DNA from: Lentimicrobium sp.
GTDB taxonomy: Bacteria; Bacteroidota; Bacteroidia; Bacteroidales; Lentimicrobiaceae
Assembly: GCA_024709105.1 (NCBI GenBank)
Contig: JANJXJ010000045.1
Location: forward strand, 1 to 38,307
Direction of reading: 5' to 3'
DNA length: 38,307 nt
Under the pieces are notes generated by a model. It had not been told where the DNA came from. It was given only the letters and a program-made list of their open reading frames with translations, and ran no database searches. Position 1 is the first letter of the stretch, and each line of letters starts with the position of its first letter. The translations under genes were made by a program, and so were the position numbers. Positions 1 through 38,307 of the stretch are shown here, piece by piece.

Positions 1-282
1 TCTCCAGGCAAATCTAGGATTGAAGTTTTTGCCTTTTTTCGCCTGATTGTCAGACTGAATGAAAAAGGTAAGCCCAAAAAGAAGTGCAAAAATGGCAAAT
101 GCTTTGCCACCAAAAAGAAAGAACATAGAGTCCCAAATGGCAAAATCCAGTGTTTTTAGCCATGCCGGAAGGTGATCAGGTTGAAAATACAGGTCAAAAT
201 GCTCTATGTTATGCAGCAGCATTATGGCTGCAATGGCAAAACCCCTGAGGGAATCTACAACATCAAGTCTTTCAGTTCTCAA
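1..282 (-). CDS. DUF418/YeiB-like membrane protein, N-terminal part (runs off the left edge)
   Basis: This partial minus-strand gene keeps about 94 N-terminal codons. The translation begins with RTERLDVVDSLRGFAI, followed by a hydrophobic stretch containing MLLHNIEHFDLYF and a second membrane segment (DSMFFLFGGKAFAIFALLFG). This is the typical opening of the DUF418/COG2311 family of polytopic membrane proteins, which have an L-D-x-L-R-G motif before the first helix. Family members have many membrane helices and no settled biochemical function. No ATG fits the frame, and TTG at 280-282 is the best start just before the conserved motif. The gene follows the terminator of the GH3 operon, so it is probably an independent unit or is read by leak-through. 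The family call is fairly secure from the N-terminus alone; the start codon is uncertain. Confidence 0.6.
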   Translation of the reverse strand, partial: MRTERLDVVDSLRGFAIAAIMLLHNIEHFDLYFQPDHLPAWLKTLDFAIWDSMFFLFGGKAFAIFALLFGLTFFIQSDNQAKKGKNFNPRFAWR

Positions 283-308
283 TTTTTGGGAGATTGTATT
301 TCTTAATG

Positions 309-350
309 AAAAAGCGGGATTTACTGACACTGGTAAATCCCGCTTTTTTT
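309..350 (-). terminator. Rho-independent terminator after the GH3 operon
   Basis: A perfect 14-base inverted repeat, AAAGCGGGATTTAC at 311-324 and GTAAATCCCGCTTT at 333-346, has an 8-base loop and A/T runs on both sides. It lies 44 bases past the stop codon of the lipoprotein GH3 gene and before the next minus-strand gene. It ends the four-gene operon and could work in both directions. Confidence 0.85.
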
Positions 351-393
351 AATCAATTCATATTTTTGCTGATAAGGATTGGTTTGAGGCAAA

Positions 394-2712
394 CTATTCG
401 GTAAGTTCAAAAGTACCTTTGAGAGGAAGGTTGTTTGACGCCGGGCCCACAAACACCTCGAACTTTCCAGCTTCAGGTCCAAAAGTTTTATCAAGCCTGT
501 AAAATGCAAGATCCCCGGGTTTGATTGTAAAAGTAACTTCTGTTTTCTCTCCTTTTTTTATCAGTACTTTTTCAAAACCTTTGAGTTGTTTCAACGGGCG
601 AGATACACCATTGCCAATCAAATCGCGTATGTAAAGCTGTACAACTTCTTCGCCGTCGTATTGGCCGGTGTTGGCAATGGTAGCTTTTATCTCAATCGTT
701 TCTGACATTGAGATGTTGGTTTTGCTGAGCGAAAAGTTGCTGTATTCAAAAGTTGTGTAGCTCAATCCGTAACCAAAAGCAAAAAGTGGTTCGTTGGGGA
801 TGTCGCGGTATTTTGTACCAAAACCGAAAGGATCAGGATTGTTTGGTCGGCCGGTTGGAAGTTCTTCATAAAAAACCGGGATCTGGCCTACATGGTATGG
901 GAAAGATGCAGGAAGTTTAGCTGAGGGATTGTATTTGCCAAAAACCACATCGGCAATGGCATTGCCCGACTCTGACCCCAGGAGCCAGCAGTTGAGTATG
1001 GCATCAGCATGCTCCACAGCATCGGTAAGTACGAGTGGACGACCGGTAAATAGTGCGAGAATTACCGGTTTGCCGGTTTTTTTTATTTCCCTGAGCAATT
1101 CTACCTGAAGTCCTTTGAGTGAAATGTCGGCATAGCTGCGGCATTCTCCCGACATATAAGCAGTTTCACCCAGCGCAACAATTACTGCATCGGCTTTCTT
1201 CGCAGCCGAAATGGCCTCAGCAAAGCCGCTTCTGTCGTTGTTGTTAATTTCAACAGGAGAGAAAAAAGTGTGCGGATAATTGGTGGTTAGTTTACAACCT
1301 TCGGCATACACAATTTCAAATTTGTTTTCTGCAGCCTTGGTTATGCCTTCGAGCAGAGAAACAGCGGTATTCGGGTCGGAATTGCCCCTCCAGTTGCCTA
1401 ATGGAGCATCTTTGTCATTAGCCAGGGGTCCGATTACTGCTATTCTTTTAATTTTATCAGTTATTGGAAGCACATTGTTTTCGTTTTTGAGCAAAACAAT
1501 TGATTTTTTTGCTACATCGCGGCTGGCGGCCAGATGATCGGGATGGAGAGTAAGCTCTTCCTGCCTTTTTTTATCATGATATTGATAGGGGTTAGTAAAC
1601 AGGCCAAGTTTATATTTTATTCTCAGCACACGTTTAACCATTTCATCAATCTGAGAGATCGTGATTTTTTTGTCATCAATAAGTTTTTGGCCATAATCAA
1701 GGTACAGGCGCCCCATCATATCCATATCCACCCCTGCATTTAATCCGCTGAAAGCTGCGTCATAAGGTGTTTCTGCCACACTGTGGGCCATGAGTTCGGT
1801 AACAGAGGTCCAGTCAGAAACTACAAATCCATCAAAACCCCATTCATTGCGAAGTACATCGGTTTGAAGCCACTTGTCGCCGGAAGCGGGAACTCCGCCA
1901 TTGGTGTTGAAAGCAGACATAAAAGTGGCTACTCCGGCATCAACAGCAGCTTTGAATGGTGGCAGATAAACTTCACGCATCATTCTTTCTGACATATCGG
2001 CCATATTGTAGTCGCGGCCACCGTAAGCAGCACCGTAAGCGGCAAAGTGTTTGGCACATGCGGCAATGGTGCCTGCTTCCGAAAGGTCGTCGCCCTGAAA
2101 CCCTTTGATTCTGGCTATTGCGGCCTGTTCTCCCAAAAATACGTCTTCACCGGCTCCTTCCATAATTCTGCCCCAGCGTGGATCTCTTGAGATGTCAACC
2201 ATGGGTGCAAATGTCCAGTGAATGCCATTGGCTGAAGCCTCTGTCGCAGCAATCCGGGTGCTGAGCTTCATGGCTTCCCTGTCGAAGCTTGCTGCATCTG
2301 CCAAAGGAATGGGAAACATGGTTTTGTATCCGTGGATTACATCGTAACCGAAAATAATCGGTATCCCCAGCCTCGATTCTTCAATGGCTATCTTTTGAAG
2401 ACGCATGGTTTCCTCTGCTCCCAGGACATTCAAAAAACTACCCACCAACCCCTTTCGGATCATGTCGTCGTAATTTTGATTTTGCTCCAGGCTTTCGCTG
2501 GTTCCCGTTGAAATATAGGGGTTTGAGAACTGGTTCAGCTGACCAAGTTTCTCTTCCAGCGTCATCTGTTTTATAAGTTCGCTCACCTTTTTCTCCATTT
2601 CATTGTTTGAGTTGGTGCCGTCTCCTGAGCTGCAACTCTGCATTATCACAAAAGAAATAAGGATAATCAGGAGAGAAGAAAAGCTGATTCTTTTAAATGG
2701 AAGAGTTCTCAT
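394..2712 (-). CDS. bglX: GH3 beta-glucosidase, lipoprotein (BglX-like)
   Basis: This glycoside hydrolase family 3 enzyme of 772 residues probably removes terminal beta-linked glucose from oligosaccharides in the periplasm. Residues 1-27 are a lipoprotein signal with the lipobox MQSC (Cys27). There is no acidic export signal right after the Cys, so an inner-face outer-membrane anchor is likely. The TIM barrel spans about 40-370 with the motifs KHFAAYG and GFVVSDW, where Asp300 is the expected nucleophile. The alpha/beta sandwich contains MSGE, and Glu523 is the likely acid/base by BglX comparison. A fibronectin-III-like domain covers about 670-765. It is the last gene of the operon, 6 bases after the cellobiose phosphorylase gene. 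It is a paralogue of the second GH3 at 13010-15250. Linkage preference cannot be read from the sequence. Confidence 0.93.
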   Translation of the reverse strand: MRTLPFKRISFSSLLIILISFVIMQSCSSGDGTNSNNEMEKKVSELIKQMTLEEKLGQLNQFSNPYISTGTSESLEQNQNYDDMIRKGLVGSFLNVLGAEETMRLQKIAIEESRLGIPIIFGYDVIHGYKTMFPIPLADAASFDREAMKLSTRIAATEASANGIHWTFAPMVDISRDPRWGRIMEGAGEDVFLGEQAAIARIKGFQGDDLSEAGTIAACAKHFAAYGAAYGGRDYNMADMSERMMREVYLPPFKAAVDAGVATFMSAFNTNGGVPASGDKWLQTDVLRNEWGFDGFVVSDWTSVTELMAHSVAETPYDAAFSGLNAGVDMDMMGRLYLDYGQKLIDDKKITISQIDEMVKRVLRIKYKLGLFTNPYQYHDKKRQEELTLHPDHLAASRDVAKKSIVLLKNENNVLPITDKIKRIAVIGPLANDKDAPLGNWRGNSDPNTAVSLLEGITKAAENKFEIVYAEGCKLTTNYPHTFFSPVEINNNDRSGFAEAISAAKKADAVIVALGETAYMSGECRSYADISLKGLQVELLREIKKTGKPVILALFTGRPLVLTDAVEHADAILNCWLLGSESGNAIADVVFGKYNPSAKLPASFPYHVGQIPVFYEELPTGRPNNPDPFGFGTKYRDIPNEPLFAFGYGLSYTTFEYSNFSLSKTNISMSETIEIKATIANTGQYDGEEVVQLYIRDLIGNGVSRPLKQLKGFEKVLIKKGEKTEVTFTIKPGDLAFYRLDKTFGPEAGKFEVFVGPASNNLPLKGTFELTE

Positions 2713-2718
2713 ATTTGC

Positions 2719-5139
2719 TTAATTTAGAGTAATCGTTACGTCAAAAGTTTCACCTTTTGTTTTACAGGGAAGTGGTCCATCCCAATCCTGGCCATTTACC
2801 ATACATTTCAGATTGTTTCCTCCGTTGTTTTGTACGGTAATATGGTAGGTATTCCCTCTGTATTTTCTGGTGATTTGTAAATTTTTTATTTCAGAGGGCA
2901 GGTGCGGCTCAATCCGCAATCCTTCATAATCAGGTTTAATGCCTGCTATGAACTGGCTTACTGCAAAAAAGTTCCAGGCAGCGGTTCCGGTAAGCCATGA
3001 ATTCTTGGCTTCTCCCGGTTTTGCTGAGTCTTTCCCTGCTATCATCTGCGAATATACATAAGGTTCTGTTTTGTGCAGATCACTGATGTCTTCGAGATAA
3101 GCCGGGGTTATTCTTTTGTAATAATCAAATGCCTTGTCATTATGACCGAGTATGGTTTCAGCAATTATTATCCAGGGATTGTTGTGACAGAAAATACCTG
3201 CGTTCTCCTTGTAACCCGGAGGGTAAGTGCTGATTTCTCCCAGATTGATGTTGTATTTGGTGTAAGCGGGATTGAGCAATACAATTCCGTAGGGAGTTGC
3301 CAGCCGTTCTTCAACACTTTGCAAGGCTTTTTCGGCTTTTCCATCGGTGAGTCCAATGCCTGCCATAATGCAAAAACCCTGAGGTTCAATAAAAATCTGT
3401 CCTTCTTCATTTTCTTTACTGCCAACCTTGTTGCCGTAGAAGTCGTAAGCCCTTAAAAACCAGTCACCATCCCACCCGTGGTAATCAATAGCGACTTTCA
3501 TTTTTTCAATATGTATCTGGGCTTCAATGGCTTCATTATTGCGGCCTGTAAGTTCGCATATCCTTACAAACTCTTCACCATAAAGCACAAACATACCTGC
3601 AATCATAACCGATTCAGCGGTACGGCCAGTTTTATTGTTGGTGGTTTGAAACGATTCTCCCGGTTTGTCGGAAAAACAGTTGAGATTCAGGCAATCGTTC
3701 CAGTCGGCACGGCCAATAAGTGGCAGATTATGCGGCCCCAGGTTATTTACCACATGGTAAAAAGATCTTTTTATATGTTCAAAGATGGTTTCTTCTGTGC
3801 CCTGATTGTCGAACGGGGCCATCGCATCCAGCAGCGACCAGTCGCCGGTTTCTTTCAGATAAGCCGCAACCGAAAATATGAGCCACAGCGGATCATCGTT
3901 GAAGTTGCCGCCGATTTCATGATTCCCTCTTTTGGTAAGTGGCTGATATTGATGATAAGCGCTGCCATCAGGAAGTTGTGTGCTTGCCAGATCAATAATT
4001 CTTTGCCTGGCCCATTCGGGTTTCAGATGAACCATCCCTGCGATATCCTGATTGGAATCTCTGAATCCCATACCCCGGCCAATTCCCGATTCGAAATAGG
4101 AGGTGCTTCTGGAAAAGAAATAAGTGATCATACACTGATACTGATTCCAGATGTTTACCATGCGATCCAGTTTTTCGTCGCCGGATTTTATATTTAATTT
4201 TCCCAGTAAGTCCCCATAAAAATTCTTTAGCTCCTGAAATGCTTCGTCAACCTGATCGTTGTTACGAAATTGATTTATAAGCCGCTGAGCTTTGGTTTTG
4301 TTAATAATGCTGGGTGCTGTAAACTTTTCATTTTCGTTGTTTTCTACATAGCCAAGTACAAAAATGAAGTCTTTCACTTCACCAGGCAATAAACTTAACT
4401 CAATCAGATGCGAAGCTACAGGAGACCATCCATGGGCGATTGAGTTCCCGCTGCATCCGTTGGCAACCATATCGGGCATATCAAACCCGTTGTAAATTCC
4501 GAGGAATGTTTCACGGTCGGTGTCGAAACCAGCTATATCAGTGTTTACGGAATAAAAAGAGTAGTGATTTCTTCTTTCTCTGTATTCTGTTTTGTGATAA
4601 ATGCAGGAATTTTCAACCTCAACTTCTCCAGTACTGAAATTACGCTGAAAATTGGTTGAGTCGTCCAGTGCGTCCCACAACGCCCATTCAGCAAACGAGT
4701 GGAGCTTGATTTGTTTTGTGCTGCTGCTCTGGTTCTGAAATCTTATTCTTATAACTTCACCTTCGAATCCAACCGGAACAAAATACAGCACTTCTGCCTG
4801 CAGTTCATTCAGGCTGCTTTTTATTTTGGTGTAACCCAGTCCATGCCTGCACTCATAGGTATCAGGCATTGTTTTTACGGGTTTCCAGCCTGGCGACCAG
4901 ATTTTCCCACCGTCGTTGATGTAGAAATATTTTCCTCCATCGTCGAGTGGCACATTGTTATAACGTATTCTGGTAATTCTGCGTAATCGTGCATCCTTGT
5001 AGAAGCTGTATCCGCCCCCTGTATTTGAAATGATACTGAAAAAATCGCCGGTACCCAGATAATTTATCCATGGGTAGGGTGTTTTGGGATTGGTAATTAC
5101 GTATTCCCGGTTTTGATCGTCGAAAGAGCCAAATTTCAT
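2719..5139 (-). CDS. cbp: Cellobiose phosphorylase (GH94)
   Basis: The 806-residue protein has no signal peptide, so it is cytoplasmic. The family converts cellobiose plus phosphate to alpha-glucose-1-phosphate and glucose, saving one ATP per disaccharide. It opens with [20 protein letters not shown], the family N-terminus. It carries GFRDSNQD (358-365), [20 protein letters not shown] (391-410), [13 protein letters not shown] (477-489) and [19 protein letters not shown] near the C-terminus. The catalytic acid is an Asp of ADWND, most likely Asp482. The YHQYQPL and LNLNCFS segments match cellobiose phosphorylases rather than the chitobiose enzymes of GH94, and the length is usual for the former. 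It lies 32 bases after the symporter gene and 6 bases before the GH3 gene. Laminaribiose phosphorylase is a less likely alternative that sequence alone cannot exclude. Confidence 0.92.
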
Positions 5140-5171
5140 ACTAAAGATTGTTTAACGGATGGTATTGCAAT

Positions 5172-6782
5172 TTATTTCGCTTCCATTTCCCTTCGCGAAG
5201 CAAGTTCAAGAGTTATCTCATCCATTTTTTGTTGGGTTAAGGGATAAACCGACATTAATACTGCAGCCAGAAGAGCTATAACCGAAGGTATCCAGCTCAT
5301 CAGCATCTTAATGCCGGGTATGGCAAGTTGTATGGAATTACTGTCGTGCCCGCTGTAATGATAAGCGCCTAAAATCAGGCCTATTATGGCCCCGGCAATG
5401 CCTCCTCCGAATTTGGTGGCAAATGAGCCTGCCGAGTAAATGAGGCCAGTGGCCCTCCGGTGGTTTTTATATTCCGAAAAATCAGCTGCATCGCCAAGCA
5501 TGGCAAAAAAGAGGGTAGGGAATATTGCTGAAGCAAACTCAGAAATCATTCCCAGCGCGAAAATGGGATAAATATCTGAAGCTGAGCATAAGAACAAAAG
5601 TGAGTTGGTGAGCCCTGAAAAAATGAGGGCGATGATAAATAATCGTCTTTTTCCTAATTTCCTGCCCAGATACCCGGTTACCATTGCCCCGGCAATAGAT
5701 GCAAGCATCAAACCTACAAGATAGGAGCCTGCAAGTAATTGATTGTTAAGGTAGTGGGTGAAATAAATTACTACAATTCCCTGTTTAACTGAATTGTAAA
5801 TATTAAAAAGTAAACCAGTTAAAAGCAGCACCATCCAGGGTTTATTCCTTGCCAGATCCTTTAGATCCTGCCTAAGGTTGCTTTTCTGACTTTTTGGAGG
5901 CCTGACTCTCTCCCGTGTAGTGTAAAAAGTAACGAACATAAAGAGGGAAAGAAATGCTGACATGATGTAAATAGCACTGCTGTAGCCCTTTTTCTGATCA
6001 ATTATTGAAATTGATTCGGGAGTAAGTCCGCCTTCTCCTTCAACCAGAAATCTATATTCGGTTTTTGAATTCATGCTCAGGCTCAATGAGCTTACGCCTT
6101 GATTATCAGTAAAATTACTGCTTGTATCAACCAATGAAAACAGGCCGATTCCATTTTTGGTTTTCAGGTTTACATTTTCAACATCTTTATTTACCAGTAC
6201 ACTCACTTCATATTTTTTTTCGGACACCTGGGTTGTTTTTATATCAGGATTGATATTTCCGAATTGAGCAACAAGAAAAAGCAATGCACCCTGAACAACC
6301 ATTCCTCCTGCAAAAGCACCCACCATTCGGTATGAGCCCAGCACAGTGCGTTCTTTGTCATCGCCGGTTATTACGGCCATGAGTGCACCGTAAGGAATAT
6401 TGTTGGCTGTGTAAATCAGGGTAAAGAGAATATAAGTGATATAGGCATAAATGATTTTACCGCTTGAACTAAGGTCGGGGGTTGTAAAGAGCAGTGAAAG
6501 GACTATGCCAAGGGGAATAGCAGTCCATAAAATCCATGGCCTGAATTTACCATATCGGGTTTCGGTTCTGTCGCCGATAATTCCCATTAGTATATCGCTT
6601 ATCCCATCGCTGAAACGGGCAACCAGCATAAGCATACCAACGGCAACCGGGCTTATTCCATATACATCGGTATAAAAGACAAATAAAAAAGTTGCCACTC
6701 CCCTCCAGGCAATATTGGCAGCGCCGTCGCCAAGTGCATATCCAATTTTTTCGCCAATACTTATTTTAGAATAGTTTTCCAT
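5172..6782 (-). CDS. GPH-family sugar:cation symporter with a large periplasmic loop
   Basis: This is a 12-helix MFS transporter of the glycoside-pentoside-hexuronide (MelB-like) family, 536 residues. The family motif lies at about 57-86 and includes SDGISDILMGIIGDRTETRY, with Asp59 and Asp63 at the positions that bind the cation in MelB. A second conserved segment, MLGDAADFSEY, is at 428-438. Between helix 5 (about 150-174) and helix 6 (about 268-288) there is a hydrophilic insertion of about 90 residues. It is rich in Ser, Asn and Thr and looks like beta strands; MelB-type proteins usually have a short loop there. The gene sits between the regulator and the cellobiose phosphorylase, so the likely cargo is cellobiose or a related disaccharide entering the cytoplasm. 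Family call firm, substrate inferred. Confidence 0.88.
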   Translation of the reverse strand: MENYSKISIGEKIGYALGDGAANIAWRGVATFLFVFYTDVYGISPVAVGMLMLVARFSDGISDILMGIIGDRTETRYGKFRPWILWTAIPLGIVLSLLFTTPDLSSSGKIIYAYITYILFTLIYTANNIPYGALMAVITGDDKERTVLGSYRMVGAFAGGMVVQGALLFLVAQFGNINPDIKTTQVSEKKYEVSVLVNKDVENVNLKTKNGIGLFSLVDTSSNFTDNQGVSSLSLSMNSKTEYRFLVEGEGGLTPESISIIDQKKGYSSAIYIMSAFLSLFMFVTFYTTRERVRPPKSQKSNLRQDLKDLARNKPWMVLLLTGLLFNIYNSVKQGIVVIYFTHYLNNQLLAGSYLVGLMLASIAGAMVTGYLGRKLGKRRLFIIALIFSGLTNSLLFLCSASDIYPIFALGMISEFASAIFPTLFFAMLGDAADFSEYKNHRRATGLIYSAGSFATKFGGGIAGAIIGLILGAYHYSGHDSNSIQLAIPGIKMLMSWIPSVIALLAAVLMSVYPLTQQKMDEITLELASRREMEAK

Positions 6783-6801
6783 AGGGGAAGTGCATTCAGA
6801 A

Positions 6802-7536
6802 TTAATACGAAAGACTTAATTTTTCCTTTTTTGTCCGATCGTACACATCGCGACTGAAGATAAATACCTGAGATGATCTTCGTGCATTGGTTTTTCTTTT
6901 TTCATCAAGGGGAATTACATATTTCATCTGCGAAACTTTTTTCCAGAAGTTCCGGCGGTCGATGCTTGTATTGAGGATGGCTTCGTAAAGAGCCTGTAGT
7001 TCTGATAAGGTAAATTTATCGGGGAGCAACTCAAAGCCGATGGGCTCTCTGAATATTTTGTTTCTCAGGTGCTCAAGTGCCATTTTTATCATTTCTTCGT
7101 GATCATACCCCAGTTCAGGCAGATCAGAAACCGGGATCCAGCTGGTATACTCATGCTGATGGTCGGGTTTGACTTTTGAACTGTCAACCAGCGAAAAGTA
7201 GCAAACCGAAACAACATGTTCGCTCACCATGGGGTACATAAGTTTTTTCCAGAGCTGATCGTTTGGTTTTTGCAGGCGGTTGGTATTGCCAAATGTATGA
7301 AACTGTTCCAGATAAATATTGCTTAATCCTGTTTTGTCGAGCAATACCCTTTTGGCTGCATCATCAACATTTTCGCCAACAAGAACATGATGACCCTGCA
7401 GGGTATAATCAGAGATCAGAAGTTCGCCGCTTGACGGGTCTTTGAGTTCGCGTTTGGTAAGAAGCACATTCAGTGTCTGGTTGTCAAAACCAAAAATTAC
7501 ACAGTCAACAGACAGGTTGTTAATGATTGATTCCAT
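6802..7536 (-). CDS. Nudix-domain transcriptional regulator (NrtR/AraR-like)
   Basis: The 244-residue protein has an N-terminal Nudix fold (about 8-140) and a C-terminal winged-helix DNA-binding part (about 160-235: LSELQALYEAILNTSIDRRN, then FWKKVSQM). This is the layout of NrtR-type regulators, which in Bacteroidota include the arabinose regulator AraR. The catalytic Nudix signature is broken: the REUxEE core reads RVLLDK (63-68), so two of its Glu are Val and Lys and the third is Asp. It should therefore bind a ligand without hydrolysing it. As the first gene of the operon, 19 bases before the symporter, it probably controls both arms of the locus through the inverted repeats at 7540-7556 and 7882-7898. 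The effector is unknown; a sugar or sugar phosphate of the cellobiose route is a reasonable guess. Confidence 0.85.
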   Translation of the reverse strand: MESIINNLSVDCVIFGFDNQTLNVLLTKRELKDPSSGELLISDYTLQGHHVLVGENVDDAAKRVLLDKTGLSNIYLEQFHTFGNTNRLQKPNDQLWKKLMYPMVSEHVVSVCYFSLVDSSKVKPDHQHEYTSWIPVSDLPELGYDHEEMIKMALEHLRNKIFREPIGFELLPDKFTLSELQALYEAILNTSIDRRNFWKKVSQMKYVIPLDEKRKTNARRSSQVFIFSRDVYDRTKKEKLSLSY

Positions 7537-7539
7537 AAT

Positions 7540-7556
7540 AATGTAATTTATACACC
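7540..7556. promoter_or_regulatory. Operator candidate at the regulator promoter
   Basis: The imperfect inverted repeat AATGTA-ATTTA-TACACC has 6-base arms and a 5-base spacer. It starts 3 bases after the minus-strand -7 element, so it should cover the transcription start. It has the same architecture and the same core (TGTA-N5-TACA) as the site at 7882-7898, suggesting autoregulation by the Nudix regulator. Confidence 0.55.
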
Positions 7557-7559
7557 ATG

Positions 7560-7567
7560 CAAAGGTA
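7560..7567 (-). promoter_or_regulatory. -7 element of the regulator operon promoter
   Basis: On the minus strand this reads TACCTTTG, an exact match to the Bacteroidota -7 consensus TAnnTTTG, about 24 bases before the regulator start codon. I see no clear -33 TTTG at the normal spacing, so strength may depend on an activator or on a weak -33. Confidence 0.55.
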
Positions 7568-7848
7568 TAACTTTTTGTTTCATGATTATTTTTATCCTAA
7601 AAAATTTTTGCCGGTAATTTTTTATAATATTTTTTTAGATAAAGCAATTTTCAAATTTGTGTTTGATGTTCAAAAAATATACTAACAAATTTATAAATAA
7701 CTATAAAACAGCATATAAGATGCAATCACTAAAGCCATATTTTTAATAGAATATGTTTCTGTACCTATAATATTACATAAAAAGCAACCGGCTTTTCTAC
7801 GGCTGCTATTTAGAATTAATATAAATTACGATTTGTGCGAAAAAAAAC

Positions 7849-7877
7849 TTGCCCGGGAAAAAATTTCTGTATATTTG
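7849..7877 (+). promoter_or_regulatory. susC promoter (-33 and -7 elements)
   Basis: TTG at 7849-7851 and TATATTTG at 7870-7877 are separated by 18 bases and match the Bacteroidota -33/-7 pattern. Transcription should start near 7884, inside the inverted repeat at 7882-7898. Confidence 0.65.
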
Positions 7878-7881
7878 CAAA

Positions 7882-7898
7882 AGTGTACAAAATACACT
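7882..7898. promoter_or_regulatory. Operator candidate at the susC promoter
   Basis: The perfect inverted repeat AGTGTA-CAAAA-TACACT begins 4 bases after the -7 element and overlaps the expected transcription start. A protein bound here would block transcription, so repression is the simplest reading. The sister site lies at the divergent promoter (7540-7556). Confidence 0.6.
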
Positions 7899-7955
7899 AA
7901 AACAATAATCATTTAGTTCACACACACAAAATCATTCCAAACTAAACCAAAACAC

Positions 7956-10900
7956 ATGAAAACAGATGCTTACAAGAATCTGCGGATTGCCCCCTGTTTC
8001 AGGAAGGGTTTATTCCTGCTGGGATTGGCGTTGTTAGTTGTATTTAATACATCTATTGCGCAGAATGTTTACAAATTCGGAGGTGTTGTTCAGGACGAGT
8101 CGGGAAGTACATTGCCGGGAGTAAATGTAATTCAGACTGGTACAACCAACGGAACAGTAACCGGAATCAATGGAGACTTCCTATTAACTGCTGACAAGCA
8201 GAGTGTAAAAATTACATTTTCCATGGTTGGTTACACAACTGTTGAGCTTGAACTTAAATCTGGAGAAAATGTGGTAGTTGTTTTAAAAGAAGATATAGTT
8301 GGACTTGAAGAGGTACTTGTTGTGGGATACGGTACCCAGAAAAGAGCCAATGTTACCGGTTCAATCTCAAACGTGGGAAGCAAAGATCTTGCACAATTGC
8401 CAACCACAACTGTTGGACAGGCATTACAGGGCCGGATTGCAGGGGTTAATGTACTGAGCAACTCTGGGTCTCCCGGAGCCGGTTTGCGCCTTGTTATCAG
8501 GGGTGTTGCAACCAATGGTGGTTCACAGCCCCTGTATGTGGTTGATGGAATAGCAACAGATTATATTGATAATCTGGAGCCCAATGATGTTGAGAAGGTT
8601 ACTGTTCTTAAAGATGCAGCATCTGCTGCCATCTATGGTGCAAAAGCAGCCAATGGTGTAGTACTTATTACTACCAAAGCTGGTAAGGCCGGTAGTGGAA
8701 AAATTGAATACTCATTCCAGGGTGGAATGCAAAGTGTTGGTAAATATACCAAACCTATGGATGCAGCCAGCTACTCCACATGGGTAAACGAAGCCAATGT
8801 AGGGGTTACAATTCCTACCGATTCTCCGTATAACACCAATTGGATGGATGCAACCCTGCAATCTGCACCTCTGCAAAGACATCACCTTTCATTTTCTGGC
8901 GGAACCGAAAAGGGAAGCTATTATATTTCAGCCGGTTATATGAATCAGGATGGAGTTATTGGTGGTGACAAAGCCAACTATGAGCGTTTTTCTTTAAGGA
9001 CCAACCTCGATCAACAGGTTAAATCATGGGTAAAAGTTGGTGCTAATCTGGCATATACACATTTTGAAAGAGCTGCCATCAACGAAGACGATGAATTTGG
9101 AAGTATTGTATTCAAGGCTCTTGCCATGGATCCTACAGCTCCGGTAGTTTTTGAAGGAGCACTCCCCGGTTTTGCTCAGAATGCTCTGAATAGCGGATAT
9201 ACTTTAGTTCAGGATGAAAACGGCAACTATTATGGCGTTACTGATAATGTAAAAGGAGAAATAACCAATCCGCTTGCAGAAATTGCCCTTGCAAAAGGCA
9301 GCACAAAACAGGATAAACTTTTGGCAAATGCATATGTTGTGCTTGGTGACGAAAGCTGGAAAGGATTCAAATTTACCAGCCGCACCAGTGCAGATGTCGC
9401 AAACCAGCTATATCATACCTGGACACCTAGCTATTGGTTCTCACCGGAGCGTTTTAATTCCACTGCTAACGTCAGGGAAAACACCAATGCATGGTTTACC
9501 TGGATGTGGGAAAATTTTATTTCCTATGATAAATCATTTGGAAAAAGTATAGTAAGTGCCGTAGCAGGTACCGCTGCCAAACAATATACCCATAAGTATA
9601 TCAATACTCTGTCGGGTCCTATGTTTGCTGAGGATGAGAGTTTTGCACAGCATGGCGAGGTTGATATTGAAGGAAGTCTCAGCGGTAATCTCCGCGATGA
9701 GCGCCTTTCATCTTATTTTGCCAGAGCAAACTATGAGTACGACGGCAAATACTTATTGAGTGCTGTTATTCGTCGTGACGGTACTTCTCTGTTACATCCC
9801 GATCAAAGATGGGGCAACTTCCCTTCAGTGTCAGCCGGATGGATTGTATCAAATGAAGGTTTCTGGAATTCATCAATTATTGACTTTTTCAAAGTCAGGG
9901 CATCATGGGGAACCAATGGGGACCTTTCAACTCTCGGGCCCGATCAGTTCAGATCTCTCATAAAATCTGCAGGAATTCAGTATCCTAAGCCTGGTGGTGG
10001 ATTCTATACCGGTGCTGAGCCCGAACTTCTGGCAAATCCTGAACTAACCTGGGCAACCAGCGAACAAATTAACCTTGGTTTTGACTTTTCCATGTTTGGT
10101 GATAAAGTAACTTTTGGCCTCGATCTCTATCAGAAAATAACCAGAGACCTGCTTGTTCCCGGTACTCCCCCGTTATCAGTGGGCAACAATGCGCCATTCG
10201 TTAATGCCGGTGATGTAACCAACAAAGGTATTGAAATCGAACTTGGCTACCGCAACTATAGCAATATTGTAAAATTTGACATTAATACCAATTTTACAAT
10301 CATGGATAATGAAGTAACTTACCTCAATCCGCTGCTTGACAGGGTTGGAGGCGCTTCATTAGGAACCGGCTGGTCGGTTACTCAACTTGAGTTGGGCTAT
10401 CCCATATGGTATTTCAGAGGTTATCAAACTGATGGTATTTTCCAGAACCAGGCTGAGATTGATGCATACAAAGCTGCCAATGGTGGTCTTGCAGGATACA
10501 ACCCGGTGCCGGGAGATCCCATTGTTGTTAACACAAACGGAGATGAGCTCATCAATGTTGAAGATCAGACTGAAATCGGAAGCCCGCACCCAAAATTTAT
10601 GTGGTCGCTCAATTCAGGCCTTACCTATAAATCATTCGATTTGAGAGTATTTGTTCAGGGAGTTCACGGACACGACGTATTACTCGGCTGGAGCAGGCAG
10701 GACAGGGCAACCTCAAACAGGCCCCAGTTTTTCTTTGATGAAAGGTGGACAGGCGAAGGAAGCACCAACGAAAGACCAAGAGCTGATCAGGGAAATCCTT
10801 TTATCTACAACAGCGACCTGATGGTTTATAAAGGCTCTTATGTCAGAATCAGGCAGATTATGCTGGGATATACCTTGCCAAAACCCATCATCAAAAACAA

Positions 10901-11069
10901 TGTCAAAACACTCAGGCTTTCTGTTTCATTGGATGATTTCTTCACCTTTACAAGTTATCCGGGAATGGATCCTGCAGCTGGTACCGGCAGAGACAATTCA
11001 GTTGGAATTGACAGGGGGATGTACCCGACTCCCAGAAAGATCATGTTTGGCCTGACACTGGGTTTGTAA
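7956..11069 (+). CDS. susC: SusC-type TonB-dependent outer-membrane transporter
   Basis: The 1037-residue protein is the beta-barrel that imports oligosaccharides across the outer membrane with its SusD lid, powered by TonB. A signal peptide covers about 1-35 (ends SIA before Gln). A carboxypeptidase-D-regulatory-like domain follows at about 38-112. The Ton-box-like segment EEVLVVGYG lies at 118-126. The plug (about 130-245) has the SusC signatures PLYVVDGI, VTVLKDAASAAIYGAKAANG and VLITTK. The rest is barrel, ending in a short LTLGL tail. Length is typical for SusC. The first gene of the rightward arm, it lies 42 bases before susD, which confirms a SusCD pair. The substrate is inferred from the neighbouring beta-glucosidases and cellobiose phosphorylase, not from the barrel itself. 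Confidence 0.96.
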   Translation: MKTDAYKNLRIAPCFRKGLFLLGLALLVVFNTSIAQNVYKFGGVVQDESGSTLPGVNVIQTGTTNGTVTGINGDFLLTADKQSVKITFSMVGYTTVELELKSGENVVVVLKEDIVGLEEVLVVGYGTQKRANVTGSISNVGSKDLAQLPTTTVGQALQGRIAGVNVLSNSGSPGAGLRLVIRGVATNGGSQPLYVVDGIATDYIDNLEPNDVEKVTVLKDAASAAIYGAKAANGVVLITTKAGKAGSGKIEYSFQGGMQSVGKYTKPMDAASYSTWVNEANVGVTIPTDSPYNTNWMDATLQSAPLQRHHLSFSGGTEKGSYYISAGYMNQDGVIGGDKANYERFSLRTNLDQQVKSWVKVGANLAYTHFERAAINEDDEFGSIVFKALAMDPTAPVVFEGALPGFAQNALNSGYTLVQDENGNYYGVTDNVKGEITNPLAEIALAKGSTKQDKLLANAYVVLGDESWKGFKFTSRTSADVANQLYHTWTPSYWFSPERFNSTANVRENTNAWFTWMWENFISYDKSFGKSIVSAVAGTAAKQYTHKYINTLSGPMFAEDESFAQHGEVDIEGSLSGNLRDERLSSYFARANYEYDGKYLLSAVIRRDGTSLLHPDQRWGNFPSVSAGWIVSNEGFWNSSIIDFFKVRASWGTNGDLSTLGPDQFRSLIKSAGIQYPKPGGGFYTGAEPELLANPELTWATSEQINLGFDFSMFGDKVTFGLDLYQKITRDLLVPGTPPLSVGNNAPFVNAGDVTNKGIEIELGYRNYSNIVKFDINTNFTIMDNEVTYLNPLLDRVGGASLGTGWSVTQLELGYPIWYFRGYQTDGIFQNQAEIDAYKAANGGLAGYNPVPGDPIVVNTNGDELINVEDQTEIGSPHPKFMWSLNSGLTYKSFDLRVFVQGVHGHDVLLGWSRQDRATSNRPQFFFDERWTGEGSTNERPRADQGNPFIYNSDLMVYKGSYVRIRQIMLGYTLPKPIIKNNVKTLRLSVSLDDFFTFTSYPGMDPAAGTGRDNSVGIDRGMYPTPRKIMFGLTLGL

Positions 11070-11111
11070 TTCAAACAAGTAATAATTTGTTTAAAACTAA
11101 ATCTGAAAAAA

Positions 11112-12617
11112 ATGAAAACCATAATAAAATCTCTTGTGCTCGTCTCAATCATTGCTTTGAGCACGGCCTGCCAGAAGGATTTTCTCGAGGTAGACCCAAT
11201 CGGAAAACTCACCGTTGAAAAGTTTTACAACACCGATGAAGATGCCAACCGTGCAGTTATTGCTGCATACGATATTCTTCAGTGGATGAATGCCCGTGAC
11301 TGGAACAGCGCCTATCTGGTTAAAACTTTCCCTTCTGATGAGTCGAATGTTGGTGGCGGTGATGCCGGTGATCAGCCTCCCTATCAGGAACTCGGAATTT
11401 TTAATTACGGCCCGAGCAACGCTACCATTACAGCAGTTTGGCAGTCGAATTATTTTGGAGTATACAGAGCCAATCAGGTAATTAACAACGTTAAGCCCGA
11501 AACTGATTTTCGCAAAAGAATCATTGCTGAGGCCAAATTTCTGAGAGCTTATTATTATTTTGAAATTGCCTCAATGTTTGGCAACGGACCATTAAATCTT
11601 ACCGATCTTACTCCCAGCGAGTACAGTCAGCCATTTGTAAATGCATCAGCCATTTACGCTCAGGTTGCTAAAGATCTTACCGAAGCCATTCCTGACCTGC
11701 CTCTGAAAAGTCAGTACGCACAGGAAGATAAATTCCGTGCATCAAAAGGTGCTGCACAGGCTTTACTCGGAAAATGTTATCTCTATGATAAAAAGTACAG
11801 CGAATCAGCTGCAGCTTTTGAGGATGTAATTAATTCCAATGAGTTTGATCTGCAACAGGATTTTTCCACCCTTTTCCTTCAGGCTTCTGAATTTGGTGTT
11901 GAGTCTGTATTCGAAGTGTCATGGGTAACTGAAATGGGTTACGACTGGGGTACTTTTCAGTGGGGAGGCAACAGGGCCATGGAAAACAACATCACCTGGC
12001 AGCTTACCGGTCCTCGCGGCGATTATTTCCAGCCCGGCAATACCGGCCTTATCGGAGGCTGGGGGTTCAATTATCCCAAACAGAGCTTATACGATGCATT
12101 TGTTGCTGCAGGAGATACCAAGCGTAAAGTGGCTTCTGTAATGTCGCTCGAAGATTTAAGAGCACAAGGTGGCGACTGGACCAATGAAAGTTCATGGGGA
12201 TGGGATGGCTGTATCAGAGTGAAATATGGCACCAGGCTTGATGAAACCGCTGGTCCTGTAAATGAGCTGAACTATGGTACCAATCTCAGGCTGATTCGTT
12301 TTGCTGATGTGCTGCTCATGGCTGCTGAAGCTAATCACCTTTCAGGGAATGATGGCAAAGCAACTACCTACCTCAACAGGGTAAGACTAAGAGCTGAACT
12401 GCCTTCTTTTTCAGGCGATATTTTGACTGCCATAAAGAAAGAGCGTGAACTTGAACTTTGTTTTGAAGGTGTTCGTTTCCTTGACCTGATTCGTTGGGGT
12501 GATGCACCTGCAGTTTTAGGTTCTGCCGGATTTGTTGCCGGAAAGCATGAAGTATTTCCTATACCTCAGGCTGAAATGCGCAACAATGCCAAAGCCGTGC
12601 AGAATAATGGATATTAG
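11112..12617 (+). CDS. susD: SusD/RagB-family glycan-binding lipoprotein
   Basis: The 501-residue lipoprotein forms the surface lid of the SusC transporter and binds the incoming glycan. The signal peptide ends in the lipobox STAC, with Cys20 as the lipidated residue. The N-terminal region has the SusD pattern FYNTDEDANRAVIAAYDIL, then the TPR-like segment RIIAEAKFLRAYYYFEIASMFG split over 510-580 of the coding sequence. The C-terminal signature is LIRFADVLLMAAEA, followed by KKERELELCFEGVRFLDLIR. Several Trp-rich stretches (EVSWVTEMGYDW, SSWGWDGCIRV) could supply aromatic platforms for sugar binding. It is co-transcribed with susC and followed by a strong terminator, which separates it from the downstream GH3 gene. 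Confidence 0.95.
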   Translation: MKTIIKSLVLVSIIALSTACQKDFLEVDPIGKLTVEKFYNTDEDANRAVIAAYDILQWMNARDWNSAYLVKTFPSDESNVGGGDAGDQPPYQELGIFNYGPSNATITAVWQSNYFGVYRANQVINNVKPETDFRKRIIAEAKFLRAYYYFEIASMFGNGPLNLTDLTPSEYSQPFVNASAIYAQVAKDLTEAIPDLPLKSQYAQEDKFRASKGAAQALLGKCYLYDKKYSESAAAFEDVINSNEFDLQQDFSTLFLQASEFGVESVFEVSWVTEMGYDWGTFQWGGNRAMENNITWQLTGPRGDYFQPGNTGLIGGWGFNYPKQSLYDAFVAAGDTKRKVASVMSLEDLRAQGGDWTNESSWGWDGCIRVKYGTRLDETAGPVNELNYGTNLRLIRFADVLLMAAEANHLSGNDGKATTYLNRVRLRAELPSFSGDILTAIKKERELELCFEGVRFLDLIRWGDAPAVLGSAGFVAGKHEVFPIPQAEMRNNAKAVQNNGY

Positions 12618-13009
12618 TGGCGTGGTGAGCCATTATTGGTTGGTTGGTTAACGAAAGACGGGGCTATAGTGTGGGCCCCGCTTTCTTTTTCAGATGGTTG
12701 TACAATCACTTTCCGATTACTGCATATTTTTATTTCCCCGGACTTTAATAGTTATTTTGTTATTTTTTATTGGAATATTGCTTTTATAAAACTTAATAGG
12801 GCGTTGGCAACATATATTGAATAACAGTAGTGAGGAATCCCGTAGTTTTTGTCGGTCAGTAATGATTGAATACTTTAACTTTGTTTCTTAACAACCCCTG
12901 TTTTTCTCAGGCAAACTATTTATTTTTGTTAGTGAATCCACTTTGCCTGAAAGTGATTTTCTGCTTCTGTTTTTCACAGGCGTTTGTGAATAATTAATCC
13001 CTTGTCATT
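12618..13009 (+). promoter_or_regulatory. Gap between susD and the second GH3 gene
   Basis: After the terminator the gap holds two -7 candidates for the GH3 gene, TAACTTTG at 12876-12883 and TATTTTTG at 12921-12928. Neither has a well-spaced -33 TTTG. The second lies between the arms of a perfect 9-base inverted repeat, TCAGGCAAA (12907-12915) and TTTGCCTGA (12942-12950). A 15-base direct repeat with one mismatch is also present: CTGTTTTTCTCAGGC at 12898-12912 and CTGTTTTTCACAGGC at 12967-12981. No open reading frame is convincing here. The structure suggests separate control of this GH3. Confidence 0.5.
12654..12690 (+). terminator. Rho-independent terminator after susD
   Basis: The stem is formed by AAAG and CGGGGC (12654-12664, one bulged A) with GCCCCG and CTTT (12675-12684), followed by a T run. 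It lies 37 bases past the susD stop and implies that the downstream GH3 gene needs its own promoter. Confidence 0.8.
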
Positions 13010-15250
13010 ATGAAAAATACTTACTCCCGCATAGTCGTATTCCTTATGACTTGTATTGTGATGCTAAGCGCCGGAACTATATATGCCCAGCAATTAACCA
13101 TTGATCAGCGGGTTGATTCTGTTTTAAAACTGATGACTCTGGACGAAAAAATAGGGCAGCTGAATCAATATTCCGGTTTTGAAGAAGCTACCGGACCTGT
13201 AACCGAAGAAGCCGACAAGCCTGAGCAACTGCGAAAGGGGATGATTGGTTCAATGCTCAACGTTACAGGAGCAGTTAAAACAAGGCAGGCTCAGGAAATG
13301 GCCCTGCAATCGAGGCTCAAAATTCCTCTGCTGTTCGGACAGGATGTTATTCACGGATACCGAACTATTTTCCCAATTCCCCTGGCCGAAGCAGCCAGCT
13401 GGGATCTGGAAGCCATCGAACTTTCGGCCCGGGTTGCCGCCACCGAAGCTTCAGCAGCCGGCGTTCACTGGACTTTTGCCCCGATGGTTGATATATCAAG
13501 AGACCCCCGCTGGGGAAGGGTAATGGAAGGTGCGGGTGAAGACCCTTACCTGGGTTCATTGGTAGCAGCAGCCCGGGTAAAGGGATTTCAGGGAAACTGT
13601 CTGGGTAATACCGATGCGCTGATGGCTTGTGGAAAACATTTTGCTGCCTATGGTGCAGCTGTTGGTGGCCGCGATTACAACAGTGTGGATATGAGTCTCC
13701 AGCAATTGCATAATGTATATCTGAAACCTTATAAAGCTGCGGTTGATGCCGGTGTGGCTACTATGATGACCTCTTTCAACGACATCAATGGTATTCCCGC
13801 AACAGCCCACAAATACATTTTGCGCAAGGTACTCAGGGATAAATGGAATTTTCAAGGTTTTGTACTCAGCGACTGGGGCTCGGTGGGTGAAATGATTAAC
13901 CATGGTTATTCAGCCGGTGAAGCCGATGCTGCTAAAGCCGCACTGCTGGCCGGCTGCGATATGGATATGGAAAGCCGGTGCTATATCAAAAATATGAAAA
14001 GTCTGGTTCTGTCCGGAGCCATAAGTGAAGATGTTATTGATGAATCAGTCAGGTTGATACTTCGCAAAAAGTTTGAAATGGGCTTGTTCGATGATCCGTT
14101 CAGATTCTGCAACGAAGAGCGCGAAAAACAGCAGTGGGACAATAGAGCGCATCGCGATATCGCACGGAATATGGCCCGGAAAAGTATAGTACTGCTTAAA
14201 AATGACAAAGAACTTCTTCCTCTTAAGGAAAATGTAAAAACCATTGCCATGATTGGGCCATTGGTGAAAGCGGTGGGCGAAAACAATGGATTCTGGAGCT
14301 ACTCATGGCCCGATGATTCGGTAAGAATTGTTACTCAATGGCAGGGCATTCTCAACCGGGCGGGCAATCAGGCAAATCTGCTGTATGCAAAAGGCTGCGG
14401 AATCACTGAGCCCGACAGCAGTGGTTTTAAAGAAGCCGTTGAAATTGCCATGAAAGCAGATGTTGTGATTATGAGCGTGGGAGAATCGGCCAATATGAGT
14501 GGTGAAGCCAAAAGCCGGAGCAATATACAGCTTCCGGGTGTTCAGGAGGAATTGATAAAAGCAGTTTATGCAACAGGCAAACCCCTGGTAATAATCATCA
14601 ATGCAGGAAGGCCGCTGGTTTTTAACTGGACTGCCGATCATGCCCATGCTATTCTTTATACATGGTGGTTAGGCACCGAAGCAGGAAATGCCATAGCCGA
14701 TGTTGTTTTTGGTGATTATAACCCTTCAGGTAAACTTCCGATGTCCTTTCCCCGGTCCGAAGGGCAGATTCCGGTTTATTACAGCTACTTTAATACAGGC
14801 CGCCCGCCCAAAGATGAAAACGATCTTAATTATGTTTCGGCCTATATTGATATGCCCAATTCGCCCCGCTTCCCGTTCGGTTACGGCCTGAGCTACACCT
14901 CGTTCAGCATTTCTGAACCTGTGCTTAATACCACCAACATCACAGCCGGTGAAGAACTTATTATAAAAGTTACAGTTTCAAACACCGGAAATGCCGATGG
15001 CACAGAAACGATACAGTTGTATTTTCGCGACAAGGTGGGTTCATTGGTGAGGCCTGTAAAACAACTGGCTGGATTTCAGCAGGTATTTTTACGAAAAGGC
15101 GAATCCCGAACTCTTACTTTTACCCTCACTGAAAAAGATCTGAGGTTCTATAACGAAAACCTGGAATTTGTTTCTGAACCCGGTGAGTTTGATGTTTTTG
15201 TTGGAAACAGCCCGGATAATTTAAAAGGAAAGGGGTTTGTTTTGGATTAG
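13010..15250 (+). CDS. bglX: GH3 beta-glucosidase, secreted (BglX-like)
   Basis: This second family 3 glycoside hydrolase has 746 residues. It carries an ordinary signal peptide (1-26, cleavage after IYA) and no lipobox, so it should be soluble in the periplasm. The barrel domain (about 30-360) has MTLDEKIGQLNQY, KHFAAYGA and GFVLSDW with Asp288 as nucleophile. The second domain has ANMSGE with Glu499 as likely acid/base. A fibronectin-III-like domain closes the protein (about 645-740). It is clearly paralogous to the lipoprotein GH3 on the left arm. It comes after the susD terminator with its own regulatory region. The enzyme probably trims beta-gluco-oligosaccharides imported by SusCD; exact linkage is not determinable from the sequence. 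Confidence 0.93.
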   Translation: MKNTYSRIVVFLMTCIVMLSAGTIYAQQLTIDQRVDSVLKLMTLDEKIGQLNQYSGFEEATGPVTEEADKPEQLRKGMIGSMLNVTGAVKTRQAQEMALQSRLKIPLLFGQDVIHGYRTIFPIPLAEAASWDLEAIELSARVAATEASAAGVHWTFAPMVDISRDPRWGRVMEGAGEDPYLGSLVAAARVKGFQGNCLGNTDALMACGKHFAAYGAAVGGRDYNSVDMSLQQLHNVYLKPYKAAVDAGVATMMTSFNDINGIPATAHKYILRKVLRDKWNFQGFVLSDWGSVGEMINHGYSAGEADAAKAALLAGCDMDMESRCYIKNMKSLVLSGAISEDVIDESVRLILRKKFEMGLFDDPFRFCNEEREKQQWDNRAHRDIARNMARKSIVLLKNDKELLPLKENVKTIAMIGPLVKAVGENNGFWSYSWPDDSVRIVTQWQGILNRAGNQANLLYAKGCGITEPDSSGFKEAVEIAMKADVVIMSVGESANMSGEAKSRSNIQLPGVQEELIKAVYATGKPLVIIINAGRPLVFNWTADHAHAILYTWWLGTEAGNAIADVVFGDYNPSGKLPMSFPRSEGQIPVYYSYFNTGRPPKDENDLNYVSAYIDMPNSPRFPFGYGLSYTSFSISEPVLNTTNITAGEELIIKVTVSNTGNADGTETIQLYFRDKVGSLVRPVKQLAGFQQVFLRKGESRTLTFTLTEKDLRFYNENLEFVSEPGEFDVFVGNSPDNLKGKGFVLD

Positions 15251-15513
15251 GATGAGGATGCCTTGCATATTTAATAATCGGGAAAATCGGAAAGACCTTT
15301 GATGAGCATAATACGTAATTTTTTCCAGGTAAAGTTTAAACAACTTCATTGTCATGGCTTCAAACACACATCCTTCCTCATCTCCGGTCAACCAATTTCC
15401 GATTGATGATGTAAAAATAATTCAACCATGAGCCGGGTATGCAGCTATTTATTTTACGCCTTGTTTTGGTCAATAACCGCTGAAATATTTGATTTATTCG
15501 CTGCTAAAACACA

Positions 15514-18500
15514 TTAGCCAAGGATTAATAAAAGTATAATTTCAACTTTTGTGCCGGCGGGTTCGCCATTTTTATCTGTTAGGTCGGTGATGTTTATACT
15601 GCACTTATTGGTGCCGAGTGTTTGGTTCATCAAAGCAATTCTCTCCAGCGTAATGCGTGTGGATTGTGGTTTGTGTGCGGGCCGTTTCCAGCTTTCGATT
15701 TCGCTTGATTTTTTTCGGCCTACTCCATTGTCCTGCACAATACATTTAAAGAGATCTGCATCAGCGCTGAAGATTAAATCTATCTTTCCTTTCCCATTTT
15801 GTTTATGCATTAAACCGTGCCTGATGGCATTTTCAACGTATGGTTGCAGAATCATGGGAGGAATTAATACTGCCTGAGGGTTAACATGATCGGGAAGGAT
15901 TATCTCCACTTCAAATTTTTGATCAAATCGCATCATCTCAAGTCTGAGGTAATAGCCAATATATTGTAATTCTTCATCCAGGCTGATGAATTCGCGGGAC
16001 GCATTTTCAAGGGTTTGCCTCAGAATTTTAGAAAAATCCATAAGATAGCCAAGGGCTTCTTCTGATTTGTTTTTGAGTATAAAACTCTGAATGGAGTTAA
16101 TTGAATTAAAGATAAAGTGTGGGTTCATTTGTGATTGCAAGGCTCTTATTTCAAGATTCGCGAGCTGCCTCGAAAATTCCGTCTTTATTTTTTCTTCCCG
16201 GCGGATTTTTCTGATTTTTAACAGCATGATCGCCCAAATAATCAATATAAAAGCAATAGTCATCAGCATGATAAACCACCATGTTGAATACCAAGGATGT
16301 TTTATTGTAAAGTCATATTCAAGCCGGCTTGTTCTGGCATTGTTTAATGTGTTTTGAACTTCAGCTACCAATTTGTATTTGCCAGGGTTTAATGAAGAGT
16401 AAACAGCTTTGGTTTCACTGCTGAATTCTGACCAGCGGTTTGAAAAGCCCAGCAATCTGTATCGGTAAAGTGTTTGTTGAGAATTCAGATAATTGATTGT
16501 CTCAAAATGAAAAGTAAGGTTATTTTGATCATGCGCTAATATTAATTGCTTGTTCAATACCGGGAACTCTTCATAATTGACTTCCATCCTCTCAATCATG
16601 ATATCAGGTTCAATAGCATCCAACAGGTCATTCATTTTATTTGTGTTGATTCTTAATAAATGATGGTCTGTTCCAATCCAGATGTTTCCTTCATGATCCA
16701 ATTCTGCAGTTTTACCTGAATAGTCGGAGTATCCGGTCTCACGATCAAAAAAATTGACAATTACTTTATTTTCCTGATACAGAGCTTTCAGATTAAGTCT
16801 GTTTAGTCCCAGATTTGTTCCGATGAATAAATGATTTGTGTGATCTGCAATAATAAACTTAACTGTATTTCCCTTTATGTGTTTGCCCGGAATGAGCCGG
16901 TGTTTTATCTCAAGTCCCTTTCTGGCATCATAGTTAACAATCAGGACATCTCCTGTATTGCTCCCAATTACTGTATTTCCCTTTTGATCAAAACATATAT
17001 CATTAATAATCAAAGGAAGTGATGGGTTTATTTTGCTAAATTGAAAAAGCATGCCTTTGCTTCTCATGAATAGGCCTTCAGATTTGCTAGCAAACCAAAC
17101 AGCATCAGCAGATGAAATTATCTTAACAATTTGAGGAATGGGAAAGCCAGGATGAAAACCTGGATTATTTGTACCCTGGTTTGGAGTATTAAAGGCATTT
17201 ACAAACACTCTGTCCCACCATTTATCAGAATAATACAGCGAATCGAACCTGTCGAAATCGAAGATGGTACCTGCTGGGTTAATTTTATATAAGTGTGGTT
17301 GAGCATATTGTTCTGAAGCAAGGAACTGAACCAGATTATTTTGAAACTTGCCAACATAAACATTTCCTTTGGAATCTTCTCCTATACAATTGAATTCCAG
17401 ATCTGAGTACGGTGTAGGGTTGCCCCATATTTCTATAAGTTGTTTATTACTTATTGATTTAATGTTGCCCTTCGGGTCTCTGATCATTAAACGGTTTTTG
17501 GCACCAATCCAAAGTGTTTTATTTTTGGCCTGGAACAATGATTTAACGTTTAATTCTTTCAGTCCGAAATCTGTAGCTATGTGCCATTCAAATACCGATA
17601 GAGGTATTTTGAAAAGACCTTCGTTTAGTGTTCCAACCCATAGCTGACTGAATACAGAATCATAATACAATGCCCAGACACTTCTGTCACCTATACCCAT
17701 ACGCTGATTATAGTTTTTTATGCTTTTGCCATCATACTTATACAAACCACCGGTTTTTCTTGTAGTATAATCAGCAAAACAAGCTAACCATATATTTCCA
17801 TCAGAGTCTTGTTTAATGTCAAATATCTGTCCACAGCCGGAAAAGGATTTCCTTAAACCATTGTTCAGGACATTTATACCATCATTAAAATTGCTGACAA
17901 TGGTGTCGCCATTATTCAGAATAAGCGGTGAAGTGGAATGTCGATTTTTTGCGTAACGGGAGGCTCTGATCTTTTTGAAAGTTTTTGTTTTAACATAGTA
18001 TTTGTAATAATAATCAGGGCTATAAGTGTATATGTTTACACAATTATCTCCATCAAGAAATCCCATCACAAAAAGACCCTTAACTTCGCTTTCTTTGGCA
18101 GTTAATGAAATAAAAGATTTGCCATCAAAAATGCTACAGCCATCATTCGTGCCAATTAGAATCAGTTTGTGCTTTTTCGAGAACCAAACCACTCTGATAA
18201 GGTCGTTTACCAATCCATTCTTTTCGGTATAGTTGACAAAAGATTTTCCATCATATTTTGAAACACCTCCCTTCATACTTCCAATCCAGATGTTTTGCTT
18301 ATCATCTTCAGCAATGGAGAATACATTATCCCCAACCAGGCCCTCTGTAATTCCCATAACCTGGAAATTTTTACCGTCAAACAGGCAAACACCAGCACTT
18401 GTGCCAATCCACATCCTGTTTTTAGTGTCCTTGTATATGCTTCTTACCGTGTTGCTTGGAAGCCCGTTATTTACTGAATAATTGGTGGCAAGGTTTTGTT

Positions 18501-18558
18501 GCCCGGAGACATTAGTATTAATTAAAAGTCCAAAAAGCAGTAAAGCCAGTATTCTCAT
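15514..18558 (-). CDS. Sensor histidine kinase: propeller, Y_Y_Y domain, LytS-type kinase
   Basis: The 1014-residue membrane sensor has a signal peptide (1-19). A periplasmic seven-bladed-type beta-propeller region (about 25-640) follows, with two-component-propeller repeats such as GNIWIGT, KNRMWIGT and KQNIWIGS. A Y_Y_Y domain (about 685-755; YRYRLLGFSNRWSEF) and one membrane helix (about 758-781) come next. The cytoplasmic kinase part is of the LytS/His_kinase type, with QMNPHFIFNSINSIQSF placing the phospho-acceptor at His814. The ATPase has PMILQPYVENAIRHG (901-915) and DNGVGR (943-948). Unlike hybrid two-component regulators of many glycan loci, it has no receiver or AraC domain. The partner is the LytTR regulator gene just upstream, with a 4-base ATGA overlap. 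The ligand is unknown; a glycan or envelope signal is possible. Confidence 0.9.
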   Translation of the reverse strand: MRILALLLFGLLINTNVSGQQNLATNYSVNNGLPSNTVRSIYKDTKNRMWIGTSAGVCLFDGKNFQVMGITEGLVGDNVFSIAEDDKQNIWIGSMKGGVSKYDGKSFVNYTEKNGLVNDLIRVVWFSKKHKLILIGTNDGCSIFDGKSFISLTAKESEVKGLFVMGFLDGDNCVNIYTYSPDYYYKYYVKTKTFKKIRASRYAKNRHSTSPLILNNGDTIVSNFNDGINVLNNGLRKSFSGCGQIFDIKQDSDGNIWLACFADYTTRKTGGLYKYDGKSIKNYNQRMGIGDRSVWALYYDSVFSQLWVGTLNEGLFKIPLSVFEWHIATDFGLKELNVKSLFQAKNKTLWIGAKNRLMIRDPKGNIKSISNKQLIEIWGNPTPYSDLEFNCIGEDSKGNVYVGKFQNNLVQFLASEQYAQPHLYKINPAGTIFDFDRFDSLYYSDKWWDRVFVNAFNTPNQGTNNPGFHPGFPIPQIVKIISSADAVWFASKSEGLFMRSKGMLFQFSKINPSLPLIINDICFDQKGNTVIGSNTGDVLIVNYDARKGLEIKHRLIPGKHIKGNTVKFIIADHTNHLFIGTNLGLNRLNLKALYQENKVIVNFFDRETGYSDYSGKTAELDHEGNIWIGTDHHLLRINTNKMNDLLDAIEPDIMIERMEVNYEEFPVLNKQLILAHDQNNLTFHFETINYLNSQQTLYRYRLLGFSNRWSEFSSETKAVYSSLNPGKYKLVAEVQNTLNNARTSRLEYDFTIKHPWYSTWWFIMLMTIAFILIIWAIMLLKIRKIRREEKIKTEFSRQLANLEIRALQSQMNPHFIFNSINSIQSFILKNKSEEALGYLMDFSKILRQTLENASREFISLDEELQYIGYYLRLEMMRFDQKFEVEIILPDHVNPQAVLIPPMILQPYVENAIRHGLMHKQNGKGKIDLIFSADADLFKCIVQDNGVGRKKSSEIESWKRPAHKPQSTRITLERIALMNQTLGTNKCSINITDLTDKNGEPAGTKVEIILLLILG

Positions 18559-19334
18559 GAATTCTTATCCTTAGTTCTCCAATGGGTAAGAACGTTAATA
18601 AACTCTTCATTTTTTCGGGTTGCAACAGGTAACCAAAGATTGTTATCCAGATAAATACCAAAATTAGACGAGCGGGAATATGATTTTATATAGTTAAGGT
18701 TAACCAGATAAGATTTATGAATACGAAAAAAATAGCTGCTTGAAAGTAATTCTTCAACATCTTTTAGTGTTCTTGACACCATAATCATGCGACCATCGGC
18801 ACTGTGAATTCTGGTATAATTTACATCACCTTCACAGTACATTATATTATTCAACTTCTCCATCTGATATCCATCAATTGTTGGAAATGCAACTTTCTGA
18901 TTCATGTCAATTCCACATAACAGGTTTGACATAAGCACATCAATCCTGGTTTGGGCAGAATTTGTGCCTCGCTTCTTTTCATACCTTAGGATTGCTTCTT
19001 TGACATCAATATAATTGATAGGTTTTAAAAGATAATCCAATGCGGCATATTTAATTGCGTCAATCGCATACTGCTTAAATGCCGTTGTAAATATTACCTC
19101 AAAAGTGATTCTTGAGAAATATTCAAAAAGTTTAAACCCGCTCTCCTGCGGCATTTCAATATCAAGGAATACTAACTCTGGCTTAGTTTGTTTAATAATT
19201 TCAACTCCCTCTTTTACAGAAGCTGCCATGCCTTTTACAACTAATTTTTCATACAGGTAGCGCTCACAAATATCCCTGAAAGCTTCTCTTGCTAAACGTT
19301 CATCATCTATTATTACGCAGGTAATTTTATTCAT
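18555..19334 (-). CDS. LytTR-family response regulator
   Basis: The 259-residue cytoplasmic regulator has a receiver domain (about 4-120) with the acidic pocket IIDDERLAREAF (Asp10, Asp11), phospho-acceptor Asp58 in LVFLDIEMP, and the KPI motif near residue 103. A LytTR DNA-binding domain follows (about 150-255), with the typical segments YTRIHSADGRMIMVSRTLKD and FFRIHKSYLVNL. This is the AgrA/LytR/AlgR class, which binds direct repeats in promoter DNA. Its stop codon overlaps the start of the sensor kinase gene, so the two proteins are translationally coupled and should work as a pair. Its targets cannot be named from this window. Confidence 0.93.
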   Translation of the reverse strand: MNKITCVIIDDERLAREAFRDICERYLYEKLVVKGMAASVKEGVEIIKQTKPELVFLDIEMPQESGFKLFEYFSRITFEVIFTTAFKQYAIDAIKYAALDYLLKPINYIDVKEAILRYEKKRGTNSAQTRIDVLMSNLLCGIDMNQKVAFPTIDGYQMEKLNNIMYCEGDVNYTRIHSADGRMIMVSRTLKDVEELLSSSYFFRIHKSYLVNLNYIKSYSRSSNFGIYLDNNLWLPVATRKNEEFINVLTHWRTKDKNS

Positions 19335-19828
19335 CTCAAACTTTGATTTTTCAGGATTAAAAGTACATAAAATTATTGTTAGATTAATGAAGACTTATTA
19401 TTCGCTGACTTATTTCGTTTAAGCGCAGGATAATTGTATTTTTTCGGGATTTATGAGCTTTTCCTTTCGGAAATTCAAAGTTATTGCTTATTGAATCTTA
19501 GGGTTGTATTTGGGATAATATTTTAAAAGCTGGGTTTAGTATTCATAAATAATTGATTGCTTAGCAGGAGTTTTGATGCGATTTGGTATTTGAAATTGGA
19601 TATTCTGTAATTTATTAAAATACTGACTTTGCTCGTAAAAATTTTTATCTGCATTCAGGTTGCTATTTTCTTAATAGCAATATTTATCATTGTCAGTTTG
19701 CTACAAGTTATTATAACAGAAAATTAACTTTGAGCATTTTATCGCCACCTTCATTTTCCATCCCCCCCATCCTCAAACTTTAACAGATACTTTCTGTTTA
19801 TAGTCGCAATAAAACAATCACTACTCAT
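19335..19828. promoter_or_regulatory. Divergent gap between the response regulator and the ABC transporter
   Basis: This 494-base AT-rich gap has no credible gene. It contains a minus-strand -7 candidate for the signalling operon (TAACTTTG read on the minus strand, 19476-19483). There is a perfect 8-base hairpin, TTGCTATT at 19660-19667 and AATAGCAA at 19673-19680, with a TTCTT loop. A plus-strand -7 candidate for the ABC gene, TAACTTTG, lies at 19725-19732. The -33 partner is not well placed for either promoter. Confidence 0.45.
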
Positions 19829-21604
19829 ATGCCTGCCGAAACTCCATCGCGGAAAATTACACTCGACGGTTTGCGAAAGCTTTACCGCATATTCGGTTAC
19901 ATCAAACCGTATCGTTACCAGTATGCACTAGGATTGTTGTTTCTTTTGGGGTCAAGTGTTACCAGCCTGCTTTTTCCGAAACTGCTGGGCGAATTGGTTG
20001 AGCTGGGAAACCTGGGAAAGCTGGGCGAAGAAATTGACCGCCTTGCTGTTATTCTTATCGCTGTGCTGCTGGCACAATCCTTATTTTCATATTTCAGAAT
20101 TTTCCTTTTTGTTAGAGTAGCCGAAAGGGCACTTGCCGATTTGCGCCGGCATACCTTCAACCACCTGATCAGGCTTCCGATGAAGTTTTTTCAGCAACAC
20201 AGGGTTGGAGAGCTGAACAGCAGAATTTCGTCGGATATTACCCTGCTGCAGGATGCCCTTACAAGTACCCTGGCTGAATTTATCAGACAGGTGATTATTA
20301 TTGCCGGAGGCATTGTTCTTATGGCAATTACATCAGTAAAACTGACTCTTTTTATGCTGGCCATTGTGCCACTGGTTTTTATTCTGGTAGGATTTTTCGG
20401 CAGGTATATCAGGAAATTAAGTAAAAAGGCACAGGCACAGGTGGCCGATTCCAATACCATTGTTGAAGAAACTTTACAGGGTGTTCAAAGTGTGAAAGCT
20501 TTTACAAATGAATCTTACGAAATGAACCGTTACCAGAAGATTACCGAAGAAATAGCCCTCACCGGCATTAAGAACGGAGTAATCAGAGGTGCTTTTTCTT
20601 CATTTGTGATTCTTGGGATTTTCGGTACCATGGTGGCAGTAATCTGGAAAGGAGCTGCATTGCTGGGTGCCGGCGAAATATCAACCGGCGATCTGTTTTC
20701 ATTTGTTATTTACACTGTATTTATTGGTGGTACCATTGGTGGGCTTGCCGATGTATTTGCCCGGGTTCAAAAATTTATAGGAGCTACCGAAGACTTGTTT
20801 GATATCTTCAACGAAGTGCCTGAAGCTGTTGGAGAGGAAGTTGAAACAGCAAAAAGTCGGGCATTTAATGGTCAGATCAGGTTTGAGAATGTTTCATTCA
20901 GTTACCCTTCGCGCACGGATTTCAAGGTGCTGGATAACATCAGTCTTGAAGTTGCACCGGGATCTTTGGTTGCCCTGGTAGGCCATAGTGGTGCCGGAAA
21001 ATCAACCCTGGTTAACCTGCTGCTCAGGCTTTATGAGCCGGTGTCAGGAAAAATTACTTTCGATGGAACAGACTCTGCCGGTATTCCTTTGCCGGTGCTC
21101 AGATCACAAATGGCGGTGGTGCCTCAGGATATCTTTCTTTTTGGGGGAACCATACGCGAAAATATAGCTTATGGCCGCATAGGAGCTACACCTGAAATGG
21201 TGGAAGAGGCTGCAAAAAAGGCCAATGCCTGGGATTTTATTTCGAAATTTCCCGAAGGGTTGGATACGCTGGTAGGAGAGCGGGGCACACAGCTTTCGGG
21301 CGGGCAAAGGCAACGAATTGCCATCGCCAGAGCAGTGCTTAAAGATCCAAGGATACTGATTCTGGATGAAGCTACCTCGTCACTCGATTCTGAAAATGAA
21401 AAGCTTGTTCAGGATGCGCTTGAAAAACTTATGAAAGGAAGAACATCGGTGGTGATTGCCCACAGGCTTTCGACCATTCGCAGAGCCGATCTTATATTGG
21501 TGATGGACAACGGCAAAATCGCAGAGTATGGTAAACATGAAGACCTGCTGAAATCAGACAAAGGGATTTACAAAAGCCTGAGCGAATTGCAGATGAATCT
21601 TTAG
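19829..21604 (+). CDS. ABC exporter, fused permease and ATPase (MsbA-like)
   Basis: The 591-residue half-transporter should act as a homodimer in the inner membrane. The N-terminal part (about 20-310) has six predicted membrane helices. The nucleotide-binding domain (about 350-590) has Walker A GHSGAGKST (385-393), signature LSGGQ (489-493), Walker B ILILDE with catalytic Glu514, and the H-loop segment AHRLST. The family includes the lipid A flippase MsbA and multidrug or peptide exporters, and the sequence does not decide between them. In many Bacteroidota several such genes exist, so I give no gene symbol. The gene stands alone on the plus strand, 494 bases from its divergent neighbour and 239 bases before nadB. 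Confidence 0.9.
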   Translation: MPAETPSRKITLDGLRKLYRIFGYIKPYRYQYALGLLFLLGSSVTSLLFPKLLGELVELGNLGKLGEEIDRLAVILIAVLLAQSLFSYFRIFLFVRVAERALADLRRHTFNHLIRLPMKFFQQHRVGELNSRISSDITLLQDALTSTLAEFIRQVIIIAGGIVLMAITSVKLTLFMLAIVPLVFILVGFFGRYIRKLSKKAQAQVADSNTIVEETLQGVQSVKAFTNESYEMNRYQKITEEIALTGIKNGVIRGAFSSFVILGIFGTMVAVIWKGAALLGAGEISTGDLFSFVIYTVFIGGTIGGLADVFARVQKFIGATEDLFDIFNEVPEAVGEEVETAKSRAFNGQIRFENVSFSYPSRTDFKVLDNISLEVAPGSLVALVGHSGAGKSTLVNLLLRLYEPVSGKITFDGTDSAGIPLPVLRSQMAVVPQDIFLFGGTIRENIAYGRIGATPEMVEEAAKKANAWDFISKFPEGLDTLVGERGTQLSGGQRQRIAIARAVLKDPRILILDEATSSLDSENEKLVQDALEKLMKGRTSVVIAHRLSTIRRADLILVMDNGKIAEYGKHEDLLKSDKGIYKSLSELQMNL

Positions 21605-21815
21605 CTTTTTTCAATCCCAAAAGAGTGACGGACTGTAAAACTTCCGGAATAAATACTGGCAGATAAACCAATTCCGGATTATCGGTAATTACCATATTTT
21701 ACCCCTTGGTTAGTTCATTCAATAAAGAATTTTTTCAGATAACTGAAGTATGAATAAATAAGCCAATATTTCATCTGCTGTTTGCCTTAAAAATCAATCA
21801 AAACTTAATTAATAG

Positions 21816-21823
21816 TAATTTTG
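21816..21823 (+). promoter_or_regulatory. -7 element before nadB
   Basis: TAATTTTG matches the TAnnTTTG consensus and lies 20 bases before the nadB start codon. No clear -33 TTTG is seen at the usual distance. The preceding 200 bases after the ABC gene hold no other recognisable feature and no obvious terminator. Confidence 0.4.
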
Positions 21824-21843
21824 AGCCCTTTAATCAATGATTC

Positions 21844-23409
21844 ATGAGAAAGAAAGTTGATTTTCTGGTTATAGGAACCGGCATTGCAGGCTTAAGCTAT
21901 TCACTGAAGGTAGCTCCTTATGGTAAAGTGTGTATCGTTACCAAGTCAGAAGCCGAGGAGAGTGCCACCCGTTATGCTCAGGGAGGCATTGCTGCGGTAA
22001 TGTACACCCCTGATACCTACGAAAAGCATATCCGCGACACCATGATTGCCGGCGACGACCTGAGCGATCCTGAAATTGTAAGGATTACCATTACCGAATC
22101 TACCGACAGGGTAAAAGAACTGATTGAATGGGGGGTGGCTTTTGACAAAAACCAATCCGGGCAATATGATCTGGCTAAAGAAGGCGGACATTCAGAGTTC
22201 AGGGTGCTTCATCACAAGGATCAGACCGGCGCGGAAATCGAAAAAATACTTCTGGATAGAGTCAAGGAACATAAAAACATCGAAATTCTTGAAAATCACT
22301 TTGCACTTGACCTGATCACAGAGCATCATCTGGGCGTGGAAACCGACAGGCATAAAGGCGAAATCAATTGTTTCGGGGCTTATGTGCTGAATAAGGCAAA
22401 CCATCAGATTATGACCATACTGGCCAAAACTACCATGATTGCTACCGGTGGTGCAGGCAATGTGTATGCCACCACCACCAACCCTCCTGTTGCCACCGGA
22501 GATGGAATTGCCATGGTTAGGCGGGCTAAGGGTGAAATCGAAAAAATGGAATTCATTCAGTTTCACCCTACTTCACTGTACAACCCTGCTGAAAAGCCTT
22601 CTTTTTTAATTACAGAAGCCTTGCGGGGATCTGGTGCAGTGCTCAAAACCAGGCAGGGCAAGGAATTTATGCAAAAATACGATGCCCGGCTTTCGCTTGC
22701 ACCCCGCGATATCGTGGCCAGAGCCATTGACAATGAGCTGAAAATAAGCGGCGATGATTACGTTTGCCTCGATGCACGGCATTTGGATATGCAGGTAATT
22801 CTGAGTCATTTTCCGGCAATTTATGCCAAATGCCTGAGTATTGGTATTGATATGACCAAAATTATGATTCCGGTTGTGCCTGCTGCCCATTATACCTGCG
22901 GAGGTATAAAAGTAGACGAATGTGGCCGAAGTACCATCAACAACCTTTATGCCTCGGGTGAGTGTGCTTCTACAGGATTGCACGGAGCCAACAGGCTTGC
23001 ATCCAACTCGCTGCTCGAATCGCTGGTTTTTTCTCACAGAGCTGCAAAAAATGCAACAGAAAAGCTGGAAAAACTGCAGTTCAATAATAAAATACCCGAC
23101 TGGAATGCCTCCGGGACAGTATTTAACGAGGAAATGGTTCTCATTACGCAGTCGCTCAAGGAATTACAGGGAATTATGACCAACTATGTGGGCATTGTAA
23201 GATCGAACCTCAGGCTCAAACGTGCTCAGGACAGGTTACAGATACTCGATGCCGAAATTGAAGACCTGTATGAAAAATCGGTGCTTACCGAAAAAATCTG
23301 TGAGCTCAGGAATATGATTACAGTTGCCGGTTTGATAATAAAAATGGCAGCCGAACGCAAAGAAAGTCGTGGATTACATCATTCCATTGATTATCCAAGG
23401 CATTATTAG
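21844..23409 (+). CDS. nadB: L-aspartate oxidase
   Basis: This FAD enzyme oxidises L-aspartate to iminoaspartate, the first step of de novo NAD synthesis; quinolinate synthase NadA uses the product. The 521-residue protein has the FAD-binding motif GTGIAG at 11-16. It also has the NadB/succinate-dehydrogenase flavoprotein signatures SATRYAQGGIAAV, HHKDQTGAEI, GGAGNVYATTTNP, EFIQFHPT, LAPRDIVARAI, HYTCGGI and GANRLASNSLLE. The SATRYAQGG segment and the short C-terminal helical domain favour NadB over the succinate dehydrogenase or fumarate reductase subunit, which would also have membrane and iron-sulfur partners next door. It is cytoplasmic, with no signal peptide. nadA and nadC are not adjacent, so the pathway is scattered in this genome. 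Confidence 0.93.
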   Translation: MRKKVDFLVIGTGIAGLSYSLKVAPYGKVCIVTKSEAEESATRYAQGGIAAVMYTPDTYEKHIRDTMIAGDDLSDPEIVRITITESTDRVKELIEWGVAFDKNQSGQYDLAKEGGHSEFRVLHHKDQTGAEIEKILLDRVKEHKNIEILENHFALDLITEHHLGVETDRHKGEINCFGAYVLNKANHQIMTILAKTTMIATGGAGNVYATTTNPPVATGDGIAMVRRAKGEIEKMEFIQFHPTSLYNPAEKPSFLITEALRGSGAVLKTRQGKEFMQKYDARLSLAPRDIVARAIDNELKISGDDYVCLDARHLDMQVILSHFPAIYAKCLSIGIDMTKIMIPVVPAAHYTCGGIKVDECGRSTINNLYASGECASTGLHGANRLASNSLLESLVFSHRAAKNATEKLEKLQFNNKIPDWNASGTVFNEEMVLITQSLKELQGIMTNYVGIVRSNLRLKRAQDRLQILDAEIEDLYEKSVLTEKICELRNMITVAGLIIKMAAERKESRGLHHSIDYPRHY

Positions 23410-23517
23410 GTTCTTTAAACATTGCCGGATTAATTTGCGCTGTAAAAAATCAGAAATTCTGCCAGAATTTTGAAACCGGCGTACCTCAAGAGTTGTTTTA
23501 TCTTAAAAATTAACAAT

Positions 23518-24051
23518 ATGGCTTTAATCAGAGAAGTAAAAGGAATACATCCGAAGTTCGGGAAAAACTGCTTTTTTGCAGAAAACGCTACTGTGGTCGG
23601 TGAAGTTGAAATGGGCGACAACTGCAGTGTTTGGTTTAATGCCGTAGTTCGAGGCGACGTGCATTATATCAAAATCGGAAACAACGTCAATATTCAGGAT
23701 GGTGCTGTTATCCATTGCACTTACCAGAAATCGCCGGTTAACATAGGCAATAATGTATCAATAGCACACAATGCTATTGTTCATGGTTGCACCATTCGCG
23801 ATAATGTGCTTATTGGCATGGGCGCAATTGTAATGGATGATGTGGTGGTTGAAAGTAATTCCATCATCGCTGCCGGAGCAGTGGTATCGCAGGGTACAGT
23901 GGTGGAATCAGGTAGTGTTTATGCAGGCATTCCTGCCAAAAAGATAAAATCCATTGACACCAAACTACTCGAAGGGCAGGTAAACCGCATTTCGAAAAGC
24001 TATACCATGTATGCCAGCTGGCATGACCCGTCCATTGAACCTTTGACATAA
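23518..24051 (+). CDS. Gamma-class carbonic-anhydrase-like hexapeptide protein
   Basis: The protein is a left-handed beta-helix trimer of the gamma-carbonic anhydrase/YrdA/PaaY type. From the ATG at 23518 it has 177 residues; an upstream in-frame ATG at 23470 would add 16 residues that do not belong to the fold, and the family begins right at the chosen start. Hexapeptide repeats run from about 10 to 150. The three expected metal-binding histidines are His66 (AVIHC), His84 (SIAHN) and His89 (IVHG). Arg45, Asp47 (VVRGDVHY) and Gln60 (NVNIQDG) match conserved active-site positions. Carbonic anhydrase activity is uncertain because many family members lack it. It is likely cytoplasmic and could be transcribed with nadB, 108 bases upstream. 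Confidence 0.85.
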   Translation: MALIREVKGIHPKFGKNCFFAENATVVGEVEMGDNCSVWFNAVVRGDVHYIKIGNNVNIQDGAVIHCTYQKSPVNIGNNVSIAHNAIVHGCTIRDNVLIGMGAIVMDDVVVESNSIIAAGAVVSQGTVVESGSVYAGIPAKKIKSIDTKLLEGQVNRISKSYTMYASWHDPSIEPLT

Positions 24052-24168
24052 GTTTTTGTTATTCTGGCATCTGGGCAGGATTTGAATGCTTCAGGCTGAC
24101 AAACTGTCAATTTTTTATTAACGGCAAACTTTTTGCTGAAGTTAACTGCAAATCAAAACAAGAAAAAA

Positions 24169-24846
24169 ATGGGTTACTTAGTAATATTTGGTGTCTTTAT
24201 GCTGCTTAGTTGGGCAGTTGGCGCCACTTTAAAGTCAAAATTCAGGAAATTCAGCCTTATTCCGGTTAACTATGGGTTGAGCGGGCGTGATATTGCTGAA
24301 AAAATGCTGCGCGACAACGGGGTTACTGATGTTCAGGTGGTATCGGTTCAGGGTGAACTTTCTGATCACTACAATCCGGCAAACAAAACCGTTAACCTGA
24401 GCCCCGATGTATATCATGGCCGGCATATTGCCGCTGCTGCCGTGGCTGCGCATGAGTGCGGACATGCCATTCAGCATGCAACAGCCTACTCATGGTTGCA
24501 GATGCGTTCACAAATGGTACCCATGGTAAGTTTTGCCTCAAAATGGGTGCAATGGGTACTGCTTGGAGGTATTTTGCTGGTGAATACTTTTCCCCAGTTA
24601 TTGCTTGCTGGTATAGTTCTTTTTGCGCTTACCACACTTTTCAGCTTTATTACACTTCCTGTTGAGATTGACGCAAGCCGCAGGGCAATTGCATGGCTCG
24701 ATGGAAGCGGAATTGCCACTACCGCCACTCTTCCCAAGGCCCAGGAGGCCCTCAGGTGGGCTGCATACACATATGTAATTGCTGCACTGGCTTCATTAGC
24801 AACATTGCTGTACTACATAATGATTTACATGGGAAGAAGAGATTAA
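24169..24846 (+). CDS. Membrane zinc metallopeptidase (YugP-like)
   Basis: From the ATG at 24169 the protein has 225 residues, the usual length of the Zn_peptidase_2/YugP family. The TTG-initiated extension upstream is not needed. One membrane helix lies at about 1-20, followed by a region with SGRDIAEKMLRDNGV. The zinc motif HECGH is at 95-99 inside AAHECGHAIQHA. Two or three further membrane helices follow (about 125-165 and 195-220), with the segment LPVEIDASRRAIAWL between them, typical of the family. It should be an inner-membrane protease with unknown targets. A terminator follows 22 bases after the stop. Confidence 0.88.
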   Translation: MGYLVIFGVFMLLSWAVGATLKSKFRKFSLIPVNYGLSGRDIAEKMLRDNGVTDVQVVSVQGELSDHYNPANKTVNLSPDVYHGRHIAAAAVAAHECGHAIQHATAYSWLQMRSQMVPMVSFASKWVQWVLLGGILLVNTFPQLLLAGIVLFALTTLFSFITLPVEIDASRRAIAWLDGSGIATTATLPKAQEALRWAAYTYVIAALASLATLLYYIMIYMGRRD

Positions 24847-24867
24847 TAAGCCAACTTGAAAAAAATG

Positions 24868-24896
24868 GAGTCTGCATTATGCGGACTCTTTTTTTT
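24868..24896 (+). terminator. Rho-independent terminator after the zinc peptidase gene
   Basis: A hairpin with arms GAGTCTGCA (24868-24876) and TGCGGACTC (24880-24888), one G-T pair and a three-base loop, is followed by eight T. It ends the nadB-side plus-strand genes. The next 180 bases up to the convergent gene show nothing recognisable. Confidence 0.8.
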
Positions 24897-25082
24897 ATTT
24901 GGTATTCAGGGTTTGAAGAACCGATTGTATTAAATTAGCTTGTTTGGTAACATTTTTCATATTTCCAAGCAGGTATTTTTATAGCTGGATCAGTATTATA
25001 AGTGCCACCAATTTTTAAACAGCAATAAAACTTTTGATATTATGGAGTCTGTAATTCTTTTCATCATTGCTGATAGCTATTT

Positions 25083-26249
25083 TCAAATCTTGAAATAAAT
25101 GTACTCAATGGTAATATTTTTTACTATTTTACCATTTTCATTTAAAACCTTGATATGACTTATATTGCCTTGGTTGTTGTAATCAAGCAGCCACCTAGTT
25201 TCTGCTGGCCTGCTGGCATAATCTGTTTTATCTGAAAGTTTCATCTCAGCTATCTGATTACCAGAATTGGTTTTTATCCCAAATATCTTGTGTTGCGGGG
25301 TTGGTGATCCTGATATGAATTCGAACTCATTATAATTTTGCTCTTTCCTGGTTGTGATTGTAGAGTAAACCCGTTCAGACTGTCGTGTTATTTTTGACTG
25401 AAGTTGTCCGGTTTCATCATAACTGTAAGAAGTAGTGGCAAGAGATGATTTTCCTTTTTTCTCAATATTTGTAAGTTTATTATCATGATACAGATAATTT
25501 ATTGAATATTTGATTTTTCCTTTACTGTTTTTTACCTCTTGCAATACCAACTGCTGTTCTTCATTGTATATGTAACTGGTAATGGTTTGTGGTATAAATG
25601 TTCTTTGAACCGAATTGCTATGCCTTTTTTCATAAGGAAATCCGTTTCGGTATCTTATTTCTGTTCTTTTTTTTGAAATAGAAGCAGAACCATTGTCAAT
25701 CCATTCCAAAATACGCAAAGTATCGCCGGCTATATGTTCATTGAATTGTTTCAGGTTTTCTTTGTCACGAAAACCTGAGGAAACTACCTTATTGTTGACA
25801 TATTTGACCGTCTTGCTTTTCCCTTTTGATGAATTTATTTGCTCCAGCAGCAGTGTGTCAACATCCCATTTAAAAGAGAGTTCAAAAATGAGCTTATTCC
25901 CGTCAATAAATCTGACCTCCATCGCTGAATCTTTTGGAATATAGGGAATCATCGGGTCTGTAATTGCAGCAAATATCTCTTTCTGATAATAGTCTTTGAA
26001 GTCTGGTGTTTTTTCATCTTCAAAAAAATCAGTTTCCATAAACAAAGGATTATTCTGATATGAAACGCTTCCAATAAAGAAAAACCCCGGAAAAAAGAAA
26101 AACAACGGAACAGTCCGGTTAAAATCATTCAGTGCCTGATGCAGGATTGTGCTGTTTATTGTCCTGTTTATGGGTTGCATTGCCGGACTTTGTCCAATAG
26201 CCTGAAGCGTAATTATAATTGCGCCCAGAAATGCCAATGGTTTTTTCAT
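25083..26249 (-). CDS. Secreted protein with YD-like repeats, function unknown
   Basis: The 388-residue protein begins with a signal peptide (about 1-19, cleavage before QSPAMQ), so it is exported. The middle and C-terminal parts contain repeated strand pairs such as NYLYHDNKLTNIEKKG, TSYSYDETGQLQSKI, SYIYNEEQQLVLQEV and LDYNNQGNISHIKVLNENG. This is the spacing of RHS/YD-like beta repeats found in many unannotated Bacteroidota outer-surface proteins. I recognise no catalytic motif and no type IX sorting tail. The N-terminal hundred residues are aromatic-rich (LFFFFPGFFFIG at about 49-60), perhaps a buried segment. The gene is monocistronic with a well-formed promoter upstream. No function is proposed. 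Confidence 0.75.
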   Translation of the reverse strand: MKKPLAFLGAIIITLQAIGQSPAMQPINRTINSTILHQALNDFNRTVPLFFFFPGFFFIGSVSYQNNPLFMETDFFEDEKTPDFKDYYQKEIFAAITDPMIPYIPKDSAMEVRFIDGNKLIFELSFKWDVDTLLLEQINSSKGKSKTVKYVNNKVVSSGFRDKENLKQFNEHIAGDTLRILEWIDNGSASISKKRTEIRYRNGFPYEKRHSNSVQRTFIPQTITSYIYNEEQQLVLQEVKNSKGKIKYSINYLYHDNKLTNIEKKGKSSLATTSYSYDETGQLQSKITRQSERVYSTITTRKEQNYNEFEFISGSPTPQHKIFGIKTNSGNQIAEMKLSDKTDYASRPAETRWLLDYNNQGNISHIKVLNENGKIVKNITIEYIYFKI

Positions 26250-26332
26250 ATTACTACAAGTCTAAGTTAATATCCTTTGGTTAAAAATTTTTGCCTTTTG
26301 TCATGTGTTTGATTCACAACCCTAATTCATGG

Positions 26333-26363
26333 CAAATCTATAATATTGTGGCTAATTCTCAAA
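26333..26363 (-). promoter_or_regulatory. Promoter of the YD-repeat protein gene
   Basis: On the minus strand TTTG (26360-26363) and TAGATTTG (26333-26340) are separated by 19 bases, an excellent match to the Bacteroidota -33/-7 pattern. It would give a leader of about 75-80 bases before the start codon at 26249. Confidence 0.65.
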
Positions 26364-26414
26364 TCCCATATGAAAAGATTTTTGGCTTTCCTTATGTCTG
26401 TTGCCAGAATTTTG

Positions 26415-26969
26415 TTAATATGACATTTCCAGCAATCTCAAACAGGTGGCTAAATTCCGGGTTGTGACAGCCTGCCCGGCTTTCTTTTCAAGAAACTGAT
26501 TCGATAGTTTAGATTTGGCATAGTTTTCCGGTATAAATGTATAAATAACGCCTTCTCCGGCTTTTATCAACTCCGGGGAATAGTCATTCTGTTCGAGCTT
26601 TTTGAGCTCCTGGCTAACTTCCGGAGTTTTCAGAAAGGTAATAAAAAGTCTTTTGTGGTCATTTGTAATTTGCTCTGGCAGGGGATTGGCAGTTACCATC
26701 TTTTCAAACCTGCTTCGTAATATTGCAATGGCTGGCACTCTCAGATTAAAGCACCTGTTAATGATCTCTTCAATTTTTTCGGCAACCTCTTGTTCCTGAT
26801 TGTGCTCGTCACTAAGCACAACATTTCCGCTTTGTATGTAGGTTTTAACGTTCACATACCCTGAATCTGTCAAAACCTTGCGCAGTTCTTCCATGCGTAT
26901 GATGTTTTTACCGCTTACATTAACAGCTTTTAAAAGCACAATGAAGGTTTCCCGGTTGTTGGTATTCAT
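26415..26969 (-). CDS. DUF1697 family protein
   Basis: The 184-residue cytoplasmic protein matches the DUF1697 family: the N-terminal stretch FIVLLKAVNVSGKNIIRMEE is followed by LRKVLTDSGYVNVKTYIQSG and NVVLS, all family hallmarks. The family forms a small alpha/beta fold and has no agreed biochemical role. Its start overlaps the end of the HAD hydrolase gene by 4 bases (26966-26969), so the two are translationally coupled. The C-terminal segment RNLATCLRLLEM also fits the family ending (TTRNWNT-type). Confidence 0.85.
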   Translation of the reverse strand: MNTNNRETFIVLLKAVNVSGKNIIRMEELRKVLTDSGYVNVKTYIQSGNVVLSDEHNQEQEVAEKIEEIINRCFNLRVPAIAILRSRFEKMVTANPLPEQITNDHKRLFITFLKTPEVSQELKKLEQNDYSPELIKAGEGVIYTFIPENYAKSKLSNQFLEKKAGQAVTTRNLATCLRLLEMSY

Positions 26970-27574
26970 TGAATGATTCCTCTCAACAAAAGATCATGGG
27001 CAAGATTTTCAGGTGTCGTAAATAATATTGAATCAAACCCGAGTTTACTGGCTACTGCAATATTTTCAGGATTGTCATCAATAAAAATGCATTGTTCTGC
27101 ATCAAGACTATAGCGCTGAAGCAGAAGGTTGAATATTTCCGGGTCAGGTTTTACGAGTTTTTCTTCACCTGAAACAACAATTCCATGAAGATAATTTAAG
27201 AATGGAAATAGTTGTCTGGCAACAGGAAAAGTCTCAGCCGACCAGTTGGTAAGCCCCAAAACCTTATAACCATTGCAGATCAGTTTTTCGAGAATCTCAA
27301 CACTGCCTGCTATTGAGCCGCCCAGCATTTCGGGCCAGCGGTGATGAAAGGCTTCAATCTGAGGCTTCCATTCAGGATGTATGGCTATGCGTTCATTTAC
27401 CCCTTGTTTGAATGGCTTGCCTGCATCCATACTCAGGTTCCATTCCATGGTGCAGATGTTGGCCAGAAACCATTCCATTTTTTCGGCGTCATCAAAAATT
27501 TTTTTATACAAATATCGGGGATTCCAGTCAATGAGTACTCCGCCGAAATCAAAAATGATAGTTTTAGCAGACAT
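26966..27574 (-). CDS. HAD-superfamily hydrolase
   Basis: The 202-residue protein is a HAD subfamily IA phosphatase-like enzyme. Motif I is IIFDFGGVLID with nucleophile Asp9; the usual second Asp is Gly, as in variant-3 members of the YihX kind. Motif II is LGLTNWS, motif III has Lys in EEKLVKPDPEIF, and motif IV is CIFIDDNPENI. A helical cap lies at about 17-85. YihX-like enzymes release sugar from sugar-1-phosphates, including glucose-1-phosphate, but the substrate here cannot be decided and the gene is far from the cellobiose locus. It is cytoplasmic and precedes DUF1697 with a 4-base overlap. Confidence 0.88.
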   Translation of the reverse strand: MSAKTIIFDFGGVLIDWNPRYLYKKIFDDAEKMEWFLANICTMEWNLSMDAGKPFKQGVNERIAIHPEWKPQIEAFHHRWPEMLGGSIAGSVEILEKLICNGYKVLGLTNWSAETFPVARQLFPFLNYLHGIVVSGEEKLVKPDPEIFNLLLQRYSLDAEQCIFIDDNPENIAVASKLGFDSILFTTPENLAHDLLLRGIIQ

Positions 27575-27586
27575 AGTTGATGTAGT

Positions 27587-27632
27587 AAAAAATAACAGAG
27601 TGCTGCGACAATAGATAGCGCAGCACTCTGTT
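27587..27632 (-). terminator. Rho-independent terminator after the lipoprotein gene
   Basis: A perfect 14-base inverted repeat, AACAGAGTGCTGCG (27594-27607) and CGCAGCACTCTGTT (27619-27632), has an 11-base loop. On the minus strand it is followed by A and a run of six T. It lies 44 bases past the lipoprotein stop and only 20 bases before the HAD start codon. Confidence 0.85.
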
Positions 27633-27675
27633 CAGAACGTTCCTTTTATTGATTTGTTGCGGGAACAAGAGATAA

Positions 27676-28335
27676 TTATTTGCCGATACTTGCTCCTTCA
27701 GGTTTAAGCATTTTGAAGTGAGTGGCTTTTTCAGGTTTATCGTATTGAACAAATGAAAGTCCGTTCCCGCTGAAAGTATGACCTAAGAATTCAAGGTAAT
27801 ACCCTCTTTTTGAATAGCTTTCAATCACAATAGTGTTTTTCCCGTCCTGATTTGGCATAAAATGAAGGATGAAGCGTTTTTCGTCAGTGTCAGGAAAATC
27901 ATCATCTTCATCAATTCCCAGATACCACTCTTCGTCTCCGAAAGGTGAGTTGGTTTTGTAAACACCCCACCAATGGTCCTGGTTCTGATAGGAACGTATT
28001 ACAAAAACATTGTTTCCTGCTCCTGCAACCGGACTGAACTGAAAATAGCAGTCTTTTTCTTCTGTAAGCGATTTGATGCTGTATGATTTTGGAACGCCTC
28101 CTTTGTAAAGGATCTGAGAATTGTTGGAATAAATATAGTTGTAATTTTCTGAATCCCGGTCTGTTACCAATACCCATTGCGATGGCCAGGAGATGGTTCC
28201 GAGGGTATTGCCATTGTTATCATCTTTGTCGTCATCTTTTTTGCACGACGACAAGAAAAAGGTTCCCGAAGCCAGTAAAAATAAAACAATGCTGGCTTTT
28301 ATAATTTTTAGATGCCGATTCGTTTTCTTTACCAT
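27676..28335 (-). CDS. Surface-type lipoprotein with an internal repeat, function unknown
   Basis: The 219-residue protein has a lipoprotein signal ending in LSSC (Cys31). CKKDDDKDD follows; a lysine followed by acidic residues fits the lipoprotein export signal that sends Bacteroidota lipoproteins to the cell surface. The mature part has two similar units. One has FQFSPVAGAGNNVFVIRSY (about 97-115), the other FILHFMPNQDGKNTIVIESY (about 150-169), each followed by an aromatic strand. A third weaker unit may start at WVLVTDRDSENYNYIY. Such a three-fold pattern with VI-x-SY strands resembles beta-trefoil (ricin-type) carbohydrate-binding proteins, but no QxW motif is present, so this is only a suggestion. 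It is transcribed alone. Confidence 0.72.
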   Translation of the reverse strand: MVKKTNRHLKIIKASIVLFLLASGTFFLSSCKKDDDKDDNNGNTLGTISWPSQWVLVTDRDSENYNYIYSNNSQILYKGGVPKSYSIKSLTEEKDCYFQFSPVAGAGNNVFVIRSYQNQDHWWGVYKTNSPFGDEEWYLGIDEDDDFPDTDEKRFILHFMPNQDGKNTIVIESYSKRGYYLEFLGHTFSGNGLSFVQYDKPEKATHFKMLKPEGASIGK

Positions 28336-28740
28336 AACAAACTTCTTTTTAAAAGTGAAACAATACAGAAAATAATTATTGCCGGTTAAAAACCAGATAA
28401 TTATTAAAAAACTAACAGCTGCTAAAGTGGCTTAGAAAATGCAACTGATACTAAGTTATTGAATAACAGAAGACTCATCATATTGTTTAAATTGTTTGAT
28501 TTTTTCATAGAGGCAGTTACGTAATGTATATTCTTGTACTTAGCTTTGGTTATATTTGGAATATGTTGAAACAGAATTGTATTTTTGAGCAGTACTTGAA
28601 CGATTAATGATAGGGTTAAAAAATTTAAAATGAATTTCTTGAAAATAATAGTCGATAGAAATAGAAATTATGATTCTTGAGCTGTTTTTCTTATGAATTT
28701 TACGTGAATCTCAAGGAATATTGCCTGAAAATCAAATAAA
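28336..28740. other. AT-rich divergent gap without a gene
   Basis: The gap between the lipoprotein gene and the cold-shock promoter has no plausible open frame. Two copies of the self-complementary ATAATTAT flank the 16-base segment starting at 28381, close to the lipoprotein start. A TATATTTG at 28551-28558 resembles a -7 element but lacks a -33 partner and leads to no gene. No tRNA or conserved small RNA is recognisable. Confidence 0.4.
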
Positions 28741-28772
28741 TTGATAATAGTGTTAAAATATGTGTATCTTTG
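28741..28772 (+). promoter_or_regulatory. Cold-shock gene promoter
   Basis: TTG (28741-28743) and TATCTTTG (28765-28772) are separated by 21 bases. The leader would be only about 20 bases, much shorter than the long thermosensing leader of enterobacterial cspA. Confidence 0.55.
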
Positions 28773-28800
28773 CCCCCTCAACAAAATTAATTTTATCACC

Positions 28801-28992
28801 ATGAGTAAAGGAAAAGTAAAATTCTTCAATGATCAGAAGGGTTTCGGATTCATTAAAGACAATGATTCAGATGCTGAATATTTCGTTCACGTATCTGGCC
28901 TTATTGACGAAATAAGGGAAAACGACGAAGTAACCTTCGATCTTAAAGAAGGAAGAAAAGGATTAAATGCAGTGAATGTTAAAGTGATTTAA
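28801..28992 (+). CDS. cspA: Cold-shock domain protein
   Basis: From the ATG at 28801 the protein has 63 residues, a single cold-shock OB fold. The RNA-binding motifs are KGFGFI (RNP1) and EYFVHVSGL (RNP2), within MSKGKVKFFNDQKGFGFI and the following strands. An upstream ORF extension would begin inside the promoter and is rejected. It likely melts RNA secondary structure as a chaperone. The gene is monocistronic, with its own promoter and a strong terminator 21 bases after the stop. The cspA symbol is used for family membership, not for proven cold induction. Confidence 0.93.
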   Translation: MSKGKVKFFNDQKGFGFIKDNDSDAEYFVHVSGLIDEIRENDEVTFDLKEGRKGLNAVNVKVI

Positions 28993-29012
28993 TATATCCG
29001 ACATAATTCTTT

Positions 29013-29038
29013 AAGTCCGCCTCCGGCGGACTTTTTTT
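29013..29038 (+). terminator. Rho-independent terminator after the cold-shock gene
   Basis: The GC-rich hairpin AAGTCCGCC (29013-29021) and GGCGGACTT (29025-29033) has a three-base loop and is followed by a T run. Confidence 0.9.
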
Positions 29039-29044
29039 ATGCTT

Positions 29045-29092
29045 ATAAACTTAAAAAGCCAACTCCTTTAAGGGTTGGCTTTTTAAGTTTAT
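29045..29092 (-). terminator. Bidirectional terminator between the cold-shock and ompH genes
   Basis: A perfect 19-base inverted repeat occupies 29045-29063 and 29074-29092 with a 10-base loop. The GCCAAC/GTTGGC core is flanked by A and T runs inside the stem. It begins 13 bases past the ompH stop and ends the envelope cluster; it also backs up the cold-shock terminator. Confidence 0.85.
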
Positions 29093-29104
29093 TATAAAAT
29101 CAAA

Positions 29105-29620
29105 CTATTTGAGTCCGAGTTTCTTTTTAACGAGTGGCATAAGATCGTCAGCAGGTTCGGTATAAAGAACCAGCCCTTCGGTTGAGTTAAGTACAAAACT
29201 GTAACCGTTTTCTTTTGCTACTTCCTTAACAGCATTTCTGGCTTTTTCAATAAGCGGTGCAGTGAGCTCAACTTCTTTGTTCTGAAGATCTTCCTGGGCA
29301 GTTTGCTGGAACTCCTGAATGCGGCGCTGCAGGTCAACAATCTCTTTTTCTTTAGTCTGCTTAATAATGTTAGACATGGTAGCGAGATTGGTCTGATACT
29401 CATTCAATTTGGTTTCATATTCGGTTTGCATTACCTGAAACTGTGCCTGAAGCTGCTCCTGATATGCAGTAAATGCAGTGCGGATTGAATCCTGACCGGG
29501 CATCATTTCATAAAGCTCTGCAAAGTTAATGTGGCCTAATTTCTGTGATTTCTGGGCACTTACCTGCATGGCTGAAACGGCTATGACAAGCACAATAAAG
29601 ATTTTCAGAACGTTTTTCAT
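29105..29620 (-). CDS. ompH: OmpH/Skp-like periplasmic chaperone, second copy
   Basis: This 171-residue periplasmic protein has a signal peptide (1-22, cleavage after VSA). The small N-terminal strand region LGHINFAELYEMMPG is followed by a long helical, Gln/Glu/Lys-rich coiled coil (about 45-125). It then returns to a strand region with YSFVLNSTEGLVLYTEP. This is the jellyfish layout of Skp/OmpH, a trimer that holds unfolded outer-membrane proteins on their way to the Bam machine. It is the last gene of the envelope cluster, with an extra promoter in the 116-base gap before it. Tandem ompH copies after bamA are normal in Bacteroidota. Confidence 0.9.
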   Translation of the reverse strand: MKNVLKIFIVLVIAVSAMQVSAQKSQKLGHINFAELYEMMPGQDSIRTAFTAYQEQLQAQFQVMQTEYETKLNEYQTNLATMSNIIKQTKEKEIVDLQRRIQEFQQTAQEDLQNKEVELTAPLIEKARNAVKEVAKENGYSFVLNSTEGLVLYTEPADDLMPLVKKKLGLK

Positions 29621-29652
29621 GTATTCAATTGGTTTTTAGTTTAATTGACGCG

Positions 29653-29680
29653 CAAAAATAGAAAAATTTCTTTACCGCAA
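29653..29680 (-). promoter_or_regulatory. Internal promoter before the second ompH
   Basis: On the minus strand TTG (29678-29680) and TATTTTTG (29653-29660) are separated by 17 bases. It would allow this chaperone to be expressed independently of the rest of the cluster. Confidence 0.55.
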
Positions 29681-29736
29681 GGCAGTTTTATCTTTCTATA
29701 GTTTTAAAAAAAGTTAATTACTCACAAACTTAGTTG

Positions 29737-30264
29737 CTATTGCCTGCTTTTGTAGGAGTAACCCATTTTATCAAGCACCTCCTCGCTGATGTCGTAGCGG
29801 GGGTTGGTGTACATCATGGAAACACTGCCTGCCTTATCAAATACAACAGCATAGTTGTCGGCTGCTGCAATGGATTCAATGGCAGTGTAAATTTTCTCCT
29901 GTATGGGTTTTATCAGTTCCTGGCGGCGTTTGAAAAGGTCGCCGTTATTACCGAAACGTTGTTTCTGCAAGTCTTTTGCTGCTTTTTCCTTGTTGATGAT
30001 TTCCTCTTCGCGTTTCAGCTTGATGTCTTCGGGCAATAGTACGGCTTCAGCTTTAAAATTGCGATACAGCTGGTCAATTTCAGCAAATTTGGCTTCAATT
30101 TCTTTTTGCCATTGTATAGAAAGTTCATCAATTTCAGTTTTGGCATCGGCATATTCGGGAATGTTTTCCAGAATAAAATCGCTGTCAACATAAGCAAATT
30201 TCTGAGCAAATGAAGTAAATCCGGCCAACAGAAGTACTGCAGCAATAACTAAGGTCTTTTTCAT
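29737..30264 (-). CDS. ompH: OmpH/Skp-like periplasmic chaperone, first copy
   Basis: The protein has 175 residues when started at the ATG of 30262-30264. This start gives the signal peptide MKKTLVIAAVLLLAGFTSFA directly, and it is preceded by GGGAGGACCAACC, a clear Shine-Dalgarno-like sequence that is rare in this phylum. An upstream in-frame ATG would add MGGPT. The mature protein has KFAYVDSDFILENIPEYADA, a coiled coil (about 40-120) and the closing strand NYAVVFDKAGSVSMMYTNP. It should guard unfolded outer-membrane proteins in the periplasm before delivery to BamA, whose gene lies 125 bases upstream. Confidence 0.9.
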   Translation of the reverse strand: MKKTLVIAAVLLLAGFTSFAQKFAYVDSDFILENIPEYADAKTEIDELSIQWQKEIEAKFAEIDQLYRNFKAEAVLLPEDIKLKREEEIINKEKAAKDLQKQRFGNNGDLFKRRQELIKPIQEKIYTAIESIAAADNYAVVFDKAGSVSMMYTNPRYDISEEVLDKMGYSYKSRQ

Positions 30265-30389
30265 GGTTGGTCCTCCCATTTTTTATTTTGAGGTTTGTTT
30301 ATTTGTTTAACTCATTCTGCTCTGCAAAAAACCTGCCACAATTTCATTCCTTTTTTCTGTTTTGGTTTCACACAGACAGTCAAAAGTCT

Positions 30390-33017
30390 TTAGTCAATAC
30401 TCTGGTTAATTGAGAAGTGGAATTGTCCTTTGTTTGCTGAGGGCAATCCGGGGATATCGTCAAATCCGTAACCCCAGTCGAGGCCAAGCAAACCAAACAT
30501 CGGCAAAAATACCCTGACTCCGACACCAGCCGAACGTTTCAGAGAGAATGGATTAAAACTCTTGAAGTCTTTCCATGCATTTCCGGCTTCGGCAAAGGTC
30601 ATCACATAAATGGTGGCACTCGGATTGAGTGACAGCGGATAGCGCAGTTCGAGTGTGGTTTTGTTGTAAATGGTACCTCCGGTGTTGCGGTTCAGGTAAT
30701 AATCGGGGGTAAGACTTTCGTTGGAGTAGCCTCTCATACCAATGATTTCGCGGCCATCCAGGTTGTTGTAGCCCGAAAGTCCGTCGCCACCCAGATAGAA
30801 TCTGTCGAAAGGAGTAACGCCTATATCTGAATTGTAAAGACCCAGGAATCCGTATTTGGTGCGGGCACTCAGTACTAAGTTGCCAACAATTTGCCTGTAA
30901 AGCGAAAAGTTGAACTTCCATTTGTGATACTCAATCCATTTAAACTTATCTTCGTCAGCCATGGTTTTATAATTCTTGTCGCTAAACAGAGAGTAAGGAG
31001 GAGTAATATCAAGGCTGAGCGATACTTCTGAGCCAGAGCGCTGGAAGATGGGGCTGTCAATCGAATTGCGGGCCAGTGTGATACCGTAACTGAAGTTATA
31101 ATACTTTCCTGTGCCGCCGCCAAATGAAAATACACTGCTGTAATTGTTGAGTCTGTATGTCTGAAGGCTGATTCGCTGCATCAGGGTGAAATAGTCGTCG
31201 GGCCATGCCAGCCTTTTGCCAAGCATTAGCATAAAGCCATCAATTTTGAAGGCACGGTAATCGGCGTCTTTTTTTGAGACTCCGTTTGAATAAAGTGAAT
31301 GGTAGTAGCTAACGCTGAAAGAGTTGGGCTTTTTGCCGCCCAGCCAGGGTTCGGTAAAGGAGGCGCTGTAACTCAGGTAACCTTTTCCATACGATTGCAA
31401 CCTGAGGCTGAGTTTTTGCCCGTCTCCGGATGGTATGGGCCTCCAGGCCGATGGCTGGAACATTTTGCGGGCCGAAAAGTTGTTAAACGAGAGCCCGAGT
31501 GTACCCACAACTCTTCCGTAACCCCAGCCACCCGAGAGCTCAATCTGGTCAGATGAAGTTTCTTCTACCTTATATTCTATATCCACAGTTCCTTCGTTGG
31601 GATTGGGTATGGGAGTCGGAACAATTTTTTCGGGGTCGAAATACCTGAGTTGCGCAAGTTCGCGTGTGGTACGTATGATGTCGGAACGGCTGAACATCTG
31701 ACCCGGCCGGGTACGCAATTCGCGCATCACCACATGGTCGTTGGTACGGGTGTTTCCTTTGAGAATTACTTTGTTGATGGTGGCTTGTTTGCCTTCGCGT
31801 ATGCGCATTTCCATGTCAATCGTGTCGTTCTCAACCCTGATTTCAACAGGAGTAACCGAGAAAAACAGATACCCGTCGTCCAGGTAAAGTGTACTTACGT
31901 CAATTTCGTTGGGATTGTAGTTGAGGTTGGCTTCCAGCTCACTTTGGTTGTAAACGTCGCCGCGCTTGATTTTAAGTACCTCGTTCAGTTGCTCGGCTGA
32001 GTATTTGGTATTGCCCACCCATCTGATGTCACCAAAATAATACCTGCGTCCTTCATCAATTACAAAATCTATATTGATGGTTTTTGGTCCGGTGCGGTAG
32101 ATGGAATCTTTTACAATCACTGCATCGCGGAAACCGGCATCGTTGTATTTGGTGATAAGTGCAATTTTATCTTCACTGAAGTCGTCCTGTATAAACTTGG
32201 AAGCTTTGAAAATCCTGAACCTTAGGTTCTCATTTACAATATTTTTAGCTTCTTCAACTATGGTGTCGGCATTAAACGTAAAAACCTTGGCCGGGAAACG
32301 GAAAACAAATTCATCCAATGCTTTAAATGGCCTCACAATCCCTCTGTCTTTGGTGTTTTTCAGGGCTTTTTTAAGTTTGGCATCACTCAGATTTTCGTTG
32401 CCGATGAAGTTGATTTCATCAATTTTAACTTTCTGATTTTTGTCAATCTTTATGACTAAAGTTACTTCATTGGCTTTCAGGCTGTCCTTTATTTGTTCAA
32501 TATCCACTTCGGTATTCAGGAAACCTTTGGCGGTGAAGTGCTTTTTGATGATGTTTGAGGTTCTGATGATTACATTTTCGGTAACAACATCACCTTTCAT
32601 GAGCTTAATTTTATCTCTCAGGTCGTCGGCTTCGGCTTTTTTTATGCCTTTGAATGTAAATTTATCCAGCCTTGGGCGTTCTCTCAGCTCGATGTTCAGA
32701 AAAACCAGTTCGCCGGTAAACTTTGTGGCCGAGATTCTTACGTTGTCAAACAATCCCTGTGCCCATAGTTTTTCGATGGCTCTTCTGATTTTATCGCCCG
32801 GGATTTCAATCTTATCAGCAACCTGAAGGCCTGAGAGCATGATAAGTACATTGTGGTCGAGATATTGAACCCCGCTAACGGTTACTCCTCCGATGATGTA
32901 CTCTTTGGGATTGGAATAGTCAATCTCGCTGAGGTCATCACCAAGCCTCACCTGTGCAGACAGGCTGGTAGCAGAAAATAGTAGAGCGAGGGCAATCAGG
33001 CAGGTTTTGAATTTCAT
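30390..33017 (-). CDS. bamA: Outer-membrane protein assembly factor BamA
   Basis: The 875-residue Omp85 protein inserts beta-barrels into the outer membrane. A signal peptide (1-21, SLSA before Gln) is followed by POTRA domains in the periplasm (about 40-480), each with the strand-helix-helix-strand pattern, such as GGVTVSGVQYLDHNVLIML and IDEINFIGNENLSDAKLKKA. The C-terminal barrel (about 490-875) has the loop-6 motif MRGY (761-764) and the final strand QFHFSINQ. Length is a little above the E. coli protein, as usual in Bacteroidota. It lies downstream of uppS and upstream of two skp-like genes, the standard arrangement. The start codon sits in a possible small hairpin (33015-33049). Confidence 0.96.
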   Translation of the reverse strand: MKFKTCLIALALLFSATSLSAQVRLGDDLSEIDYSNPKEYIIGGVTVSGVQYLDHNVLIMLSGLQVADKIEIPGDKIRRAIEKLWAQGLFDNVRISATKFTGELVFLNIELRERPRLDKFTFKGIKKAEADDLRDKIKLMKGDVVTENVIIRTSNIIKKHFTAKGFLNTEVDIEQIKDSLKANEVTLVIKIDKNQKVKIDEINFIGNENLSDAKLKKALKNTKDRGIVRPFKALDEFVFRFPAKVFTFNADTIVEEAKNIVNENLRFRIFKASKFIQDDFSEDKIALITKYNDAGFRDAVIVKDSIYRTGPKTINIDFVIDEGRRYYFGDIRWVGNTKYSAEQLNEVLKIKRGDVYNQSELEANLNYNPNEIDVSTLYLDDGYLFFSVTPVEIRVENDTIDMEMRIREGKQATINKVILKGNTRTNDHVVMRELRTRPGQMFSRSDIIRTTRELAQLRYFDPEKIVPTPIPNPNEGTVDIEYKVEETSSDQIELSGGWGYGRVVGTLGLSFNNFSARKMFQPSAWRPIPSGDGQKLSLRLQSYGKGYLSYSASFTEPWLGGKKPNSFSVSYYHSLYSNGVSKKDADYRAFKIDGFMLMLGKRLAWPDDYFTLMQRISLQTYRLNNYSSVFSFGGGTGKYYNFSYGITLARNSIDSPIFQRSGSEVSLSLDITPPYSLFSDKNYKTMADEDKFKWIEYHKWKFNFSLYRQIVGNLVLSARTKYGFLGLYNSDIGVTPFDRFYLGGDGLSGYNNLDGREIIGMRGYSNESLTPDYYLNRNTGGTIYNKTTLELRYPLSLNPSATIYVMTFAEAGNAWKDFKSFNPFSLKRSAGVGVRVFLPMFGLLGLDWGYGFDDIPGLPSANKGQFHFSINQSID

Positions 33018-33105
33018 CCGTAAATAATTTTTTTTTCAAGGGTCGGATGGAACCCACATGCAGAAAGTTTAATTACATACAGTTTTGAGTATGTAATACA
33101 TGTGG
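33015..33105 (-). promoter_or_regulatory. Structured gap between uppS and bamA
   Basis: The 91-base gap carries nested inverted repeats: CCACATG (33054-33060) with CATGTGG (33099-33105), enclosing ATTACATAC (33072-33080) with GTATGTAAT (33089-33097). A further 6-base pair, CATCCG (33015-33020) with CGGATG (33044-33049), includes the bamA start codon. No T run follows on the minus strand, so it is not a standard terminator. It may be an mRNA processing or stability element. Confidence 0.45.
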
Positions 33106-33108
33106 ATT

Positions 33109-33864
33109 TCATTTATTGATTAAAGGTTTTATTTGTTCACTTGTCATTCCGAAACGTCTTTCGCGGTTCTGGAAATCGAGAATGGCTTCGTAAAGATCAT
33201 CTCTCCTGAAATCGGGCCATAGTTTTGGCGTAAAATACAATTCGGAATATGCAGCCTGCCAGAGCAGGAAGTTGCTTATTCTGTATTCGCCGCTGGTTCT
33301 TATGAGCAGTTCAGGGTCAGGTATATCTTTGGTTTCAAGGTAATTGTTAAAAAGATCCTGGTCAATGTTTTCAGGGTCAAGTTTTCCGTTTTTGACTTCC
33401 TCTGCCAATTTTTGAGCAGCATTGGCTATTTCCCATCTGCCGCTGTAATTGAGAGCCAGAATCAGATCCATCCGGCTGTTGTGCCTGGTTTTTTCCATGG
33501 TGTCGAGCAACTGGCTGTAGCATTCAGGTTGCAACTGATCTACATTTCCAATGGCCCGAAGCCTGATGTTGTTTTCCATTAATGTTCCCAGCTCCGAGTT
33601 CAGGGTGAGCACCAGCAGATTCATCAATGCATCCACTTCGCATTTGGGACGTTTCCAGTTTTCGGTAGAAAAAGCGTAGAGGGTAAGAAAACCTACCCCC
33701 AGCTCAGCAGCTGTTGTGGCAGCCTGCCTTACCGATTCCACACCATTCTGGTGGCCAAATACTCTCATTTCGCCCCTGCTTTTTGCCCATCGCCCGTTGC
33801 CATCCATAATAATGGCAATGTGCCGGGGCAATCTTTGAGGGTCTATTTTGTCTTTAAGATCCAT
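33109..33864 (-). CDS. uppS: Undecaprenyl diphosphate synthase
   Basis: The 251-residue cytoplasmic cis-prenyltransferase adds isopentenyl units to farnesyl diphosphate to make the undecaprenyl carrier of peptidoglycan, O-antigen and capsule synthesis. The N-terminal signature is HIAIIMDGNGRWAK with catalytic Asp21; the segments FLTLYAFSTENWKRP and LALNYSGRWEI follow. The C-terminal signature is LLIRTSGEYRISNFLLWQAA, then YSELYF and WPDFRRDDL. Length and motifs are normal for the family. It lies between the DUF6089 gene and bamA. Confidence 0.96.
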   Translation of the reverse strand: MDLKDKIDPQRLPRHIAIIMDGNGRWAKSRGEMRVFGHQNGVESVRQAATTAAELGVGFLTLYAFSTENWKRPKCEVDALMNLLVLTLNSELGTLMENNIRLRAIGNVDQLQPECYSQLLDTMEKTRHNSRMDLILALNYSGRWEIANAAQKLAEEVKNGKLDPENIDQDLFNNYLETKDIPDPELLIRTSGEYRISNFLLWQAAYSELYFTPKLWPDFRRDDLYEAILDFQNRERRFGMTSEQIKPLINK

Positions 33865-33941
33865 CCGTCAGAATCACGAAACTAAATTAGGCTGTATTAT
33901 TATTCACCCATGAATTCCGGTGTTAATAATTGTTAACCAGG

Positions 33942-34754
33942 TTAATAAAAAACGTTAAGGCATCTTTCCCTTTCAAGGTAATTGAGTCGTATTGAAAGGC
34001 TTACGCCAAAAAATGAATACCAGTCGTTGTATGTGGGGTCGCCTCTTTGCATTCCCCGGTTGTGGCTGAGCGTTGGGTCGGAAGCCAATCCCGCAGCATT
34101 GGTTTCGCCGGGGGTAAGGCTTTGTAAATCAAGATAATATGTAGTGCTGATGTCGTCAATGTAATCGGTAAAGGTTTTTCTCATTCCCCAGTCAACCGAA
34201 AGCCCCATAAAGCTGTTGAGGCTGTATTTAACTCCGATTCCAAATGGTATTGCAAACTGGGTGCGTTTGTACATTTTCCGCTCAGGATAAACACTTCCCT
34301 GTCCTTCGGTTGCCAGCCCGTGCAGCTCATAGGTAGTGCCGCCATAACTTGCTTTGGGATTAAACAGGAACAATGATCCTCCGGCATACATGTAAGGGGT
34401 TACAAAATGCCTGAGGCTGCCGATAAAGTAGTCGAAAAAATTCAGCTCAAAAGTGGCTGATATGTCGGTAATTGGTGAGGTAAAGTTCAGTCCCCGGTTG
34501 GTATTTACCTTCGAAATCATATCATCGCCGGTAAGGGTTCCGTAGGTGAATGCTCCTTTTATTGCAGTACGCTCATTAAAGTTGTGTCTGATAAAGCCGC
34601 CGAAAGCTGGTTTTGAAAGCAGGAAGGGTTTCCCCGGATTTAATTCGCCGAGATAGTATGACCCGCCGCCAAAAATGCCTATTTCTCCGTAACGCTGGGC
34701 CCGGAGAGATACAGTTGCAATAAGAAGAATAAGGACAAAAATCAGTTTTTTCAT
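33942..34754 (-). CDS. DUF6089 outer-membrane beta-barrel protein
   Basis: The 270-residue protein has a signal peptide (1-19, SLRA before Gln). Alternating strands follow, rich in Gly and Tyr, for example YGEIGIFGGGSYYLGEL, FGGFIRHNFNERTAIKGAF and FGIGVKYSLNSFMGLSVDWG. It ends in a short strand region with WYSFFGVSLSIRL. This matches DUF6089, a small barrel family that sits beside nadK/uppS/bamA in many Bacteroidota genomes. The position in an outer-membrane assembly cluster suggests a role as an envelope component or Bam-associated factor, but no activity is established. A -7 element (34854-34861) may start transcription here. Confidence 0.82.
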   Translation of the reverse strand: MKKLIFVLILLIATVSLRAQRYGEIGIFGGGSYYLGELNPGKPFLLSKPAFGGFIRHNFNERTAIKGAFTYGTLTGDDMISKVNTNRGLNFTSPITDISATFELNFFDYFIGSLRHFVTPYMYAGGSLFLFNPKASYGGTTYELHGLATEGQGSVYPERKMYKRTQFAIPFGIGVKYSLNSFMGLSVDWGMRKTFTDYIDDISTTYYLDLQSLTPGETNAAGLASDPTLSHNRGMQRGDPTYNDWYSFFGVSLSIRLNYLERERCLNVFY

Positions 34755-34853
34755 AATCGGGTCATCATCCGCCTGTAGCGGAAAACATGCTTTGTGAGCT
34801 GGTTAATAAATGTTTTTGATTTTATCCGGCTCATTTTAACCTGTTTTGGCCTG

Positions 34854-34861
34854 CAAAAGTA
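34854..34861 (-). promoter_or_regulatory. -7 element before the DUF6089 gene
   Basis: On the minus strand this reads TACTTTTG, a consensus match in the 151-base gap between nadK and the DUF6089 gene. The -33 partner is unclear. Confidence 0.4.
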
Positions 34862-34905
34862 AGAAAAAAATTCAGCCGAAAAGCATTTAAAAACCAAAGG
34901 ACAAA

Positions 34906-35784
34906 TCAGTTCCTGACGTCCCTTCCCCACATGAGTTTCTGGCGGATGGTGGTAAAGAAATTGTCGCCTGCCCGCTGAACCAGATTTATTGCAAAATTCT
35001 CTTTTTTCACAACAATTTCAGTGTCAGAATCAATAATGGCTGTGCGCGAATCCAGACCAACCAGATACTGGGTCATGCGGCCTTCTACCTTTAGTTTGAT
35101 AATGCTCTTGTCGGGAATAACGACAGGCCTTACGGTTAAATTGTGTGTAGCTATGGGGGTAATTACAAAATTCTCTGAATCAGGCGTGATAATGGGGCCG
35201 TTGCAACTAAGTGAATACGCGGTACTTCCGGTGGGTGTAGCAACTATCAGCCCATCTGCCCAATAGGAATTCAACAAAAGACCATCCACATAAACATGTA
35301 CCAATATCATGGCTCCGGTGTCTTTTTTATTCACGGTGAGCTCGTTGAGGGCATAATTGATTTCGCCAAACAGGTGCTCAGGCGTTTCTACACAAAGCAT
35401 TGACCTTTTTTCGAGCGTATAATCACCCCTGATTAATGCCCCAACCGCCTGGCTGATTTCTTCCTTCGAAATACTTGAAAGAAATCCCATTCGCCCGAGG
35501 TTGATTCCCATAAGCGGTATCCCTGAATCGCGGATGAGGGTAATGGCATCGAGCATGGTTCCGTCGCCACCAATGGAGAACATAAAATCTGCTGCGCCCG
35601 GTAACTCGCTGTACTGCGAATACACCTGAGGCTTGTCCGAAAACCGGATTCTGCCATCAATAAAATCCATAAACGGCTGATACACCATCATTTCAATATG
35701 GTTGCGCTCTAAAGTTTCAACAAGTTGCTGAAAATAATAGAAGCGGTCTTCACTGAAATTTTTACCAAACAGGGCAATTTTCAT
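34906..35784 (-). CDS. nadK: NAD kinase
   Basis: The enzyme phosphorylates NAD to NADP in the cytoplasm. Started at the ATG of 35782-35784 it has 292 residues, the usual size, and opens with MKIALFGKNF, the family N-terminus. A longer ORF reaching 35916 would add 44 hydrophobic, Cys-rich residues that are not part of the family. The motifs are GGDGTML (72-78), with INLGRMGFL just after, NELT (147-150) and ATPTGSTAYSLS (182-193). Its upstream gap contains several TTTGC/GCAAA inverted repeats. The pairing with uppS and bamA is conserved in Bacteroidota without an obvious metabolic reason. Confidence 0.95.
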   Translation of the reverse strand: MKIALFGKNFSEDRFYYFQQLVETLERNHIEMMVYQPFMDFIDGRIRFSDKPQVYSQYSELPGAADFMFSIGGDGTMLDAITLIRDSGIPLMGINLGRMGFLSSISKEEISQAVGALIRGDYTLEKRSMLCVETPEHLFGEINYALNELTVNKKDTGAMILVHVYVDGLLLNSYWADGLIVATPTGSTAYSLSCNGPIITPDSENFVITPIATHNLTVRPVVIPDKSIIKLKVEGRMTQYLVGLDSRTAIIDSDTEIVVKKENFAINLVQRAGDNFFTTIRQKLMWGRDVRN

Positions 35785-35828
35785 AGCAGTTGAATTTGGT
35801 GCAGAGCAGGAAAAAAATTTATAAACGG

Positions 35829-35923
35829 ATTTGCAAATATTACAGTTTGCCTGAAGCAAAAACCATAACTTTAAGGCAAACAACATTTGCAGACCAATGC
35901 AAATGTACAACAGCAAGGCAAAT
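35829..35923 (-). promoter_or_regulatory. Cluster of TTTGC/GCAAA repeats upstream of nadK
   Basis: Within 95 bases there is a palindrome ATTTGCAAAT (35829-35838), an 8-base inverted repeat GTTTGCCT (35845-35852) with AGGCAAAC (35874-35881), and a second one ACATTTGC (35883-35890) with GCAAATGT (35899-35906). A further GGCAAAT lies at 35917-35923. The shared core suggests a regulator-binding array or an mRNA structure. Confidence 0.4.
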
Positions 35924-35988
35924 AAACCTGTGTTTTGTGTGTTATTTTAAATCCAAAATCAGATGCAGTTTAAATTTTTACACTAGGT

Positions 35989-37398
35989 TCAGATAGCAGC
36001 CATAAAATGCAGAAAGAATCCGGCTTTTCCTTCGCGGTTTACTGAGAACTCTGCACGCATTACCTTGTCGTAATAAGTTACAAAATCGAGACCCAGACCC
36101 GCGCCGGCCAGCAGTTTCTGCTGCAGTGAAGTGATTTCAGCGTTTTGGGCCGGCCATGTTTTGCCGGCATCAGCATAAACTCCCACATGCATTGAGAATG
36201 GAATGGTGTTAAACTGCCCGGCTTTTATTTTGCCGGCTTTAAAAATCTTAAGTGGTACCAGGGCATACTTCAGGTTGGCTTTTAACAGCCAGAAATTGTC
36301 GCCATCAACCACCTGGTATTCATAACCCCGCACATAATCGCGCCCATATCCCAATGCCTGATTCCTGAACCAGGGTTTGTTTCCTTTTGTCGAAATTTTG
36401 CCGGCTACCCCTGCAGCCAGATTCCACCTTTCGGTTAATGGATGGTGAATCCTTGCTGAAGCGCGCAAAGTCACGTAATCAAAATCTGCTTGATTGACAA
36501 TACCGGCCCATTCTGCCAGCAAATCGGCATACCAACCCGAGAGCGGATAGGCGCGCTGGTCGCGGTGGTCGGCTTTCATCAGGTAAGTGAGCGAAGGGAG
36601 TGTGGTTTCGCGCAATGCAATACCGGCATAATCCGGATTAAGCGCAATAAGGGTATCGCTGAACTGGTAATGGTTCAATTGTGCGGTGAGTGTATGGCTG
36701 GTATGAATGCCGGGTCTGTATCTGATAAACAGGCCTGCTTCGGTGAATTTTCTCAAAAATTCGCTGTGCCGGAAATATTCGAGGCTGTTTTCGCGGGTAA
36801 TAAATGCTGTTTCGCGCTCCCGGGCTACATTTACCAAAACTCCGGCACCCAGGGTTTTTGTGCGGTTGAGATATGGCGCCTCATACAACAGGCTGATTTG
36901 CTGCTGATATCCCGCTTTGATGCGCAGGTGCAGCTTTTCCAGCCGTCCTCTGAAGTTTTCCTGCTGAAAAAACAGCCCATAGGAAAGTCTGGTAAGATCC
37001 CCGTTTTCGAGCCAGGTATTAAAATTTCTGTCACTTATTTCAAAAACCGGCCAAATCCACGTGTACCAGCGTTCAGTCAGCTGAATGGTAATGGCTGCCT
37101 CACTGGTTTGAGACATGGTGTCAACCCTGATATCCACAAAATGAAACAGCGGCAGCCTGAGCAGGTTTTCGCGGCTGATGCCAAGTTGTACCAACAGTTC
37201 CTGATGGCTGAGGGTGTCGCCCGTATTAATGGTCAACTCACGAAGAACAATATAATCTTTGGTTTTTTTGTTGCCTTCTATTTTTATTGAAGAAATTACC
37301 AGGGTGTCGTAATGGCTGTAACTTCCGGCAAGTGAAAGGAGTGGTAGAAGCAAAACAGCCATCAACACACACAGGGTGGCAGCGGGAACCAACCTCAT
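35989..37398 (-). CDS. Single-POTRA Omp85-like outer-membrane protein
   Basis: The 469-residue protein has a signal peptide (about 1-25). One POTRA domain (about 33-110; VISSIKIEGNKKTKDYIVLR, later LLRLPLFHFVDIRV) is followed by a beta-barrel of about 350 residues. The Omp85 loop-6 motif is present as YVRGYE (VRGY, 356-359). BamA has five POTRAs and TamA three, so this is a minimal member, probably with a specialised role in inserting or exporting an envelope component. It overlaps the CBS-domain gene by 4 bases (ATGA) and precedes nadK by 204 bases. The C-terminus (FFLHFMAAI) lacks the usual final aromatic residue. No substrate can be assigned. Confidence 0.82.
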   Translation of the reverse strand: MRLVPAATLCVLMAVLLLPLLSLAGSYSHYDTLVISSIKIEGNKKTKDYIVLRELTINTGDTLSHQELLVQLGISRENLLRLPLFHFVDIRVDTMSQTSEAAITIQLTERWYTWIWPVFEISDRNFNTWLENGDLTRLSYGLFFQQENFRGRLEKLHLRIKAGYQQQISLLYEAPYLNRTKTLGAGVLVNVARERETAFITRENSLEYFRHSEFLRKFTEAGLFIRYRPGIHTSHTLTAQLNHYQFSDTLIALNPDYAGIALRETTLPSLTYLMKADHRDQRAYPLSGWYADLLAEWAGIVNQADFDYVTLRASARIHHPLTERWNLAAGVAGKISTKGNKPWFRNQALGYGRDYVRGYEYQVVDGDNFWLLKANLKYALVPLKIFKAGKIKAGQFNTIPFSMHVGVYADAGKTWPAQNAEITSLQQKLLAGAGLGLDFVTYYDKVMRAEFSVNREGKAGFFLHFMAAI

Positions 37399-38057
37399 AT
37401 TTCGAGGAATTTCATCAGCGAATCGTACCGGTCGCGCAGCGAATCGTTGTAATCTCCTTCGAAGAAAGAGGCTTTGATGTTGTAATTGTAGCGGTTAAAG
37501 GTTTGAATGATGGCGCCGATGTCCATGCGGTTTATTTTTATGGTAACCTCAATGCGGGTTGAGTCGGGAAGGGTTTGCACGTATAGACTAAGAATGCTGG
37601 AATCGTTCATTTCAACCAGGCGGGCGATCTCGCTCAGCGAATAATCGCGTATGCCCATTTCAAGCACAATGATTCCACCGGGATTGTCAACAGCTGCCAG
37701 CCGGGCAAAATATTTTACCAGACATTGCAAGGTAATGGACCCCAGATAGTGATTCTTGTGGTCGAGCACGGGAATAAGGCTCAGCTTTTGCTCATACACC
37801 TGTCTTATTACATCATAAACATGCTGGTCTTCAAACACATAAGGTTTATATAAACCCAGAGGGTGATTCCCTAACGGCTCTTCATAATTTCCGAGTTCGT
37901 AAATATCAGACTCAGAAACCAGGCCCAGAAAATCGCTGTTATTAACTATAGGAAGGTGCGAAACCCTGAATTCTTCCATCCAGTTGAGGGCAGTTATGCC
38001 CGTGTCGGAGGTCTTGAGGGGCATAATGGCATCGCTGATCAGATCTTTGGCTAACAT
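37395..38057 (-). CDS. CBS-domain pair with ACT-like C-terminus
   Basis: The 220-residue cytoplasmic protein has two CBS motifs (about 4-58 and 68-122; SHLPIVNNSDFLGLVSESDI and LSLIPVLDHKNHYLGSITL), a module that binds adenosyl nucleotides. A C-terminal ACT-like fold (about 127-205) has GGIIVLEMGIRDYSLSEIAR and IEVTIKINRMDIGAIIQTF. This AcuB-like layout is a sensor, not an enzyme. The gene is the first of the envelope cluster, before the single-POTRA protein and nadK, and it is the usual neighbour of nadK in this phylum. Control of NAD kinase or cell-envelope genes by adenine nucleotides is a guess. Confidence 0.85.
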   Translation of the reverse strand: MLAKDLISDAIMPLKTSDTGITALNWMEEFRVSHLPIVNNSDFLGLVSESDIYELGNYEEPLGNHPLGLYKPYVFEDQHVYDVIRQVYEQKLSLIPVLDHKNHYLGSITLQCLVKYFARLAAVDNPGGIIVLEMGIRDYSLSEIARLVEMNDSSILSLYVQTLPDSTRIEVTIKINRMDIGAIIQTFNRYNYNIKASFFEGDYNDSLRDRYDSLMKFLEI

Positions 38058-38075
38058 GTTTCTCGTTTTTCACTA

Positions 38076-38083
38076 CAAACTTA
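38076..38083 (-). promoter_or_regulatory. -7 element of the envelope cluster promoter
   Basis: On the minus strand this reads TAAGTTTG, a consensus -7 element 18 bases before the CBS-protein start codon. No good -33 partner is seen at the usual spacing. Confidence 0.5.
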
Positions 38084-38158
38084 CACATTTTGTGGTTTGG
38101 TTTGGAAACATATCTGATTGTTTGATTAGATGATTAGCTGATTAGATGATGAGTTGTT

Positions 38159-38205
38159 GATTTGGGGATTTGGGGATTTGGGGATTTGAAGATGTGGGAA
38201 TGGGG
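38159..38205 (+). repeat. GATTTGGG tandem repeat with G-quadruplex potential
   Basis: Three perfect copies and one partial copy of GATTTGGG (38159-38190) are followed by two more G runs. The G runs at 38164-38167, 38172-38175, 38180-38183, 38196-38198 and 38202-38205 fit a G-quadruplex on the plus strand. A looser TGATTAG repeat precedes them at about 38114-38150. Confidence 0.75.
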
Positions 38206-38240
38206 TACCGCACGAAAAAATTGTGAGGTACAAGGAGATT

Positions 38241-38307
38241 ATGGGAGAAATTTTAGAATTAACCACCCGCTTACTGAATCACTACCTTTTCAGTCCAGTT
38301 AGCGTTA
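38241..38307 (+). other. Possible gene start at the right edge, strand undecided
   Basis: On the plus strand an ATG at 38241, preceded by AAGGAG, opens a frame MGEILELTTRLLNHY that runs off the window. On the minus strand a frame ends at 38271 with NANWTEKVVIQ. Either could be real; 22 codons or fewer are too little to identify a family. Confidence 0.25.

Follow-up and report, generated by a model that had tools for sequence, protein, structure and literature searches.

Two matching inverted repeats, O1 and O2, lie between the divergent arms of a cellobiose-type locus of Lentimicrobium sp. and are in all likelihood the operators of the adjacent NrtR/AraR-branch regulator, which would repress both arms together with its own gene and be released by a sugar, while a second conserved element would add activation of susC. 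An initial annotation of the window, by which we mean the whole analysed stretch of 38,307 nucleotides, had proposed one operator for the locus, and this operator is very probably correct.

Gene content of the locus

The left arm, on the minus strand, starts with the gene of the Nudix/NrtR-type regulator (244 aa; 6802-7536), which was recognized by the Pfam domains NrtR_WHD (1.9e-23), NUDIX (2.3e-9) and AraR_C (5e-7). It is followed by a GPH-family sugar symporter (5172-6782; Pfam MFS_2 3.4e-87, NCBIfam TIGR00792 above cut-off), a GH94 cellobiose phosphorylase (2719-5139) and a BglX-like GH3 beta-glucosidase (394-2712; Pfam, and NCBIfam NF011678 at 747.7 bits with a cut-off of 666). The right arm, on the plus strand, encodes a SusC-type TonB-dependent transporter (7956-11069; NCBIfam TIGR04056 1.1e-231), a SusD-type lipoprotein (11112-12617; Pfam SusD_RagB 4e-29) and, further along, a second GH3 enzyme (13010-15250; Pfam domain scan).

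The GH94 protein scored 1249 bits against the cellobiose phosphorylase 3qde, far above the 434 bits obtained with chitobiose phosphorylase. A match of 1107.7 bits to 3s4c concerns an entry labelled lactose phosphorylase, which we take to be an engineered cellobiose phosphorylase. Assignment as a chitobiose, cellodextrin or laminaribiose phosphorylase was rejected on the PDB match scores. Because the enzyme matches cellobiose phosphorylases, we refer to a cellobiose or beta-gluco-oligosaccharide locus.

The stretch 13010-19334, between susD and an ABC transporter, contains the second GH3 gene along with a Reg_prop/His_kinase sensor and a LytTR response regulator. In two same-genus genomes (G011 and G012), the ABC transporter directly follows susD and the extra GH3 and two-component genes are absent at that place.

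Two inverted repeats at divergent promoters

O1 is located in front of the left arm at 7540-7556 (AATGTA-ATTTA-TACACC) and O2 in front of susC at 7882-7898 (AGTGTA-CAAAA-TACACT). Both were detected by pattern scan and are kept, with at most one mismatch, in 5/5 orthologous gaps. O2 is a perfect 6-5-6 inverted repeat with pairing at 6/6 arm positions, compared with 4/6 in the imperfect O1. The initial annotation had described these two 6-5-6 repeats and had placed each of them 3-4 bases after a TAnnTTTG element, and we found them as described.

In Bacteroidota, the -7 box has the form TAnnTTTG. A figure legend of PMC6989115 mentions a -7 consensus. Putative boxes of this kind, recognized from the sequence and from the orthologous gaps, are TACCTTTG on the minus strand of the left arm (7560-7567) and TATATTTG on the plus strand of the susC arm (7870-7877). 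The 17-mer O1 is 3 bases away from the TACCTTTG box and lies 3 bases ahead of the regulator start codon, and the 17-mer O2 begins 4 bases downstream of the TATATTTG box. Transcription is presumed, on the basis of these consensus boxes, to start at O1 and O2, and operators placed just past the -7 boxes would fit repression of both arms as well as autoregulation. The sign of the regulation is itself deduced, and the regulator could in principle act at O1 and O2 as an activator. We regard this as very unlikely, since a dimer bound to operators that begin 3-4 bases past the -7 box should block initiation and since BtAraR, the arabinose regulator of Bacteroides thetaiotaomicron, is described as losing DNA affinity in the presence of its sugar, upon which its targets are induced (PMC4666351).

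The pattern RTGTA-N5-TACAY is present three times in the window, where 0.10 occurrences are expected. The third match (8203-8217) falls inside the susC coding region, and no counterpart at ≤1 mismatch was found within the first 600 susC bases of 4/4 orthologs. It was rejected as an auxiliary operator on account of this absence and is probably a coincidence of codons.

At least two copies of RTGTA-N5-TACAY were obtained in 0/20,000 dinucleotide shuffles of the 419-base gap, a count made after the fact with a pattern drawn from these very copies. A loose criterion, namely any two similar 6-N-6 repeats with a spacer of 3-8, was satisfied by 2,372/3,000 shuffles of this AT-rich gap, and RTGTAN5TACAY is not enriched genome-wide (18 occurrences vs 18 for the reversed control). 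Because of the loose test and the genome-wide count, two similar repeats taken from a single sequence constitute weak evidence for an operator, and comparative data have to decide. Both results go against the statistical argument of the initial annotation, according to which two matches in the right places strongly suggest one operator.

Conservation of the repeats

We compared the window with four orthologous gaps, two from same-genus genomes (G011, whose contig also appears as L058, and G012, with regulator identities of 78% and 68%) and two from L060 and L061; the five gaps measure 247 to 419 bases. In G011 and G012, the gene order is regulator-symporter-GH94-GH3, divergent from susCD. Aligning the gaps of related genomes was the check that the initial annotation had suggested, and sites of the RTGTA-N5-TACAY type proved to be conserved: each of the 5/5 gaps contains exactly two GTGTA-N5-TACAC sites (≤1 mismatch), one per arm, at the places of O1 and O2. 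The two -7 boxes are kept across the five gaps as well, and, in an alignment by eye, the remainder of the gap has diverged apart from the sites, the -7 boxes and the second element.

A broader set of relatives came from scanning 84,980 species, each represented by one genome; at least 598 stretches matched, and we retained the best 80, with gene content recorded for the best 50 of these 80. The nearest loci among the best 80 of at least 598 stretches (L058-L093) are referred to as the 36 loci. GH94 is present in 32/36 and the symporter in 27/36 of them, and three of the four loci without GH94 (L060, L065 and L066) run out at the end of the DNA. Neither GH94 nor the symporter was found at E 1e-10 in the next 14 loci, which are still within the best 50 of 80.

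With a 5-base spacer, GTGTA ranked first among 1,024 half-sites, occurring within 300 bases upstream of 29/37 regulators at ≤1 mismatch; the runner-up TATTT reached 16/37 upstream regions, and spacers other than 5 at most 9 of 37. No site was detected at ≤1 mismatch within 300 bases in 8/37 upstream regions, some of which carry a 2-mismatch form such as AGTGTT-N5-AACACT. Within the 36 loci (593,687 bases), the exact sequence GTGTA-N5-TACAC has 17 occurrences, of which 17/17 lie within 450 bases upstream of a regulator gene; two control motifs had 0 occurrences in the same 593,687 bases. These site and locus counts are not independent because many of the loci are closely related. The truncated L059, from the same assembly as L060, was left out of the half-site, distance, residue and residue-179 counts.

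On the regulator side, 8/36 upstream regions have the -7 box at a distance of 4 from the 15-mer, and on the susC side 4/36 have it at a distance of 5; in the remaining upstream regions of the 36, an exact -7 box at those distances was not found. G012, which is outside this count, shows distances of 4 and 5 by eye.

One could argue that the repeats are chance palindromes of AT-rich intergenic DNA, as the frequency of loose matches in shuffles and the equal genome-wide counts for pattern and control would suggest. We give this explanation a negligible probability: the strict pattern did not occur twice in any of the shuffles, and we rejected chance on the basis of the half-site ranking, the placement of all exact sites at regulator genes and the retention of both sites in every gap. 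The preferred reading thus remains that O1 and O2 are operators, and their sequences, positions and conservation as well as the gene order around them are direct observations.

Family, DNA contacts and sugar pocket of the regulator

Family and contact residues of the regulator were likewise established directly. The protein belongs to the NrtR family, with NUDIX at 37.8 bits (cut-off 21.1) and NrtR_WHD at 82.8 bits (cut-off 27), and its Nudix catalytic motif is, by eye, impaired, reading R-V-L-L-D-K where the published motif is R-E-U-X-E-E. It also carries the AraR_C domain (30.3 bits, cut-off 23.8), and its best PDB match is BtAraR (5bs6; 8.3e-42). NAD-type NrtR repressors, which respond to ADP-ribose, share the family fold and the winged-helix domain; however, the window regulator scored 103.5 bits against the curated model NF050029, vs a cut-off of 400, and an NAD-type NrtR was rejected on this score. 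No NAD gene was found among the 9 window proteins scanned.

BtAraR (BT0354) was described as contacting DNA through K179, R180, N181, K184, K204 and R205 and its sugar through R34, R86 and H131 (PMC4666351). At positions 179/180/181/184/204/205 the window protein has R, R, N, K, R and R, four of them identical and two Lys-to-Arg replacements. Among 64 aligned regulators, BtAraR included, N181 is present in 64, R180 in 63 and the triad R34/R86/H131 in 64; this alignment contains one gene twice (L097 = R_L022), leaves out L074, L084 and L091, skips L039 and represents the distant loci by a selection.

The operator form is known from the same system. According to PMC4666351, a BT0356 promoter oligonucleotide that contains AGTGTA-TTTGA-TACACC is bound by BtAraR, and L-arabinose weakens the binding; the other AraR sites given there are less regular. 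The 6-5-6 form was therefore known already, and the window has the corresponding GTGTA-N5-TACAC-type semipalindrome upstream of the regulator operon. BtAraR and the window regulator thus have in common a Nudix-like and a winged-helix domain, a 6-5-6 GTGTA/TACAC operator, DNA contacts and a sugar triad that are kept or conservatively changed, and a local sugar operon with SusCD targets. Taken together, conservation in all five gaps, the link to the regulator clade, the AraR operator form and the contact residues support the claim of the initial annotation that the two repeats represent one type of operator.

In contrast to BtAraR, the window regulator has cellobiose-type neighbours, two operators on divergent promoters and an altered pocket. 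Relative to BtAraR, the pocket shows the changes F36L, G48H, F49H and F129Y, with the triad kept, and two longer stretches: residues 86-92 correspond to 21 residues vs 6 in BtAraR, and residues 36-47 to 17 vs 11. The 34/34 aligned regulators of the window clade share H49, where BtAraR carries F, as well as the 21-residue stretch. The longer pocket loop also occurs in REG2-type regulators, named after a paralog described below, and is therefore no hallmark of this clade. Given the changed pocket residues, the longer loops and the cellobiose-type neighbours, an arabinose-specific AraR proper was rejected. Three flavobacterial loci (L094, L095 and L096) also have H49, with a stretch of 19 residues; neither a GH94 nor a symporter match was found in them, nor a site upstream.

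H49 and the long stretch would fit a different and perhaps larger sugar and fall short of proving cellobiose. We lean towards cellobiose itself as the inducer. The ligand is deduced from gene order and pocket changes only, and the GH3 enzymes and SusCD could take longer glucans too; another inducer, be it glucose, glucose-1-phosphate, a longer beta-gluco-oligosaccharide or another disaccharide, therefore keeps a substantial share of the probability, if less than an even chance. What speaks against it is the recurrence of GH94, and of a related symporter, in most of the 36 clade loci.

Regulator family and operator form are both known from AraR and XylR (PMC4666351, PMC3878776). BtXylR (BT0791), named in the same papers, is also a sugar-responsive NrtR-family regulator of Bacteroidota; it differs in serving a xylose operon, and its likeness is drawn from its description. 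A literature search, which covered few subscription papers, found no Nudix-type regulator for cellobiose. BtAraR bound to DNA and to arabinose provides a well-solved structural model, which our assignment would carry beyond pentoses to a cellobiose-type branch represented in 36 loci of other Bacteroidota, and this branch gives testable predictions on operator, inducer and pocket.

A paralogous regulator and its sites

The genome, which is 97% complete, encodes two NrtR_WHD proteins. The second one, REG2, is located on contig C182 (L002, L012, L051:1598-2347), has AGTGTATTTAATACACT upstream in the 6-5-6 form, and its DNA-contact residues are nearly identical to those of the window regulator. 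Cross-talk between the two is plausible. In 11 same-genus REG2 loci, a site (≤1 mismatch) was present upstream in 4 and missing in 7. Sites of this form (≤1 mismatch) precede a ROK kinase gene in 11/13 same-genus genomes that carry a regulator vs 1/5 that lack one (p 0.02) and upstream of an MFS transporter gene in 9/11 vs 0/5 (p 0.005), where G002 and G003 are counted as regulator-less though they are 79% and 78% complete. A site also precedes a GH5 gene in 7/10 genomes and is missing in G009, G011 and G018.

These observations raise the possibility that O1 and O2 are bound mainly by REG2, or by both paralogs, and that the locus is part of a wider regulon with the ROK kinase, MFS and GH5 genes. 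The site upstream of REG2 in its own genome, the sites at the other three genes and the nearly equal contact residues all point in this direction. However, REG2 itself is preceded by a site in a minority of the same-genus genomes, and outside the genus the sites follow the window-regulator clade and its gene order. Residue 179 also points to separate tuning, in that Arg179 goes with a TACGC half-site in 9/11 cases vs 0/18 with Lys179, a comparison that ignores kinship and has the window, which is without TACGC, as one of two exceptions. The table behind these counts leaves out L067 (no site, Pro at 179), four site-less Lys rows, L074, L084 and L091. We therefore consider binding by REG2 rather unlikely and continue with the adjacent regulator as the predicted owner of O1 and O2.

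Proposed mechanism

From the observations above we infer binding and repression, as well as the identity of the inducer, in the following form. Without inducer, a dimer of the regulator would sit on both divergent promoter starts and block its own operon (regulator-GPH symporter-cellobiose phosphorylase-GH3) as well as susCD. Cellobiose or a related sugar would then enter the Nudix-fold pocket, the winged helices would turn and both sites would be freed, so that import through SusCD and the symporter would be opened together with phosphorolysis by GH94. Autorepression would limit the synthesis of the regulator itself. On the susC arm, the second element probably brings activation by another regulator; expression of this arm would then depend on the activator as well as on the repressor leaving its site.

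A more far-reaching version, which we offer as a tentative idea with odds clearly against it, is that a disaccharide (cellobiose) is sensed by a separate branch of Nudix-fold repressors whose pocket has changed and whose operator form is still that of AraR, that paralogs within one genome share the operator or are partly insulated from each other through residue 179, and that susC is also under an activator whose genus-wide box accompanies respiratory and redox genes as well. If this were true, glycan uptake across the outer membrane would be tied both to sugar and to redox or energy state.

A second conserved element upstream of the susC promoter

The second element, ATTTAGAATTAATATAAAT (ATTTAGAAT-TAA-TATAAAT), is located on the plus strand at 7808-7826 and has a counterpart in 5/5 gaps, starting 62-63 bases ahead of the -7 box in each of them. 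The pattern ATTTAGAATNNNTMTAAAT (of the form ATTTAGAAT-N3-TATAAAT), which was drawn from these five gaps, matched the own genome 42 + 34 times on the two strands vs 8 + 10 times for the reversed control (≤2 mismatches; palindromes count twice) and five same-genus genomes 65 + 55 times vs 1 + 1 (≤1 mismatch). Across 25 loci of the own genome, 24 sites fall outside the reading frames called in them.

Measured over 50 loci, the distance from the centre of the element to a TAnnTTYG box clusters at 44-46, 53-55 and 65-66 bases (7, 6 and 7 boxes) against a background of 0.7 per 5-base bin at 100-300 bases; these are small numbers that include recurring orthologous genes, and part of the excess comes from the sites being intergenic. 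The spacing suggests that the element is an activator box of another regulator.

A similar arrangement is described for araM of Bacteroides, where the global palindromic box of the Crp-like Cur (BT4338) lies beside a local Nudix-regulator site (PMC4666351, PMC3878776). The Cur/Crp box itself, published as wwwTATGTTnTAnAACATAwww (PMC3878776), is by eye unlike ATTTAGAATTAATATAAAT and ATTTAGAATNNNTMTAAAT and was rejected. Five HTH_Crp_2 proteins scored above the cut-off, and in none of their loci does an element box come closer than 3 mismatches. One of three FUR-family proteins (L257 on contig C86 of the own genome, G000) has a 2-mismatch box at 1309-1327, shortly upstream of its likely start. 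Because the control pattern likewise matches at ≤2 mismatches, this Fur-type protein is a weak candidate for the regulator that binds the second element.

The initial annotation had expected a simpler control than that of hybrid two-component systems. The second element, the REG2 paralog and, in this genome, the nearby sensor kinase and LytTR regulator do not support this expectation.

The second element, a conserved genus-wide box, may couple glycan uptake to redox state. Among ten hand-chosen proteins encoded next to the element, six are redox-related or near it: a di-haem cytochrome c peroxidase, a 2Fe-2S thioredoxin-like protein, a c-type cytochrome, COX1, rubrerythrin and a YceI protein. 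The other four are a TonB receptor, a BNR-repeat protein, a C25 peptidase and one protein without a family.
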